From Candidatus Brocadia pituitae (GTDB lineage: Bacteria; Planctomycetota; Brocadiia; Brocadiales; Brocadiaceae), in NCBI GenBank assembly GCA_017347445.1, contig AP021856.1, forward strand, positions 1,992,613-2,056,612: a DNA stretch of 64,000 nucleotides, read 5' to 3'. Of the stretch, positions 1 to 64,000 are shown one piece after another. The first letter of the stretch is position 1, and each line of letters begins with the position of its first letter. Position numbers and translations under genes: made by a program. The notes below the pieces were generated by a model. It saw only the letters and a program-made list of their open reading frames with translations. It had not been told where the DNA came from and did not search any database.

Positions 1-2
1 GA

Positions 3-368
3 ACGATTGGTGTAGATTCTAACGCTATCCATGCAAGATGTATTCGGGGAGGATTTTATTCTTTAATCGGAGAAGATGGTAATGCAATAAAAGATTTTGA
101 ATATGTAAAAAATTATGTTAACGAATTTAAACAATTGTTACAAAAAAATATACCTCCATATTTTTATCAATTTAAAAATTACGAGTATAAATGGTTATTT
201 TTCTGGGAGGCGGCGTTGTTGGTAAAACAAGGTAAAATCAATGATGCTGTAAACTCTCTAAAAAAGGCGTTGGAAATTGATCCAGAACTGAATTGTAATT
301 TAAAAGATTACGCCAATAAATTTGAAGTGTTCAAGACACTACTAAAAGAATATTTAAAAGTTAAGTAG
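3..368 (+). CDS. TPR-like protein, C-terminal fragment (cut by window edge)
   Basis: The frame is open from the first bases of the window to the TAA at 366-368, so this is the C-terminal part (about 121 residues) of a gene starting to the left. Two helix-turn-helix units resemble tetratricopeptide repeats: one around ARCIRGGFYSLIGEDGNAIK and one around LLVKQGKINDAVNSLKKAL followed by EIDPE. TPR proteins are protein-interaction scaffolds; no catalytic motif is visible and the partner cannot be deduced. A TTG at 135 could serve as an internal start, but the frame upstream is clearly coding, so a longer protein is preferred. Base composition is AT-rich compared with the metabolic genes further right. 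Confidence 0.55.
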   Translation, partial: TIGVDSNAIHARCIRGGFYSLIGEDGNAIKDFEYVKNYVNEFKQLLQKNIPPYFYQFKNYEYKWLFFWEAALLVKQGKINDAVNSLKKALEIDPELNCNLKDYANKFEVFKTLLKEYLKVK

Positions 369-396
369 GTTGGGTTGAACAAAGTGAAACCCAACA
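366..396. repeat. GTTGGGTT-type palindromic repeat, short copy
   Basis: Right after the TPR-like stop codon, GGTTGGGTTGAAC is followed by GTGAAACCCAAC, an imperfect hairpin. The same motif pair occurs in longer form at 36609-36700. It may act as a terminator for the upstream gene. Confidence 0.5.
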
Positions 397-431
397 TTTC
401 TTTGTGTTCATAACAAATTGGAAGACAAACC

Positions 432-656
432 ATGAAAATAGCCCCAAGAATCAGTGTTGATGAGAAAGTACGGTTTGGCAAACCAGTCGTTACCGGCACC
501 CGTGTTCCTGTAGATCTAATACTTGGTAAACTGGCAGGAGGGATGACTTACGAAGAAGTTATGGCTGAGTATGAGATTACCCGGGAAGATATATTAGCAG
601 TTCTCGATTACGCAGCCAAGACTTTGTCAAGTGAAGAAATACGGGCAGTAAGTTAA
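432..656 (+). CDS. DUF433 family protein (probable antitoxin)
   Basis: A 74-residue protein with the DUF433 pattern: ISVDEKVRFGKPVVTGTRVPV near the N-terminus, then a helical part (GMTYEEVMAEYEITREDILAVLDYA). DUF433 proteins are small winged-helix-like proteins usually encoded just before a DUF5615 PIN-like protein, and the pair is regarded as a toxin-antitoxin module. Here the DUF5615 gene starts one base after this stop codon, so the two are almost certainly co-translated. A second DUF433/DUF5615 pair lies at 36017-36603. The antitoxin and DNA-binding roles are inferred from family context. Confidence 0.85.
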   Translation: MKIAPRISVDEKVRFGKPVVTGTRVPVDLILGKLAGGMTYEEVMAEYEITREDILAVLDYAAKTLSSEEIRAVS

Positions 657-657
657 C

Positions 658-1020
658 ATGCCAAAGTTTGTAGTCGATGAAGATATGCCACGCTCTACTG
701 TTGAAGCTCTCAAAGGCTGTGGTTACGAAGCCAAAGATATCAGAGATTACGGACTTCGTGGTGCCGAAGATGAAGAGATTTACCAATTTGCCCAGAACGA
801 TCAGGCAGTGCTTATTACCGGTGATATGGGTTTTGGCAATATACTGCATTTTCCAATAGGATGTCATTTTGGTATCGTTATTGTACACTTTCCGAACGTA
901 ATGACTCCTAATGAGATAAATCGTCAACTGGTGGAAAGATTTACTGAATTTACAGAGGATGATTTTAAGGGCAATTTGATTATAATAGAACCGGGCAAGG
1001 TGCGGATTAGAAAAGTGTAA
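658..1020 (+). CDS. DUF5615 PIN-like protein (probable toxin)
   Basis: A 120-residue protein of the DUF5615 family, which has a PIN-like nuclease fold. Acidic residues typical of the family are visible: VDEDMP at the N-terminus, a central AEDEEIYQFAQ helix and the strand VLITGDMGFGNI (TxDxxF-like). PIN-like toxins cleave RNA with metal bound by such acidic residues; activity is not proven for this subfamily. The gene is separated from the DUF433 gene by one base, as expected for a toxin-antitoxin operon. The start is the ATG immediately after that gap. Confidence 0.85.
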   Translation: MPKFVVDEDMPRSTVEALKGCGYEAKDIRDYGLRGAEDEEIYQFAQNDQAVLITGDMGFGNILHFPIGCHFGIVIVHFPNVMTPNEINRQLVERFTEFTEDDFKGNLIIIEPGKVRIRKV

Positions 1021-1162
1021 ATTTATTTAGAGGCTCTATAACATCGTTAAATATCGGCACAATCATGGTAAAGAGAAGCTGCAATAAAATCATTTTCGTT
1101 GAATTGATTTGGGAAAGCAGAATCATTCAACAAAAACACTTCTATTTGTTTCTAGCTAAGAG

Positions 1163-1381
1163 ATGGCGAAAAACAAATTGACCCAATATAAAATATACAG
1201 GCTAACGGACGTCAAACAGCAAGAGGCGGATGCTTTGAGGTATTGGGCATCAAAATCTATAAAGAAAAAAATTGATGCGATGGAACAGATCGTCGAGAAC
1301 TTTTATGAGTTGCAAGGAATGAATCCGCATGAGCAGCGATTACAGAGAGTTCTTAACATTGTTAAGCTGTCACAAAGTTAA
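1163..1381 (+). CDS. Small partner protein of the downstream nucleotidyltransferase
   Basis: A 72-residue basic, helical protein beginning MAKNKLTQYKIYRLTDVKQQ. It overlaps the next gene by 53 bases in another frame, an arrangement often seen where a small protein precedes a nucleotidyltransferase of the AbiEii/DUF6036 type. No domain is recognised beyond that. The role (antitoxin or substrate adaptor) is inferred from the coupling. The alternative is that the short frame is only a remnant, but the ATG and the tight overlap argue for a real gene. Confidence 0.6.
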   Translation: MAKNKLTQYKIYRLTDVKQQEADALRYWASKSIKKKIDAMEQIVENFYELQGMNPHEQRLQRVLNIVKLSQS

Positions 1382-1790
1382 GTATGTGATCGTCGGCGCC
1401 CATGCAGTAGCTGCGCATTCAAGGCCGAGGGCAACGGGAGATTTGGATGTTTTAGTAGAAATATCAAAGGATAATGCGGAGAAGATTATTGCCGTATTGA
1501 AAGAGTTTGGGTTTGGTTCTTTCGATTTAAGTGTTGATGATTTTTGTAAACCTGGATTTGTAATTCAGCTTGGTTATGAGCCCAATAGAATTGACATATT
1601 AACTTCCATTACCGGAGTAAGCTGGGCAGAAATCTGGGAAAACAAAACGAGGGGTATTTTTGGAAGCGCTAATATTCCCGTATATTTCATTGGGAAAAAG
1701 CAATTGATAAAAAATAAAATGGCAACAGGAAGAGATCAAGATTTGATAGATGTGAGAAGACTAAAGGGCGTCAAAAAGAAAAAAAAATAA
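1329..1790 (+). CDS. Nucleotidyltransferase-fold protein (AbiEii/DUF6036-like, toxin-like)
   Basis: A 153-residue protein with a minimal nucleotidyltransferase core: VIVGAHAVAAHSRPRATGDL followed by DVLVE, where the spaced aspartates (DLD) would bind metal-NTP. The length and pattern fit the AbiEii/DUF6036 group, whose members transfer nucleotides to targets and act as toxins or in phage abortive infection. The C-terminus is a lysine run (KKKKK). It starts at the ATG inside the upstream small gene, and the radical SAM gene follows after 5 bases. Function is inferred from the fold and context. Confidence 0.75.
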   Translation: MSSDYREFLTLLSCHKVKYVIVGAHAVAAHSRPRATGDLDVLVEISKDNAEKIIAVLKEFGFGSFDLSVDDFCKPGFVIQLGYEPNRIDILTSITGVSWAEIWENKTRGIFGSANIPVYFIGKKQLIKNKMATGRDQDLIDVRRLKGVKKKKK

Positions 1791-1795
1791 CTATT

Positions 1796-3217
1796 ATGAA
1801 AATTACCTTTCTCGTACCACCCCCCATTAACGCAAAGATACCTGAGCGGGTTGCAGGATGCGCCTATCTGCTTTATTATGTGCCCAACATTTTTTTGCTG
1901 AGCGCTGCGGCAGTGCTGGAGAAAGCAGGATTTGAAGTCAAATACATCGAAACCACAATTAAGAAATGGGATCGGGGGCATTTCCTGTCATTTTTGAGAG
2001 AAGACCTGAGCGATGTTTATTGTTTTTATTCTGTCAACCTCTCCCAAAATACTGATTTACAAGCGCTCAAAGATATTCGTGAGATCCGGGGGGATGTACC
2101 AATTATCTTTTTCGGACCTGCACCATCTGACAGGCCAGCAGAGTTTGTAGTTGATGATTACGCTTATGTTGTCAGGGGTGAACCCGAATATACGATGCTT
2201 GAGTTAACAAAGGCATTGGAGAAGAACTCGGCTCTGTACGGTATAAAAAGCGTTTCTTTCAGAAAAAACGGCTCAATCCTGAATAATGCCAACAGAGAAC
2301 CGATAGAAGACCTGGATGCATTGCCTTTTCCCGCCCGACATCTTCTGGAAGAAAGGGATGTCTATTACAACCCCAAGCTGGGAAAACGACCTTTTACGGC
2401 TGTTTGCACATCACGGGGTTGTTCGTACCGGTGTATCTATTGCGTCCCATCTTCTCTGAGCTTTTCTCGTGAACTTGAATACAAACACCATGTTGGCAAG
2501 AAACCACCGGTAAGAAAGAGATCGCCTGAAAATATTATCGAAGAATTCAAGTTGCTTAAATCGCAGGGATACAATGCCGTAAACGTGCAGGATGACCAGT
2601 TTGTATGGGGAGAGGAACGGACGATAAAAATTTGCGAAGGTATCAGAGACCTTGACATGGTGTGGGGCTGTTCTGCACGGTCAGATCATCTGACCGAACC
2701 CGTTGTGAAGGCCATGGCAGCGGCACATTGTAAGTTTATTGATCTCGGGGTTGAATCTTTTAACCAGGAGATATTAGATTACGTAAAGAAGGATATTGAG
2801 GTGAAAAAAAATGAAGAGGCCATCAACCTGGTGAAAAAATACGGCATATCGGCCAAGATCAATATTATGTTTGGTGCATCACCATTGGAAACCATGGCCA
2901 CGATTCAGAAGAATAGGGAAGAGGTCAAACGATTGAAGGTAGATCAGGTGATGTATAATATTGCCAACCCCTTTCCGGGGACAGAATTTTATAAAATTGC
3001 TAAGGAAAGTAAATTGTTTGTTTATGGAGATTATAAGCCTGTCAACGTGGCAAAGGAGGCGAACATTGCCTATCCTCACCTTGGCAAGACAGAGCTTGAA
3101 AATGCCGTACGGCGTGCGAATTTTGAGTTCTTTTTGACTCCCCGGTTTATCCTGAAAAACATACGGCGACTGGGTTCCCTGGATTCCATGAAGGCCATGT
3201 TCAGAAAACTATTTTAG
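1796..3217 (+). CDS. Radical SAM protein with N-terminal cobalamin-binding-like domain
   Basis: A 473-residue protein. Residues 1-150 look like the Rossmann-type B12-binding domain of B12-dependent radical SAM enzymes, although no DxHxxG cobalamin-ligand motif is visible. The radical SAM cluster motif CSYRCIYC (C209, C213, C216; CxxxCxxC) follows, with conserved downstream segments such as INIMFGAS. Enzymes of this layout carry out methylations or rearrangements on lipids, sugars or cofactors. The next gene is a glycosyltransferase, which hints at cell-envelope or glycolipid work, but the substrate cannot be read from the sequence. Confidence 0.85.
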   Translation: MKITFLVPPPINAKIPERVAGCAYLLYYVPNIFLLSAAAVLEKAGFEVKYIETTIKKWDRGHFLSFLREDLSDVYCFYSVNLSQNTDLQALKDIREIRGDVPIIFFGPAPSDRPAEFVVDDYAYVVRGEPEYTMLELTKALEKNSALYGIKSVSFRKNGSILNNANREPIEDLDALPFPARHLLEERDVYYNPKLGKRPFTAVCTSRGCSYRCIYCVPSSLSFSRELEYKHHVGKKPPVRKRSPENIIEEFKLLKSQGYNAVNVQDDQFVWGEERTIKICEGIRDLDMVWGCSARSDHLTEPVVKAMAAAHCKFIDLGVESFNQEILDYVKKDIEVKKNEEAINLVKKYGISAKINIMFGASPLETMATIQKNREEVKRLKVDQVMYNIANPFPGTEFYKIAKESKLFVYGDYKPVNVAKEANIAYPHLGKTELENAVRRANFEFFLTPRFILKNIRRLGSLDSMKAMFRKLF

Positions 3218-3381
3218 AGACAGAATTTTATGTGCTGCCACTCACAAAAGGGTAAAAATACTCACCGTTCCCTGCATTACTCTCATCAAGTGAAGGGCAT
3301 CTTATGTTTTTTAGACAGCCTTAATGATGATGGAGAAAACCTTCCTCTTCCCTTGTATGAGAGGGTGAGGGGAATTTTCTG

Positions 3382-4437
3382 ATGAAATTTTCCATCCTTG
3401 TTCCTGCATACAACGAGGAACAATCCATTGCATCATGTCTCAATTCCATTACTTCGCTTGCCTTCCACGACAAGGAGATTATTGTTATTGATGACGCTTC
3501 AACTGATCGCACCACGCAGGTCGTTGAGAGATTTCTCGGTAAAGGGGTGATTCTGGTCCGGCGGGAAAAGAATGGTGGCAGGGCGGCGGCCCTGAACTCA
3601 GGATTTCAAACGGCGCAGGGTGATGTTGTGATAACAACAGATGCCGATACGGTCGTGCCTTCTGACTGGCTGGACCGGTATGCTGCATGCTTTAAACAGC
3701 GCGGAGTTATAGCGGCAGGGGGGGCATATGAAGCCTCTAATAAGGATAACGCGTTGGCGCATGCAACCAGCATTTTGGACCAAATCCTGAATGGCGTCTT
3801 TAAGAAATCGCTTGTTCCCAATATGCTGTCTGGTGTAAATTCGGCCATTCGAAGAGAGGCGCTATTAGATTTAGGCGGGTTTAACGAAAATTCATGGTGG
3901 AGTGAAGATTCTGAGTTGGGCTGGAAATTGCAGAAGATGGGGAAGGTTGTTTATGATGCTGGCAATATGGTAAAAACCCAGTATCCTGATACCTGGTCAG
4001 GCATCTGGAACCGGAAGTTTTATTGGGGATACGCAATGGGGTTAAAATTCCGTGAGCACATGCCGTTCAGGATAAAATTGTGGCTGCGTCCCGTGATCTT
4101 TGCAATACTTTTTATCAGCCTTCTGGCATTTCTCGTGACGATGCCTTTGGGTTTGCATATCTGTTTTGTACCCGGTATCATATTTTTCATCGTATGCTGT
4201 TCATTAACGATTGTGTATGTTCCGTTCGGTATGATCGTCATGGCAAGGGATGGAAATGGTATCTCATGGAAAACATCCTTTCTCCTGGCAATTTTACCTC
4301 TTGTGCGCGAGTTTGCCTATGTGTGCGGCATGTGTCTTGGTTTTTGTAAAGGAAGGGTAGGTTCAATAAAGCCTTCATGGAAGGAGCATATAAACCACAG
4401 AGGCACAGAGATTACAGAGAAAAAACATTATGTATAA
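3382..4437 (+). CDS. Membrane-anchored family 2 glycosyltransferase
   Basis: A 351-residue GT2 enzyme. The GT-A core shows FSILVPAYNEEQSIASCL at the N-terminus, VIDDASTDRT, the DxD-like TTDADT and an ED pair in WWSEDSELGW. Two or three hydrophobic segments at roughly residues 230-295 anchor it in the membrane. It should move a sugar from a nucleotide sugar to a lipid or glycan on the cytoplasmic face. A GAGGGG ribosome site lies upstream of the ATG. The last residues (NHRGTEITEKKHYV) are encoded by a repeat of the kind that borders the GxxExxY gene, so the native C-terminus may have been altered. Confidence 0.85.
   Translation: MKFSILVPAYNEEQSIASCLNSITSLAFHDKEIIVIDDASTDRTTQVVERFLGKGVILVRREKNGGRAAALNSGFQTAQGDVVITTDADTVVPSDWLDRYAACFKQRGVIAAGGAYEASNKDNALAHATSILDQILNGVFKKSLVPNMLSGVNSAIRREALLDLGGFNENSWWSEDSELGWKLQKMGKVVYDAGNMVKTQYPDTWSGIWNRKFYWGYAMGLKFREHMPFRIKLWLRPVIFAILFISLLAFLVTMPLGLHICFVPGIIFFIVCCSLTIVYVPFGMIVMARDGNGISWKTSFLLAILPLVREFAYVCGMCLGFCKGRVGSIKPSWKEHINHRGTEITEKKHYV
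4395..4420. repeat. Solo CCACAGAGG-type repeat at the 3' end of the glycosyltransferase gene
   Basis: CCACAGAGGCACAGAGATTA and the adjoining CAGAGA are built of about 9-base (N)CAGAG units, like the ends flanking the GxxExxY gene at 12837-13259. It is read as the last codons of the glycosyltransferase. Confidence 0.55.
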
Positions 4438-4476
4438 GATGAACGGCTGTTCGCCTTACTTTACAAAGGACGACTT

Positions 4477-5556
4477 ATGGCAAAGAAAACAAAAAAAATA
4501 ACAAAGGGGCTTTCTTACCGGGATGCCGGAGTTGATATTGACACAAAAGGTCAGTTTACAACGGATATTTATTCAAAAATGCAAACGACCTTTGGTCCAC
4601 GAGTAATCGAAAATCCGGATGGGTTTGGTGGATTATTTGCTTTAAACACCCGGCTGAAAAAATATTGTCAGCCCGTGCTTGTTTCTTCTACTGATGGAGT
4701 GGGCACAAAGCTGAAAATTGCCTTTATGATGGATAAACACGACACCATCGGGATTGATCTTGTGGCCATGTGTGTTAATGATATTATCGTATTGGGAGCA
4801 GAACCCCTGTTTCTCCTCGATTATCTGGCAAGCAGCAAGATTGTGCCGAAGGTACTTCATGATGTACTGGATGGTATTGTAGAAGGTTGTCGCCAGGCAG
4901 GGTGCGCCCTCATTGGTGGTGAAACACCGGAGATGCCGGGGTTTTACCACGAAGGTGAATATGATATCGCCGGTTTTGTGGTGGGCGTTGTTGAAAAGGA
5001 CAAAGTTATCAAGGGGAACACGATAAAACCCGGTGACAGAGTAATTGGTTTACGTTCGAACGGAGTCCATAGCAACGGATTTTCTCTGGTGAGAAAGGTC
5101 TTCTTCGACGAGGCAAAGATGCGGATATCGCAGAGCCTGAACCAGTATGGGTTGAATACAACCCTGGGGGCGGAATTGATTAAACCAACCCGGATCTATG
5201 TGAGATCGATTTTGCACCTGTTAAACAGATACAAAACTCAGAAGATAATAAAGGGGATGGCGCATGTTACCGGGGGTGGGCTACCGGATAATATACCCCG
5301 AATCTTACCGGAAGGCTGTGCTGTTCAACTGGAAAGAGACAGATGGGATGTTCCGGAGATATTCAAAATCATTCAGAACGTGGGCAACATTGATCAGCAG
5401 GAAATGTTTCATGTGTTTAATATGGGTATTGGCATGGTGCTGATCGTATCCAAATCTGATGTGGAAACCGTCTTAAGTGACCTGAAACGCGTAAAAGAAC
5501 CGGGGACAGTTATTGGGGAAGTTGTAAAAGGGGACAGGGTGGTGCATATTAATTGA
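4477..5556 (+). CDS. purM: Phosphoribosylformylglycinamidine cyclo-ligase (AIR synthetase)
   Basis: A 359-residue protein of normal PurM length. It catalyses ATP-dependent closure of FGAM to aminoimidazole ribonucleotide, step five of de novo purine synthesis, in the cytoplasm. Signature segments are SYRDAGVDIDT, VSSTDGVGTKLKIAF, the metal/ATP region GIDLVAMCVNDI, IGGETPEMPGFY and the C-terminal VTGGGLPDNIPRILP. The start ATG follows AAAGGA. It is transcribed in the same direction as the glycosyltransferase with a 39-base gap. No other pur gene is in the window. Confidence 0.97.
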   Translation: MAKKTKKITKGLSYRDAGVDIDTKGQFTTDIYSKMQTTFGPRVIENPDGFGGLFALNTRLKKYCQPVLVSSTDGVGTKLKIAFMMDKHDTIGIDLVAMCVNDIIVLGAEPLFLLDYLASSKIVPKVLHDVLDGIVEGCRQAGCALIGGETPEMPGFYHEGEYDIAGFVVGVVEKDKVIKGNTIKPGDRVIGLRSNGVHSNGFSLVRKVFFDEAKMRISQSLNQYGLNTTLGAELIKPTRIYVRSILHLLNRYKTQKIIKGMAHVTGGGLPDNIPRILPEGCAVQLERDRWDVPEIFKIIQNVGNIDQQEMFHVFNMGIGMVLIVSKSDVETVLSDLKRVKEPGTVIGEVVKGDRVVHIN

Positions 5557-5629
5557 GGAATTATGTGTAATATCCCATGATTATGAACAAGCATATTTCA
5601 GCGGCAACTGACACTCCAGATGAATGAGA

Positions 5630-5735
5630 TTGGGTTTTAAAAGACAAAAACCCAACGACTTTTTACCCACCATAAATCCCCTCCCAAGAGGGAACTTCCC
5701 AAATTCCCCTCTTGAGAGGGGCAAGGGGTGTGTTT
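5630..5735. repeat. Dispersed palindromic repeat of about 105 bp, copy 1
   Basis: Contains CCCCTCCCAAGAGGG and CCCCTCTTGAGAGGGG. Its reverse complement matches 48621-48725 closely over the whole length, including the shared GTCGTTGGGTTTTTG segment. A shorter relative lies at 26720-26797. It sits between convergent purM and nrfA, where its hairpins could act as a terminator. Confidence 0.8.
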
Positions 5736-5807
5736 ATTCATAAGATTAACAAAAAAATTGAAATTCCTATACGTCAGGGTAAATATTGTTTCTCTGCCAT
5801 CTGGTCT

Positions 5808-7262
5808 TTATGGTCTGCCTTTTGTCGTTGCCAGGGTCTGTAATTTTAGAATTTCAAGCTGCCCCTGACGTGCACAATCGATTGCCTCACCCAGAATACG
5901 GACTGCTTCCTGTGGGGCATGAAAGCCCATTGAATTTTCTGCCGCTACAAAGTCCAGCCGCCACTGGGCCTTACGGTGAAAGGATTGTGCGCCTTTCAAT
6001 TGTTCGGCAGGTATTCCCAATTCCTGCGCACGCTGCAAATCGTGAATGAGATCAACAACCGCAACCTCGGCACGACTCATCAAGTCCCTGGTATTGTCCT
6101 GAATCAATGCAATACGCGCATTGAGTTCCGCTTCGGGGATATGATGGCAGGTTTGACATGCATTGGAAATATTGAATAACGGACTCCGTACGTGGTGGTC
6201 GCTGATTTTTATTGCGCCTTCACGCTTGTAGGGCATGTGACAATCCGCGCATGATACGCCGCTGCGGGCATGGATTCCCTGACTCCACATTTCAAACTCC
6301 GGGTGCTGTGCTTTGAGCACGGGCGCACCGCTGGTTTTATGTGTCCAGTCTTTAAAGCCCAGTTCATCATAATAGCCCTCGATCTGGTCTACCTTCATGC
6401 CTTTGTGCCAGGAATACGTTACGAGTTTACCGTCGCCTTTAAAGTAATACTCCACGTGGCATTGGCCGCAGACAAACGAGCGCATCTCCTGTCGTGTTGC
6501 CATCGCATTGACATCATACTCACCTTTACGCCCGTTTTTACGCCATCGTTCAATGCTGGGTAAATGAGGCAGGGGATTATTGGAGCTGGCGAGCGCCTGA
6601 ATTGCCTTAAGAAAGGCAGGCCGGGTAACGCGTAATTGCAAGGTGTCCGGGTCATGACAATCTACGCATGATATCGGATGGGAGACCATCTTGCGGGCAT
6701 CACTATATGGCATGGCACAGACGATTTCAAAACCTTTCATGATTTGTTCCTGCCGGTGCGCTTCATCTGCTGGTATACCGGCCTTCATGCCTGCCTCGCG
6801 ATAGGCAGGCATGACTGATGCATGACAGTGGAGACATGCTCCGGGTTGTTTAACGATTTTGATGCGTTCCGTTATGTCCTGATCTGACAGCATATAGGCA
6901 TGGCCGCGGTCTTCCCGATAATCCACACCGAAGGCGTATCCCTGAAAGATCTCACGCCAGTGTGGATATTCTTCGAGCCTGTTGAAGGCTTCACTTCCGC
7001 CATGTCTGGTACGTTCGGTATCGACGGTCCGGCGATATCCATCGTATTGGCGCGGATAATTATTCCCCCAGACAACAGGGTCGATGGTATCTTCAGTTAC
7101 TTCCACCACCCGAAACACGTGTTGCTTCGCCTCATCCTTCCGTTGCATGACATTTTTTAACAGAAAAATAACACCCACCGTTGCCGCAGCAACCACAAGG
7201 GTTGTGATGATACAGATAATCGTTGTCCGGTAACGAAAATGAGCCGGTGGTTGATGATTCAT
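5808..7262 (-). CDS. nrfA: Pentaheme cytochrome c nitrite reductase NrfA, CxxCH active-site variant
   Basis: A 484-residue protein with an N-terminal membrane segment (about residues 12-35) and five c-heme sites: CLHCH 143-147, CVDCH 199-203, CGQCH 265-269, CADCH 338-342, CQTCH 369-373. The NrfA landmarks CGQCHVEYYF (third heme, Tyr/Glu region), KGMKVDQIEGYYDE and AQHPEFEMWSQGIH are present. NrfA reduces nitrite to ammonium with six electrons in the periplasm. In the classical enzyme the first, catalytic heme is CxxCK; here it is CxxCH. It lies 19 bases downstream of nrfH, forming an nrfHA operon. In an anammox context it could supply ammonium from nitrite. Confidence 0.93.
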   Translation of the reverse strand: MNHQPPAHFRYRTTIICIITTLVVAAATVGVIFLLKNVMQRKDEAKQHVFRVVEVTEDTIDPVVWGNNYPRQYDGYRRTVDTERTRHGGSEAFNRLEEYPHWREIFQGYAFGVDYREDRGHAYMLSDQDITERIKIVKQPGACLHCHASVMPAYREAGMKAGIPADEAHRQEQIMKGFEIVCAMPYSDARKMVSHPISCVDCHDPDTLQLRVTRPAFLKAIQALASSNNPLPHLPSIERWRKNGRKGEYDVNAMATRQEMRSFVCGQCHVEYYFKGDGKLVTYSWHKGMKVDQIEGYYDELGFKDWTHKTSGAPVLKAQHPEFEMWSQGIHARSGVSCADCHMPYKREGAIKISDHHVRSPLFNISNACQTCHHIPEAELNARIALIQDNTRDLMSRAEVAVVDLIHDLQRAQELGIPAEQLKGAQSFHRKAQWRLDFVAAENSMGFHAPQEAVRILGEAIDCARQGQLEILKLQTLATTKGRP

Positions 7263-7281
7263 TGCTTTATATCTCCTCTAT

Positions 7282-7752
7282 CTAGCGTGCCGGACCGTGA
7301 CCGACGCGACTGTGACAATGGATACAATCCAGCATTTGCTGATCATTGCCCGGATGGGTAGCAATCTCGCTAACAAATGCTTCATGACAGTACAAACAAT
7401 TCCTTTGCAATACAACTCGATTCTCAGGCAGCATACGAATTGGTTCACTGAAATCCTGCAGGGTAAAACCCTTCGAATGCCAGAAGCCATTTTTAAGTTT
7501 GGTAACATATTTAGAGAAAAACTCATGGGGTATATGACAATCATTGCAGGTTGCTACCGAGTGATGACTTGCCTTTTGCCATCCATCGTACTGTTCACGC
7601 ATGATATGGCAGTTAACGCATGCCTTCGGTTCATTGGACAGATAGGATGCCCCATTTGCATAATAAAATGTGTAACCACATAAACCGATAAATATCCCCA
7701 TACAACAAGAGAGGCATAGGACAAGAAAATGTAAGCCCTGCAAATTTCGCAT
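7282..7752 (-). CDS. nrfH: Tetraheme quinol dehydrogenase NrfH
   Basis: A 156-residue NapC/NrfH-family protein: one N-terminal membrane helix (residues 8-30) and four heme sites, CVNCH 45-49, CNDCH 69-73, CLYCH 119-123 and CIHCH 143-147. The segment YLSNEPKACVNCHIMREQYD is typical of NrfH. It oxidises quinol in the membrane and passes electrons to NrfA, encoded next. The length matches the family. Start is the ATG at 7752; no strong ribosome site is visible. Confidence 0.93.
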   Translation of the reverse strand: MRNLQGLHFLVLCLSCCMGIFIGLCGYTFYYANGASYLSNEPKACVNCHIMREQYDGWQKASHHSVATCNDCHIPHEFFSKYVTKLKNGFWHSKGFTLQDFSEPIRMLPENRVVLQRNCLYCHEAFVSEIATHPGNDQQMLDCIHCHSRVGHGPAR

Positions 7753-7823
7753 CTTTGACCACGTTTATGAAACAGGTGTGAATGGACCGGATTTTTACAA
7801 TGTACAACTATTAACTCTTTTTT

Positions 7824-8244
7824 TCATAAAAACGCAAGAATATTTTTTGATAGGTTTAACATCTCAATTGCATTTTTAACCGACTTTCCTGCATGGCAAT
7901 TGTTGAACATGACTATAGTCTTGCTGGTGATGCTGGATACCTGCTTGATACCGGACACAAATGACTTCAATTCTTCTGGTGTGTAAAGATAGTCGTACCG
8001 TTCTGCTACCGAGGCATCAAACCAATTCGTATTCCTGCCATGAAACCTGAAGTATCCCAGCTTGGTCGTTGCCTTTGGATTATAAGGCATAAGACCCTTG
8101 AGTTTGGGTTCATCCACGATGCAGTATCCAATGTGGTTTTCTTTCAGAAACGCCAAACTTCTTTCGTCGTGCCAGTAGCAATTTCTGAACTCTACTACCA
8201 ACGGAACATCTTTTAATCTCTCTTTGAACGCCAGAAGATATATA
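7824..8244 (-). pseudogene. DUF72 family protein, 5' end lost to an IS630 insertion
   Basis: The C-terminal part of a DUF72 protein (YecE-like TIM-barrel family of unknown function): VPLVVEFRNCYWHDE, YFRFHGRNTNW, ERYDYLYTPEELK and IVMFNNCHAGKSVKNA are all family landmarks. About the first 100 residues are missing. The open frame extends to 8267, but its first residues are encoded by the terminal repeat of the IS630 element, whose left end is at 8245. The missing N-terminal half is not recognisable on the far side of the element, so insertion was probably accompanied by deletion. Confidence 0.85.
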
Positions 8245-9483
8245 GATGCGCATAAATAATACGACATGATAACTAAAAAAAGGGCATCAATAGGCCATGT
8301 ATCAAATTTGGGTTTTTCTGTATGGTTCTGAAGGTTAGAAATAGGGCATTGCAGAGCGCATCTTTCGAGTCGTAGTGTCGATTATGCGTAGCTTGCATTC
8401 GGGTATAATGCCAAATCCGCTCTGTAGAATTTAAATCTGGGCAATAGGGCGGCAGATTGAATACCTCTCTATATTTTCTATTTTCTGTAAACCAGTCATA
8501 GGTTTCCGGTTTCTTGTGATAGGAGGCATTATCCTGAATCAAATAGATGCGATTCTTTCTTTTGTAATAGTGCTTCTGCAATTCTTCAAGAAACTCGATA
8601 TAGGTTTCGGCATTAAAGTTTTCCTCTTTGTGTTTATAGAGAAATTTCCCTGAATAGAGTTCAATCGCACCAAATATCTTCTGGCTGTTGCGTTGCCCTT
8701 TGGACATGACCTTCGGCTGGGCATCACAGGCACCCAGGTTTGATGTAAAGTCGGAGACTGCCGAAATGACGCTTCATCTTCATAAACGATTATCGCCGCT
8801 TCTTCTTTGGCGTTTTTTTTAAATTCGGGTACGTGTAACGTATCCATTTGTTTTTCTTCCTGATATCAGCATTAACCAATTTATAGGTTGGTCTCTGCAC
8901 AGAAAAGCCGATTTCCTTTAAGAGTTTTCGTACGTGACCAGGATGGAATCCTATGCCAAACTCTTCCTCTATGATTTGGGTAATGATCGTGGAAGTCCAT
9001 ACTCCGGTATTCAAACCATAAGCAACCGGCCCGCTCTCAATGATATCACCCAATCTTATTTTATCCTCAGGGTTAAGTCCGCTCCGCCTTCCACTCCGAT
9101 GTCCTTCCAGTAAACCATCAGCCCCATGTTCATTCCAGTTATGAATCCAGACTGATACATTGGTGCGGTTTACTTTTAATAGACTGGCGATATCACCGGA
9201 GGTGTGTCTTTCTATGCTCAAAATAATTGCATGTAGCCTTGTTGCTACACGATATTGGTAGTCCTTTAAGGCTTCTTTGCGAAGTGAGACGATCTTGTTG
9301 ACTGTTCGCTGATTACCTTTTGCGAATATTGCTTGCATGGTATCCTCCGGTATTTTATGTCTTTTTACTTATGCGCATACAAGTAAAATATACCTTTTGC
9401 GAGCAATCGTCAATATCTATTTCTAGAAAAGGCTTGTGATATATAGGCTTGGTAAATATTATGTCGTTTTAATTATGCGCATG
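8245..9483 (-). mobile_element. IS630-family insertion sequence
   Basis: Terminal inverted repeats are visible: 8246-8267 and 9461-9482, 22 bases matching at 20 positions and beginning ATGCGCAT at the outer side. TA dinucleotides flank both ends (8243-8244, 9484-9485), the target duplication expected for the IS630/Tc1/mariner group. The transposase between is split over three frames. A further ATGCGCAT lies subterminally near 9370. Confidence 0.85.
8273..9338 (-). pseudogene. IS630 transposase, split over three frames
   Basis: The N-terminal part (9338-8790) carries helix-turn-helix domains and ends NLKKTPKKKRR. The reading continues in the -1 frame (EFKKNAKEEAAIIVYEDEAS) across a run of eight A residues on the coding strand at 8813-8820. 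Then HQTWVPV must shift again into the frame of 8707-8273 (MSKGQRNSQKIFGAIELYSG). The DDE triad survives: D in VYEDEASF, D in LIQDNASYH, E in LNSTERIW. The A8 run fits a programmed -1 frameshift, but the second shift, near 8715, has no slippery sequence and is probably a mutation, so the copy is likely dead. Confidence 0.8.
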
Positions 9484-9623
9484 TATATAGCGCTTCCGGA
9501 AATTGAAAAGATATTTATAGGCAGAGAGAAAATAAATGTCTAAATTGTATTCTCCCCGCGATGTGGAATAAATGATAGGAATTTGCTCTTTTCCATCGAG
9601 GAGTTCATACGCCAGCTCAATAG

Positions 9624-12600
9624 TTATACGATAATCCCCGTCTCCGCAACAGCAGGGTCTTGCTTTAATGCCTTCTTAAGCTTGTGTTCCTTGTGCCAGG
9701 CATTCAGGCAGGGGATGATAAAGACACTGACCAGCGCCATAGCCATGCCTCCGATAGAAGGAATTGCCATGGGTTTTGCCACCTCAGAGCCGGCGCCGGT
9801 TGACCACAGGATGGGGACGAGTCCAATAAACGTAGTAGCAGCCGTCATCATACACGGTCTTATCCTTCGCGTGCCTGCCATCAGGATCGTGTCACGGATG
9901 TCCTGGACGCTCTTCATCTTCCTTTCCCTAAACAGATCATTAATATACGTGGTAATGAGAACCGAGTCGTCGTCCACAATGCCAAAGATGGAGATAAAAC
10001 CTACCCAGACGGCGACGCTGAAGTTATAACCAAACAGGTATTGAAGCCAGACACCACCTGCTATAGCGGTTGGTATCCCTGCAAATAGGATAAACATGGT
10101 TTGTGGGAATGATCTGAATGCCATAAAGATCAGGATAAAACCTACGAACATCGATAAGGGCACAAGGATTTGCAGTCTACTTCTGGCCCTGATCTGATTC
10201 TCAAACTGTCCACTCCACTGAATAAAGTATCCCTGAGGTAACATGACTTTCTGTTTTACAACCTTGGATGCCTCTTCTACAAAACTCATTGGATCCCTGC
10301 CACGCACGTTCATAAGCACGTAGGCCCTCAGAAGGGCATTTTCACTGCTGATCATGGCTGGTCCCATTACATACCTGACATCGGCTACCTGAGTGAGAGG
10401 GATAAGTGCACCCGTAGAGCTAGAGACGTAAATCCTTTTTAGGGCATCAAAGTTGTCCCTGAGTTCCCGGCTATATCTGACTCGTACCGGGTATCGTTCA
10501 CGACCCTCAATCGTCGTTGTAATATTTTCTCCACCAATCGCAGTCTCAATAATATCCTGCACATCCTTGATATTGACACCGTAACGGGCAATTTCCTCCC
10601 GTTTTATCTTAAATTCCAGGTAAGGTTTACCGGTAACCCGTTCTGCATAAAGGTCTGCAACTCCAGGGACGTCATGCAGCGCCTTTTCAACATCAAGGGC
10701 CAATTGTTGAATAACGTTCAGATCCGGACCAAAGACCTTTGCTCCCACGGATGTACGGATCCCTGTTGCCAGCATGTCTATACGGTTTACAATGGGTTGT
10801 GTCCATATATTGGCGACGCCTGGTATTCTCATGGCTTCATCCATTTCCTGAATGAGCTCCTGTTTCGTCATTGTCCGTTCATCAGGCAAAATGAGGTGAA
10901 AGACCGGGTGAAGGAACGGGGGTACATAATGCAAAAATTTATACTCGATCTTCTTTTTGCGCCATTCTTCCTTTGGTTTTAAGGCAACAACGGTTTCAAA
11001 CATCTCAACAGGCGCAGGATCTGTGGGCGTTTCAGCCCTGCCCAACTTTCCCACGACCATGTCGACTTCCGGAAAGGATTTTATAATCATGTCCTGTTTC
11101 TGCATAACCTTCAGGGCGTCCGTCAACGCCACGCTGGGTAGCATCACCGGCATGAAGAGAATAGAACCTTCATCAAGGGGAGGCATAAATTCTCTCCCCA
11201 ATTTTTTTGCCGCAAAGACGGATGAGACAACGATTGCAAGGGGGATAGCAAGGAATGCCTTTTTATGATCTAATGCCCACTTGAGGACAGGTTGATAGCC
11301 CCTCAGGAGCATCCTGGATGAATAATTATCTTCCATAGGTCTCAGTTTGCCTTTAATCAGAAAGGTACACATGAGGGGCACCAGGGTAATTGCCATGATA
11401 ACCGATGACCCAATGGCAATGGTCTTTGTCCAGGCAAGCGGTGTAAAGAGCTTTCCTTCCTGCCCGGTAAGTCCAAATACGGGGAAAAACATACAAATGG
11501 TAGTTAAGGCAGCAAAGAATATGGAGCCACCGACCTCTTTTGAGGCATCAAGGATAATCTGGGGTCTGCTTTTCTTGCCCTTTTGTTCTATGAGATTTCG
11601 ATAGATATTTTCCGTCATGATGATGGACATATCGCTTACCTCACCGATAGCGATGGCGATACCGGTGAGGGACATAATGTTGGAATCGATACCCATCAAA
11701 TACATACACAGGAAGGAGACAAGGATAGATAGGGGGAATCCCAGGCAGCAGATAATGATACTCCGAACATGTAATAAGAAGATGGCTACCACAATAGAGG
11801 TAATGATGATTTCTTCTATCAGCGCCTCTCTCAGGGTGGCGATAACCCGGTAGATAAGACCCTCTCTATCATAAAAGGGGACGATCTTTACGCCCGGCGG
11901 TAAACCAAGTTCAATCTCTTTTATCTTCTGTTTTACCCTTTTAATTACCTGCAATGGATTTTGCCCCTGGCGCATGATAACGATTCCACCGGTAACCTCA
12001 GCGCCTTCCTTGTCCAGCGCACCGCGCCTAAAATCACCCCCAATCTGGACTGTGCCAATATTTTTAACAAATACAGGCACACCGTTAAAACTGCCAACGG
12101 TAATGTTTTCAATATCCGTGACATTCTTAATAAATCCGAGGCCGCGAATGATAAACTCCATACTGCTACTTTCCACTACCTTGGCGCCCACGTCGATATT
12201 GCTCTTCCTAACGGCCTCATATACCATCCCTACGGTTATGTTATATGCTAACAGTTTATTAGGGTCTACATCGACCTGATATTGTTTAACAAAACCACCT
12301 ACCCCTGCTACCTCAGAGACGCCTTCAACGGCATTTAATTGATAGCGGACAAACCAGTCCTGGATGGAACGCAGTTGTCCAAGGTCGTATCCTTCCCCTT
12401 CCACGGTATACCAGAAGATCTGCCCAAGTCCTGTTGCATCGGGACCGAGTCTTGGCGTGACATCTTTTGGGAGTAATTGCTGGACAAAGTTTAATCTCTC
12501 CAGCACCCGGGAACGCGCCCAATAGAATTCTACATTGTCCTTGAAGATGATAAAAATCATGGAAAAGCCAAATCCTGACTGCGACCGGATAACCTTCACG

Positions 12601-12833
12601 CCGGGTACGCCCAGGAGATTAACCGTCAAAGGATAGGTGACCTGATCTTCGACGTCCTGAGGGCTGCGTCCTGGCCAATCAGTAAAGACGATGCACTGAT
12701 TTTCTCCAATATCGGGGATGACGTCCATGTTGATGTGTTTTAGTCCGAAAATGCCGCCGAATATTACCAGGAGGTAGAAGCAGATAATGAGGAATCGGTT
12801 TTTGAGGCAGAGTTCAATAAGTTTATTGATCAT
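9624..12833 (-). CDS. cusA: CusA/CzcA-type heavy-metal RND efflux pump
   Basis: A 1069-residue inner-membrane RND transporter of full family length with 12 expected membrane helices in two halves. Landmarks include GIFGLKHINMDVIPDIGENQ, a TM4 region with acidic residue (AIGEVSDMSIIMTENIYR), FMPPLDEGSILFMPVMLPS and RIDMLATGIRTSVG. The last aligns with the CusA/SilA region carrying a copper-binding methionine, so Cu(I)/Ag(I) is favoured over Zn/Co/Cd, though not proven. Together with the adaptor and the TolC-like protein it would form a proton-driven envelope-spanning pump. It starts 3 bases after the GxxExxY gene and is the last gene of the operon. Confidence 0.92.
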   Translation of the reverse strand: MINKLIELCLKNRFLIICFYLLVIFGGIFGLKHINMDVIPDIGENQCIVFTDWPGRSPQDVEDQVTYPLTVNLLGVPGVKVIRSQSGFGFSMIFIIFKDNVEFYWARSRVLERLNFVQQLLPKDVTPRLGPDATGLGQIFWYTVEGEGYDLGQLRSIQDWFVRYQLNAVEGVSEVAGVGGFVKQYQVDVDPNKLLAYNITVGMVYEAVRKSNIDVGAKVVESSSMEFIIRGLGFIKNVTDIENITVGSFNGVPVFVKNIGTVQIGGDFRRGALDKEGAEVTGGIVIMRQGQNPLQVIKRVKQKIKEIELGLPPGVKIVPFYDREGLIYRVIATLREALIEEIIITSIVVAIFLLHVRSIIICCLGFPLSILVSFLCMYLMGIDSNIMSLTGIAIAIGEVSDMSIIMTENIYRNLIEQKGKKSRPQIILDASKEVGGSIFFAALTTICMFFPVFGLTGQEGKLFTPLAWTKTIAIGSSVIMAITLVPLMCTFLIKGKLRPMEDNYSSRMLLRGYQPVLKWALDHKKAFLAIPLAIVVSSVFAAKKLGREFMPPLDEGSILFMPVMLPSVALTDALKVMQKQDMIIKSFPEVDMVVGKLGRAETPTDPAPVEMFETVVALKPKEEWRKKKIEYKFLHYVPPFLHPVFHLILPDERTMTKQELIQEMDEAMRIPGVANIWTQPIVNRIDMLATGIRTSVGAKVFGPDLNVIQQLALDVEKALHDVPGVADLYAERVTGKPYLEFKIKREEIARYGVNIKDVQDIIETAIGGENITTTIEGRERYPVRVRYSRELRDNFDALKRIYVSSSTGALIPLTQVADVRYVMGPAMISSENALLRAYVLMNVRGRDPMSFVEEASKVVKQKVMLPQGYFIQWSGQFENQIRARSRLQILVPLSMFVGFILIFMAFRSFPQTMFILFAGIPTAIAGGVWLQYLFGYNFSVAVWVGFISIFGIVDDDSVLITTYINDLFRERKMKSVQDIRDTILMAGTRRIRPCMMTAATTFIGLVPILWSTGAGSEVAKPMAIPSIGGMAMALVSVFIIPCLNAWHKEHKLKKALKQDPAVAETGIIV

Positions 12834-12836
12834 GTT

Positions 12837-13259
12837 TCACCGCAGAGGACGCAGAGTGCGCAGAGAATCGGGGAAATTATTAACGACCCTTTGTATGCCG
12901 TCTTTTAACGCTTCAACATTAAAGTTAATTAATAATCCGACCTTGCAATCAGATAGTTTTAAGTAAGACATCAACTGCGCTTTGTGAATTGGTAGAAGCT
13001 TTTCAACCGACTTTATTTCTACAACAACTTCATTTTCTATCAGTAAATCCAGACGATAACCACATTCAAGTTTCACTTCACGATAAATTACTGGGAGTGG
13101 TTTTTGTTGCTCCACTTTCAAGTCTGATTGAATAAGATCATACACCATACACGCCTCATAAGCAGATTCAAGAAGTCCCGGTCCCAAAGCCTTATGAATG
13201 CCAATAGCAACACCAATAATTGTTTCTGTTATTTTGTTAAGTCTTTCCTCTTGATTCAT
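12837..13259 (-). CDS. GxxExxY protein (PD-(D/E)XK-like)
   Basis: A 140-residue protein with the family signature GPGLLESAYEACM (GxxExxY) and a nuclease-like core: D in YRLDLLIENEVVVEIKSVEK (D...ExK), matching PD-(D/E)XK enzymes. Function is unknown for the family. It sits inside the efflux operon between adaptor and pump and is bounded by inverted repeats of CGCAGAG units. The repeats supply the C-terminal residues SLRTLRPLR and part of the start codon region. This suggests a mobile cassette that landed in an operon rather than a metal-resistance gene. Confidence 0.85.
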   Translation of the reverse strand: MNQEERLNKITETIIGVAIGIHKALGPGLLESAYEACMVYDLIQSDLKVEQQKPLPVIYREVKLECGYRLDLLIENEVVVEIKSVEKLLPIHKAQLMSYLKLSDCKVGLLINFNVEALKDGIQRVVNNFPDSLRTLRPLR

Positions 13260-13287
13260 CTTTGCGACCTCTGCGATCTCTGCGGTA
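12838..13287. repeat. Inverted CGCAGAG-unit repeats bounding the GxxExxY gene
   Basis: The left end, 12838-12865, reads CACCGCAGAGGACGCAGAG and then TGCGCAGAG. The right end, 13259-13287, on the opposite strand reads ACCGCAGAGATCGCAGAGG and then TCGCAAAGA. Units repeat about every 9 bases. The gene fills the space between exactly. Confidence 0.7.
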
Positions 13288-13293
13288 AATAAC

Positions 13294-15411
13294 TTATTTT
13301 TCTTCCTTAAATTCCATTGCCCCTCCGTACAAGGCGCTGGCGCCGCCGGTGAGCTGGCTCTGGGAATCGATGAGGAAGTTTGCGGATGTAACCACTTTGT
13401 CTCCTTCGTTCAAACCTTCTAAGACGGGATAATAATCACCGGCCTTTGGACCAAGAGCGACTTCTTTTCCCACATAATGCCCGTTGCCTTTCTCTAGATA
13501 GACAATCTTTCGTATGCCGGTGTCGAGCACCGCAGTGGCAGGAATTGCGAGTACCTGCGTAGTCTTTTCAAGGTTCATACCACATTTATTACAATTCCCT
13601 GATGTATCTGAAATCACCTCCGGATGCATGGGACATGCATACACGCTCCGCCTTTTTGGTTCGATTTTTTGTACCGCGATTCCTAACCCATCTTTAACCT
13701 CCCATTTGCCCATGTGTCTTTTACAATCGGGGCATTCACCAGGTTTTTCAGAGGTCATACATGCCATAGGACATCTGTATACAAATGTTTGTTTTTCTTC
13801 ACCGGTAGGGGCGGTTACCGTTATACTCTTTTGTAACATCATGCCGCACATGGGACATGACTTGGGTGCAATAGCTGGTTCCCAGTCCTGGGGACAAATA
13901 CACGTCACCTTTTCACCAGAAACCTCAACCGGTATCTCCCTTTTTTCGAGTTGCATACCACATACGGGGCAATCACCTTCTGTCTTTGAGGTATGACACC
14001 CCATAGGGCACACGTATACCGTTTCCGTCTTGGCTGCTATTTCTGGTTTTTTAGAGAGAGGCACTCTTTCCAATTTCATACCGCATATTGGGCAATCTCC
14101 AGGAGATTTAGAGGTATGGCACTTCATGGGACATACGTATTCATATTCAATAGACTCGGGTGGCACGGACATACTTGTTTGTCCGTGAGTCGTCATTCCT
14201 TGATGGATTTCCGCTTTAATCGAGGCAATCAGCTCGACCTGGGCAGAGGGGCTCTTTATAAAAGGCACGTTATCCTCAGGGCATATACCCGGTCTGCTGG
14301 ACTTTATTTCCGGATGATTAGGGCAGGAGTAATCCAGTCCGCTGACGTAATTTCTGCCTTGTTCTTCGAGTTCTTCAACGGGTATCCTTATGCGGGCATT
14401 GACATACATAGAGGGCCTGAGTTTGAGCTGTTGATTCGGAATATCGCAACGAATCTTTACTGATCGTGTCTTATCATCAAGGAACGGTTCTATAAAGGAT
14501 ACCCTTCCTATGAATGCCTCTCCAGGATATGCAGGTGTTGTTACCTCAACCTCCTGTCCGATCTTGATCCAGGCCATTTCATACTCATAAATATTGGCCT
14601 TCATCCAGATATTCGAGAGATCCGCGACCGTGTATATCATCTCGCCCTGCATAACATATTTACCTTCCAACGCCTTTTTTTCAATAACGATACCGCTAAT
14701 CGGGGCATAGATGATGGTATGTTGTTTTATATTTTTGTTTTTCCTCAGCTCTTCAATCTGCTTTTCAGTAATACCTAACCAGCGCAGTTTCCTTATGGAT
14801 GCATCAACGAGTAAGGTTGCACCATTTTTTACATCAGCGAAAGTGCTTTTCTTTACTTTTTCAAGGGTTTCCAATGCCAATAGGTATTCTTGCTGGGTAG
14901 ATACAAGCTCAGGGCTGTATAACCAGACCATGGATTCACCCTTCATGACCTCTGTACCGGTAAAGTCGACGAAGAGTCTGTCAATCCTGCCCGGGATCCA
15001 TGCCGACACAAGGGCCATGAGTCTTTCATCGTAGTCAATTAATCCTACCGTATAAATATCTTTGGTTAATGACCGATACCCAATAACATCTGTTTTAACA
15101 CCCGCCAGTTTTCTGGCTCGCTCACTCAGTTCTATCGTTGCTAAAGCACCTTCTTCCTCTGCACCAGCACCCTTTTCGTAGACAGGAACAAGGTCCATTG
15201 CACAAATAGGACACTTGCCAGGTTTGTCCATCTTAACAGAAGGGTGCATGCCACAGGTCCAGTAGAGTATCTTTTTTCCTTTTGCTTCATCTGCGTTTGC
15301 AAAAGAAATGAGATTTAATACATCATGGAGTGGCAAGGCATGCCTTGCCACTACGCCATGGTGTAGATAAAATCCAAGAAGAATACCAAGTATAACAAGT
15401 ATAGGTTTCAT
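13294..15411 (-). CDS. cusB: CusB-like periplasmic adaptor with seven heavy-metal-binding domains
   Basis: A 705-residue membrane-fusion protein counted from the ATG at 15411, which opens a signal-like segment MKPILVILGILLGFYLHHG. An upstream ATG at 15573 would add 54 residues that are partly palindromic repeat, so it is rejected. The adaptor core (about 90-350 and 620-690) includes YAPISGIVIEKKALEGKYV. Seven Cys-rich HMBD-type domains (CPMHP...CPxCGM) occur at about 49-75, 361-384, 424-449, 466-490, 503-527, 545-567 and 590-615. CusB proteins usually have none or one. It links pump and outer-membrane channel and may hand over or buffer metal. A palindromic repeat encodes THGQTSMSVPP (408-418). 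Confidence 0.9.
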   Translation of the reverse strand: MKPILVILGILLGFYLHHGVVARHALPLHDVLNLISFANADEAKGKKILYWTCGMHPSVKMDKPGKCPICAMDLVPVYEKGAGAEEEGALATIELSERARKLAGVKTDVIGYRSLTKDIYTVGLIDYDERLMALVSAWIPGRIDRLFVDFTGTEVMKGESMVWLYSPELVSTQQEYLLALETLEKVKKSTFADVKNGATLLVDASIRKLRWLGITEKQIEELRKNKNIKQHTIIYAPISGIVIEKKALEGKYVMQGEMIYTVADLSNIWMKANIYEYEMAWIKIGQEVEVTTPAYPGEAFIGRVSFIEPFLDDKTRSVKIRCDIPNQQLKLRPSMYVNARIRIPVEELEEQGRNYVSGLDYSCPNHPEIKSSRPGICPEDNVPFIKSPSAQVELIASIKAEIHQGMTTHGQTSMSVPPESIEYEYVCPMKCHTSKSPGDCPICGMKLERVPLSKKPEIAAKTETVYVCPMGCHTSKTEGDCPVCGMQLEKREIPVEVSGEKVTCICPQDWEPAIAPKSCPMCGMMLQKSITVTAPTGEEKQTFVYRCPMACMTSEKPGECPDCKRHMGKWEVKDGLGIAVQKIEPKRRSVYACPMHPEVISDTSGNCNKCGMNLEKTTQVLAIPATAVLDTGIRKIVYLEKGNGHYVGKEVALGPKAGDYYPVLEGLNEGDKVVTSANFLIDSQSQLTGGASALYGGAMEFKEEK
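14164..14187. repeat. Palindromic element inside the cusB-like coding region
   Basis: CACGGACATACTTGTTTGTC followed by CGTG, nearly identical to the palindrome at 15496-15519. It is in frame and encodes part of THGQTSMSVPP between two metal-binding domains. Confidence 0.75.
15329..15352. repeat. Perfect 24-bp palindrome in the 5' coding region of the cusB-like gene
   Basis: AGTGGCAAGGCA and its exact reverse complement abut each other. It encodes about VARHALPLH just after the signal segment of the adaptor. Confidence 0.8.
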
Positions 15412-15495
15412 GAAATTGAGACTTTGGTGATTTTTTTCTTTGCGCAACCGAGACGGATGCGCTACCAGTTTAAAATTTCTAAGCAACAAGCAAAG

Positions 15496-15519
15496 CACGG
15501 ACAAACAAGTTTGTCCGTG
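15496..15519. repeat. Palindromic element between tolC-like and cusB-like genes
   Basis: CACGGACAAACAAGTTTGTC plus CGTG, an 11-bp perfect stem. It is the same family as the in-frame copy at 14164-14187. Confidence 0.75.
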
Positions 15520-15734
15520 CCACCCGTTTCTATTGAGATATCTGTACTTGTGAAGAAGTTGTTTAAAGGACATAGAGCACCCAGATCATAAATGAGTTGT
15601 GAAAGAAAGGTAAACGGATAAAGATAGAGAAGCGGAGAGAAACAATCGATTTATTTTACTGCCATATTTCCTTAAAGTATCTTCATATTCGTCCAGGTAA
15701 ATTCGGGACTGATTGCCGAACTGTTATTATTGTG

Positions 15735-17069
15735 TTACTGAGTTAGTCGCGTACCAACGGCTTTTTCCAGATTTGCCAGGTTTTGCTCAAAGTCGGCTAG
15801 TGCCCTGGTGTAAAGCAGTCTGGAGTTTAAAAGAATCCTCTGGCTATCGATTAGGGCAAGGAAATCCACCTGGTCCGTCTCGTACCCAACGCGCGCAGCT
15901 TTTAATGATTGCTCAGCCTGAGGGAGAACACCGGTTTTATAAAGATCCATCGTGCTTTCGGCGGATTGTATTCTGACAAAAAAATCTTTGACCTCATATA
16001 ATGTCTTGTTGTTGATGAAGCGGTAGTCTGATTTCGCGGCGCTGAGGTCTTCTTTTGATTCCTTTACCTTTAATCGGTTCTTGGGCCAAAGCCACGGCAC
16101 ATTGATTGTGATGGCCGATGCCCAGGTATCAGATCGTTTATCCTCCTGCATATATTCCACCATTGGTTCAAAGTCAGAATAATAATAATCCTTTTTTGAA
16201 AGTTTTAGATTTGCTTCATTCCTTTTAATGGCGTGGTCAAATCTCTTCAGTTCTGGTCGATTCTTAACGGCAAGGTCTTCTAATTCCTTTATTGTCAAGT
16301 GTAAGGTATGCTTTTCAAATGAGCGGGGGTTGCCAAAAGGAGTCTGCGTAGGCCTGTCTAGTAAGATGTTCAACCGGGCAATAATGGATTCCCTTTCCTT
16401 GTTTAAGACAATAAGGTTGTTAGCTAAGGTAGATAATTCGACCTGTGCTGCAAGCGCATCCCTTTGGGTAGCCTTACCAACGGAATATTTAGTCTCCGCT
16501 ATCCTGGCAAACTTGCGGAGTAAATCCCTGTTCTCCTCTGTGATATCAATAGCAGTGTTAATATAGTAGAGTTCGTAGAAAACGGATTTTGCGAGGGCTA
16601 TAATTTCTTGTATTTTCGATTGCAAATCACTTTCTACCATATTAGATTCCTCGGTAGCTACTTCACCCCTGAGTCGCAATTTTCCTGGAAAGGGTATCTT
16701 TTGCAATACGCCGTAACGTTGCTGAAGCATCTCCGTTTGACCATTAATATTGAATGGATTATTGGACATGTTATAGGAGCCGGCAAGAATGGAAGGGTCA
16801 TCCAGTGATTTAGCCTGTGAAATCTTTGCCTTCGCAGCATTTAAGCGTTTTTGCGATGCAATGATCTCTGGATTGTGTTCCATGGCCTCCTGGATTAACC
16901 ATTTTAGGTCAAGTGGTGTATCCGACTCGTTCAGTTCAGTAATACTTTTTTTGCCGCCTGTCTGTTTCCGGATTGGGTTGTTATCGTTTTCTTTGGCTAC
17001 AACCGTGGCGCTAGAAAAGATAATGAGAAGGAAAAAGAAGAGGAATTGCTTTAATAGCGTTCTATTCAT
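15735..17069 (-). CDS. TolC-family outer-membrane efflux protein
   Basis: A 444-residue outer-membrane efflux protein with a signal peptide (LLKQFLFFFLLIIFSSATVVA) and two similar halves, each rich in long helices, as in TolC/CusC. PTQTPFGNPRS and the repeated LNILLD/AELRARALADFEQ-like segments fit the family. It forms the exit duct of the RND pump encoded downstream. It starts one base after the M56 peptidase stop codon, so translation is coupled. A gap of about 320 bases holding a palindromic repeat separates it from the adaptor gene. Confidence 0.9.
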   Translation of the reverse strand: MNRTLLKQFLFFFLLIIFSSATVVAKENDNNPIRKQTGGKKSITELNESDTPLDLKWLIQEAMEHNPEIIASQKRLNAAKAKISQAKSLDDPSILAGSYNMSNNPFNINGQTEMLQQRYGVLQKIPFPGKLRLRGEVATEESNMVESDLQSKIQEIIALAKSVFYELYYINTAIDITEENRDLLRKFARIAETKYSVGKATQRDALAAQVELSTLANNLIVLNKERESIIARLNILLDRPTQTPFGNPRSFEKHTLHLTIKELEDLAVKNRPELKRFDHAIKRNEANLKLSKKDYYYSDFEPMVEYMQEDKRSDTWASAITINVPWLWPKNRLKVKESKEDLSAAKSDYRFINNKTLYEVKDFFVRIQSAESTMDLYKTGVLPQAEQSLKAARVGYETDQVDFLALIDSQRILLNSRLLYTRALADFEQNLANLEKAVGTRLTQ

Positions 17070-17070
17070 A

Positions 17071-18045
17071 TTAAAATCCGCATTTAATTATATGACATAC
17101 CTTTGTTTTGCATTCAATAGTTTCTAAGGATGCAAATGACTTCCCATACAGAGGGAAACAGATTGTTACGGCAATGAAGAGTGACAAAAGCCACAACGGG
17201 TATGAGGATGCCTTGCCAAAAGAGGGGGGGACAGCATGGGGTTCTAATAAGCGCATTACTCTATCCTCTACAACCCTTTGCCCGCTGGAAAATGGTATCA
17301 TCGGGTATAGAACAGCCGTCGAATATGAGTCGGATAGCTTCAGGAGTGCACTTGCAAGCTCTAGCGGTTCTCCTGAATTAGTAACAGCGGCATCATCTGC
17401 CTCCTTTTCACAAGCAGAAGAATACAGGTTCAACAGATAGCGATTAATAGGTAGGAAAAAGTTGAGTGTGCAAAATATTCGTAAAACAAAGAGCATTAAA
17501 GGGGCTTTCTTTATGACATGATGCTCTTCATGAAGAATTACGGCTTGAATTTCCTTTGTGGTTAAATACGAGCTCACGCCGGTCGATAAGTATATTTTTG
17601 GTTTCCACAGGCCTGATGTGAAGGCATGCCTTAAAACGCCGTTATCAAAGAGTACCAGTTGGTCATCAAGATGTGTGGAGCGTAAAATATTTTTTAAACC
17701 GGGATAATTTCTAAAGGATAGGGGGGTGAGGGAACGAACAAGACGGTAATTGCAAGACAGCATACAGAATATCCTGTAAATGGTCGCAGCTATTCCAGCG
17801 AAAAGTATAGCAATGCAGATCCAGGGAAGTGTTGTAGCGATGGTATGCAAAGTAAAAAAACATTTTGAGCAGACACTCCCACAACAGGTAACGGTTTCGT
17901 AGACGAATTTCGTATCTGATATATATCCTTTGATGCCGATCACGACACCGGTAATAATTGCCGAAAAGCATGCAAGGTTAATAAATATGATCAGTAAAAA
18001 GCATAATTGTGCCTTTCCATACCGATCTTTTGTGAGATACTTCAT
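17071..18045 (-). CDS. M56 (BlaR1/MecR1-like) membrane metallopeptidase
   Basis: A 324-residue membrane protein with about four hydrophobic segments (15-37, 66-90, 181-205, near the C-terminus). The zinc protease motif HEEHH (172-176, HExxH) is followed by CEKEADDAA with the third ligand. M56 proteins sense a signal outside and cleave a BlaI-type repressor inside. No penicillin-binding sensor domain is present, but the loop between the first two helices carries CCGSVCSKC (54-62), which could bind metal. Position next to a BlaI-like repressor and in front of efflux genes supports a metal-sensing role, which is inference. Confidence 0.87.
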   Translation of the reverse strand: MKYLTKDRYGKAQLCFLLIIFINLACFSAIITGVVIGIKGYISDTKFVYETVTCCGSVCSKCFFTLHTIATTLPWICIAILFAGIAATIYRIFCMLSCNYRLVRSLTPLSFRNYPGLKNILRSTHLDDQLVLFDNGVLRHAFTSGLWKPKIYLSTGVSSYLTTKEIQAVILHEEHHVIKKAPLMLFVLRIFCTLNFFLPINRYLLNLYSSACEKEADDAAVTNSGEPLELASALLKLSDSYSTAVLYPMIPFSSGQRVVEDRVMRLLEPHAVPPSFGKASSYPLWLLSLFIAVTICFPLYGKSFASLETIECKTKVCHIIKCGF

Positions 18046-18046
18046 T

Positions 18047-18508
18047 TTATCTTTTTTTCGTATCCACAGAAGGTTCTTTTTGGATTAATTGCTTTTGCCT
18101 TTTAGATTCAAGCAGCTTGGAAAAGTATGCCATTTTTTCCGGGTCCATGTGTGACATATAATCCACAAAGTGTACCATTGCAGATTTGAGAGAAAACCCG
18201 GAAATTCCATCTACGACTTTTTTTGATACAATTTCACAAAACCGTTCTTTATCATAGATAGGATTATAAAGATAAGCCTTTCCCATCTTTCGTTTCTTAA
18301 GAAGTCCTTTCTTGGTCATTCGATTGGTAACGGTAATTACGGCTGAATATGAAATGTCCTTATCGGCAGGGAATGCCTCCAAAATGTCCTTTACGGATGA
18401 CTCTCCCCGTTTCCACAATACCTCCATAATATCCTTTTCCAATGTCCCCAAGACATGATTCAGGCCTTCTTTGAAGGGATTGAAATTGAACTTTAATTCT
18501 TTACTCAT
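18047..18508 (-). CDS. blaI: BlaI/MecI/CopY-family transcriptional repressor
   Basis: A 153-residue winged-helix repressor: LGTLEKDIMEVLWKRGESSV, then the recognition region DISYSAVITVTNRMTKKGLL and KAYLYNPIYDKERF. This is the BlaI pattern, with a C-terminal dimerisation and cleavage region. It is the first gene of the efflux operon and is followed after one base by its presumed protease. A palindrome of BlaI-operator type (arms ending TACA and TGTA) sits within its own promoter, so autoregulation of the whole operon is expected. The family name is used; the ligand is probably a metal rather than a beta-lactam. Confidence 0.9.
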   Translation of the reverse strand: MSKELKFNFNPFKEGLNHVLGTLEKDIMEVLWKRGESSVKDILEAFPADKDISYSAVITVTNRMTKKGLLKKRKMGKAYLYNPIYDKERFCEIVSKKVVDGISGFSLKSAMVHFVDYMSHMDPEKMAYFSKLLESKRQKQLIQKEPSVDTKKR

Positions 18509-18620
18509 AGGTGCCTTTTTGTCGAAAATGTGTAATCTTTTCCCTTAATCCTTTTGCTAAAGGAATCCTATTGCATACCGCATCATGCTCCAAAGCAGAA
18601 TTAGGATTTCACCGTGGTTT

Positions 18621-18650
18621 ATTATATTCTACATAGTGTAGAATATGCAA
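18621..18650 (-). promoter_or_regulatory. Promoter and BlaI-type operator of the efflux operon
   Basis: Read on the minus strand: TTGCAT (18650-18645), an 18-base spacer, then TATAAT (18626-18621). A palindrome with perfect 10-base arms and a 3-base centre, ATATTCTACA TAG TGTAGAATAT, covers 18624-18646. It fills the spacer, so bound repressor would block RNA polymerase. Confidence 0.82.
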
Positions 18651-18761
18651 GGGTAATTTATACATATTGATTAATTGAATATTTATGTTACAATAATAAA
18701 AATTTTTTGGTTTATTGTATTTCAATTTTCTTTGATTCTATACATATTTGAATTAGACCTT

Positions 18762-18821
18762 CGGCGACTTTCCCCCCCGTTTACTGGGGGGAAACAGGGG
18801 GGGTAATTGAAATTCCTATAC
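18762..18821. repeat. GC-rich hairpin repeat plus TTGAAATTCCTATAC motif before galE
   Basis: CCCCCCCGTTTACTGGGGGG is a hairpin and is followed by a second G run. The 15-base TTGAAATTCCTATAC (18807-18821) is identical to 5758-5772 beside copy 1 of the 105-bp repeat. Confidence 0.55.
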
Positions 18822-18826
18822 ATCGA

Positions 18827-19876
18827 ATGAATAATCCCAATACCGTCATTGTTACAGGAGGCGCCGGTTACATCGGTTCTCACACCATCATTGAACTTCT
18901 TGAACAAACGGATTACCGGGTAATTTCCCTGGATAATTATTCCAACTCCACCGAAGACACCTATAGAAGAATACATGAGATAACAGGCAAGGGAAACCGT
19001 CTGGCGTGGTTCAAAGTCAACCTCTGTAACAAAGAGGAACTGACACACACCCTCAAACATACAAGTTCAATAAAGGGCATCATTCACTTTGCTGCATATA
19101 AATCTGTACCGGAAAGCGTGGCTGATCCATTGTTGTACTACCATAATAACATGGAGAGCCTTGTAAACATCCTTTATCTGTGCAACGAAAAAAATATCAG
19201 GGATTTCATCTTTTCTTCCTCCTGTTCTGTGTACGGCAATATTAAAACCCTGCCGGTTACAGAAAAAGCTGGACTGCATGAGGCTGAATCACCTTACGCC
19301 CATACCAAACAGATGGGAGAAGAAGTGGTGAAATCGTTTACGAAATATACTCCAGACTTTAGATCTGTTTTGCTCCGCTATTTTAATCCTGCCGGTGCCC
19401 ATCCGGGTGCAGAAATCGGTGAACTGCCTTTAGGGCCTCCTACAAGCCTGGTGCCTGTGATTACCCGAACCGCTGCAGGACTTATCCCGAAAATGTATGT
19501 TCACGGCGATGATTATGAAACCAGGGACGGCTCCTGCATCAGGGATTACATCCACGTCAGCGATATTGCAGATGCACATATTAAAGCGCTTGATTTTGTG
19601 ATGAAGGGTAAAAATCGTGAGACTTGCAGCTTATTCAACCTTGGTACCGGCAACGGCATTACGGTCTTTGAGGCAATCAAATCCTTTGAAAAAGTATCGG
19701 GGAAAAAGCTGAATTACGAGGTTGGACCAAGAAGGAACGGGGATATTGTGGCAATCTATGCCAATAACAATCTTGCGAGGAGGGAACTCGGCTGGCAACC
19801 GAAGTTCGCGTTAGACGACATGATGCTTTCAGCCTGGAAATGGCAGCAGCATATTTCAACAATTACTGCAAAATAA
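18827..19876 (+). CDS. galE: UDP-glucose 4-epimerase
   Basis: A 349-residue extended short-chain dehydrogenase. NAD-binding TGGAGYIGSHT at the N-terminus, the catalytic SSSCSVYGN serine region and the YAHTK (YxxxK) dyad are all present, along with LRYFNPAGAHPGAEIGE. It interconverts UDP-glucose and UDP-galactose in the cytoplasm for envelope sugars. It is a single gene divergent from the efflux operon. The upstream region is a repeat and no clear Shine-Dalgarno is visible before the ATG. Confidence 0.95.
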   Translation: MNNPNTVIVTGGAGYIGSHTIIELLEQTDYRVISLDNYSNSTEDTYRRIHEITGKGNRLAWFKVNLCNKEELTHTLKHTSSIKGIIHFAAYKSVPESVADPLLYYHNNMESLVNILYLCNEKNIRDFIFSSSCSVYGNIKTLPVTEKAGLHEAESPYAHTKQMGEEVVKSFTKYTPDFRSVLLRYFNPAGAHPGAEIGELPLGPPTSLVPVITRTAAGLIPKMYVHGDDYETRDGSCIRDYIHVSDIADAHIKALDFVMKGKNRETCSLFNLGTGNGITVFEAIKSFEKVSGKKLNYEVGPRRNGDIVAIYANNNLARRELGWQPKFALDDMMLSAWKWQQHISTITAK

Positions 19877-19901
19877 TTTTTGCTTCTTTCGTGTTTTTTG
19901 C

Positions 19902-19930
19902 TTGAGATAGGCTACAATGCATGCTATAAA
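19902..19930 (+). promoter_or_regulatory. Predicted promoter for the riboswitch transcript
   Basis: TTGAGA (19902-19907), 17-base spacer, TATAAA (19925-19930). It lies about 55 bases before the riboswitch core. Confidence 0.6.
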
Positions 19931-19983
19931 AAATGTAAGGTTTAAAAGAATGATATTTTACAAGTAGTGTTGTAATTGCAAAA

Positions 19984-20110
19984 ACATTACGATAAAGGCA
20001 AACCCTGAGTAATCAGGGGACGCAAAGTAAAGGATCTTGCGAGCCGATTAAACAGTGTAAACCGCTTAAACCGTTCAAACGGCTTATAAAAAGACAGCCT
20101 TACTGCCGGA
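19984..20110 (+). ncRNA. c-di-GMP-I (GEMM-type) riboswitch
   Basis: The core reads AAAGGCAAACC, CTGA-GTAA-TCAG, GGGGACGCAAAG: the conserved GGCAAACC and GGGACGCAAAG strands around a short stem capped by a GNRA tetraloop (GTAA), as in class I cyclic-di-GMP riboswitches. The 3' portion ends GACAGCC..TGCCG, as in several GEMM members, and this 3' strand is also the 5' arm of the terminator at 20096-20149. Ligand-dependent termination of the downstream UGA-containing genes is therefore plausible. The second stem region is less typical. Confidence 0.75.
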
Positions 20111-20149
20111 GATGTTTTACAAAATATCTTTGCAGTAAGGCTTTTTTTG
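20096..20149 (+). terminator. Rho-independent terminator (riboswitch expression platform)
   Basis: AGCCTTACTGC pairs perfectly with GCAGTAAGGCT over 11 bp and is followed by a run of seven T. The left arm overlaps the 3' strand of the riboswitch, giving mutually exclusive folds. Confidence 0.85.
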
Positions 20150-20185
20150 TTTTCAACTCATTACTTCTTTGGCAAGGAATGAGAG

Positions 20186-20512
20186 GTGCTTTATGATAGA
20201 CCCCTTCTGCCTTACTCCGTAAAAGTGTATGGAAAGTTGAAATCAGGTGCAACATTCCTCGTCTGCGCATATGGCGACAAGACAACAATCAGATAAATGA
20301 AACTGCAAGGAGCAATTTCACTGCAAGAATTTAAATCAGGGTTACCGTCGTTATCAAAAGATCGGGAGATTGTCTTCTCCTGTGGTTGACTCAAAGAGGC
20401 AAGCGTTGCCGGTCTGGCAGCGGAATTCATAAAGAAGGGATACAAGCATGCAAAGGCCATTAGTGGCGATGTTCCTGCATGGGAAAAGGCGGGCTATCCT
20501 ATTGAACCTTAA
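20186..20512 (+). CDS. Rhodanese-like protein with in-frame UGA, candidate selenoprotein (possibly a pseudogene)
   Basis: The reading frame gives VYGKLKSGATFLVCAYGDK, then an in-frame TAA (20294-20296), then MKLQGAISLQEFKSGLPSLS, KDREIVFSCG, TGA (20387-20389), LKEASVAGLAAEFIKKGY, AISGDVPAWEKAGYPIEP. This is a small single-domain rhodanese; the active-site loop reads C-G-(UGA)-L-K-E-A-S, with UGA two residues after the catalytic Cys. A hairpin with loop GGTCT 21 bases past UGA resembles bacterial SECIS elements. Start taken at GTG 20186. The TAA probably replaces a Gln or Lys codon and either kills this copy or means translation begins at ATG 20297. It precedes the thioredoxin-like gene by 23 bases. 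Confidence 0.6.
20404..20422 (+). promoter_or_regulatory. bSECIS-like hairpin of the rhodanese-like gene
   Basis: CGTTGCC and GGCAGCG pair over 7 bp (one G-U) around the loop GGTCT, 21 bases after the UGA. The E. coli fdhF SECIS has a GGUCU apical loop at a similar distance. Confidence 0.6.
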
Positions 20513-20535
20513 CTTTACTAAGAGGAGGCTAATGT

Positions 20536-21105
20536 ATGGAAAATATAATTACATGGGAAGAGAAGATGGACATGGCATTGTCAAGGGCACAATCTGAGAA
20601 GAAACCCGTGTTACTTGATTTCTTTAACCCGGGCTGAATCGGATGCCAACAGATGGATACAGTTTCGTATCCCGATAAAACAGTTATCGAATTTATCAAT
20701 AATGCTCTCATTCCATTGCGTGCACGCTCTGATGCGCAGCCCCTGGCAACTGATTTTAATCTGAAGTGGACTCCAACCCTGATAATACTTGATACAGAAG
20801 GAAAAGAACACCATAGGACTGTCGGTTTTCTTTCTCCGGAAGAATTAATCCCTTCATTATTGCTTGGTATTGCAAAGGTTCATTTTGATCTGAATGCATT
20901 CAAAGAAGCGCTCACAAGGTTGGAGAAGATTTTGTCTGATTTTCCCAAAAGTAGTTCGGCGCCGGAGGCAACTTACCTGAAAGGGGTATGTTTATACAAG
21001 GATACTAAAAATCCAAAAGGGCTTAAAGAAGCCTATGAACAACTCCAGGCCAGGTATCCTGAGAACGAATGGACAAAGCGGGCATATCCCTATCGGCTTT
21101 TATAG
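20536..21105 (+). CDS. Thioredoxin-like UxxC protein with TPR-like tail, candidate selenoprotein
   Basis: From the ATG at 20536 (preceded by AGAGGAGG, spacing 7-8) the frame runs 189 residues to the TAA at 21103-21105, interrupted only by TGA at 20635-20637. Around it: KPVLLDFFNPG-(UGA)-IGCQQMD. This is a thioredoxin active-site loop in which UGA replaces the first Cys of CxxC, giving U34-I-G-C37. The cis-Pro region KWTPTLIILD follows. The C-terminal third (AKVHFDLNAFKEALTRLEKI onward) is TPR-like. A hairpin with a GU-containing loop starts right after the UGA. Coding quality is equal on both sides of the codon, so selenocysteine is favoured over a pseudogene. The role is probably thiol/selenol redox; the partner is unknown. 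Confidence 0.8.
20638..20676 (+). promoter_or_regulatory. bSECIS-like hairpin of the thioredoxin-like gene
   Basis: Directly after the UGA, GGATAC (20655-20660) pairs with GTATCC (20667-20672) around the loop AGTTTC; outer ATCG pairs with CGAT. The loop G lies 24 bases after UGA, within the range of bacterial SECIS elements. Confidence 0.65.
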
Positions 21106-21587
21106 TTGTATGCCCTGTAACAAGTTGTAAGTAGGGTGGACAAAGGTGCTGGTTTTTACGCCGTATCCACCTTCACTATTTTTAATATTGGTGGATTCGC
21201 CGCGCTTTATCCACCTTATCGCAAAACCGTTTAAACAAAATGAAAATTCTTATACAATTTAATTAGGCTACTTCGCGCAGTACTGAAGAAATGCCATCAC
21301 CCGTAAGCCAAACGTAAGGGGGTTACCGATGAACACAAAATACACATACCGCCGCCATTACCAGTAAGTCCTGATTGGTCACCGGTTAACGTATATGGTG
21401 GATACCGCCATTCCCACGCTCAAACTTCTATGCCTCGCCAGGCAGACGCAGATTCTCATCTTAATTATCCGCATGTTCACAAATGAGTGTATGGTATGTC
21501 GGGATTTTGGAGACTTGGTTGTGATTGTTTCGCTTTCTGACATTGCAACCGGCGCTACAAGAAATCAGGATGGTACTGTAGTTAAAA

Positions 21588-21659
21588 GTAGGGGCGAAGC
21601 ATTTGCTGGCTTGTATATGAATGCATGTATACCAGCGATAGCAAATGCTTCGCCCCTAC
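21588..21659. repeat. GTAGGGGCGAAGCATTTGCT inverted-repeat element
   Basis: A 20-base arm at 21588-21607 is exactly repeated in inverse at 21640-21659 around a 32-base loop. This is a REP- or MITE-like unit; a decayed copy is at 22774-22840. The rest of 21106-21740 holds only a GTGGA/TCCAC-type repeat near 21130-21220 and no gene. Confidence 0.85.
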
Positions 21660-21740
21660 ACTACGCGGCAAACACCACCATTATTTGAATTTTTCAAAAA
21701 GCTAAGTTGTTATCAGAAATCAAATAGGAGGAAAAAATCA

Positions 21741-22655
21741 ATGACTGAAACGAGAAAGATCCACAAGGTCCTGAAAAGTAAACCTACGATTGAAGGTGCT
21801 GGCGTCCACCTCAAACGTGCATTGGGACATAGCCAGATGCCTACGTTTGACCCATTTTTACTCCTGGACGATTTCCGCTCAAACAATCCGGAGCACTATA
21901 TCAAGGGTTTTCCATGGCATCCACACCGTGGGATCGAGACAATCACCTATGTTCTTCAGGGAGATGTTGAACATGGCGACAGCATGGGGAATAAGGGTGT
22001 TATATCGTCTGGCGATATCCAATGGATGACTGCAGGAAGTGGAATCATACATCAGGAAATGCCCAAAGGCGACCTAAAGGGTGTGATGTTTGGATTTCAA
22101 CTCTGGGCCAATCTCCCCAAATCCCATAAAATGATGGAGCCTCGTTATCAGGATGTAAAAAGCGGACAAATCCCGGAGGTACTATTGGCAAACGGCGCAA
22201 GAGTACGGATTATATGCGGCAAAGCAGGTGGCAGGCAGGGACCGGTTTGTGACATTGTCACTGACCCTGAATACCTCGATATAACAGTTCCCGCCCGGTC
22301 AGAATTTATTCATTCGACAAAGCGAGGACATACCGTTTTTGCATACGTCATCGAAGGTAAGGGATACTTTTGCAAGGAAAAGCTGCCGTTTTCTTATGAG
22401 ATCGAAGGAGTCAACTATTTCGATATTCAAAGAGATCCCTTTGTAAGTAACGAGACTCTCGTCCTATTTGATGATGGCGATCAGATCATGGTCTCAACGG
22501 AAGACGACTCAGTCAGGTTCCTGCTTATATCGGGCAAGCCCATTGGTGAACCGGTTGCCTGGCGCGGCCCTATTGTGATGAATACAGAAGATGAACTACG
22601 GGTCGCTTTCGAAGAGTACCATAATGGCACGTTTATTAAGCACAAGAGAGTCTAA
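21741..22655 (+). CDS. Pirin family protein
   Basis: A 304-residue bicupin. The metal site motif WHPHRGIETITYVLQGDVEH and the second motif SGIIHQEMP are pirin signatures. Pirins are iron-binding proteins; some are quercetin 2,3-dioxygenases, others regulators, so the substrate is open. The start is the ATG at 21741 with AGGAGG 10 bases upstream; an open frame further upstream is repeat-derived and is not included. The gene stands alone. Confidence 0.93.
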   Translation: MTETRKIHKVLKSKPTIEGAGVHLKRALGHSQMPTFDPFLLLDDFRSNNPEHYIKGFPWHPHRGIETITYVLQGDVEHGDSMGNKGVISSGDIQWMTAGSGIIHQEMPKGDLKGVMFGFQLWANLPKSHKMMEPRYQDVKSGQIPEVLLANGARVRIICGKAGGRQGPVCDIVTDPEYLDITVPARSEFIHSTKRGHTVFAYVIEGKGYFCKEKLPFSYEIEGVNYFDIQRDPFVSNETLVLFDDGDQIMVSTEDDSVRFLLISGKPIGEPVAWRGPIVMNTEDELRVAFEEYHNGTFIKHKRV

Positions 22656-23495
22656 CCCTCAGACAGCACAAGGTTAAAAGGTGGATCGCTCTCAACGTAT
22701 AGTAGTGTGCTTCTGATACAAAATCAAAAATATGAGAATTAGATATGTTGTAACAATTTAGTTCTTTAAAAATGAGGGGCGAAACATCTGCTATGCCGGG
22801 TATAAATATCGATGTGAAATTTTAGTAAATGCTTCGCTCCAACGCTGCGCGGTAAATACCAAAATTGGGCTGTTCTTTTTTATATCGGGGCATCAGTATT
22901 ACCTTGTTCTTATTCTTCTTTTGAAAAGGGTTTTACGCGAGAAGTTATCAGTTAAAGCTCATGTGTGATAAACGTTACAGTAATCCGGGCAAGTACATTA
23001 TAAAACGGAATATCAGCCCGGCTGCATAGTAAATCGCAGAACGTTGGAATCCATTGTACTGGATGACGGTTGAGAAAGTCTTTTTGCGCAAGAAGATATC
23101 CTTCAGGAAATGCTGAGTTTTTATTAATTTTCGCCTGTGATTATTGAAAGGCAAGAAAATGAAGAAACTCTAGTTCAGCACAAAGATGATCAGGAAGTTC
23201 GCGTTTATCATCCCTCTTGCTTACGGCAAGACCAAAATACCTGTAGAACTCAGTTATATCCGGCACTTGACCTGTTCCGAACGAGGTGTAACTCCATATA
23301 AAAACCGTCTGGTAATAAATATTTCTCATGGTTAACCTTTTTTTCTGATTATATCTGAGTATCTGAGAAATGAACAATTGTAATAACAAGAACCAACAAG
23401 ACCTGATCCCGCAGAAACTCCCGTTTTCTGGCTCAAAACAAAGGGCAGGATTAACGACCCAGCCTGGCATTATAATCCATGCGATGACGTCTGAC
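22656..23495. other. Intergenic stretch without a supported gene
   Basis: It holds a decayed GAGGGGCGAA palindromic element (22774-22840). A minus-strand frame (23141-23623) overlaps the cytochrome gene and resembles nothing known. No RNA gene or promoter was recognised. Confidence 0.5.
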
Positions 23496-23975
23496 CTACT
23501 TTTTTTCCCCATGCTTATCAGACCCGATGTGTATATCAAGGTGTTTATGACAGGTAATGCAGGTTTGCCGTAATTTCCCTGTTTCCCAAAGCATATCTTC
23601 CAGCGAGTTAGCCCTGCTTGCATCTTCTAATATAGCGGCTATATTTTCTGACGCCTTCAACATCGCCTGGTTAAATTCCTGATATTTATGATCATCCGGT
23701 CTCTCAAATTTTGTCGTCACAGTCTTACAGAGCAATACGAGGTTCGCGCATGCATCTTCGTAGATTTTTCGTTCTTTCTCCACTTCATCAAAGGAGAAGT
23801 AGGTCGCAAGCCGATCCAATGCCTTAGAGTACGCATCTATCTTGCACATAAGTTCCGCTAATTCACTCTTTTCCTTTTCATCGCCTTTAACCAGCCCCAG
23901 CCCTGTAAAAACCGTAAAAACTATGCAGAACAGCAGCGCAACGCTATTGGTAAAAAATGCCTTTCTCAACACCAT
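23496..23975 (-). CDS. Class II c-type cytochrome (cytochrome c'-like)
   Basis: A 159-residue secreted protein: a hydrophobic N-terminal signal (AFFTNSVALLFCIVFTVFTG), an all-helical body and a single heme site CITCH (139-143) close to the C-terminus. This is the layout of class II cytochromes such as c' and c-556. It should act in the periplasm or anammoxosome in electron transfer or NO binding; which one is not decidable. The ATG at 23975 follows GGAGG at a good distance, so the longer frame upstream is not used. Confidence 0.8.
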   Translation of the reverse strand: MVLRKAFFTNSVALLFCIVFTVFTGLGLVKGDEKEKSELAELMCKIDAYSKALDRLATYFSFDEVEKERKIYEDACANLVLLCKTVTTKFERPDDHKYQEFNQAMLKASENIAAILEDASRANSLEDMLWETGKLRQTCITCHKHLDIHIGSDKHGEKK

Positions 23976-24122
23976 TATCCCCTCCGTTAAATATCGAAAA
24001 CACAATTCAGTAACTACGCAGGTCTACCTCACTAAAAACTGTCTTTGCGTCCCTACGCGAAAATAGATTTTTGAAAAATATCCGGCAACTGTGTTCTGGA
24101 AATTGAGTAGTTGCAAAGTATC

Positions 24123-25907
24123 TTACAACGATTTATATTCCTTCAGCAATTTTCTGAATTTGTTGACCGTTACCTCATACGCCCCTTTTCCGGTGAGATC
24201 GACCCCGGCATCTTTCAGGATTTCAAGCGGTTCTTTGTTCGACCCTGCCCCCAGAAATGTCAGATAATCCTCAACAGCGCCTTTTTCCCCGGAAATTACC
24301 CGCTCAGACAAGCCTAGTGCAGCGGACAGACTAGTGGCATATTTGTAGACATAAAAGGCATTATAAAAATGTGGGATGCGCGCCCACTCGTAGTTTAACT
24401 GCTCATCAATAACCATTCCCTTGCCCAGAAAAGTATCAAGGTTCTTCCGGTAGATGTCAGTTATGCTTTTTGCGATCAGCACCCTGCCGGATTCTGCTAT
24501 CTCATGGATCTCCTGTTCAAAATTTGCAAACATGGTCTGCCGGTAGTAAGTTGCTTCGATCCGTTTCATGGAATGATAGAGAAAGAACTTCTTTTCCTCA
24601 GTGGATTCTGCGATCTTTGTCATGTGATCGGAAAGTAAGGCTTCATTAAACGTCGAGGCAATTTCAGCCAGAAAGATGGGATTTTGATAATAGATAAAGG
24701 GTTGCTTTTCAATGGAGTAATCCCGGTGCAGGCAATGGCCAAATTCATGTGCAAATGTTGAGACATCAGAGAATTGTTCCGTGTAATTTAAGAAAATCAA
24801 TCCCCGGCTCGCATAACTCCCCCACGAGAACGCCCCTGATCTCTTGCCGGGAGACTCAAAGACATCAATGACACGTGCACGAATTGTGGCGTCGTACTTC
24901 CTGAGATAAGCAGTGCCAAGGGGTTCAAGCGCTGTACGAATCAGTTCAATTGCTTCTTCATAGGAATATTTCTTATCAATATTTTCAACCAGGGGAACAT
25001 AATTGTCGTAGAAGTGTAATTCTTCTATGCCAAGCTCTTCCCTTTTCAGGGCATTGAACTCGCTGATTACATCAATATTCTCCTTTGCTACTTCTACGAG
25101 ATTACTGATTACCGTGGTTGGCAGGTAATCGGGAAACAAGGACATTTCCAGCATGGACGGATAGTTGCGTACCTTCACCAGTTTAATGTTTGCAAGCACG
25201 TTCGCTGCATAGGTATTTGCCAGGACGTCGATATTCTGTTGGTAAGGCTGATAATAATGCTCAAACGCCTTTTGCCGGAGCGCCCGGTCGTGAGACTCCA
25301 GCAGTTGAGCGTATTTTGCATGCGTGAGACGGATTGTTTCTCCCTTGTGTTCAAACTCAGTGAATGAGATATTGTTGTTATGAAAAGCCGAAAAAACATC
25401 ATCGGGTTTTTTTAAGGCAATTTCCAGTTCCGCTAAAACCGTTTCTGTTTCTTCAGAAAGGATATGAGGCTTGTATCGGGCATAGCTTTCCAGAAAGAAG
25501 CGATACCTCCCCAGATGAGCATTTTCGCGGATCATGGTATCGATATCACCCTGTGATAAAGAGGACAACTCTTTCTTTATGAAAACGGTTTCAGTGGAAA
25601 TCCTTGAAACAAGCAGTTCGATACGACCTTTCATCTCTTCATATACGGCATTTCGGGTATCCTCAAAAAACCGCACATGCGCATATACGTATAAATTTTC
25701 TTTGGTTGCTGAATAGTCAGGATAAACCTGCATAAACTGCTCAAGTTTACGGGCATCACCAAGAGAGCCTCTGAACTCCAGTATCTGTGAGAGTCCCTTT
25801 TCCACCTTCCGGTAGCCTTCTTCCCACGAGTCGTTCGATGCATACATAACAGACAAATTCCACTTGTATTTTTCTTCAATCTGATCCCTGGTTTTATTCG
25901 TATTCAT
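24123..25907 (-). CDS. pepF: Oligoendopeptidase F (M3B metallopeptidase)
   Basis: A protein of about 594 residues with the M3 zinc motif FAHEFGHCLH (HExxH) and family segments SYEEAIELIRTALEPLG, GLIFLNYTEQFSDV and HSMKRIEATYYRQTMFANFE. It cleaves short peptides in the cytoplasm. The ATG at 25907 (MNTNKTRDQIEEKYKW) is chosen because homologous N-termini begin about there; ATG 25922 or TTG 25949 are alternatives. It overlaps the 3' end of the Smr gene by a few bases, suggesting coupled expression. Confidence 0.93.
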   Translation of the reverse strand: MNTNKTRDQIEEKYKWNLSVMYASNDSWEEGYRKVEKGLSQILEFRGSLGDARKLEQFMQVYPDYSATKENLYVYAHVRFFEDTRNAVYEEMKGRIELLVSRISTETVFIKKELSSLSQGDIDTMIRENAHLGRYRFFLESYARYKPHILSEETETVLAELEIALKKPDDVFSAFHNNNISFTEFEHKGETIRLTHAKYAQLLESHDRALRQKAFEHYYQPYQQNIDVLANTYAANVLANIKLVKVRNYPSMLEMSLFPDYLPTTVISNLVEVAKENIDVISEFNALKREELGIEELHFYDNYVPLVENIDKKYSYEEAIELIRTALEPLGTAYLRKYDATIRARVIDVFESPGKRSGAFSWGSYASRGLIFLNYTEQFSDVSTFAHEFGHCLHRDYSIEKQPFIYYQNPIFLAEIASTFNEALLSDHMTKIAESTEEKKFFLYHSMKRIEATYYRQTMFANFEQEIHEIAESGRVLIAKSITDIYRKNLDTFLGKGMVIDEQLNYEWARIPHFYNAFYVYKYATSLSAALGLSERVISGEKGAVEDYLTFLGAGSNKEPLEILKDAGVDLTGKGAYEVTVNKFRKLLKEYKSL

Positions 25908-26172
25908 AATATTTATTTCCATGTTTAAAATGAACAAAGAGCCTCCCAAAATTATCGCTGTCTTTCTCGATGCGGTGGTAAAGCCTTTTTATGTCTGGAC
26001 GGTTCAGAAAGCGTAAGACGGCTTTCTTTAATTGACCACTCCCTTTACCGGGAATAATTTCAACGAGAGCAATTCTCTTCTCCACAGCCTCACTGATAAT
26101 CCGATTAAGCTCCTTCTCAATTAATTGTCCTTTTTTACAGATGTCGTGGAGATCGAGTTTTAGTTTTGCCAT
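25894..26172 (-). CDS. Smr-domain protein
   Basis: A 92-residue stand-alone Smr domain: LDLHD at the start, IPGKGSGQLKKAVLRFL (GKGxG loop) and RLFVHFKHG near the end. Smr domains, also found at the end of MutS2, bind and nick DNA or RNA. The gene precedes pepF and overlaps it, but no functional link is known. Confidence 0.85.
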   Translation of the reverse strand: MAKLKLDLHDICKKGQLIEKELNRIISEAVEKRIALVEIIPGKGSGQLKKAVLRFLNRPDIKRLYHRIEKDSDNFGRLFVHFKHGNKYYEYE

Positions 26173-26364
26173 AAGATATTACTATGCCTTAGATTAATAA
26201 AGTGCAATTATCTTTCAAAAAGGCAACGAAACCTGCAACCGAATTTGAATGAAAAGAACTGCCGTTATCCTTAATACCACCAATGTCAAGGATTCTTCGG
26301 TTTTTTGGCTCAATCTCCGTATCAATAAAAGCAATGGAAGTCATTATTCAGATCGATATGTTCT

Positions 26365-26637
26365 TTATAATTCTTTTATTTTAATTTTTCCTTCTATGAA
26401 CATCTCTTTTTTGATTTTTGGTAGTTTTTTCACTTTTGCTTCTACCCTTAACGCTAGGCTCTTGCTTCTCATCCTCTTTTTCATAACCAGCGTTAAAGGG
26501 GCCTTCCCCCGCAAACATTTTGCCCCTTTTTTGCCATTACCCGTATGTTCTGCAAATCTCCTTTTCACATCGGTAGTAATGCCCGTGTATAACCTCCCAT
26601 GTTTGCACCGGATCACATACAAAAACCAATCTTTCAT
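26365..26637 (-). CDS. GIY-YIG endonuclease domain protein (UPF0213/YhbQ-like)
   Basis: A 90-residue single GIY-YIG domain: FLYVIRCKHGRLYTGITTDV with the two YxxxxGxx elements, the Arg in VKRRFAEHTGNGKKGAKCLR and a Glu in VEAKVKKLPK. Stand-alone members of this family are structure-specific DNA endonucleases of uncertain role. The ATG at 26637 gives the typical MKDWFLYV start; a TTG 12 bases upstream is less likely. Confidence 0.9.
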   Translation of the reverse strand: MKDWFLYVIRCKHGRLYTGITTDVKRRFAEHTGNGKKGAKCLRGKAPLTLVMKKRMRSKSLALRVEAKVKKLPKIKKEMFIEGKIKIKEL

Positions 26638-26719
26638 TTTTGGTAACAATTTAGTTTTTTAAATTAAAGATTCAATCTCTTTTTGGTTTTACGGTACGGA
26701 CAAAGTGTTTGATGGTTTC

Positions 26720-26797
26720 AAACACACCCCAGGCCCCTTTTTTTAGAGGGGAGAGCAGAAGTCCCCTCTAAAAAGAGGGGATTTAGGGGCGTGTTTC
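26720..26797. repeat. Dispersed palindromic repeat, short relative of the 105-bp family
   Basis: Begins AAACACACCCC like the other copies, has CCCCTCTAAAAAGAGGGG and ends GGGGCGTGTTT. Confidence 0.65.
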
Positions 26798-26992
26798 TCA
26801 TGGTATATGCCTTGTCCATCGATGACGGTTAAAGCCTTATTTTATTGAAATTTTTAAAAAACGAAATTGTTGCCATTTTTGTTTCTTTCTATTTTTCTGT
26901 GGATATACGAATCAGCTTCCACGCCCTTAATGGAACGGTTTTGGAGAATGACGATAAGTATTGTTTTACGCATATTATTTGTCTCTCGTTTC

Positions 26993-27541
26993 CTATCTTT
27001 TTTGTTTTTTCCACGTTATCGGACAAATCTTCACGGTTTTATCCCCGACTGATAACCACACCTCACCCTCCTGAATAGTACACGGAAAGTCCATGTTGCG
27101 TTGCGCCAATGCCGCCATTTCCTGAATGGATTCCGACGGCAGGTTTATTACCGATAGATTTTTGAAGCGATGAACATCGGGACTTATCTTTTTCCACCAG
27201 GCGTTTGCGCTATTGCCGCTATAGGTGAAGATAATAACCTCTTTAGCCCGGCCACAGGCCTTGCGGATCTGTTTTTCGTCTGGCTGCCCAATCTCTATCC
27301 ACACCTCAATATTTCCGCATAAATCTTTTCGCCACAGATCTGGTTCATCTCCTCTGCTTACGCCTTGAGTAAATACAAGGTCTTTGTGGGCGTTCAGGAC
27401 AAATGCCATGATACGTGCCATCATGCGGACGTCATTCTCTGATGGATGCCGTGCTATGGTGAGCTTATGATCATGGAAGTAATTGCGGTCTATATCCGCT
27501 ATATTCAGGGCGATTTTAAATATAGTTGCTTTTATTGCCAT
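26993..27541 (-). CDS. yaeQ: YaeQ family protein
   Basis: A 182-residue protein of YaeQ length with the family opening MAIKATIFKIALNIADIDRN and the PD-(D/E)XK-like core GDEPDLWRKDLCGNIEVWIE, IGQPDEKQIRKACGRAKEV. The family has a restriction-nuclease-like fold but no defined biochemical role. The gene stands alone. Confidence 0.92.
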   Translation of the reverse strand: MAIKATIFKIALNIADIDRNYFHDHKLTIARHPSENDVRMMARIMAFVLNAHKDLVFTQGVSRGDEPDLWRKDLCGNIEVWIEIGQPDEKQIRKACGRAKEVIIFTYSGNSANAWWKKISPDVHRFKNLSVINLPSESIQEMAALAQRNMDFPCTIQEGEVWLSVGDKTVKICPITWKKQKR

Positions 27542-27587
27542 GAGTATAGTATTACCGTATAAAATTATTTTCTATGATTCAAAACTC

Positions 27588-28010
27588 CTGGTTCAATCGT
27601 TCGGCTGAGCGCTTACGACGATGCCTGCAAGATTGAACCAGCATTCGGCGCTTTATGTCTCAACCGTCCAGTCAGAATCGTATCTGGCATGACAACTGGG
27701 GCAGATAAGGATGATCTTGCAGGTCTCCTTTGTTGTCCGCACAAATGAGGTGTGAAAACCATCTTCATACCCGCAATTGGGGCACTTGTGGAGTTCCTGT
27801 TCTATCTTTATGGATACGGGTTTTGGTGTATTCTTTTCCAATTACTTGCTCCTTTGTTTATGGTCTCTTGGCTGGTTCAATCGTCCCCGATTGAACCGAA
27901 ACGTTTAACCTTTTTCACAACTCGTGTCAGTTCGAAACAAAGCATTGTCAGAACTTCTGGTTCAATTGCTCGGCTGAGCACTCACGACGAAACCTGCAAG
28001 ATTGAACCAG
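27588..28010. repeat. Three CTGGTTCAATC/GATTGAACCAG palindromic repeats
   Basis: Long copies lie at 27588-27641 and 27957-28010, nearly identical (both contain TCGGCTGAGC and CCTGCAAGATTGAACCAG). A short copy is at 27872-27898. They bracket the zinc-ribbon gene. Confidence 0.8.
27653..27841 (-). CDS. Small zinc-ribbon protein
   Basis: A 62-residue protein with two Cys pairs, CPNCG and CPSCH, about 30 residues apart, forming one zinc ribbon. It ends ARYDSDWTVET. It may bind nucleic acid or a protein partner; no family name can be given. It lies between two copies of a palindromic repeat, which could provide its terminators. Confidence 0.6.
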   Translation of the reverse strand: MEKNTPKPVSIKIEQELHKCPNCGYEDGFHTSFVRTTKETCKIILICPSCHARYDSDWTVET

Positions 28011-28033
28011 CATTAGAGATTCAGCATTATTGC

Positions 28034-30736
28034 TCATTCCACAATCACGATTAAATAATTGTCGTTTTGAAAGATTTGTTTTGCCAGGCGTTCCACGTCC
28101 TGTGCGGTAACCTTTTTCAGCTTATCAGCCTCCTGATCATCTGCCTCTGGTTCTTTGCCGTTAAGCACCTGCATGCTTATATAAAACGCCTGGCTTACCC
28201 GGTCCAGTCGCCGCATGCCGCGGCGTCCCAAGATAGCGTTTATGGTTTTTTGTACTTCCTGTTCTTCGATCTTTGCATCGCGCATGGAATGAATCTCATT
28301 GCGAATACCGGTGATGGATCGTTCTATATTCTCCGGCCGTGTGCCCATAGATACACGATACCACTGAACATCTTTGTATTTATGAAAGGAGACGCCAATA
28401 TTGTAAGCAAGGCCCTGCTTTTCACGCAGGTTAAAAGCGAGCCTGTCACTAAAGATGGTTTCCATGACATGGAGCGCTGGTTGATCTTCTTCGCTCACAT
28501 CACAGATATTTGTCACAGAGATGTATGATTGCTGCTTGCCCATCTTTTCACGTATCGTAGTACCAAGAGTTTTAAACTGTAGTGTAAAAGAGGGGGGTTG
28601 CCATGCGGCCTCACCCCACGCACTGCCGAAATATTTTCTGATCAACGACAGTGCCTTTTCTGCGGGTACATTGCCGGAGATGACCAGTATCAAATTTGCC
28701 GGGTTGTAAAATCTTTGCTGAAAGTCCTGTATGTCTTTCAATTGAATCTTTTCCAGTTGCTTGGCATCACCAAACAACCGGCCAAAACCGGGATTTTCTT
28801 TGAACAGATTGTCATAAAAGATGCGATCCGCTGCCTTTGGTGTGCTCATTGCAGCACTGGTTGAAAGTGATATGACATCATTCCTCGCTTCGGTAAAGAC
28901 ATTTTCTGTAAGCTTTGGTTGCAATACCATTTCCGAAAGCAGTTTCAATCCATTCTCAAAAAAGGAATCCACAAGTTTTAGACGGATGTATGCAAAGCGT
29001 GGCGTCTGGTAGTAATCGTCAAAAGGAATGGACGGGTCGTCGTGAAGTTTTATTTCAGCGCCGATAGTCTCGAATGCCTGATAGAGCGCATTGCCAAGGT
29101 GCTCCGTGGTTCCGCCATCAAGGATCATGCGCTGCAGGATCTCTGTCATGCCCCATTTCCCTTTCCCTTCGCTCAGGCTGCGCTCCTTTGCCAGGAGATG
29201 GATGCCGATCACCCGGCTATCCTGGTTTTCCTTCACAACAACGGTTAGTCCATTTTTCAACGTCTCCATTTTGTACTTGTTGGCCGATTGTGTTAATGTC
29301 TCCCCGATTGTTTTCTCAATTGGTGGGGACATCAGGGTAACCACTGGCACCTGAGTACTCATATATTTTTCTGCAACCCTTTGAATAGCCTGCGGCGTTA
29401 CTTGCATTAAGTCGTCCATGTAATTACGGAGCATCGTATAGTCGCCGGCGGCCAGATAACCTGCTTTCATCATACCGTAGTAGTGTAAACTCTCCTGCAA
29501 ATAAATCTCCTGCGTTACCCTTGCAACCAGGGTTGATTGCACTTCATCGTTGGGAACGGGGTTTCTTGCCATACCCTGTACAGCCTGAAGAATGAGCTCT
29601 GCCACACGCCCAGCATCGGCAGTTAAAGGGAGTTCCGCGGAGATCTGCAATGTTGAAAAATCACGGTTAAATTCCATACTTGTGTCAATCTCTTCAAGAA
29701 GGTCTTTATATAGTTCCTGTTTAAAAAAGGTCTTCAGAACAGCATTCTCCCTGCCACCGAGAAATTCTGATAGCAGCACAAGCGCCTGAAAATCATCTGA
29801 AAGGGGTGGTGGTAGTACATAACCCAGGTTCAGGTACTGACGATCCTGGGGAAATTTACCCATTCCATTTGCCTTGAGAATGCGCAATCTATGTGGTGAG
29901 TGAAGGGTTATGGTTTTGTGCTCAGGTATGGGGCCAGCCGGATACGGACCGTACTTTTCTTTTACCAAGTTCACCATCTCCGGGGTCGAAAAATCGCCGA
30001 TTACCATCAAGGTCATATTGTTGGGCACATACCAGGTTCGATAGTATTCCCACACGCTTTCCCGCTTGAGGTGTGAAATGGTGGAAACCGTTCCAAGCAC
30101 CGGACGCTCATAGGGTGTTCCGGCATAAAAAACCCTTTGAAAATAATTGCCAACCTGATAACCGGGACTGTCTGCGTCTTTGCCGATTTCTTCAATCACA
30201 ATGCCGCGTTCCTTTTCAAATTTTTCTTCAGGCAAGGTAGAATTGAAGAGCATGTCCGCCTGAATATCCATCCCCTGGGCAATAAAATCTTTTGGCATGA
30301 GGATCATGTAATTGGTGTAATCTGGTCCGGTATGAGCGTTGTTGTAACCACCGTAAAAATCCATTTCGTCATAGAGTTGTTTCTGTGTGCGTGTCTTTGT
30401 GCCGTTGAATAACAGGTGTTCAAGGAAATGTGCCGATCCGTTGCTGGCCTCATCTTCATTCCGACTGCCGGTCTTAACAATAGTAACTGCGGAGATCATG
30501 GGACTGGCGTGATTTTCCACAAGAATAATTTCCATGCCGTTATCCAGATAGAATACCGAGGCTTGTTGTGTTTCTTGAAATAAAGACGATATCTGGTTGT
30601 TTTGATTCTCACCGTAACACAAGAGGCATCCCATCCAGAGGTATATTCCGATAATTACAATGAAATATTTTATGCCTTTTTGCGCATCCCATGGTAAACG
30701 TAGTATTTTTAACCAGCGTTTGAGTATATATGACAT
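28034..30736 (-). CDS. M16 family zinc protease (two-domain, secreted or membrane-anchored)
   Basis: A 900-residue protein with an N-terminal membrane segment (IKYFIVIIGIYLWMGCLLC) and two M16 halves. The first has the inverted zinc motif HFLEH (HxxEH) with the downstream Glu in ERGIVIEEIGKD, so it is catalytic; the second (from about residue 480, KMETLKNGLTVVVKENQDSR) lacks HxxEH, as is usual for the second half. It digests peptides in the periplasm or equivalent. GAGGAAAG precedes the ATG at 30736. The gene is monocistronic. Confidence 0.92.
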   Translation of the reverse strand: MSYILKRWLKILRLPWDAQKGIKYFIVIIGIYLWMGCLLCYGENQNNQISSLFQETQQASVFYLDNGMEIILVENHASPMISAVTIVKTGSRNEDEASNGSAHFLEHLLFNGTKTRTQKQLYDEMDFYGGYNNAHTGPDYTNYMILMPKDFIAQGMDIQADMLFNSTLPEEKFEKERGIVIEEIGKDADSPGYQVGNYFQRVFYAGTPYERPVLGTVSTISHLKRESVWEYYRTWYVPNNMTLMVIGDFSTPEMVNLVKEKYGPYPAGPIPEHKTITLHSPHRLRILKANGMGKFPQDRQYLNLGYVLPPPLSDDFQALVLLSEFLGGRENAVLKTFFKQELYKDLLEEIDTSMEFNRDFSTLQISAELPLTADAGRVAELILQAVQGMARNPVPNDEVQSTLVARVTQEIYLQESLHYYGMMKAGYLAAGDYTMLRNYMDDLMQVTPQAIQRVAEKYMSTQVPVVTLMSPPIEKTIGETLTQSANKYKMETLKNGLTVVVKENQDSRVIGIHLLAKERSLSEGKGKWGMTEILQRMILDGGTTEHLGNALYQAFETIGAEIKLHDDPSIPFDDYYQTPRFAYIRLKLVDSFFENGLKLLSEMVLQPKLTENVFTEARNDVISLSTSAAMSTPKAADRIFYDNLFKENPGFGRLFGDAKQLEKIQLKDIQDFQQRFYNPANLILVISGNVPAEKALSLIRKYFGSAWGEAAWQPPSFTLQFKTLGTTIREKMGKQQSYISVTNICDVSEEDQPALHVMETIFSDRLAFNLREKQGLAYNIGVSFHKYKDVQWYRVSMGTRPENIERSITGIRNEIHSMRDAKIEEQEVQKTINAILGRRGMRRLDRVSQAFYISMQVLNGKEPEADDQEADKLKKVTAQDVERLAKQIFQNDNYLIVIVE

Positions 30737-31266
30737 AGTTCTTTCCTCAGTTTTTGTTGTGAATGTTTCTTTAAACTTATAACCACCCCTCTTTCCCCTC
30801 CTTCGCTAGGAGGAATAAAGGGGATGTATTCCGTAGACTTTTTACCTTACCACCTTGGTTACGGACACGAAACCCGCATGAATAAAATGTAAATTTATAT
30901 GCAATTAAATTTACCAGTTTCTCTATTAGCAATGCGTCAAATAAAAGGTACCTATTGTACCAGCAATCTGACGAACTTCAAAAACTATCTATAGTATTAT
31001 CATATAAAACTTTCTCGCATAGCAAGTTTTTTACCTTCCCTTTTTGTTCGTCTGATCTTTCGTCTGATCTTCGACAAGTGTTTGACTGAACCCTCGGCGC
31101 GAGCTCAGTCGAACCATCACACAAGAGATTCACAGCGAAGTCCATTTTCGTGCGAAGGCTATCTTATTGAATTAAGGGAGGTGTATTTTTCGTTTGTGCC
31201 TAATTTGTCAATAAGAGAGATTGTGACCTCGCTCCTCTTCCATTTAGCTCACTTACACAACTGATC
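30737..31266. other. Intergenic stretch with a hairpin repeat
   Basis: It contains CCCCTCCTTCGCTAGGAGG (about 30796-30814), a repeat-type hairpin. An unlikely frame at 31082-31264 has no family features. Nothing else was recognised. Confidence 0.5.
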
Positions 31267-31294
31267 TTGAAATTACGCGGCTATTTACTATAAT
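31267..31294 (+). promoter_or_regulatory. Predicted promoter of hicBA
   Basis: TTGAAA (31267-31272), 16-base spacer, TATAAT (31289-31294), 42 bases before the hicB start. Confidence 0.65.
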
Positions 31295-31335
31295 AGTACG
31301 ATGAATTAGCCTATTGGCTCAATGGAGAATATAGC

Positions 31336-31527
31336 ATGAAGACAAAGATGACTATGATTTATTGGAAGGGTGAGAAATTATGGCTTGGAAAGCTTCTCGA
31401 TCGTCCGGAAATTATGACACAGGGAGAGACCCTTGAGGAATTAGAAGAAAATATTAAAGATGCATATCTTTTAATGGCTATGGACGATGTGCCGAAGGAA
31501 TACCAGACGAAAGAAATTGTGTTGTGA
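31336..31527 (+). CDS. hicB: HicB-like antitoxin
   Basis: A 63-residue HicB-fold protein: MIYWKGEKLWLGKLLDRPEI, then TQGETLEELEENIKDAYLL, the usual pattern of partially degraded RNase-H-like HicB. It lacks a C-terminal DNA-binding helix, as many short HicB proteins do. It should bind and neutralise HicA, encoded immediately downstream with overlapping stop and start codons. Putative GGAGAA ribosome site before the ATG. Confidence 0.85.
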   Translation: MKTKMTMIYWKGEKLWLGKLLDRPEIMTQGETLEELEENIKDAYLLMAMDDVPKEYQTKEIVL

Positions 31528-31703
31528 AGCGAAAGGAGTTTGTCCGTCAGATTATGAGGGACGGATGCATACTTTTAAGGCCTGGAGCAAAACACGACAT
31601 TTACATAAATCCTTCCACCGGCAAAAAACAACCAGTTCCAAGACATACAGAGATTGATAATAAATTGGTAAAACATATCAGAAAATATTTGGGATTGGAG
31701 TAG
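31524..31703 (+). CDS. hicA: HicA-like mRNA interferase toxin
   Basis: A 59-residue protein starting at GTG 31524, overlapping the hicB stop by four bases. The sequence KRKEFVRQIMRDGCILLRPG, AKHDIYINPSTGKKQPVPRH, TEIDNKLVKHIRKYLGL is a clear HicA double-stranded-RNA-binding-like fold, with the catalytic His in the GAKHDIY segment. HicA cleaves mRNA and stops growth when free of HicB. Its small size and non-ATG start make it easy to miss. The order hicB-hicA is reversed compared with the classical hicAB order but common. Confidence 0.87.
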   Translation: MKRKEFVRQIMRDGCILLRPGAKHDIYINPSTGKKQPVPRHTEIDNKLVKHIRKYLGLE

Positions 31704-32357
31704 CTTAATATGGCCTTGTTGCCTGCTTAAAATAACAAAGGAACGAATTCATGAAATCAAAGAAGGCTTGAAAAGGCTTGAAATAGAATCATTGGTCGAT
31801 TTCGATAAATATCCCCTCATGTAAACACTAACTAACAATTCAAATATCTGCGATTATTTTGTTATGGAGGATTATTTTTGCTTGACAAGAGCCTTCTCAA
31901 GAGTGACCCAAAGATGCATCTGTCGTTTTGGCATTGTAAAGCATATTCAATAATCAAGGTCTGACGTCTTTGTTTTCATTATATAGTGTAGGGGCAGGTT
32001 TGAAACCTGCCCCTGCACGGCATGTAAAACGCTGTTATTTTGAAAATTTTTCAAAAAGCTAAATTGGTATAATTTTTGTAATTCTGCATTTACGGACGAT
32101 CTGTAAAGATTTAACCTACATGCTTTATTTCTTCCAAAACATTGACATTGAAGCGTAATTGCATCAGTTAGAAGATTACATACTGGCTTGCAAAATGGAT
32201 GACAGCAGAGCACTATTACAATGCCTTAAATGTACGCCTTAACCCGATCCCTGTCTCTGCAATTTTCAATTAAAAGATTGGAGGTGATGAAAACAAATAT
32301 ATTCCCCTGTGTCAGAAAAATCTATTTCTGTAATCATTGAAAGAGGAGAAAAAAGTT
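31704..32357. other. Intergenic stretch with a perfect palindrome
   Basis: GGGGCAGGTTT-G-AAACCTGCCCC lies at 31991-32013, preceded by TGTA as in the other palindromic elements. No gene was recognised; frames here are short and featureless. Confidence 0.55.
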
Positions 32358-32810
32358 ATGGAAAAAAAGGAACTTGTAGCTAAGTTGCTTGCAGCGAAAG
32401 AATCATCAGGGAAAACATATGACGAATTGGCAAATGCACTCGGCCTTTGTAATGTGTATGTGGCACAATTATTTCATGCTCAAGCACAATTAAAGCCTGA
32501 AACCGAGTCAAAAATTGTCAAGCTTGTTCCGGGGATAAAAGAAGATATGCTCAAGGAGATGCGCAAATGCCCCATGCGTTCATTCGATCCAGCCATTATT
32601 CAAGAACCTAATATTTATCGCATGACGGAAGTATGCCTGCATTACGGCAATTCAATCAAAGCAGTAATGAACGAAAAGTTTGGTGATGGAATTATGTCTG
32701 CTATAGATTTCAAAATAACTGTTGACAAAATAAGGGGAGATACGGGAGAAGACCGTATGGTGGTAACAATGAATGGGAAATTCCTCCCTCACATTGAACA
32801 GGCAAAATGA
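32358..32810 (+). CDS. cynS: Cyanate hydratase (cyanase)
   Basis: A 150-residue protein of standard cyanase length. An N-terminal helix-turn-helix-like domain (LGLCNVYVAQLFHAQAQLKP) is followed by the catalytic domain: YRMTEVCLHYG supplies Arg and Glu, GIMSAIDF the Ser of the Arg-Glu-Ser triad. It converts cyanate and bicarbonate to ammonia and CO2, giving ammonium, the anammox substrate, while removing toxic cyanate. The ATG at 32358 follows GAGGAG; an upstream frame extension is not used. No cynT or cynX neighbour. Confidence 0.95.
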   Translation: MEKKELVAKLLAAKESSGKTYDELANALGLCNVYVAQLFHAQAQLKPETESKIVKLVPGIKEDMLKEMRKCPMRSFDPAIIQEPNIYRMTEVCLHYGNSIKAVMNEKFGDGIMSAIDFKITVDKIRGDTGEDRMVVTMNGKFLPHIEQAK

Positions 32811-32813
32811 CTT

Positions 32814-33812
32814 TTGAGTTGCCGAAGGAAGATCTTGGGTCACCCATTTAAAGACCGATCTCTTAAATCTCCGCCCATTTCCGGGGGATTATTGAAAGAC
32901 CAAAGCCAATTACAAATTAACCAGTTGCAATCATCATTTCTGCTAACACCTGAATCTCCGGAGATTTTGACAACAAACAATCGAAAGATAAAGGTGAGAA
33001 ACCACATCCGCTTAGCCGTAGGAATTGAAGCTTTATTGATAATTGATTTGCCAATTTACTTCGTCCTCCACAGCGGACAAGGAGACACTATTTTAAAAGA
33101 TGACCCACATGTTGGGCGAATGGTAAGTTTCAATCTTCCTTTGGCATACTCCAGTGATTGCGTTGGTTGCGGTGGATCAGAAAGGGCTTTGGAAATCAAT
33201 CGCCATTTAGAATGTATTGAGGGCATCGATTCGGTGAGTGCCCGCCTCTACAAAGATAAATTTTACCATGTGAGTTACGTTCCGTCTGATATGAAGTTTG
33301 AAGTAATAGAAGTTATTGATGTCGAAAGTTACGGCATACAGTAAATCGGTAGCTCGGAATATACTCTTGCAGTTTTGAAGGATGAGAATGGGTTGCTTTC
33401 AACCGAGTTGCTTAGTTCTCTTGATGACGATGGCCCTTGGTGCAATCGGATGACACCGCATTTAGAAAAATTATTCAGGTACATTGAGAAGAATGGCAAG
33501 GTAAGGGTACTAGCAACTGTCTATGACTTACATTCAAATAAGTCTGATACCGTAACCCAGCAATTTGTACTTAATGCCCTGAATACAGCGCCATCAAAAT
33601 ATAGATTTTCTAATCCTGAAGTGACGGCGAGTTCAATTCCAGGGATGTTGGGAACTGCCGTTGATGTAGACACAGATTCATTGGTATATTTGGTTGCTTC
33701 AAGGTTGGATTATAAGATTTGGGAAATTACCAGACTTGACGCCGATTACCTGAGCATACTGACACAATCTGAAATTTCCGGGATGAAACGATCTCCCATT
33801 AATTCGAGATAG
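32814..33812 (+). pseudogene. Interrupted open frame with HMA-like segment, unrecognised
   Basis: One frame runs from 32814 to 33812 with a single in-frame TAA at 33342-33344. The first part has a segment SDCVGCGGSERALEINRHLE, CIEGIDSVSARLYKDKFYHV reminiscent of a heavy-metal-associated fold (CxxC, then a strand). The second part (GLLSTELLSSLDDDGPWCNR onward) resembles nothing I know. No good ATG or ribosome site opens it. It may be the remains of a longer gene or two unrelated fragments. Confidence 0.35.
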
Positions 33813-33858
33813 ACGGCAGCTTCCATAATTATTTAGCCGTCCACGAGGGTACGGTGGA

Positions 33859-33909
33859 ATGGGGAGGTGAAGGGTGGAATCCCGCCACACTGAAGCAAGG
33901 TGGATGCGG
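33859..33909. repeat. 51-bp dispersed sequence, copy 1
   Basis: It matches 34951-35001 over 51 bases without gaps at about 84 percent. The stretch 33813-34278 otherwise shows no gene. Confidence 0.6.
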
Positions 33910-34278
33910 TCGTTGCAATGAATGCGTATCAGACACGAGTATTATTTCATGCAATCAGGCAAAAAATCTGAGATTTTTTGTAAGGACAGAAATATTTTCC
34001 TTGGCGAGCATCTTCTCACGAACCGGCAAAAAACCTTTATATCAAACTGTTTTATCCTCGCATATTCTCTATTCAAGATCAGGCACCAAGTAGACTCCTG
34101 ATATCCACCTTTCACCTCTTGCCTTTTCATCTTTGCCCTTCCAGAATAATGAAAGTTTGTCCCTCGTCACTATGTTTCCTTTTCAACCTTGGAAGAATAG
34201 TAAAGTTTAGTGATTTCATTTGACCTTTTTCTGATTCATGATAAATTACTTTTTCATAAAGCTAAAAGGAGTGAAATA

Positions 34279-34500
34279 ATGAAACAAACCGCACTAAATG
34301 ATACTGCCTCGATTCTCCGCAGAATTGAAATAATAGAAAAAGAAGTTGTGGATTTAAAATTGTCGGTTCTCAAAAAGCTCACCCCTTCTGTTAAGAAAAT
34401 TGTGTCCCTTAAAGGTATTATAAAAGGCGTTGATATTTCCGAAGAAGATGTTGGGCAAGCCAAGAAGTCCCTTTATGGCAAACCACAGATAAAGATATAG
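34279..34500 (+). CDS. Probable antitoxin of a VapBC-like pair
   Basis: A 73-residue mostly helical, charged protein (MKQTALNDTASILRRIEIIE...). It ends seven bases before the PIN toxin start, the usual antitoxin position. The family is not recognised with certainty. The start at ATG 34279 follows AAAAGGAG. Confidence 0.6.
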   Translation: MKQTALNDTASILRRIEIIEKEVVDLKLSVLKKLTPSVKKIVSLKGIIKGVDISEEDVGQAKKSLYGKPQIKI

Positions 34501-34507
34501 ATTGATC

Positions 34508-34897
34508 ATGAATTTTGTTGCCGATACCCATGCCCTTCTTTGGTATTTCACTAATAGCCCTAAACTGAGTACTCATGCATCGGAGATATTTAATAGCTGT
34601 GAGCGGGGAGAATGCATAATTTTTATTCCTTCGATAGTAATTGCAGAGGCACTCAGTATCTTTGACAAAAAGAAGATTTCTTTTGATTTCAAAAAGCTTC
34701 TGAAAAAACTGCATGAAAGCGAAAATTTTGTCATCATAGCCCTCGATTATCCGGTCTTATAAAAAATGGTTGACCTGAAAGATGTCCCAGAACTTCACGA
34801 TAAAATAATTGTTTCAACTGCAAAACATCTTAACCTCCCCCTTATCGCAAAGGATAAAGAACTCCAAAATCTTGACCATATTAGGACAATTTGGTAA
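34508..34897 (+). pseudogene. PIN-domain (VapC-like) toxin with nonsense codon
   Basis: The frame MNFVADTHALLWYFTNSPKL ... IALDYPVL stops at TAA 34760-34762 and continues in the same frame KMVDLKDVPELHDKIIVSTA, KHLNLPLIAKDKELQNLDHI to TAA 34895-34897. The whole is a 129-codon PIN domain: D in ADTHALLWY, E in IVIAEALS, the ELHD motif and D in AKDKEL. The conserved ELHD acid lies past the stop, so the truncated product should be inactive. A GAA to TAA change is the simplest explanation. Confidence 0.85.
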
Positions 34898-35281
34898 CTC
34901 TCCATACGGGAAGAAAATCTATTGTAAATCTTCATTGAGTACACAGCGCAATGGGGAGATGGAGGGTGAAATTCAGCCGCACTGGAGCAAGGCGGATGCG
35001 GAGAATCCGGCGATTATTGCACGAACATTCCCTGACATAGCGAAAGCCTAACCATCTTTCAACACGGAGTCAATAATTAAGCAGATGTCCCCAGAGTTAA
35101 CCAACCATCAACAGCATAATCAATCACAAAGCATGGATGACCACATTCACCCCATTCATTTTAACCAGTAAATTCGGGTATTCCAACCATCTTCACCTCT
35201 CTCTGCAAAATAGACGCGCTTGTTTTAGGGCTACCAACCAGAGTTAGCCTGTAATAATACTATTGACAGGGGATAGTTGTT
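34898..35281. other. Intergenic stretch containing 51-bp repeat copy 2
   Basis: 34951-35001 is the second copy of the repeat at 33859-33909. The reading frame over it (EIQPHWSKADAENPAIIART) continues to 35051 and may be the tail of a lost gene. Nothing else was recognised. Confidence 0.45.
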
Positions 35282-35467
35282 TTGATTTTAATAGCATTCA
35301 GACAGGAAATAGAAATATCCAATTTTTCGGTTATAAGTGGCTATTTCCCTCCCAGGGCGCTTGGGATTGTTATGGAATGGGCAGCGCTCCACAAGGATAA
35401 GCTCTTGGAAAATTGGGAAGCAGCAGAACAAAAAAAACCATTAATCAAAATTGAACCATTAAAATAA
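35282..35467 (+). pseudogene. DUF4160 protein, N-terminus missing
   Basis: The last two thirds of a DUF4160 protein: GYFPPRALGIVMEWAALHKD, KLLENWEAAEQKKPLIKIEP is the family's conserved end. The usual opening (MPTIxxFYGI.. with the PPHFHA motif) is absent upstream, so the gene is truncated. It lies 12 bases before a DUF2442 gene, its usual partner. Confidence 0.75.
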
Positions 35468-35479
35468 GGAGGTTTCCTT

Positions 35480-35772
35480 ATGTATTATGATCTTACAGAA
35501 ATAAAGTACATCGGTGGATATAAACTAAAATTACCTTCGAAAATGGGAAAGGTGGAATAGTTGATTTTAAAGATTATATAAAAGAGGGCAGTGTGTACGC
35601 GCGCTTTTACGACATTGAATACTTTAAAAAAGCATATATACATCCCGAACTGGGTGTATTATGTTGGCCCGGAGATGTGGATGTATCGCCAGAAACTATT
35701 TACCATGAAGCAACGGGAGAGTCTCTACCATCATGGATGGAAACAGATAAAAAAACATTAACAAAAAAGTAA
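35480..35772 (+). pseudogene. DUF2442 protein, frameshifted
   Basis: It begins MYYDLTEIKYIGGYKLKL after an AGGAGG site. The frame then stops at a TAG unless shifted near 35535, after which it reads FENGKGGIVDFKDYIKEGSV, YARFYDIEYFKKAYIHPELG, VLCWPGDVDVSPETIYHEAT to TAA 35770-35772. This is a full DUF2442 protein interrupted by one frameshift. DUF4160-DUF2442 pairs are suspected toxin-antitoxin modules; here both halves are damaged. Confidence 0.8.
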
Positions 35773-36016
35773 GCTCGGTTCAATAATCAACAAAATACCC
35801 TCTGGGTTTTAATGATTCAGAGGGGCATGTGAACCGGGGATTAGAGTGGATGCAAAAGTTTCGTATTCAAATTATAATCACAAATCAAGGCACTGCCCCA
35901 ATGAAAACTCCGGCCTCAATGAAAACTCACTCTTGGTTTTTTGCCTTTTTCTATGCTATATTATTGAAAAAAGCATTTCTCCGCATCTTTTTTAAACAAG
36001 AAAGAAAATATCTTTT

Positions 36017-36256
36017 ATGGACAACCGTATAGAAGTGAATCCGGATATATGTCATGGTCAACCATGTATAAAAGGGACGAGGATTATGGTATATATCATT
36101 ATCGAACTTCTCGAAGCTGGTTTAACACCTGATGACATTATAAAGGATTATTACCCGCAGATAATAAAGGACGATATAAAACAATGTTTGCATTATGCCG
36201 CTTCACTTATTAAGGATCAAGAATATATTCCATTTGAAGAGGCAACACAACATTGA
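36017..36256 (+). CDS. DUF433 family protein, second copy (probable antitoxin)
   Basis: A 79-residue DUF433 protein: IEVNPDICHGQPCIKGTRIM, then LLEAGLTPDDIIKDYYPQII and DDIKQCLHYAASLI. It overlaps the next start codon by four bases. It is only distantly similar to the copy at 432-656, so the two are separate acquisitions rather than a recent duplication. Confidence 0.87.
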   Translation: MDNRIEVNPDICHGQPCIKGTRIMVYIIIELLEAGLTPDDIIKDYYPQIIKDDIKQCLHYAASLIKDQEYIPFEEATQH

Positions 36257-36603
36257 GATTCCTTGCGGACGAGAATATATTTCCTCCTCTTATATCGCAT
36301 CTTCTCAAATCCGGACACGATGTTAAAGCTATTCAGAAATGCGGTCTTCCAGGGGCAACAGATGATACGATTGTTGCTTTGGCAATAAAAGAAGAAAGAA
36401 CCATCATCACCTTTGATAAACATTTTGGTGATATTCTCAGGTATCCTCCACAGAATTTATTCGGTATCGTCCTTATCCGGATTCACCCGCCTTTGTTAGA
36501 AGACATCCTTTTTGCCGTAGATAACCTCTTTAAGAACTACCATGCCTATACATTCAAGGGAAGGCTTGTCGTATTATCTAAGCAGGGATATAGAATAAGG
36601 TAG
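36253..36603 (+). CDS. DUF5615 PIN-like protein, second copy (probable toxin)
   Basis: A 116-residue DUF5615 protein from the TTG at 36253: MRFLADENIFPPLISHLLKS, GATDDTIVALAIKEERTIIT, FDKHFGDI. It contains the acidic ADEN and TFDKHFGDI signatures of the PIN-like fold. Start and stop codons overlap those of the DUF433 gene, so translation is coupled. Intact. Confidence 0.87.
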   Translation: MRFLADENIFPPLISHLLKSGHDVKAIQKCGLPGATDDTIVALAIKEERTIITFDKHFGDILRYPPQNLFGIVLIRIHPPLLEDILFAVDNLFKNYHAYTFKGRLVVLSKQGYRIR

Positions 36604-36608
36604 TTGTG

Positions 36609-36700
36609 TAAGGTTGGGTAGAACGTGAGCGAAACCCAACACCAACTATGCATAACATTGAAAAATCTGTTGGGTTTTTGTTTCATTCAACCCAACCTTA
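36609..36700. repeat. TAAGGTTGGGT/ACCCAACCTTA palindromic repeat, long copy
   Basis: TAAGGTTGGGT..GAAACCCAAC and GTTGGGTTTTT..TCAACCCAACCTTA are mirror arms. It directly follows the DUF5615 stop, as the short copy at 366-396 follows another stop. Confidence 0.75.
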
Positions 36701-36725
36701 CCCCGCTCCAGCAAATTCTGTTTTC

Positions 36726-36762
36726 AAGGCCAGACCCTGAATGATCAGAGGACGCAAAGTAT
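36726..36762 (+). ncRNA. Decayed c-di-GMP-I riboswitch fragment
   Basis: GGCCAGACCCTGAATGATCAG followed by AGGACGCAAAGT parallels the core at 19997-20029, but the receptor strand is mutated and the loop is ATGA instead of GNRA. The 3' half is absent; a group II intron begins soon after. Confidence 0.5.
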
Positions 36763-36804
36763 AATACAAGGATGGGGAGGGGCTTGGTGTCAAACCTTGA
36801 TTCG

Positions 36805-37560
36805 TGGCGTGCCCAGCGAAGGGTAGTGTCTTCTTGCGGGTGGAAGTCCCGTCATGGTAGAAGCCAGAGCCATGTAGCATGGATGGCAGGGGGTGATGGA
36901 AACGTGGCCTTCTGAAGCCCATCGACAAAGTCGGCGTAAGGCCGGTGAGCGAATACCGGGTCGTAACGTACGTGAACGTAGAAGTAGCCTCGTAAAGGTG
37001 TGATTTCGCTGGTCGAGCCTTTCACAAATAGGCGAAGACAGAATTCTTTTGCCATACTGGTTAATAAGGTATAAGGACGGTGACGGGGTATCAGCGGCGA
37101 CACGGATAGAAAGAGACGCAATCAACTGGGGAAGCCCTCCTCGTCCCTGAGAGAAGTATCAGGAGCAAGGTAAGCCTTATAAGTCGAAAGGCGAAGTAGG
37201 CTGACAGGCGAGAGGGTGGCGGATGAGTCCGTAGTAGTGAAGATGGTAAGGACAACATAACCTGACCGGAGCGAAGGGACTCTGCTGTATCTCAAATCTT
37301 TCTTTGGAGGTGAGGTAGGGAAGGATGATAAAAAAAACTTCCATAAGTCTACAGGAACTGAGGGGGAAGATATACAGCAAGGCGAAGACCGATTGACTCT
37401 TGGTCGATTGGTGGATATGCCTTGTTGAGAAGGGAGCAGGAAAGCCGTATGAGGGAAAACCTCACGTACGGTTTGATGTGGCAGGGGATGGAAAAGTACT
37501 ATGGAGAACCTAAACGGGCACAAAGCTGGAAACGGCAGAAACAGTCAAGGAGATACCTAA
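36805..37560 (+). mobile_element. Group II intron with deleted reverse-transcriptase ORF
   Basis: The 5' part GTGCCCAGCGAAGGGTAGTG and following structured region resemble group II domain I. A domain V hairpin is clear at 37442-37475. The usual maturase start is present at 37325 (MIKKTSISLQELRGKIYSKA) but stops after 23 codons at TGA 37394, and domain V follows 45 bases later, so nearly the whole ORF has been lost. The intron ends are approximate: I could not fix the 3' splice site. The RNA may still splice if a maturase acts in trans. Confidence 0.75.
37442..37475 (+). ncRNA. Group II intron domain V
   Basis: AAGCCGTATGAGGGAAAACC followed by TCACGTACGGTTT: the AGCCGUAUG stem, GAAA-type tetraloop and CGUACGGUU arm of domain V, which holds the catalytic metal site. 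Confidence 0.85.
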
Positions 37561-37675
37561 TGCAACTCGCCATTCCTTGACCCTACATTATGGTTGGTGC
37601 CGGATGAAGCTGGGTAGGAGGGGCATTGTGCACTGTGTGTTTCTTTATGGGGACAATTTTTTTATTTTGTTTAAG

Positions 37676-39121
37676 CATTACTTTGTTAAAAATTTAAGCT
37701 GCGCAATTTTTCTTAAGTCGTTTCGATTTAATTTTAAAATAGCCATTGGCAAGTTTTTCGTTCTTTGATAAGGCATTGGTAGAGACGAATTCGAGCATGG
37801 CATTGATAGCCTGTTTGATTCCGTTGAAGGTGGTAGGTTTCGTTTCAAGGATTTTCGCAAGATAGGCATCCCCGTTTACACGAGGACAAGCTTTGTTTGA
37901 TCCAGTAGGTGAGCGTCCATGCAACAAGACAGAGATTCCAGTACCTCTCAATCTTGTTGATATGTCTGACCTGGTAGTGATCAAAGGAAAAGGTGTCCTT
38001 TAATTCCTTGAAACAGTGTTCAATGCCCCAACGGAGCAGGTAGTTGGTAATTACCATTTTGGCAGAGGCACGGAGATTATTGGTAATAAGGATATGATAG
38101 TGGTAGTCGTCTTCCTTATGGGTACCTTACAATCTTTCAGCTTTGCCTCGAACGAATAGGTTTTATGTGAAACTTCAGAGCCATCCGGAGTTTTGAATTT
38201 CACGAATTTGATTTTATCCCTGTAATGTTTTTTGATGAGGGTCACGAGCTCATCTGGTTTGACGAAACACATCGATTTCTTTCCGGGATGGTGCATGAAG
38301 ATATTTCTGTTGGATTTTATTTCTGAATAGAAGATTTTGGTTTTTTTGTGAATGTGCGTGAGAACGCGTGTAGTCGCATACCATGAGTCGAAGACTGTGC
38401 CGGAGGAACCGAAGCTTTCTGCGTAGAGGTCGAAAAGTTCTATAGCGATTTGTATTTTATCTTTGAACTGAGAGTTGTTTTTTCCTCTGGGGAACTCGCT
38501 GGCGGGCAGGTAGGGAAGTATATCGATGGGAAAATGCTTTGAGTCTGAGACGAAAGTGGCTCCAACACCGACATTGCAGACCTCTTTTCTTTTGAGTGGT
38601 CCGCAATATTGCAACTTTGCACCCTCAGTCTTCTTTGCAAAGGGTTTGGGGCAGCCGGTGTCATCGATGGCGAGAAGGCCGTCTTTTGTGGGAGCAGTAG
38701 TTCTTTGTTTTTGAATGATTTCCCGTCTTGTGCGTTTGATTGCCTGGATATCCCATTTTGAATCTGAGAAGAAGTATTGAAACTTCTGATAATCGGTATG
38801 AGTGGCTTTTGCCATTGCATCAAGGGAGTTTCTTTTATAGTCTTTGAACAAGGCATAGATGGCCATCTGTTTTTTTGCTAAAGCAAGAGGTGAAATGTTT
38901 CAGAAACGTATTTAACAGAGGGATGTTTGCACCAAAAATACTCAAATCCTTTGCTCCTGTTGTTGGTTGACAGAGAAGTTCACAAGTGCAATTAATAGCA
39001 GGAGTAAGGGAATAAGTCGAGGGCAAAATAGGTCGCAAAGCATTGATTTGTAGTAAGTTGTGTCGAACTCGACTTATGACTTATAAATATTTTTTTACAA
39101 ACGTTTTTTAACAAAGCAATG
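37676..39121 (-). mobile_element. Degenerate IS701-like insertion sequence
   Basis: Inverted ends CATTACTTTGTTAAAAA (37676-37692) and its near complement (39105-39121, 16 of 17 matching) bracket a 1446-bp unit. The transposase inside is frameshifted several times. Confidence 0.7.
37694..39038 (-). pseudogene. IS701/DDE_5-like transposase, multiply frameshifted
   Basis: The main piece (38866-38051) has LLAIDDTGCPKPFAKKTEGA, LQYCGPLKRKEVCNVGVGAT and FDSWYATTRVLTHIH; the next frame (38057-37845) has LLRWGIEHCFKELKDTFSFD, and a third (37984-37694) carries the C-terminus. Together these give the D-D-E set of the IS701-like DDE_5 superfamily. At least three frameshifts, including one near the N-terminus around 38870, make it inactive. 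Confidence 0.8.
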
Positions 39122-39326
39122 TTTCAAAGAATTTAAAAAACTTGCAAATTCCTTCATTTTTGCTATAGTGGTTTTTTACTAATGCGAGAAAGCAATCTTT
39201 CATTTTTATCTGTGAACAGGCAAAAAGACGCAAAACAAAATTCCATACATGATCATACCATTTGGTTGTACTCTTAGTTGTATGTTCGTGCAATAAATTT
39301 GTATTTCGAACTTGTTCTTGAATCTT

Positions 39327-40172
39327 ATGCAAAACAACTGTGCTGTAGAGCGTAGCCTTTCTGACATCAAGGACTTGCTCGCCTGTCCTAAATGCCAGGG
39401 AACCCTTGAAGGGAATATGGATGTGCTGGTTTGCCGGGCATGTGGAGGTGTTTTTCCCATTCGTGGCGGTGTTCCATTGCTCGCCGTTTTCGATGAAGCG
39501 AAAACAAAGCCATCTACCTATCAAGGACCGACCCGTGAATCCTATCAACAGGAATATCAGCATATTGATGCCGCTGCGGGCTACAACCTCAAATACAAAC
39601 AGCACGTTTTCAAACGCTGGAGCACGCGGCGTGAATTCCGACTCCTTGGCCGTCTGCTTTCCTCCCAGCCACGCAGTCGCACCTTACTTGAGTTGCCCTG
39701 TGGTGGCGGACGACTCAGCAGCGCTATGGCAAAGTTCACAGACCTTTTGATTGAAGCGGATATCGCTATAGGACAAGTACAGTATGGGCAGCAGCACAGC
39801 CAGATGGAAACTGCGCAAATCTGGATGACGGCTTCGGCACTTCACATTCCCTTCCGTGACGCTGTGGTAGACGGAGTAGTATGCATCCGCCTGTGCCATC
39901 ATCTGCACAAACCCGAAGAACGTGAACAACTCGTGGTCGAACTTCTCCGCGTTGCCAGACGGTTCGTGATTGTGACCTTTTTCGATTATAATTCTATGAA
40001 AAATATCATCCGCCGCGTGCGCCAGTCCATTCACCGGAAACGTTCGAAATATACGATGACCGTTGATGAGGTTGACAACATTGCACGTCGGCACAACGCG
40101 CGGCTCGTAACATATCCAATGCTCTCATGGATCGGATCAGGGCATCGTTATGCGCTGCTGGTCAAGTCGTGA
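39327..40172 (+). CDS. SAM-dependent methyltransferase with N-terminal Trm112-like zinc domain
   Basis: A protein of about 281 residues. Residues 15-55 form a small zinc-ribbon of the Trm112/UPF0434 type: LLACPKCQGTLE, LVCRACGGVFPIRGGVPLL. A class I methyltransferase follows with motif I variant LLELPCGGGRLSSAMAK and VVDGVVCIRLCHHLHKPEER. The substrate is unknown; the downstream LPS-kinase-like gene two bases away suggests envelope glycolipid work. ATG 39327 is chosen over an upstream TTG at 39312. Confidence 0.82.
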   Translation: MQNNCAVERSLSDIKDLLACPKCQGTLEGNMDVLVCRACGGVFPIRGGVPLLAVFDEAKTKPSTYQGPTRESYQQEYQHIDAAAGYNLKYKQHVFKRWSTRREFRLLGRLLSSQPRSRTLLELPCGGGRLSSAMAKFTDLLIEADIAIGQVQYGQQHSQMETAQIWMTASALHIPFRDAVVDGVVCIRLCHHLHKPEEREQLVVELLRVARRFVIVTFFDYNSMKNIIRRVRQSIHRKRSKYTMTVDEVDNIARRHNARLVTYPMLSWIGSGHRYALLVKS

Positions 40173-40413
40173 GTATGCCGCCTCACCACAATCACTACCG
40201 CCTCTCCATCGGCGTTTCCCGGCTTGCGTCAGGTAGCTTTTGCCCGAAAGAGTCGCTCGTCGTTCCGGATAAGAATGCCCTTATCAAGCATGAAAAGAAA
40301 ACTCTCGTCTGGCGAAAGGTGATTGGGGGCAGTGAGGCAACTGTCATCAAGATGTACCGTTGCCGTGGTTTTGTGGATTGGCATCGGGAACGCCTCCTTA
40401 ATTACAACGTTCA

Positions 40414-42056
40414 AAGACTTCTGCAAAATTCATAACCTCTTACTAACAGGCAATTTATATTTATTTTTCTCTTGTCTTTTCCTCCAGCCTTGCTATAATA
40501 TAACTTCTTGTAAATAAATGACTTAAAGCAATTATTGGGGAAAAATTCTATGCAAAAATTCCAGTTGTCTCTTTTTTATAATCTGCAAGCCGTCGTTGAA
40601 ATGTCAGCCTTCTACCGTAAGTATCACCTGATCTTTCAGTCTCTTTCTCTTTCAAAGTTTCCCGATAAAAACTATGGCGTTGGGCGTACTGGCTATTCAC
40701 GACATGCTATGCTCAAGGCTTTCATCATTAAACACATCGAACAGATTAAATCCGTTCCCCGGCTTATTGAATTTCTTGATTCTCACCCGATACTTACTCA
40801 TCGGTGCGGTTTCGAAATGGGTGCACTTCCTGACGAAAGCCAGTTTTACCGATTCATTAAAGAGATACCCACCTCGCTCTTTGAGGACATCCACACCGAA
40901 GTCAACCGCCAACTCATTGCCGCAGGCGTCGTATCTCTTGACACCTTTCTGATAGACTCAAAACCCATCATGGCCGCCACCAGAGAAAACAACTTCAAGA
41001 ATCCCAAACGCAACACTCATAACAAGGAAAAACGCCCAAAACGAAATCATCAAGCCACGCTCGGTTACTATTCCTATCAGGAAGTTCAGGGGAAAAAAGA
41101 CAACTTTATCTTCTTTTGGGGCTACCGTACTCATGTCATTGTGTCGAAAGAAGGCGTCCCGCTCGTCACGAAAACCCTGCCAAACAACTCCACCGACGCC
41201 CAGGTTGCTGTGCAGCTTATCAAAAAACTCAAACGGCTTTTCAAATTCAAAAAAGGAGCCCTCTTTATCGCTGATGCCGCCTATGATGTCCGGGAGCTCT
41301 ATAACCTCATCGTCAATACCATGAAAAGCCAGGCCTTCATACCCCTGAATCCCAGGAACCGGCAACCAGACAAAACCCTTGGGCATCATGGATGCCCTTT
41401 GTGCGATGCCGGGCTGGAGATGAAATCCTCTGGTTCATGGACTGAAGGGCCACGAACCCGCCTCAAATTCCGATGCCCGCTCAAGGCCGACAGCAAGGTC
41501 GCTGCGAACTACCCCAAGGGTTGTCCCATTCAACATCCCCGCTTGACTCAAGGCAAGGCCTACGGCTGCACACAATATCTCGACATTACCCATGATGCAC
41601 GCTCTCAGGTACCACGAGACACAGACTTTTTCAAAGAAACTCATAAGCTCCGCATTGCGGTTGAACAGTATTTCAGCCGTCTTGGTGACCGGGAGGCTGA
41701 ACAAACCACCCATTACAAACTACAGATTGTTCAAAACCAGATGGCTATTGCCCATTTATCGATGAGCCTTGTTGCCTCGGCTGCGGCTCTCCTTCTCAAA
41801 CAACCTGACAAAATCAGGTGTTTTAGAACATTCTCACAACGGCCTCTTCTCAAGCAAAGCGCTTAAAGTATCGTAAAACTCACCTTTCAAAGCACTGCCA
41901 CAGAATCGGTACGCCCACATTTTCCTTAGTCCCAGTTCTTTTTGACTTTTCCCTCCCCAACAACCCACCAAATCCATTCCTGGCCAGACAATTCCCTGCT
42001 CAACCGGCCTGCACTCATTCATCCCTCACCAACAAAAGCTATTTTGCAAAAGTCTT
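40414..42056 (+). mobile_element. IS4-like insertion sequence with 10-bp target duplication
   Basis: The ends are AAGACTTCTGCAAAAT at 40414 and, inverted, AAGACTTTTGCAAAAT at 42056 (15 of 16 match). ACAACGTTCA is duplicated at 40404-40413 and 42057-42066. Length 1643 bp with one intact transposase: a recent insertion. Confidence 0.92.
40550..41866 (+). CDS. DDE transposase of the IS4-like element
   Basis: A 438-residue intact transposase. The N-terminal DUF772-like region (GRTGYSRHAMLKAFIIKHIE) is followed by a DDE core: LDTFLIDSKPIMAA (first D), LFIADAAYDVRELY (second D) and a C-terminal KLRIAVEQYFSRLGDREAEQ with the E region. A Cys-rich insertion (HGCPLCDAGLEM) lies between the second D and E. 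The ATG at 40550 follows GGGGAA. It cuts and pastes the element; no frameshift is seen, so it may be active. Confidence 0.87.
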   Translation: MQKFQLSLFYNLQAVVEMSAFYRKYHLIFQSLSLSKFPDKNYGVGRTGYSRHAMLKAFIIKHIEQIKSVPRLIEFLDSHPILTHRCGFEMGALPDESQFYRFIKEIPTSLFEDIHTEVNRQLIAAGVVSLDTFLIDSKPIMAATRENNFKNPKRNTHNKEKRPKRNHQATLGYYSYQEVQGKKDNFIFFWGYRTHVIVSKEGVPLVTKTLPNNSTDAQVAVQLIKKLKRLFKFKKGALFIADAAYDVRELYNLIVNTMKSQAFIPLNPRNRQPDKTLGHHGCPLCDAGLEMKSSGSWTEGPRTRLKFRCPLKADSKVAANYPKGCPIQHPRLTQGKAYGCTQYLDITHDARSQVPRDTDFFKETHKLRIAVEQYFSRLGDREAEQTTHYKLQIVQNQMAIAHLSMSLVASAAALLLKQPDKIRCFRTFSQRPLLKQSA

Positions 42057-42673
42057 ACAACGTTCAGCGCGAATACGAAATGCTCTGCGCGCTGGAATCC
42101 GCAGGAATTTCATGCAGCGTGCCGCTGCTCTGGGGTTTTGGTTTGTCATCTGAACATGGCCGCTTTGAGATACTGGTCACCCGCGAAATCAAAGGCGCTG
42201 TCAATCTGAAAGAGGCGTTCAGGGCTGGCACTGCGTCTGTAGTTCCTGACGATTTGCCGATGCTGTTCGATTTAGTTCGGCAGATGCACCAACGCGGCAT
42301 ATATCACGGGGCGCTTCTTCCAAAGAATATCCTGGTCGTACCCGTTCCACAATGGAGGCCTACTTTCAGTCTGATCGATCTGATAAAGGCAATACATTTC
42401 CACAATGATATTCAGCATACGGTGATGGCGCGTTACGATCTCCTCAGCCTGATGCATGGAATGAAGAATCTTTGTCCGGGAATCAATTACGAACCCCTGC
42501 TGTTACGCTACGGCTTAGGGCAGACTGATATTCGCGAACTTCTGGATCAGTTGATGTTGTATCGTTCCACCCGCCATTTGCGGAACCAGCTGGCATTTCG
42601 GTTCAAGGTGTGGGCGCTGATTGTCCGATGTCGCAAGCGATTAAGTTTACGCAACCGGGACAAAGAAGTATAG

Positions 42674-43059
42674 GAAACAGGTATAGAAGTTTAGCCCATC
42701 CAGAAAAAGACAGAATCGGATTTCATGAAGTGATAGTGAGAAGCGAAGAAACCAAATGAATCCTATCGGTGGGAAACCACTTAGACGTTCCAACTTCACA
42801 AGGTCGGCCGGGGGTATAACCGGGCTTGTTGAACAATTTCAGGAACGGCATCTTCCCATTCCACTGCCATAATATGCACACCGGCCACTTCTTTGACCTT
42901 CCTGGCTTGGTCTATGACTACTAGTGCTTAATTGCAATAATACGCAATATATCTTCTTACCTTGAATGTCAGTAAAATACAAGGATTTCAGGTGAAAAAT
43001 ACTATCAATAATTTATGCAATTAAGCACTAGTGTGGTGTTCCGTAAATAACTAGACATA
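42674..43059. other. Intergenic stretch holding a MITE
   Basis: Apart from the 113-bp MITE at 42920-43032 no gene or RNA was recognised. Confidence 0.5.
42920..43032. mobile_element. 113-bp MITE-like element
   Basis: A perfect 17-base terminal inverted repeat ACTAGTGCTTAATTGCA (42920-42936; inverse at 43016-43032) surrounds 79 bases without coding capacity. Confidence 0.75.
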
Positions 43060-43386
43060 TCACTCTTCCCGTTTTTGGTGCCGTGGCTGCGTGCAACCAG
43101 GCTGGATGGACTCCAGCTTGGCCCGAGCCCGCTCGATCTTACGGAGGATGTCCTCCAACTTGGCCGTCCAGACAAACGGCTGCGGGTTGGCATTCCAGGC
43201 GGCGAGAAAGGTTTCGATGGTCTGCACCAATTCTGGAACGCTGACAAAAGCACCGCGCCGGATCGTTTTCTCTGTTAACTCCCCAAACCACCGCTCCACC
43301 AGGTTCAGCCAACTCGAACTGGTGGGAATGAAGTGGGGCACAAACCGCCGATGGGTTCTCAGCCACGGGGTGTGACAGGTCACCAA
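43060..43386 (-). pseudogene. IS630-family transposase, C-terminal fragment
   Basis: 108 codons ending a DDE_3-type transposase: FIPTSSSWLNLVERWFGELT holds the catalytic Glu region, followed by ELVQTIETFLAAWNANPQPF and VWTAKLEDILRKI. The first two catalytic aspartates are missing upstream, so only the tail remains. It is GC-richer than its surroundings, unlike the IS630 at 8245-9483, so it comes from a different element. Confidence 0.8.
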
Positions 43387-43885
43387 TTAGAAGGCTTTTG
43401 TCAAGCGAAAAAGGTTTTCCCTAGCAAAAAAATCACAGAGTTTTTGCCTTACCAAATAAAAAATGATAATGTCTAAAAGCATTCATTCCATTGACCGCAT
43501 CCGTATTTTCAGGTTTTTTAGTTACGGATTAGAAAAATCCGCACCAGTCACCCATCCGGTTCAAGGCATTGATTCGAGATCGTCTTTTGTGATCGCTCTC
43601 GTTGCCCCTGGCAAGTATCTGCCCCAGAAAATCGTTGGTTCCATGCTGTGTCCAGGTGATTATTATAAACCTGTGGGCTCTACAGACAACCCTTTGTGGC
43701 TTCCAGCATGGGCGGTCTCATAGGTAACCCTGATGCCATTTATGCCTTCTTATGCGAATATTTCATGCAATATTTTCTAACTCTTTTTATGCTGTCAAAA
43801 AGACTAGGTGATAACTCTAAAACCTTTTTGTAAATGTCTTTTAAAGTTTCGGTATGATACTTATGGGTAATGTTATCATATACCC
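43387..43885. other. Stretch without a supported gene
   Basis: Frames at 43463-43723 (plus) and 43740-43961 (minus) have no recognisable family, ribosome site or partner. Probably mobile-element debris. Confidence 0.4.
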
Positions 43886-44146
43886 TTGTGCGCATCAATA
43901 CTGCCAAAGTGTGCAGTGGCATCGATTGTAGGGTATTTAAAAGGAAAAAGAAAAAGTTCAATGATTATTTTTGAGAAATACAGTAAATTAAAAAGGAACT
44001 TTAAGGGGCACAGCTTTTGGGCGCGTGGGTACTATGTCAGCACAGTGGGTTTGGATGAGGCAAAGATAAGAAAATACATCAAAGACCAAGAAGAGAATGA
44101 ATCAATAGAGGACAAGTACGACACAGACCTAAGTAATCCCTTTTAG
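43886..44146 (+). pseudogene. IS200/IS605 TnpA transposase, C-terminal fragment
   Basis: It reads CASILPKCAVASIVGYLKGK, MIIFEKYSKLKRNFKGHSFW and ARGYYVSTVGLDEAKIRKYI, the C-terminal half of a Y1 transposase, with the conserved GYLKGK and YYVSTVG segments. The HUH motif and the N-terminal half are missing, so it is inactive. A typical right-end hairpin follows at 44155-44179. Confidence 0.85.
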
Positions 44147-44154
44147 GGCTAATC

Positions 44155-44179
44155 AAGCCACCAGCTACACTGGTGGTTC
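44155..44179 (+). repeat. IS200/IS605 right-end hairpin
   Basis: CCACCAG-CTACA-CTGGTGG, a 7-bp stem just downstream of the TnpA fragment, matching the position of the end hairpin recognised by TnpA. Confidence 0.7.
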
Positions 44180-44254
44180 TGACTTGCACATATCATTGAA
44201 ACACAAAGTATCTCCCTGTCTTCCCAGGCATTATTGGATGTCTTTCCTTAGAAT

Positions 44255-44491
44255 TCAGGACAAGGTTAGTTCCGACTTTTTTCCAGTTGCTTCGTTAATC
44301 ACAAAAAGCTTGCCAGCATCCTCTTTTTGCAACTGTTCATTGGCGTTAAGCAATTCAATCCCATAAATGGTACCGTCGGGAGCGATGTCTATGTTAATCT
44401 CATCCCCTACCTTTATTGTTTCCACCCCGGTCTTCTTCTCATGCAACCTTATATAAGCTATGTTGTATCTCGGATCATAGGTCAATCTCAT
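44255..44491 (-). CDS. DUF2283 family protein
   Basis: A 78-residue protein with the DUF2283 pattern: MRLTYDPRYNIAYIRLHE, then VGDEINIDIAPDGTIYGIEL and LNANEQL. The family is of unknown function and is commonly encoded next to DUF4258 proteins, as here (15 bases downstream of one). It is probably the antitoxin-like partner of that pair. A GGAGG site precedes the ATG. Confidence 0.87.
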   Translation of the reverse strand: MRLTYDPRYNIAYIRLHEKKTGVETIKVGDEINIDIAPDGTIYGIELLNANEQLQKEDAGKLFVINEATGKKSELTLS

Positions 44492-44506
44492 TTTCTTTCC
44501 TCCTTC

Positions 44507-44755
44507 CTAAAAATATTTGGTTATTACTGTAACAACCATCCAGTCGTTATTTTCTTTTACAGCAATTGCTTCAATCTGTTTTGTTGCATACTGTCTTCCA
44601 CACCAAATGCTATCAAAATGAAAGTTTCTTCTAAAACCTGTCCGACCGAATTTTGCCGGAAATGTTTCGCCCCTCTCAACAGTTGCGACAACCTCATCTT
44701 CTGTTGCTCCACGCTCTGCCATTCGCTCTCTTGCATGGGGATGAAGTTTTACCAT
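44507..44755 (-). CDS. DUF4258 family protein (possible toxin)
   Basis: An 82-residue protein: HPHARERMAERGATEDEVVA, then KKFRKNF-like FRRNFHFDSIWCGRQYATKQ and VVTVITKYF. DUF4258 has a RelE/BrnT-like small fold with conserved H, R and E residues and is suspected to be an RNase toxin. It is the first gene of the DUF4258-DUF2283 pair. Function is by family context. Confidence 0.82.
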   Translation of the reverse strand: MVKLHPHARERMAERGATEDEVVATVERGETFPAKFGRTGFRRNFHFDSIWCGRQYATKQIEAIAVKENNDWMVVTVITKYF

Positions 44756-44938
44756 CGATCGGTCTCCTTTCTATCAAATTATTTTATATGGTTCTTCTCC
44801 CAATTAGTTTGCAATATCTTCAACCTTTAATTCGACCATAATTCCAACGCTCATTTTTTCTCCTCTAATAAGGGTGTTTTGTGCTTTAATTGTAACATCG
44901 AAAACCTCTGCATCCAACGATATTCATGGTGGAAACCT

Positions 44939-45304
44939 TTATTTTAAAGCAATGGATGCTACCGTAATGCGATTCTTTCCATCTACTTCCTGAATGTGCG
45001 CATTTACTATCTGTTTTTTTATATCAGGATATAATTCAAGTTTTCTTTTTATCAATAAACGAAGGCCTTCTTCCACTCCTTTTAACATTTCTTTTTCATG
45101 GGTAGGGTTGAGTCGCTTCCATCCATCTAAATATTTCTTCACAGCCTCTTCTCGTTTCTGTTCGTTTAAGCATGCTATATTCCATGCGGAAACGGCGCTA
45201 TTTAAGAGTTGTTGCTTATGCTCAATATCTCCGCCCAGGTTAAAATATTCCCGAGCAAAATGCGCCACCATTTCAGACATCTTTTCTTGCTTTTCTTGCT
45301 TCAA
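44939..45304 (-). CDS. Hypothetical protein, helical
   Basis: A 121-residue protein with no recognised domain: largely helical (LNSAVSAWNIACLNEQKREE, AVKKYLDGWKRLNPTHEKEM), ending in a strand-like IVNAHIQEVDGKNRITVASI. A TTG at 45304 follows a strong GGGGGGAG; the first ATG is 24 bases later. It lies 112 bases downstream of the Res-like gene on the same strand and may be the last gene of that operon, so a defence accessory role is possible but unproven. Confidence 0.55.
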   Translation of the reverse strand: MKQEKQEKMSEMVAHFAREYFNLGGDIEHKQQLLNSAVSAWNIACLNEQKREEAVKKYLDGWKRLNPTHEKEMLKGVEEGLRLLIKRKLELYPDIKKQIVNAHIQEVDGKNRITVASIALK

Positions 45305-45416
45305 TTTCTCCCCCCTGTTTAGGATTAACCGTTGTCAGTTTCCTTTGATTCCCGGTTTTTTCTCTGTCTGGATACTTTCCATGTTATTTTGACGAACCTT
45401 ATTTCAACTCTATTGG

Positions 45417-48400
45417 TTACTTAAAACGCAACAGATTATATATTTTTCTGATGTAATCTGAATTGTCACTTTGAAAGACTACATGATTTGCCTCTAATTC
45501 TTCCTTTTTCAATCGTTTTTCCCACCAACTGATTTGATGAAATTCGGTAACAGAAATTATAAACGAATTCAAAATAACATCTCTATCACCAATTTGGTTT
45601 TCTAAGTTTTTTATCTCTTTATGAAAACGTATCTTTGGATCATCAATGCCTTTTGCATGACGGATACCATGCGGGTCAATAAAGCTTATGTATTGCTTTC
45701 CGGCAAACACTATCCACATAATAAAATCTGGATAAAAATTATGTGCCTGAAAAAAACCTACGCCCCGACCTTTGCCAAGATTTCGGAGCAAATACAACTC
45801 TTTATCCTGAAAATAGTCTGTATTACCTTCAAAATATTTCTTTAAATCAACAACAAACTGATTTTCCCCTTCATTGAGTGCAACCGGTATCACCTTTATT
45901 TCACTATCTTTTATGTAAATCAGCGGCTTGTATAAATGCTGATCAAATGTAAATGAACGGAGAGACCTGAATTCAAAATCGCTAAAGTCATGGCGCTTAA
46001 TTTTCTGCTTTAATTCATTCAGTTTTAGAATAATGTCATCACGGGATTTTTCGACAAGGAATGTGTACTCATCAATGATATTACCTTTTTTCTTTTGTGC
46101 CTCTAACGCAGCCTCAAGCTCATCCAGATACTTATACTCCATCTTGTCTTTTTCATAATCCAACTTTTTTGCATGGTAGAAATGATCACAATATCTCTTT
46201 AGCATCGTTATTGCTATGTCTTGCCATAATTGCACCTGCTCAAACGAATGAAATACAAGCTCTTCTTCCGGAATATAGAGGACATACCAATCCGTCCGTT
46301 TTAGTAAGACAGGCAAGATGTCTTTTTGTATACTTAAATTATAGTATGAACGCTCGTTCTTATATTTTTGTAATTCAAAATAGACCTTCTCATAATCGAT
46401 AAAGGCAAGATGCTCGTCTCCCAGCTTTCCTTCGTGTAGCGTCGCCGTTGCTGTAGATCGTGCCAAACGACTCTGAATTGCCTCTATTTTAGGATACCAA
46501 TCAAAGGTTATCGGACGTTCAAGCAAATAGGCGTCAGGTTCTCCCAGTACTGGTCTTGGACCTTGTTTCTTAAAATCGACCCCTTCCTTTAATTGGGGAT
46601 ATTTCAATTTTTTTGTGCCCAGGTTGGAAATTGCAGGTATCACAATCTCTTCGTAATCATCCTTTCCTTTCACCCCTTCTTCTTCTAAATATTCCCTGAA
46701 CTGGCGCATGTAATCGGCCTTAACGCCAAATACATTCAGTGTCTCAACCGTTCCAATGTGATTTGGCACTTTTATTGTTTTTATATATGCGCTTCGTTTT
46801 AGACTCATATCGTAACCCTTCAATCGGACTCCCCGGCCAAACAATTGAATAATTTCTGACCCTTCCGACCTGCCCATGTTCATAAGCCCCATAGTGCTTA
46901 CCCGCCAGCTATTCCACCCTTCTGTAAATTTCTTTGACCCAATGAGTATTTTTACCGGAGAATGTTTTTCTGAAAGTTGATGAAAAAGTGAATCGGAAAA
47001 ATCCTTATCCGAGGCCAAAAGGCCATTCTGTTCACAGAGCTTTATCAGATCACGGTCGTCACCAACATTAATTACCCCAAAATATTCATTATCTCCCAGT
47101 CTTAATCCAATTTCACCCTGAACACCCCTTAAATTATCCAGATGCATCTGCGCTTCAAGAGAGGCGCAATTAAACACCAACCTTCTAACATCTGCGTATA
47201 CATCCTGAATGCCCATCCCTTTTTCAATCAAATAGGTAAAACGCCCCGCAAAAAGGTCTCTTCCCTGGGTATCGTTGAGTTGGGATGTGCCTGTTAAAAG
47301 TCTATCGATGTACTCAATCGATTGTTCTGAATGCTTCAGAAAACCATTTAAAAAAAGTAAAATATCGACAACATCTGATACCTTTTTTTTCCCTTCTGTG
47401 CGAACGGCAGTTACCTTACTTCCCACAAACACCCATAATGGCTCTTCTAATAAAAACGGGGAAAATTCCCTTTCGTGTTCAACATATATGAGGAGTTGTT
47501 GATAAAAGCTTAACAGGCAGGCAGTGAGATAGATGTTTCTTTGTTCTTCGTAACGGTCTTCCGCAAGATTTAAGATAGAATATTCCTTACCATAACCATC
47601 ACGGTAAAAATATTTATAGGAATAATCAAAGACAATACATTTCGCATACTGCTGAAGCATTTCTTTCTTGCCAGACGCCTTCATTGCCTGACCAAAGGTA
47701 GCCGAATACTCAAAGGAAAAGCCTTTTTCACACAGGCGATTACGCTTATCCATCCATTCTTCTCCGCCTGCGCCGCGATGTCCCTCATCAACGAGCACCA
47801 GATTATTTCCTTCAAAACAATCCACACCCACCGTCTTTTCCCCGGATTCTTCCTTGAGTTTGTGCACATCAATAATTTCAATGGCATTGCTGCGAAAGAG
47901 TCCCATTGCGTCTTTATTGAAAAGTTCAGCTTCCATGCCAGATAACCAAAATTCTTTTCTATGCTGTTCAGAAAGCCCTTCATTTGGAGTTAAAAGAATA
48001 GTTCTGTTCACCTCGCCCTGTCTGTTATATTTCTTCAGATAATGGTGATACTGGAGTATATTGACGTGCATAATCAACGTCTTTCCGGAACCTGTCGCCT
48101 GCCAGAAGGCGATTTTATTCAGGTCTTCTGGTTTGTATGGTTCTATATGTTCTTCAGATTCTTTATCCCTGTTAAATTGAGTAACAAAATCATTCAAGTT
48201 CTTTAAAAAATTCTCCGAACTCTGAAAATATTTATCCAGATAAATTTCCGTAAAAAGGAGCGCCATATATTGGAAATATTTCCAGCGAAACCCTTCGCGT
48301 CTTCTGGAAATGCGCAAGGTGTGACTTACGATATTTTGATCGTATTCCAGAAGCATATCATTAGGCAGTGCCTTTCGTTCAGAAAGCTTATTTACCAGAT

Positions 48401-48581
48401 GGTTATAGAAACGAGACACGTTGTCCCCGCCAAACCCCTCCAACTGGGATGCCGTCATGCCCTCGCACAAATCACCAAGAGAGCCTGCCTCAAAAAGGCT
48501 CATTATGTATTGAAAAAGGACAAGGGATTTCCCGAAGTTAAACGTTGCCTGCCTTTGTCTGTTTTGTCGCCTTTTTGCCAT
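45417..48581 (-). CDS. Type III Res-like DEAD/DEAH helicase, putative restriction subunit
   Basis: A 1054-residue superfamily 2 helicase. Walker A is FWQATGSGKTLIMHVN, the DEAD-box equivalent LVDEGHRGAGG, then FEYSATFGQ. Helicase domain two includes LIGSKKFTEGWNSWRVSTMG and IIQLFGRGVRLKG. The C-terminal 150 residues (PHGIRHAKGIDDPKIRFHKE) look like the nuclease-type end of Res subunits. It would translocate and cleave DNA together with the methyltransferase. The ATG at 48581 (MAKRRQNRQ) is preferred to an upstream start in repeat DNA. The operon is cut by an IS just upstream. Confidence 0.85.
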   Translation of the reverse strand: MAKRRQNRQRQATFNFGKSLVLFQYIMSLFEAGSLGDLCEGMTASQLEGFGGDNVSRFYNHLVNKLSERKALPNDMLLEYDQNIVSHTLRISRRREGFRWKYFQYMALLFTEIYLDKYFQSSENFLKNLNDFVTQFNRDKESEEHIEPYKPEDLNKIAFWQATGSGKTLIMHVNILQYHHYLKKYNRQGEVNRTILLTPNEGLSEQHRKEFWLSGMEAELFNKDAMGLFRSNAIEIIDVHKLKEESGEKTVGVDCFEGNNLVLVDEGHRGAGGEEWMDKRNRLCEKGFSFEYSATFGQAMKASGKKEMLQQYAKCIVFDYSYKYFYRDGYGKEYSILNLAEDRYEEQRNIYLTACLLSFYQQLLIYVEHEREFSPFLLEEPLWVFVGSKVTAVRTEGKKKVSDVVDILLFLNGFLKHSEQSIEYIDRLLTGTSQLNDTQGRDLFAGRFTYLIEKGMGIQDVYADVRRLVFNCASLEAQMHLDNLRGVQGEIGLRLGDNEYFGVINVGDDRDLIKLCEQNGLLASDKDFSDSLFHQLSEKHSPVKILIGSKKFTEGWNSWRVSTMGLMNMGRSEGSEIIQLFGRGVRLKGYDMSLKRSAYIKTIKVPNHIGTVETLNVFGVKADYMRQFREYLEEEGVKGKDDYEEIVIPAISNLGTKKLKYPQLKEGVDFKKQGPRPVLGEPDAYLLERPITFDWYPKIEAIQSRLARSTATATLHEGKLGDEHLAFIDYEKVYFELQKYKNERSYYNLSIQKDILPVLLKRTDWYVLYIPEEELVFHSFEQVQLWQDIAITMLKRYCDHFYHAKKLDYEKDKMEYKYLDELEAALEAQKKKGNIIDEYTFLVEKSRDDIILKLNELKQKIKRHDFSDFEFRSLRSFTFDQHLYKPLIYIKDSEIKVIPVALNEGENQFVVDLKKYFEGNTDYFQDKELYLLRNLGKGRGVGFFQAHNFYPDFIMWIVFAGKQYISFIDPHGIRHAKGIDDPKIRFHKEIKNLENQIGDRDVILNSFIISVTEFHQISWWEKRLKKEELEANHVVFQSDNSDYIRKIYNLLRFK

Positions 48582-48620
48582 AGTTTCGATACATGAGAAA
48601 GTCAATATTTGTACAATGAG

Positions 48621-48725
48621 TAAACACACCCCTACCCCTCTCAAGAGGGGAATTTGATAAGTCCCCTCTCGGGAGGGGATTGATGGGTGGGTAAAAAAGT
48701 CGTTGGGTTTTTGCCTTTTATAACC
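48621..48725. repeat. Dispersed palindromic repeat of about 105 bp, copy 3
   Basis: AAACACACCCCT, CCCCTCTCAAGAGGGG, CCCCTCTCGGGAGGGG and GTCGTTGGGTTTTTG appear in the same order as in the inverted copy at 5630-5735. Confidence 0.8.
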
Positions 48726-48755
48726 TACCTAATCTAATGTAAGGAATTTCAATAT

Positions 48756-48783
48756 GTAGAGGCAATTCATGAATTGCCTCTAC
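48756..48783. repeat. Perfect 28-bp palindrome GTAGAGGCAATTCA..
   Basis: GTAGAGGCAATTCA is followed at once by its exact reverse complement. Confidence 0.8.
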
Positions 48784-48822
48784 ATGCAAATAAAAAAAGT
48801 CCTTGTAAAATATATGAAGGGG

Positions 48823-48879
48823 TTAAACGTCCTTCACATCGAACATACGCTTTTTAAATTCTTCTTCGATAAGTGGTTG
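48823..48879 (-). pseudogene. Severed C-terminus of the adenine methyltransferase
   Basis: On the minus strand just past the IS, the codons read QPLIEEEFKKRMFDVKDV and stop. This charged tail is plausible as the natural end of the methyltransferase, whose present frame ends two residues inside the IS at 50471. The Res-like gene follows. Confidence 0.65.
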
Positions 48880-48880
48880 C

Positions 48881-50478
48881 TATCATAACATCGTGAACTG
48901 ATTTTTAATGCTCAGAAATATCATAACATCGTGAACATAATCAGATAAAGGGCAGGCATGGTTAACGGAAGGAGTCCGTAGGACGACTGGAGTTAACCAT
49001 GCCTGCCCGCCAAAAAAATTAAACAATGTGTAACGAAAACAAACTCGTACTCTCTCTACAATAATCTGTTGTGTCCCCTGAGAAATAGGTTTTATAAGGT
49101 TTGTCGTTTCTTTTTGTCTTTCCGTAAGGAATCGATTATATGACCCTTTATGGGAAAAGAAAAAGTCTTGATCGTCTTACCCTCGTGTTTTACCACCAGT
49201 TTCTTGTGTTGCGTAAAAATGGTTGCAACAAGGTACTGCCCTTCAAGCTTCTTCCTGATAAAGTATTGATTACCGTTAATTTCAACTTTACCATGCGTGC
49301 CTACCTTCCTTATAAAGGAAATATTCCCTTTTGCAACGGGAATATCCAAACAACCCCGTGCATCCAGGTAAGGTTCGAGATTGAACCCTATGGGTATCTG
49401 TTTCAGAGACTCCCACAAAGAGTCTCTCAGTACTCCAGGAAACCGCGTACCATGGTCTTTTTGAGTAAGTCCTCGGTGCGGTTTTTTATACTGATAGTAC
49501 CTCAGAAACCGCTCATTGACTTTCTTCAATCGTGCAAGGGAGAGACACCTATGTCTTCTCAGTACCCTTTCCTGCCAAAGATCGTTAAAACTCTCAACCG
49601 TGGCATTTCTTCCCGGCTCGCCTTGTGGAATAAATACCACGTGAATACCCAAAAGCAGATGAAGGCGAATAACCTGAGAAATACTGTACGGATATCTCCC
49701 ACCTCCCGTGGCAGCCATTTCATTGTCCATCTGCGATGCCTCTGGGATTCCAAGGTTTCTCCATGCCTCAAGCAGATGTTTGCACAGAGAAATCGACTGT
49801 TTGTCGGTAAACTGACTCGCCCAGACAGTACGTCCTGCAACATCAACCGTATGAAACGTATAAAACCGGATAACCTTGTCAGTACCCCTGAGATATCTTG
49901 GCCCCACAAGATCAGTCTGGTGGAGTTCTCCCATCTTTTCAGCTTTAAAGTAAGGGTAGGGGTGTTTTTTCCCCTTTTCCTTACGTCCTTGTTTATTGCC
50001 TGTTTTCCCATATCGAGAAAGTATTCGTGCAATAGTAGGTATCGATGGAATATCCCGTATCTTCTTCTGTTCGAGTTCCCAGTGGATAACTTCCGCTCCT
50101 ATCCCAGAAAAAGCAGAACGGCGTGTCTTGTGAGTCTCCAGTTCTTCCCGAAGAGAAAGTATTTTCTTTATCAATCGCCCAGATATTTTTCTCCAAATTC
50201 GTCTCGGTGCACGACTGCGATCTTTGAGACCTTTATTCCCGTATTCTTTGTATCTTCTAAGCCATTTATGCAGCCATCCACGACTCCTTTGTACCAACTG
50301 AAGTATCTTATTGAATCCGTGCCCCTTTTTATACAACTGAATCGCTTGGTGCCGTTTCTCATATTCTCTATGATTCTCCATCGTCTCCTCCTCCAAAAAT
50401 GTTTTTGGAGAAAGTTTAGACGATCTTCTACAAAGTTCACGATGTTATGATATTTTTTAAGTTCACGATGTTATGATA
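48881..50478 (-). mobile_element. rve-type (IS481-like) insertion sequence with doubled ends
   Basis: The 18-base end TATCATAACATCGTGAAC occurs twice at the left (48881-48898, 48919-48936) and twice inverted at the right (50435-50452, 50461-50478). A GGGCAGGCATGGTTAAC hairpin (about 48951-49010) follows the transposase stop. No target duplication is obvious. Confidence 0.87.
49092..50381 (-). CDS. Integrase-core (rve) transposase
   Basis: A 429-residue intact protein: helix-turn-helix start (AIQLYKKGHGFNKILQLVQR, RSRGWLHKWLRRYKEYG), then an rve DDE core: HQTDLVGPRYLRG (first D), SQMDNEMAATGGG (second D) and NATVESFNDLWQERVL (E). A C-terminal beta-rich extension (NQYFIRKKLEGQYLVATIFT) makes it longer than typical IS481 transposases. 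ATG 50381 has GGAGGAG at good spacing. A long opposite-strand frame over it is a shadow. Confidence 0.87.
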   Translation of the reverse strand: MENHREYEKRHQAIQLYKKGHGFNKILQLVQRSRGWLHKWLRRYKEYGNKGLKDRSRAPRRIWRKISGRLIKKILSLREELETHKTRRSAFSGIGAEVIHWELEQKKIRDIPSIPTIARILSRYGKTGNKQGRKEKGKKHPYPYFKAEKMGELHQTDLVGPRYLRGTDKVIRFYTFHTVDVAGRTVWASQFTDKQSISLCKHLLEAWRNLGIPEASQMDNEMAATGGGRYPYSISQVIRLHLLLGIHVVFIPQGEPGRNATVESFNDLWQERVLRRHRCLSLARLKKVNERFLRYYQYKKPHRGLTQKDHGTRFPGVLRDSLWESLKQIPIGFNLEPYLDARGCLDIPVAKGNISFIRKVGTHGKVEINGNQYFIRKKLEGQYLVATIFTQHKKLVVKHEGKTIKTFSFPIKGHIIDSLRKDKKKRQTL

Positions 50479-53400
50479 TAAACCCGATAAGCGATACCTT
50501 CCACTTATCTTCTGCAACCTTTAGATTTTCAAGGTTATTGTCCCCATTCACAAATATCTTATCAAATTCAAAATCTTGTGTGTTATAACCTTGTTTTAAG
50601 AAGAATGTATCCAGTTCCTTATTAGACTTTTCCTTTGTATTTCGCCAGATTACCAGCGTTCTCTCTCCTGTGCGTAACCTGCCACGAATCACCCTAAACC
50701 CACGAATAACCTCTGTTTGTTCAACATAGAGTCCAATCAAGTAATTAAAGGTTTCTACAAGGTCTATCTTCGTTGTCTTTAGTTCATTATCATGGCGAAT
50801 CTGTAAAGTATAATTGAAAGGGTCTTCAAATTTATCAATATTAAGGAGGCTGTCACTTTCCCTCGTTTCAATATCAATCCAGTAACCAAGCATATACTCT
50901 TCTTGTGCTGTTTTGCTGGCGGTAAGCGCCTTTTGTTGTTTCTTGTCACGTTTTATAATGAGATTATCTAGGGTGTCTTCATAGCTTTCGAGTTTCATAT
51001 ATTTGAACATGTGGCTAATGCCTTCGCGAGAAACAGGCTTGCCGTCTTTCCAGTCTTGGGAATATACGACTTTCTGGATACGGGGTTTTAAGACAGTATC
51101 GAAATACTCACCCATTTCCACGAGAATATATTTTCGTTTTCCACCGTCCTCGCGATTAAGATTGATAACCGCATGGGCTGTGGTGCCAGAGCCGCCAAAG
51201 TAATCAACAATCAAATCTTCATCCTGGCAACCAATAATTAGCATGTCTTCGACAGCATTAATACTTTTCGGATAATCAAAAGGGTTCGATCCAACGATAT
51301 CTTTTAATAAATTCGTACCCTTTGTAGAAGCATCGTAGCGTTCACCATACCAAAGTGTTTTTGGCAAATATGTGCTTTCTTCATAGTCAATTTGATAGAC
51401 AGTCGGATTTTTGCCCATTTTTCCAAAAAGTGCTCCATTGTTACAACCTTCCTTACTGCTTTTGTACCCCCATCTCCATCTTCCAAAACTGCCATCATCA
51501 CGAATAGGAAGTATAAAAACCAAACCTTTAGATTCGTAATTGTCTTTTAGTTGCTTAATATGGTCATCATTAAAATGCGCACCATCATATATTTTCTTGT
51601 ATTCTTCCTCTGTAATTACAAAAAGTTTGTTTTTATCACAATCGTAAAGAAACGGGAAGAACATGTAAGGTCGATCTTCTCTTCTTGCTCCGGAGCCGGA
51701 ACGACGAAGAGGCAATTCTCTAAATTTTCCGGATTCATTGTTTTTAGAATATTTCTGTTTGACTTGTTCTTCACCCAATTTTAAACGAAATGTGCTCGCA
51801 TAACGAATATCCTTGGATGAAATAATTGTATATTCATGTGCTGTAGCCACATGCTCTTGATCTCGACCCTTTGGATTGTGCATAATTGCAATATTGGCTA
51901 AATGATTGTCATCTCCAAAAGATTGTCTAACTATACATTCGAGCCTATGGAATTCTTCATCATCAATAGCAATTTCAATGACACCACTTTTATTAAGAAC
52001 CTCTCGCGCATGATTTAATCTGTCATAAATTAAAGAAAGCCATGAAGCATGTTTGTATCCATTTTTGTAAATAATTTCTGTTGCATCTGTATTATACGGC
52101 GGATCAATATAAACACACTTCACCTGCTCGCGGTATTTTTCCACAAGCAGGTTTAACGCTTGAAAATTCTCCGAATTGATGATTACCCCGTCACATGCCT
52201 CATCAATATTATCAATACTTGCCAATAGTTTTTCTGTAAATGCGTCATTAAAAAATTTAGTATCCACAATTAAGAAAGGATTTGCCTTTAAAAATTTCAC
52301 AGTAAGCGGTTTTGTATAGCCTGGGGTTGTTAAATTCTTCTTAATCTCATCAATGGCAAACAGTCTTACCCACTCTTCTCTCTGGGCATCATTTTTTGCT
52401 ATTTCATCGTATAGCCCTTCAGGCACACGATCCAGGGTCACGCAATATCCGCACTCAACTACAAACTTTTTCTTGAGCCACAGCTTCTTTTGAAAATCTT
52501 CAATCTGTGCAAGAAATGTGATAATCTTCTGTGCAATACGCTTGAGCACCTTAACCTTGCCAAGAGACTGGATAACCTGTCTCTCGTCCTGTTCATCCAG
52601 ATCATCAATAAAAAGCACCTCATTTTTAATATAGAAATCAAGCTCACGCCGCAGGAAACCACCAAGGTCTTTATGGATGAAAAAATCAAAATTAAATCGA
52701 GCGGTATAGTTGTTTAAATGTTTTTCAAGGAGTGTGCGATTCGGATTTTTTGCCGTTGGCAACAGCTCAAATAATTTATGAAAGTTGTCAAGTTCTTTAG
52801 ACTTGTTGTGCCTTTCTACAAGGTATTCCAACGTATTTTTGTTGAGATCGGCCTGCTTTGTATTGTCGGGGAGATAGGTAAACTGAATATACAGGTTATC
52901 CCCCTCTATTCTTGTCGGTTCACTATCGCAGAGACGAAATCGCCTCTCTTTTCCCTGTTCCTGTTTGATATTGTCTTTTTCCTCCGTGGCATCGATAAGC
53001 TTAAAATGTACCCGCTTTTGACCGGGAAGCTTGAAGACATAATCACGCAAATATTCAGATGACTTTATATAGTATTGATCTGCATTTGCCCAGTGAAGTT
53101 TTACCTCTTCTCCTTCATAGGGAATGGCATAGGTATCTTTTTTATAACGCCTGAGGCTTAAAAAGTCACCGTTATCATAGTAGCGCCTGAAAAATGTGGT
53201 TACATGCGAAAAGACCTCGTTCGCCAATGATTCCTCATCACCATATGCCGCCATTTCCTCTTTTATCTTTAAAACCTTCGGATTTGCATCAGGATCGACA
53301 TCGGCATCTTTCAGCGTCTTTATAAGCTTCTCCAATTCCTTTTGCCTTTCCACAGCCTTGGCGTCTTTGTATTTTGAGAATTCCTGTTTTACCTGTGGCA

Positions 53401-53539
53401 GCAGTTCTTTATCAAGGAAGTGTTCTATTTCTTCACGCTTCTGGTTCATAATACGATAAATGCCAAAATCAAGGTCAGCCTGATCCATCTGGAACATCTG
53501 TCGTAATATCTTCTTTAACTTCTCATACTGGGTTTCCAT
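50471..53539 (-). CDS. Adenine-specific DNA methyltransferase (type III Mod-like), 3' end replaced by IS
   Basis: A 1022-residue protein. The catalytic motif IV is VYIDPPYNTDATEI (about residue 478) and the SAM motif I FGGSGTTAHAV (about 781); this order is that of beta-class N6-adenine methyltransferases such as type III Mod. A long N-terminal region (1-450) may recognise DNA or the partner helicases. The stop codon and last two residues (I-S) come from the end of the IS, and a native-looking tail survives beyond it at 48823-48879, so about 20 residues are lost. It follows the SNF2 gene by 121 bases. Confidence 0.87.
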   Translation of the reverse strand: METQYEKLKKILRQMFQMDQADLDFGIYRIMNQKREEIEHFLDKELLPQVKQEFSKYKDAKAVERQKELEKLIKTLKDADVDPDANPKVLKIKEEMAAYGDEESLANEVFSHVTTFFRRYYDNGDFLSLRRYKKDTYAIPYEGEEVKLHWANADQYYIKSSEYLRDYVFKLPGQKRVHFKLIDATEEKDNIKQEQGKERRFRLCDSEPTRIEGDNLYIQFTYLPDNTKQADLNKNTLEYLVERHNKSKELDNFHKLFELLPTAKNPNRTLLEKHLNNYTARFNFDFFIHKDLGGFLRRELDFYIKNEVLFIDDLDEQDERQVIQSLGKVKVLKRIAQKIITFLAQIEDFQKKLWLKKKFVVECGYCVTLDRVPEGLYDEIAKNDAQREEWVRLFAIDEIKKNLTTPGYTKPLTVKFLKANPFLIVDTKFFNDAFTEKLLASIDNIDEACDGVIINSENFQALNLLVEKYREQVKCVYIDPPYNTDATEIIYKNGYKHASWLSLIYDRLNHAREVLNKSGVIEIAIDDEEFHRLECIVRQSFGDDNHLANIAIMHNPKGRDQEHVATAHEYTIISSKDIRYASTFRLKLGEEQVKQKYSKNNESGKFRELPLRRSGSGARREDRPYMFFPFLYDCDKNKLFVITEEEYKKIYDGAHFNDDHIKQLKDNYESKGLVFILPIRDDGSFGRWRWGYKSSKEGCNNGALFGKMGKNPTVYQIDYEESTYLPKTLWYGERYDASTKGTNLLKDIVGSNPFDYPKSINAVEDMLIIGCQDEDLIVDYFGGSGTTAHAVINLNREDGGKRKYILVEMGEYFDTVLKPRIQKVVYSQDWKDGKPVSREGISHMFKYMKLESYEDTLDNLIIKRDKKQQKALTASKTAQEEYMLGYWIDIETRESDSLLNIDKFEDPFNYTLQIRHDNELKTTKIDLVETFNYLIGLYVEQTEVIRGFRVIRGRLRTGERTLVIWRNTKEKSNKELDTFFLKQGYNTQDFEFDKIFVNGDNNLENLKVAEDKWKVSLIGFIS

Positions 53540-53568
53540 ATATTATACCCCTATACTATTTATCTCTT

Positions 53569-53601
53569 AACCCTGACAGGGTTCGGAACCCTGTCAGGGT
53601 T
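53569..53601. repeat. AACCCTGACAGGGTT palindromic repeat
   Basis: AACCCTGACAGGGTT, CGG, AACCCTGTCAGGGTT: an inverted repeat in the SNF2-MTase gap, able to form a strong hairpin within the operon. Confidence 0.8.
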
Positions 53602-53660
53602 AACATGTGCGGCTCACTTCAAAATCCAGTTAAGTTGCTTTATTTATACAAGACTATCTC

Positions 53661-56543
53661 TTAAACAATCATCCAACGAATAATAAATAATGTTTCTGAA
53701 TTCGTTTTTTGCTGCAATTTCTTTTTGAGTTTTTCAATCAGAGCATTACGCTTTTCTTCGATTTCATCTTCAACATCAAATATTCTCTGCCGTTGTTTAC
53801 GCTGAACCTTTTCTGTTTCCTTAATCTTTAATTCAAGGTCATGTTTTTCCTGCAATGATGTTGACTGACGTAACAGACGATTTAATGTCCTGAGCTGATT
53901 TTTAGTGTCTTTCAATTCCTTTTCAGCCGATGAGACAAGATCATCCGACCAGCGAAACAAGCGGTCGCATTCTTCCTGATAATAAGAATTGTTTCGCTCC
54001 AGTGCCTTATCTATCATGGCGTTTTTATGGCATTGGGCATCATCCTGTAATCTCATAAGGACATTGTCAGGCAAACGAACGTCTCTACAAGCAGCCGCAC
54101 CGCAATCAAATATTTTTTCACATATTTCAGGATGTATTACAGCGCCAGAATCATCAAAGGCATTGAAAAGCAGATACTCATCTTTCCCAAAACTGTGAAT
54201 GGTGAGCTTCGATAAAACCATATAACCAGATTTTCCCTTAAGAGATTCTACCACAGAAATCTTGACAGGGTGATTACTAATATCAAAGACAAGTTCTGCC
54301 TGTGGTGTATTATATTTTAGCGACTCAGAAAATACATACTCACCCAAAGGATGTGACATGCGATATAAATATACTCCATCAACATTATCTTTTCTCTTGG
54401 AAATAAGGGAATAATGACCTGTTTGGAGTTTATTATCAGGCGCTTCCTTAAGATAGAAAGACAATCCATTGGGATTAAATTCAGCCCTATCTTGCAAAAC
54501 ATGTTCTGTTATTGCCCAAAACCGCCGTTCCATTTTATCAAGAAATGTTTGCGTTTGTTCCAGATGTATTTTCAACCGTTCGTGCACGTCTTCATCAAAA
54601 TGTTCTAAAAGGATTTGTTTGCTTTCCTGAATCTTCGATTGAATTTGTTCATCCATGCGTTTTTGCAGTTCAGCAAATGCCTTTTGAATTTCATCGGGTT
54701 TGCGGCATTGTTGGTAAATCCGTAGTACTTCTCTCTCGAAATCAACACCAGACTCAAGTGAACCCAGTACTTCATCGGATGCCCCAAAGACCCCGCTAAA
54801 GAGGTTAAATTTATATTCCAATAGATCGTACACCTGGCAGTCTACTTCATTCCGTTCGTTTAGGAAATTAATTACAACCACGTCATATTTCTGCCCGTAA
54901 CGATGACACCTGCCAATTCGTTGTTCGATTCGTTGGGGATTCCAGGGAAGATCATAATTAATCACCAGTGAGCAAAATTGCAAATTAATGCCTTCTGCCG
55001 CTGATTCTGTGGCGACAAGAATATCTGCCGTATCCCGAAAATGTTCAAGAATAGCCATGCGTATATCTGAGCTTTTCGACTCAGTAATGCGGCCAGTTTC
55101 TTTATTTCTTTCGAGCCAGCTTTCGTATATATTTTTCGATTCCTGATCTGTATTGGTACCATTGAAAACAACAACCTTACCATTATAACCATGAGCATCG
55201 AGAAAATTTTTCAAATACTGCTGAGTCCGCCTGGATTCTGTAAAAACGACGGCTTTTCTCTTTGCCCCCATTTTCTCTGCTTCCATGAAACCGCGCTCAA
55301 TACCTTCTTTGAGTCTTTTTGTCTTTGAGTCAACTTTGATATCCTTCGCACTTTCAATAAAGTTTTCCAGTAGCGCAATCTCCTGCTTAACTCTTTCCTT
55401 ATCAATTTTATCTCTACCCGGATTGGCTTCAGCCGCATTATCTCCTGAATCTTCTCCTGGCGTTATCTCTAATTCTTCTAATTCTTCTTCGTCCAGAGAT
55501 TCGTCATCAACTAATTGTTGGACAATATTTTCTCCTGGTGGCTGTTCATTCTGTAACATTTCCAGGCGACTTTTAATTGTTTCCAACGTTTTTATAAGCG
55601 CATACGATGACGAAGCCAATATTTTTCTGATAACCAGGGTAATTAAAGACTTTTGACTGGTAGGTATAGCATACGTATCAGGCCGTTGAAGAAAGGCAGT
55701 TATGTTTTGGTATAATGAAACCTCCTGATCCGCCTGCGCAAAGCGAATGGTTATCGCCTTACGATTTGTATAAGGGATGTATTGCAAAACCTGCTTACGA
55801 AGTGTACGTTTGCAAAAACCTTTTAATCGCGCCTTTAAACTTTCTAAATCCGTATCATTAACATATAACTGACGAAAACTTCTGCTGTCGCCAAATATAT
55901 AATCATCAATAATGGTAGATAATCCAAAAAGCTCCATTAAGGAATTTTGTAAAGGTGTTGCTGTAAGAAGAATCTTTTTTATGTCTTCAAGAACCCATTT
56001 AATTGCCTGACCAAGTACATTTGTAGAGCGGTATGCATTTCGTAGTTTATGTGCTTCATCAATAATTGCCAAATCCCACGGCACCAATCTTACCAATTCC
56101 TTCTTGCTGTTTATAAACTGATAGGAACAAATAACAACGCTATCCTGAGCGAACGGGTTATCATACCCGTGGTCAGTATAGTGGTTATATGTCTTCGCTT
56201 CAAGGATTACAGAAGGTATATTGAATTTTTCTTCAAGTTCTATGCACCATTGCTTGCGAATAGATGCTGGACAAATAATGAGTAATTTACGCTTACGTTC
56301 CGCCCAATATTGGCATAATACAATAGCGGCTTCTATGGTTTTGCCCAAACCAACTTCATCAGCCAGGACGACACCTTTTGATAAGGGTGAATTTAAGGCA
56401 AATAGCGAGGCTTCTATCTGGTGTGGGTTCAAGTCAACAGCAGCATCGAAAAGTGAACGGGATATTTTCTCAATACCGTCTTCAGTAGAAGATTTCAACA
56501 AATCATGGGCATAATATTTTGCGTGATAATTCGTGATATTCAC
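53661..56543 (-). CDS. SNF2/RapA-like DEAD/DEAH helicase of the defence-like operon
   Basis: A 960-residue SNF2-type ATPase. Helicase motifs: ADEVGLGKTIEA (I), IIDEAHKLRN (II), TATPLQNS (III), a second domain with FTESRRTQQYLKNFL, and the arginine motif QRIGRCHRYGQKYDVV (VI). The C-terminal third is coiled-coil rich (EKELKDTKNQLRTLNRLLRQ). SNF2 proteins translocate on double-stranded DNA and occur in DISARM-like and other restriction systems. It is the first gene of the operon with the methyltransferase and Res-like helicase. Confidence 0.87.
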   Translation of the reverse strand: MNITNYHAKYYAHDLLKSSTEDGIEKISRSLFDAAVDLNPHQIEASLFALNSPLSKGVVLADEVGLGKTIEAAIVLCQYWAERKRKLLIICPASIRKQWCIELEEKFNIPSVILEAKTYNHYTDHGYDNPFAQDSVVICSYQFINSKKELVRLVPWDLAIIDEAHKLRNAYRSTNVLGQAIKWVLEDIKKILLTATPLQNSLMELFGLSTIIDDYIFGDSRSFRQLYVNDTDLESLKARLKGFCKRTLRKQVLQYIPYTNRKAITIRFAQADQEVSLYQNITAFLQRPDTYAIPTSQKSLITLVIRKILASSSYALIKTLETIKSRLEMLQNEQPPGENIVQQLVDDESLDEEELEELEITPGEDSGDNAAEANPGRDKIDKERVKQEIALLENFIESAKDIKVDSKTKRLKEGIERGFMEAEKMGAKRKAVVFTESRRTQQYLKNFLDAHGYNGKVVVFNGTNTDQESKNIYESWLERNKETGRITESKSSDIRMAILEHFRDTADILVATESAAEGINLQFCSLVINYDLPWNPQRIEQRIGRCHRYGQKYDVVVINFLNERNEVDCQVYDLLEYKFNLFSGVFGASDEVLGSLESGVDFEREVLRIYQQCRKPDEIQKAFAELQKRMDEQIQSKIQESKQILLEHFDEDVHERLKIHLEQTQTFLDKMERRFWAITEHVLQDRAEFNPNGLSFYLKEAPDNKLQTGHYSLISKRKDNVDGVYLYRMSHPLGEYVFSESLKYNTPQAELVFDISNHPVKISVVESLKGKSGYMVLSKLTIHSFGKDEYLLFNAFDDSGAVIHPEICEKIFDCGAAACRDVRLPDNVLMRLQDDAQCHKNAMIDKALERNNSYYQEECDRLFRWSDDLVSSAEKELKDTKNQLRTLNRLLRQSTSLQEKHDLELKIKETEKVQRKQRQRIFDVEDEIEEKRNALIEKLKKKLQQKTNSETLFIIRWMIV

Positions 56544-56919
56544 AAAATGTTTTTCTCGCGGATGAAATTAAGGGAATACCATAGATGATTTTATTCATAA
56601 ATTCAGTAAAATATCTTCAGGATTCCTTATTCTCTGATATAGATAATTCCCGTTGTTTACTTGTTCCGTTTAACATGACGACTGGAATATGCAATTCAAT
56701 AGGTCTGAAAGAGAGACAGGAAATTCCAGTTTCATGGAGACTTGCGGATTATAATAGCAGTTTGCAGGAAGAAATCAATACTTAATCATGCTATCGTTTT
56801 GATGGGATGAGTCAGGGTTAGTATTTAAATACGCCCAGTACCTCGGTGGCTTCTCCATTTTCATCCTGGAGAAAACCCGCTTTCCTCGGAGAGCGGTTCT
56901 GCTGTATAATTACCAAATC
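56544..56919. other. Intergenic, divergent promoter region
   Basis: TATAAT at 56905-56910 lies just before recD2, too close to the ATG for a long leader. A short frame at 56585-56785 is not supported by any family feature. Confidence 0.4.
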
Positions 56920-59466
56920 ATGAAACAATTATCCCAGGCACAACCAGCCAGTAATCTTGTCCGTCTTTCTGGAATTGTCGAAAGGGTCACGTTTCATAAT
57001 GCGGAAAATGGCTGGTCTGTTCTGAAAGTTGCCCCCTTTAACGAACCGCATAAACTCGTAACCGTTATTATCCATCAAGCAAAGGTCTTTGCTGGCAGTT
57101 CAATGGAGTTCTACGGTACATGGAGCTACCATCAGAAGCACGGCGAACAATTCAAGGCAGAACGGGCAATCGAGAAAAAACCGTCAACTAGTGCAGCGCT
57201 CGAAAAGTATCTTGGGTCGGGTCTTATCAAGAATGTCGGCCCCAAGACCGCACAAAAAATAGTCAAGTTCTTCAATGAACGTACGCTAGAGGTTTTTGAA
57301 GAGCATATAGATGAGCTTATCAAAGTTCCGGGAATTGCTGAAAAGAAACTTTTCGATATTAAAAACAGTTGGCAGGAGCATAGGGCAATCCGTGACGTGA
57401 TGATCTTCCTGCAAGGATACGGCATCAGCACTCTTTTTGCGGTCAAGATCTATAAAACCTATGGCAATGATGCAATCAGCACGGTGTTGGCGAATCCCTA
57501 TCAGCTTGCGAGGGACATCTATGGGATAGGGTTTTTTTCAGCCGATAAGATTGCCCTGAATATGGGCTTCGAGAAAGAGGGAGTTCCCCGTATTGAGGCA
57601 GGCATAAAACACGTCTTGGCGTCAGCGCGGGATAATGGCCACTGCTATCTTTTAGAGTCACAGATTATCAAAAACACTCAGGAGCTGCTTGAAACGGGAA
57701 CACCGGAGCAGATAACAGGCATATTACTTGCTCTGACAAAGACCAACGAGATAAAGAAGATGGTTCTGTCTGATGAAAAGGGGCAGGAAGTCACCGCTTA
57801 TTATTCCAATTCCATCTTCTTCGATGAGCAATATGTTTCCAGGCGGATCAAGCAATGGACTTCTCAGTCTGTTGTTGTTGATCAGAACAGAATTGCCCGT
57901 TGGCTTGAGCAGTATTGCCATAAGCAAAGCATTATCCTTTCTGAAGAGCAGCAGGCATCCGTAGCGGGGATGGTAGGCAAGTCCTTTTCTATCCTGACAG
58001 GTGGGCCTGGCTGTGGGAAGACAACCACAACCAAGGCGCTCGTCAAACTCCTTCAAGCCATGCAAAAAAGGGTTGTTCTTGCAGCTCCAACAGGGAGGGC
58101 GTCCCAACGGATGAGCGAGGTTATCGGATATGAGGCCAAAACTATTCATCGTCTGCTTGAATGGGCACCCGACAAGAATGGATTTAGAAAAGGTGAAGAC
58201 GACCCGCTTCAGCTTGATTATCTGATTGTTGATGAATGTTCCATGCTGGATATAAACTTAGCAGCCTCACTCCTCAAGGCAGTTCCCCGGAATGCGCAGG
58301 TGCTCTTTGTGGGTGACCCGGACCAATTGCCGTCCGTAGGCGCGGGAAATGTGTTGCACGACATTCTCCAAGCAACCTGTGTACCGAGCTTCAGATTGAC
58401 CAGGGTATTCCGTCAGGCAGAGGAGTCGATGATTATCCGGTTTGCCCATCAAATAAACAAGGGGCAGATTCCGAAGATTGACTCCCCGTTCTTTAAGCCA
58501 GAATTGTGGAAGGACAAAGCAGGATGCCTTTTTGTTGATGCGGAGGAAGCAACACAGGAGCAATTGCAATTCTTAGGCAGGGCAAAGGCGGCCATCAGGC
58601 ATACCGTCACGACCGGAGAGGAACAAGTATTGCAGACAGGGGATAAAATCACAGGGGTTATGAAACGAGAAGAAGATACCTTGCTGATTGATAGCCTTCT
58701 TGTGCAAGAATGCAGGGAAGAATCGGAGATTTATGCACCTGTATTCAACATCCCGGAGAAGTTTAAGCATGTCGATTTGATGAAGGTTCATCATGCCCAG
58801 GGAGGTATTGAGCAACTAAAGTCCATAATCAAGTCAGTTCACCCGTGGTCAGCGCTTCATCACGGAATGACAGGGCTTGATATGGTTTTGCGATTATATA
58901 CCAGGACTATCCCGGAATACTATGGGAAGGATATAGAGATACAAATTCTGTCCCCGCAGGTACGGGGCAGTCTTGGAACGCATAACCTGAATCAGGTCAT
59001 TCAGCAAGCGGTGAATCCTGAGCAGCAGGGGAAGAAGCAGATTCAGATAGGTGAGCGTATCTACCGTGAGGGTGACAGGGTCATCCAGACCCGCAATAAT
59101 TATGACTTAGGTGTTTACAATGGAGATATTGGACGGATAAAGGCAATTGATCTGGAAAGCTACTCCTGTCAGATTCAGTTCGGGAAGCATGCCCCAATTA
59201 CCTATGAGCGGGAAGACCTAACGGAGATATCCCTTGCATATGGGATTACCATACATAAATCGCAGGGGAGTGAATTCGATGCGGTTATCATTCCCATTGC
59301 CTCTCAACATTTCAAGATGCTGTTTAGGAATCTTGTATATACTGGCTTGACGAGGGCAAAACAATTGTGCGTCTTTGTTGGCAGCAGGAAGGCGCTCTCA
59401 ATGGCAGTGAAGCAGATTGACAATCGTAAGAGGCAAACGGCATTAAGCTATCTTATTACAAAATAA
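56920..59466 (+). CDS. recD2: RecD2-type (RecD/TraA) ATP-dependent helicase
   Basis: An 848-residue helicase. The N-terminal OB-like region (LVRLSGIVERVTFHNAENGW) and tandem helix-hairpin-helix region (GLIKNVGPKTAQKIVKFFNE) typical of RecD2 precede the motor. Walker A is LTGGPGCGKTTTTKAL, Walker B IVDECSMLDINLAA, then FVGDPDQLPSVGAGNVL and the C-terminal AYGITIHKSQGSEFDAVIIP. It unwinds DNA 5' to 3' in repair, without RecBC. It is about 100 residues longer than usual because of an insertion at roughly 545-650. A monocistronic gene. Confidence 0.93.
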   Translation: MKQLSQAQPASNLVRLSGIVERVTFHNAENGWSVLKVAPFNEPHKLVTVIIHQAKVFAGSSMEFYGTWSYHQKHGEQFKAERAIEKKPSTSAALEKYLGSGLIKNVGPKTAQKIVKFFNERTLEVFEEHIDELIKVPGIAEKKLFDIKNSWQEHRAIRDVMIFLQGYGISTLFAVKIYKTYGNDAISTVLANPYQLARDIYGIGFFSADKIALNMGFEKEGVPRIEAGIKHVLASARDNGHCYLLESQIIKNTQELLETGTPEQITGILLALTKTNEIKKMVLSDEKGQEVTAYYSNSIFFDEQYVSRRIKQWTSQSVVVDQNRIARWLEQYCHKQSIILSEEQQASVAGMVGKSFSILTGGPGCGKTTTTKALVKLLQAMQKRVVLAAPTGRASQRMSEVIGYEAKTIHRLLEWAPDKNGFRKGEDDPLQLDYLIVDECSMLDINLAASLLKAVPRNAQVLFVGDPDQLPSVGAGNVLHDILQATCVPSFRLTRVFRQAEESMIIRFAHQINKGQIPKIDSPFFKPELWKDKAGCLFVDAEEATQEQLQFLGRAKAAIRHTVTTGEEQVLQTGDKITGVMKREEDTLLIDSLLVQECREESEIYAPVFNIPEKFKHVDLMKVHHAQGGIEQLKSIIKSVHPWSALHHGMTGLDMVLRLYTRTIPEYYGKDIEIQILSPQVRGSLGTHNLNQVIQQAVNPEQQGKKQIQIGERIYREGDRVIQTRNNYDLGVYNGDIGRIKAIDLESYSCQIQFGKHAPITYEREDLTEISLAYGITIHKSQGSEFDAVIIPIASQHFKMLFRNLVYTGLTRAKQLCVFVGSRKALSMAVKQIDNRKRQTALSYLITK

Positions 59467-59638
59467 GATGATTGGCTTTGTGATACAAAGAATTCATTTT
59501 TTTTCATGAAATTGAAACAAAAATGTAACTATTCAGCGTACATTGATCACAATCACTATGAGTGAACAAGATATTGATCTGGCAATCCCGAAGGGATGTC
59601 ATTATTATAGCATATCGTTATGCAATTATTTTAACCAC

Positions 59639-59684
59639 GTAGGGGTGATATGGTATCATTATTTCTGCACTATTTCACCCCTAC
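59639..59684. repeat. GTAGGGGTGA/TCACCCCTAC element
   Basis: A palindromic unit with imperfect inner arms, in the gap between convergent recD2 and the aminotransferase gene; it may also terminate transcription. Confidence 0.6.
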
Positions 59685-59736
59685 GGGGTTGAATATTGTG
59701 GTGTGATTTTTTCATGTGTCAGAGAGTAGTTGAAGG

Positions 59737-60834
59737 TTATTGTCGGGAAATGCTGTTGAGGATGTCCATACCGCGGTGAATCGTCTCTTCAGAAGCTGCG
59801 TAAGAAACCCGGAAATGGGTATGGCGTTCAGAAAAGACACTTCCGGGTATAATGAGGAGATTATTTTTGATGGCAGTTGCAACAAACTCTTCGTCTGTAC
59901 CCCAAGGCACCTCTGGGAAAAAGTAAAAAGCCCCGCCAGGTTTTACGATTTGAAATGTGTCCTTTAGCCCATTATACATTAAATCTCTTTTCTTTTTGTA
60001 GTTCGCGATGTATTTGCTCAGGTCTGTGTCTAAGGATTTTGCTACGGCATACTGAGCAGGTGAAGGTGCGCAAACAAACGTATATTGCTGCAGTTTGATC
60101 ATTTCGCTGATCATGGATGCTGGCCCTGCCGCATAGCCCATACGCCAGCCTGTCATGGCGAAAGATTTGGAAAAACCATCAAGAGTCAGGGTCTTTTCGT
60201 AGTATTTGCCAATACTCTCAAATACATGATGATAATCGTAATCGTGGTATATCTCGTCTGAAATGACAACAAGGTTATGTTTTTTTGCAATTTCTGCAAT
60301 CTCTTTTATATCCCTTGCTTTGCACATAATCCCCGTTGGGTTGGCCGGGCTATTTATAATGAGGGCCTTGGTTTTTTTTGTAATGTGGGGCTCGATACGT
60401 GCAGCCGTTAATTGAAAATCGGGATAGGTATCAATAAAAATGGATTTGCCGCCGCAGAAGTTCACTAAATGCTTATAGCTTACAAAGGCAGGGTCGGGTA
60501 TGAGTACTTCATCATCAGGATTAATCAGCACCATGAAAACGAGTGTCAGTGCCCCTGATACTCCCGACGTAATGATAATATCCTCTGCGTTTACACCTCG
60601 TTGTTCTTGAAGCCGTTTGAGTAATCCATTGCGGAGTTCTGCAATACCTTGTGTAACGGTATATTTATTGGCGCCATCCTCTATGGCTTTCATGGCGACC
60701 ATTTTGATCTCCTCAGGAACATCAAAATCCGGCTGACCTATACTGAGGTTCACCGGATTTTGCATTTTTTGCGCTAGATCAAAGACTTTTCTGATTCCTG
60801 AGGAGTCGATTTTCGACATCCTGTGAGCGATCAT
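59737..60834 (-). CDS. PLP-dependent class I/II aminotransferase
   Basis: A 365-residue fold-type I aminotransferase. NLSIGQPDFDVPEEIK, the nucleotide-like NSPANPTGIM, ISDEIYHDYDY and the Schiff-base lysine segment LDGFSKSFAMTGWRMGY are present, with the carboxylate-binding Arg in FRVSYA. It probably transaminates an aspartate- or alanine-type amino acid; the exact substrate cannot be told. Its ATG overlaps the stop of the small basic protein gene by one base. Confidence 0.9.
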   Translation of the reverse strand: MIAHRMSKIDSSGIRKVFDLAQKMQNPVNLSIGQPDFDVPEEIKMVAMKAIEDGANKYTVTQGIAELRNGLLKRLQEQRGVNAEDIIITSGVSGALTLVFMVLINPDDEVLIPDPAFVSYKHLVNFCGGKSIFIDTYPDFQLTAARIEPHITKKTKALIINSPANPTGIMCKARDIKEIAEIAKKHNLVVISDEIYHDYDYHHVFESIGKYYEKTLTLDGFSKSFAMTGWRMGYAAGPASMISEMIKLQQYTFVCAPSPAQYAVAKSLDTDLSKYIANYKKKRDLMYNGLKDTFQIVKPGGAFYFFPEVPWGTDEEFVATAIKNNLLIIPGSVFSERHTHFRVSYAASEETIHRGMDILNSISRQ

Positions 60835-61124
60835 TATTTCTTGGCCTTTTCCTTACCGGCAGCTGCGGCTGTTTTACTGCCAGAGGCTGAAGGTGTTCCT
60901 TCTGCAGGTGCTGTGCCTGTTGCGGCTTCAGCTTTCGACTCCTTTTTCTCTGATTTAGCCTTTCGTTTTATCTTGATGGTTTTCACTTTGGGTATGCCGA
61001 AAACAGACATTGTCTTGTCCCATTTCCCCTCTGCCTTCAGCAACTTAATACGCTCGACCTTGGTAAATACATTTCTTGGCCTTACTAACTTGCCCTTTGT
61101 TATCAAACTTTTATCAATACTCAT
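60834..61124 (-). CDS. PVC-type small basic protein
   Basis: A 96-residue protein: MSIDKSLITKGKLVRPRNVF, TKVERIKLLKAEGKWDKTMS, VFGIPKVKTIKIKRKAK. This matches the small basic protein family known from Planctomycetes, Verrucomicrobia and Chlamydiae. A low-complexity Ala/Lys/Ser tail (about 60-96) is added, longer than usual. Function is not established; a ribosome- or RNA-related role has been supposed. A good GGAGGA site precedes the ATG. It is the best phylum-level marker in the window. Confidence 0.85.
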   Translation of the reverse strand: MSIDKSLITKGKLVRPRNVFTKVERIKLLKAEGKWDKTMSVFGIPKVKTIKIKRKAKSEKKESKAEAATGTAPAEGTPSASGSKTAAAAGKEKAKK

Positions 61125-61139
61125 GTTTCCTCCTAAAGT

Positions 61140-61961
61140 CTATCTCATACGGATGGGATAACATCCCTCAAATTGTCTTTTGTTTTGATATTTAAACTCG
61201 GTAATTTTTTTTTGCGTTGTGAGCAAATCAGCGCTGCCAGCTTCCTCAAATTCACCGACACAAATAAAAATTTCTTTACCGGTATTTACGATAAATGCAT
61301 CGTGGCCGGCGATATCCTGGATTGTTTTTGCCATGGCTTTTGCCTTTTCTACATTTTCTTTGGTATTTTTGTAAGAAACCACACGCAAAGTCCATGTATC
61401 TTTAATAATCGGCTTTGGTTGTTCACTCTGTTTTTCTGCCTGGGGTAGAGCAGGCTTTGTTGCTGACTTTTGTGGGACATCTTCAGGTGCCGATTGTTGA
61501 AAGACGGGTTTTTTCGCATCCTGAGGCTCTATCGTTTCCAGCCATTCTTCAGTCTGACTCAGGACGCCTTTATGATATCCAACTTTGTGCCCAATGAAAA
61601 AACATGCTATCGAGAGAAAAGTTGCTGCAATAGCGCCAATAATCAGTGTCTCCTGTCTTACAACCACCTCATCCTTGCGTAAAGGACGTTCTTGTTTCAG
61701 AGGAATAAAAACGGGCTGGCTTTCTGTTTTGTTTTCCTTCAAAAACTGACCTTCTCCACTTGTCTTCTTGATCCATCCGAGTGGATCTGGCGCTGACGCA
61801 GATTTGGCATCAGATTTCTCATCGTGGCTGAACGGCTTAGGCTGGTAGCTTTCTTCTGTTGTTTCCTCTTGAGGTTTAACGTCACTTTTTTGTACATTTT
61901 CTACCTTCTGCATCGGTTTAAATATCTCAAAAAACTCCCTCGAATCACTTCCTTTCGTCAT
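61140..61961 (-). CDS. Membrane protein with SPOR-like C-terminal domain
   Basis: A 273-residue protein: cytoplasmic N-terminus rich in charged and proline residues (1-110), one membrane helix (TLIIGAIAATFLSIACFFIG, about 105-128), a linker rich in Pro/Lys/Gln, and a C-terminal alpha/beta domain (TWTLRVVSYKNTKENVEKAK to FEGCYPIRMR) of SPOR type. SPOR domains bind denuded peptidoglycan at division or wall-remodelling sites. It is the first gene of an operon with the small basic protein and the aminotransferase. Confidence 0.7.
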   Translation of the reverse strand: MTKGSDSREFFEIFKPMQKVENVQKSDVKPQEETTEESYQPKPFSHDEKSDAKSASAPDPLGWIKKTSGEGQFLKENKTESQPVFIPLKQERPLRKDEVVVRQETLIIGAIAATFLSIACFFIGHKVGYHKGVLSQTEEWLETIEPQDAKKPVFQQSAPEDVPQKSATKPALPQAEKQSEQPKPIIKDTWTLRVVSYKNTKENVEKAKAMAKTIQDIAGHDAFIVNTGKEIFICVGEFEEAGSADLLTTQKKITEFKYQNKRQFEGCYPIRMR

Positions 61962-62266
61962 AAATTTTCCACTCCATGCTTAGGATGTTTTCTTAAATTC
62001 GTAAGAATCCATTATTATGGGAGTTATACCAAAGAATCAATTTCTTGAGGAATTTTATACAAGACACATGATAAAGTCAAGTGATTTATATCTTTAAAAC
62101 ATAATTCGTTGACAGAGGTATAAATTGTGATATACTACTCTCCGTTTATAAAGTTACCGTAATAGTACAAAAAAGCAGGATTATGTACAAACCAAACATT
62201 TTTGTACTTTTCAGCAAGCCATGGTAGGTTATAAAGGTATCTGATTGTGGCTGTACTATACTCTTT

Positions 62267-64000
62267 ATGATATCCATTAAAGAAAATATTGAAAAGCTTC
62301 GTGACACAATACGATACCACGACAGAAAGTACTACGTAGAAAATAACCCAGAGATTACTGATTACGAATATGATCAACGTATAAAAGAATTACAGCAACT
62401 CGAAAAGGCATACCCACACCTTATTACATCTGATTCTCCTACCCAGCGAGTAGGGGGAGAACCCCTTACGCAGTTTTCCACGATTAGCCATAAAATTCCC
62501 ATGCTGAGTATCGACAATACTTATTCAGATAAGGAATTGAGAGAATTTGATCAGCGCATAAAGAGAATGGCAGGTATTGATGTTCATCAGGATATTGAAT
62601 ACGTTGTTGAATTAAAGATTGATGGAGTTGCGGTCACGCTTTGGTATGAAAAGGGCTTGTTTGCGTGGGGGGCCACCAGGGGTGACGGTTTTAGGGGTGA
62701 TGAAGTAACGGCAAATTTAAGAACGGTTCGGCAAATTCCACTGAAATTAAAACCTGCTGACAGAAGGCAGGAAATCCCGCCTGTTTTAGAGATTCGGGGA
62801 GAGATTTACCTGCCTAACAAAGAATTCCAGAGGCTGAATGAGGAACGGGAAGAAGCGGGCGAGCCGCAATTCGCCAATCCCCGAAATGCTGCCGCAGGTA
62901 CCCTGAAACTGCTCGACCCTCGCGTTACAGCGAAAAGACGTTTGCGTATATTTGCTTATGCGGCTGGATATGTTGAGGGCTGTGAACTCAAAACTCACCT
63001 GCAGTGCCTGGAACTGATTCACTGTTTTGGGCTGCCTGTGAATCCGCATACCCGCGTATGCGAGAATATCGCATCGGTTATTCAGTATTGCAACGAGTGG
63101 GACAAGAAGCGCGACGGTCTTGATTATCTGGTAGATGGCATGGTTATCAAGGTTAATTCTCTTCTCTTGCATGAGCAATTAGGCGCTACGAGCAAGGCTC
63201 CGCGCTGGGCGATTTCTTACAAATATCAGCCAGAACAGGCGGTTACAAATATTGAGGAGATTGTCACGCAGGTTGGGAAGACCGGAACGATAACACCCGT
63301 TGCAAATCTTTCCCCGGTTCTTCTTGCAGGCACGATGGTCAGCCGTGCTACGCTTCATAATTTTGAAGAGATTTCCCGAAAGGATATACGGGCAGGAGAC
63401 CATGTGATAGTGCAAAAGGCCGGAGAGATTATTCCACAGGTCGTCTCCGTAGTAAAAGAAAAACGGAATGGTACGGAACGGATTTTTCAAGAGCCAGCGT
63501 TTTGTCCTGAATGTAAGGGCGTCGTCCGGAAAGATGGTGTATACCTGCGCTGCCATAATCCTTTTTGCCGGGCACAGGCGAAAAGGCGTATTCAATACTT
63601 TGCAAGCCGCCACGCCATGGATATAGAAGGGTTTGGTCCAGCACTTGTTGAACAATTGGTTGACAAAGGATTTTTAAAAGATTATGCTGATATCTACTAT
63701 CTCCGGCACCACGATTTGGTGAATTTAGAACGGATGGGCGAAAAATCAGCCTCAAACGTGATGGGTGCTATAGGGGAAAGCAAACAACGGAATTTAGAAC
63801 GATTAATTTGTGGCCTGGGGATACCTAATGTAGGTATCCATACGGCAGAAGTCTTGTCGGAACACTTCGATACACTCGATACGTTAGCACAGGCAACTCT
63901 GGAAGAATTGGAAGGGATTTATGAAATAGGGCCGGTAGTTGCCAAGAGCATCCTTGAGTTTTTTCAGGACAAACACACGCAGGGAATTATCGAAAGACTG
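62267..64000 (+). CDS. ligA: NAD-dependent DNA ligase LigA (3' end beyond window)
   Basis: 578 codons from ATG 62267 to the last base, without a stop. The adenylation lysine is in YVVELKIDGVAVTLW (KxDG), preceded by the NAD-binding Ia domain (YHDRKYYVENNPEITDYEYD). The OB fold, zinc finger (FCPECKGVVRK..RCHNPFC) and helix-hairpin-helix repeats (MGEKSASNVMGAI, GIPNVGIHTAEVL) follow in the usual order; only the last part and the BRCT domain lie outside. It seals nicks in replication and repair. No strong ribosome site is visible. Confidence 0.96.
   Translation, partial: MISIKENIEKLRDTIRYHDRKYYVENNPEITDYEYDQRIKELQQLEKAYPHLITSDSPTQRVGGEPLTQFSTISHKIPMLSIDNTYSDKELREFDQRIKRMAGIDVHQDIEYVVELKIDGVAVTLWYEKGLFAWGATRGDGFRGDEVTANLRTVRQIPLKLKPADRRQEIPPVLEIRGEIYLPNKEFQRLNEEREEAGEPQFANPRNAAAGTLKLLDPRVTAKRRLRIFAYAAGYVEGCELKTHLQCLELIHCFGLPVNPHTRVCENIASVIQYCNEWDKKRDGLDYLVDGMVIKVNSLLLHEQLGATSKAPRWAISYKYQPEQAVTNIEEIVTQVGKTGTITPVANLSPVLLAGTMVSRATLHNFEEISRKDIRAGDHVIVQKAGEIIPQVVSVVKEKRNGTERIFQEPAFCPECKGVVRKDGVYLRCHNPFCRAQAKRRIQYFASRHAMDIEGFGPALVEQLVDKGFLKDYADIYYLRHHDLVNLERMGEKSASNVMGAIGESKQRNLERLICGLGIPNVGIHTAEVLSEHFDTLDTLAQATLEELEGIYEIGPVVAKSILEFFQDKHTQGIIERL

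Follow-up and report, generated by a model that had tools for sequence, protein, structure and literature searches.

A thioredoxin-fold gene of Candidatus Brocadia pituitae carries an in-frame UGA at the first position of its CxxC redox motif, and on comparative sequence evidence we consider it, with a probability of about 0.93, a genuine selenoprotein gene with selenocysteine (Sec) at UGA 20635. We infer Sec insertion from the codon, a conserved hairpin behind it, the Sec machinery genes of the same genome, the fold family and the selection acting on the reading frame. In Brocadia the gene is part of a conserved unit, in which a c-di-GMP-I-GGC riboswitch is followed by a TGA-bearing rhodanese gene and then, as the second gene, by the thioredoxin-TPR gene. 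Coordinates in the text and in Table 1 are those of the window, the whole stretch of 64,000 nucleotides that was analysed.

Table 1. Features of the riboswitch, rhodanese and thioredoxin-TPR unit in the window
Feature	Position	Strand	Details
c-di-GMP-I-GGC riboswitch aptamer RF03167	19988..20111	+	60.2 bits
Strong terminator-like hairpin and T-run after the aptamer	20096..20150	+	Fold of 19988-20160, z = −5.25
Rhodanese selenoprotein gene remnant (predicted Cys-Gly-Sec)	20193..20512	+	Two TAA and a 1-nt deletion
In-frame TGA of the rhodanese remnant (CGU motif)	20387..20389	+	TGA in 7/7 aligned Brocadia copies
SECIS-like hairpin of the rhodanese remnant, CGTTGCC-GGTCT-GGCAGCG	20404..20422	+	−10.1 kcal/mol, loop 21 nt after UGA
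Shine-Dalgarno-like AGAGGAGG	20521..20528	+	7 nt 5' of ATG 20536
Thioredoxin-fold/TPR gene, predicted selenoprotein	20536..21105	+	189 residues, Sec34 and Cys37 (UIGC), ATG 20536, stop TAG 21103-21105
In-frame TGA, predicted to be read as Sec, residue 34	20635..20637	+	TGA in 46 homologous genes, Cys in one
Bacterial SECIS-like hairpin GGATAC-AGTTTC-GTATCC	20655..20672	+	6-bp stem, 6-nt loop; conserved pairing

The reading frame is interrupted only at the redox site

The sole in-frame TGA is codon 34, within the motif NPG-U-IGC. The earlier note had described a AGAGGAGG site and a frame open except for a TGA at the redox site, all of which are present in the sequence, and AAGGAG is retained in the alignment of Brocadia orthologues. 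When the TGA is read through, the Pfam domain Thioredoxin_2 is matched across it at 42.1 bits against a gathering score of 27, Thioredox_DsbH and Thioredoxin_7 also match across it, both above cut-off, and TPR_6 is matched above cut-off at the C-terminus (30.7 bits). Genome-wide recoding of UGA was rejected, since other genes of the window end in UGA: TGA closes 4 of the 23 long ATG open reading frames in the 64 kb and is an ordinary stop there.

The TGA might also be a true stop here, leaving a 33-residue product or a protein begun downstream that lacks the active site. The 150-aa frame from ATG 20653 to which the earlier note had pointed does exist, and ordinary gene finders would call it, truncating the gene and dropping the active-site residue. 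By inspection of the sequence, however, no strong ribosome-binding site precedes this ATG, and the homology to full thioredoxin domains runs across the TGA. Given also the conservation and selection described below, termination at this codon is very improbable.

The UGA column and the flanking sequence are conserved

The active-site column held TGA in 46 homologues inspected, down to ~25% identity (the window, L010-L033 with two in L022, L038, L043, L045-L047, L064, L074-L081, L088-L091, L093 and L094). These genes come from Brocadia, Jettenia and other Planctomycetota families and from three other MAGs, with labels including Deltaproteobacteria and Bacillota; the closest named loci are those of Brocadia, 87–90% identical, and of Jettenia, ~80%. 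In a search of 392 genomes of the phylum, additional matches covered the full length, and almost every one of them contained a single internal TGA. Many planctomycete lineages carry the family, and ordinary gene finders would miscall it in each.

A single homologue (L073/L087) has Cys at this column, and it belongs to an organism, G385, in whose genome (93% complete) a search detected neither selA nor tRNA-Sec. This homologue reads KKIITDTLPD after its CxxC and has lost the stretch that encodes the hairpin. Alignment of homologues, which the earlier note had suggested as a check for U/C exchange, thus yielded TGA 46 times, Cys once and no other residue. Both the retention of TGA in 46 genes and the Cys form in a genome without detected Sec machinery speak against a true stop.

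Selection acts on both sides of the codon. Compared with the Brocadia and Jettenia orthologues, dN/dS after the TGA is 0.05–0.15, and constraint extends to the 99 nt that precede it, with dN ~0.07–0.15 against dS ~0.7–2.0; in all close pairs these 33 N-terminal codons are under purifying selection, which again argues against termination at the TGA. The gene thus shows the pattern used to recognize bacterial selenoproteins, an in-frame UGA at a redox position with coding sequence conserved on either side.

A SECIS-like hairpin follows the UGA

Counted from the UGA, the hairpin begins 17 nt and its loop 23 nt downstream; the second loop position is G, followed by U. Among 28 distinct aligned sequences with fixed spacing, 99.4% of the cells of the inner helix are paired, and pairing falls to 14–55% when the partner is slid by 1–3 columns. 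Compensatory changes occur at two pairs: eight sequences have G-C instead of A-U at pair 3, and one has A-U instead of U-A at pair 4. In several of these cases the substitution in one arm alters an amino acid while its counterpart in the other arm is synonymous; one example joins Asp to Gly with TAT to TAC. The third base of codon 44 takes part in the pairing; the codon reads NCG in 13/13 orthologues, and of the 47 fourfold sites only one other has an invariant third base. The earlier note had drawn the hairpin with an additional outer stem, ATCG/CGAT: the inner 6-bp stem is borne out by its compensatory changes, whereas the outer helix was rejected, being paired in 55% of cells against 99.4% for the inner one, and the minimum free energy fold uses its sequence in a different hairpin.

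The case for the hairpin rests on this comparison because the lone sequence is unremarkable: folding of the window sequence gives z = −0.8 to −1.25, close to −1, and an about equally good bSECIS-like hairpin follows 33 of the 2,445 TGA triplets in the window (1.3%). The published bSECIS model sets a limit of minimum free energy ≤ −7.5 kcal/mol (PMC13188914), of which the stem-loop alone falls short at −6.4 kcal/mol; the 46-nt region reaches −8.3 kcal/mol.

The genome encodes the selenocysteine machinery

The genome (4.08 Mb, a single contig) contains all four of the genes for which the earlier note had proposed a search: selA (572 bits), selB (332 bits, or 366.8 with a neighbouring match), tRNA-Sec with anticodon UCA (67.9 bits) and selD, which carries an in-frame TGA of its own in the active site CGGUAGK (L085, C1 3,451,000-3,454,500). 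Among 37 genomes, that of the window and relatives, with tRNA-Sec counted above 59 bits, 22 have both a TGA-bearing homologue and tRNA-Sec, 1 the homologue only, 4 the tRNA only and 10 neither, a co-occurrence with Fisher p = 2.7e-5 among relatives that are not independent of one another. The lone exception, G014, is an assembly of 400 contigs that has part of selA at the end of a contig.

In other systems, insertion of sulfur instead of selenium at Sec UGA codons has been described. Here the UGA could be decoded as Cys by the Sec machinery when selenium is limiting, or else by a UGA suppressor tRNA, and either reading agrees with a codon that is open only under recoding. Against both stand the normal termination of other frames of the window at UGA and the presence of tRNA-Sec together with the SECIS-like hairpin, so that we regard such decoding as highly unlikely. 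The assignment of Sec to residue 34, as the earlier note had it, is well supported by the machinery, the TGA column, the conservation of the hairpin and selection, and neither of the two outcomes that the note had named as refuting it was obtained.

Relation to known selenoprotein families

By its sequence the predicted protein belongs to the UxxC thioredoxin-fold selenoproteins, a kind already known, while its TPR architecture and gene context were not found described. Among the solved structures nearest in sequence are DsbD gamma domains and a putative disulfide isomerase. An AlphaFold2 model from a 10-row alignment is weak (mean pLDDT 62, pTM 0.61), with an order of helices and strands that agrees with a thioredoxin fold and a helical C-terminus.

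Among the 119 families and subfamilies of prokaryotic selenoproteins in a catalogue of 2026 (PMC13188914), none is a thioredoxin-TPR family. The catalogue includes the predicted family 'thiol:disulfide interchange protein' (PF13098, UxxC; representative WP_011366075.1; Table 1 of PMC13188914). The Brocadia protein likewise has a Thioredoxin_2 domain, with PF13098 above its gathering score, and predicted Sec first in UxxC, but it has a C-terminal TPR segment and no evident signal peptide. In an NCBIfam profile search no model reached its cut-off: the VPGUxxT family models NF041383 and NF041382 gave 25.9 bits (cut-off 275) and 19.5 bits (cut-off 350), their motif differing from NPGUIGC, and TsoB (NF045694) scored 47.9 against 805 bits. 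The C-terminal (gamma) domain of DsbD and DsbH fall into a common thioredoxin subgroup with the Brocadia protein, which, unlike them, appears to be soluble, stand-alone and TPR-bearing, with Sec in place of Cys, and lies far under the NCBIfam cut-offs. The Tso operon (TsoA/B/C) also links selenoprotein genes; TsoB, however, joins rhodanese and DsbD-like parts, whereas in Brocadia the rhodanese and thioredoxin genes are separate.

In the literature that we searched, selenoproteins of anammox bacteria went unreported. Sec use in the phylum has been reported in a study of planctomycetes from a red alga (PMC4807772).

A rhodanese remnant and a riboswitch lie upstream

Two linked elements had escaped the earlier note: a rhodanese (pseudo)gene that itself carries a TGA, and the riboswitch. 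The riboswitch also precedes the rhodanese and thioredoxin genes in at least five more Brocadia genomes (L011, L012, L013, L014 and L018), and the terminator-like hairpin after the aptamer is its probable expression platform. In the window the rhodanese is accepted as a pseudogene: it has a TAA at 20220-20222, a 1-nt deletion directly after it and a second TAA at 20294-20296, and its dN/dS is raised to 0.20–0.35. It is intact at L011, L015 and L018, and at L012 it is open over the whole compared stretch, with a first codon other than ATG; its 5' part is replaced at L013 and L014, and only a trace is left at L010. No rhodanese was seen upstream of the Jettenia genes (L016, L017 and L043). The SECIS-like hairpin of the rhodanese has a compensatory pair at L013 (CACTGCC/GGCAGTG). 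Its CxU motif and rhodanese fold are those of the rhodanese-like selenoprotein form 3, NF041203, a CxU rhodanese included in the catalogue (PMC13188914). On the rhodanese, too, every NCBIfam model stayed below its cut-off: NF041203 (rhodanese_LYCAU) is the best match of the intact relatives, which at 65.3 and 67.1 bits remain under its cut-off of 115 bits; the copy in the window, in addition, is broken.

Such a neighbour raises the possibility that the thioredoxin gene is itself a recent pseudogene whose TGA is a nonsense mutation, in parallel with the two TAA codons, the deletion and the raised dN/dS of the adjoining rhodanese. The thioredoxin gene, however, has the identical TGA in every orthologue, in independent assemblies, and no further lesion; its dN/dS against the Brocadia and Jettenia orthologues is low, as given above; and it persists in Jettenia and at L010, where no intact rhodanese was seen upstream. 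On dN/dS and conservation this explanation was rejected, and we give it hardly any credence. Because the neighbouring rhodanese is a pseudogene, this strain may express the unit differently.

Proposed function

In the predicted selenoprotein, the ribosome would insert Sec at UGA 20635 through tRNA-Sec and SelB, directed by the hairpin downstream. By analogy with the DsbD gamma domain or DsbH-type proteins, the product, probably cytosolic, is likely to act as a thiol:disulfide reductase. Sec34 would attack a disulfide or persulfide and Cys37 would resolve the selenenylsulfide, while the TPR segment may dock a partner. The protein could then be reset by the thioredoxin pool of the cell, perhaps fed by a pair of ferredoxin:thioredoxin reductase (FTR) and thioredoxin, although this choice of electron donor is doubtful. 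In the same genome an FTR beta gene adjoins a thioredoxin gene, and downstream of the orthologue in a deltaproteobacterial MAG (L046) lie a frame that resembles glutaredoxin and an FTR-beta gene. The next gene in the Brocadia loci examined is pirin; among the neighbouring genes examined outside Brocadia there was no constant partner.

That the rhodanese precedes the gene in most Brocadia relatives, under one riboswitch, suggests a shared task in sulfane-sulfur or thiol redox chemistry. In this genome the rhodanese has decayed and the probable reductase alone is retained; being kept where the rhodanese is lost, the gene must have a function of its own. The conserved association of the thioredoxin-TPR gene with a rhodanese selenoprotein and with a riboswitch of the c-di-GMP-I type points to a regulated selenium-dependent redox module, whose anammox hosts are organisms central to the nitrogen cycle. 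We tentatively propose, at somewhat less than even odds, that an uncatalogued thioredoxin-TPR selenoprotein family, widespread in Planctomycetota and present in further phyla, forms with the Cys-Gly-Sec rhodanese of Brocadia a two-selenoprotein unit switched by a cyclic-dinucleotide riboswitch, which would place a selenium-dependent thiol/sulfur redox pathway of anammox bacteria under second-messenger control.

Paralogues and other observations

Several other observations were made. First, other anammox genomes (L020-L033, L038 and others) contain another branch of the family, whose N-termini resemble signal peptides and whose motif is FxxPTUTGC or a variant of it; its genes sometimes stand in tandem (L022) and have the same SECIS-like hairpin, and its proteins are probably exported. 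Second, of the secreted paralogue the genome of the window retains just the TPR half, at L082 1257-1571 (C1 about 790,300), which is 59% identical to the C-terminal part of a paralogue, so the signal-peptide paralogue with UTGC seems to have decayed here; G002 (L083) has a similar TPR-only stretch. Third, the window contains group II intron matches (RF02003 and RF00029) at 36834-37586 on the + strand. Lastly, a palindromic stretch at 21579-21663 matches unrelated miRNA models on both strands; it resembles a long hairpin with perfect pairing and may be a small mobile repeat.
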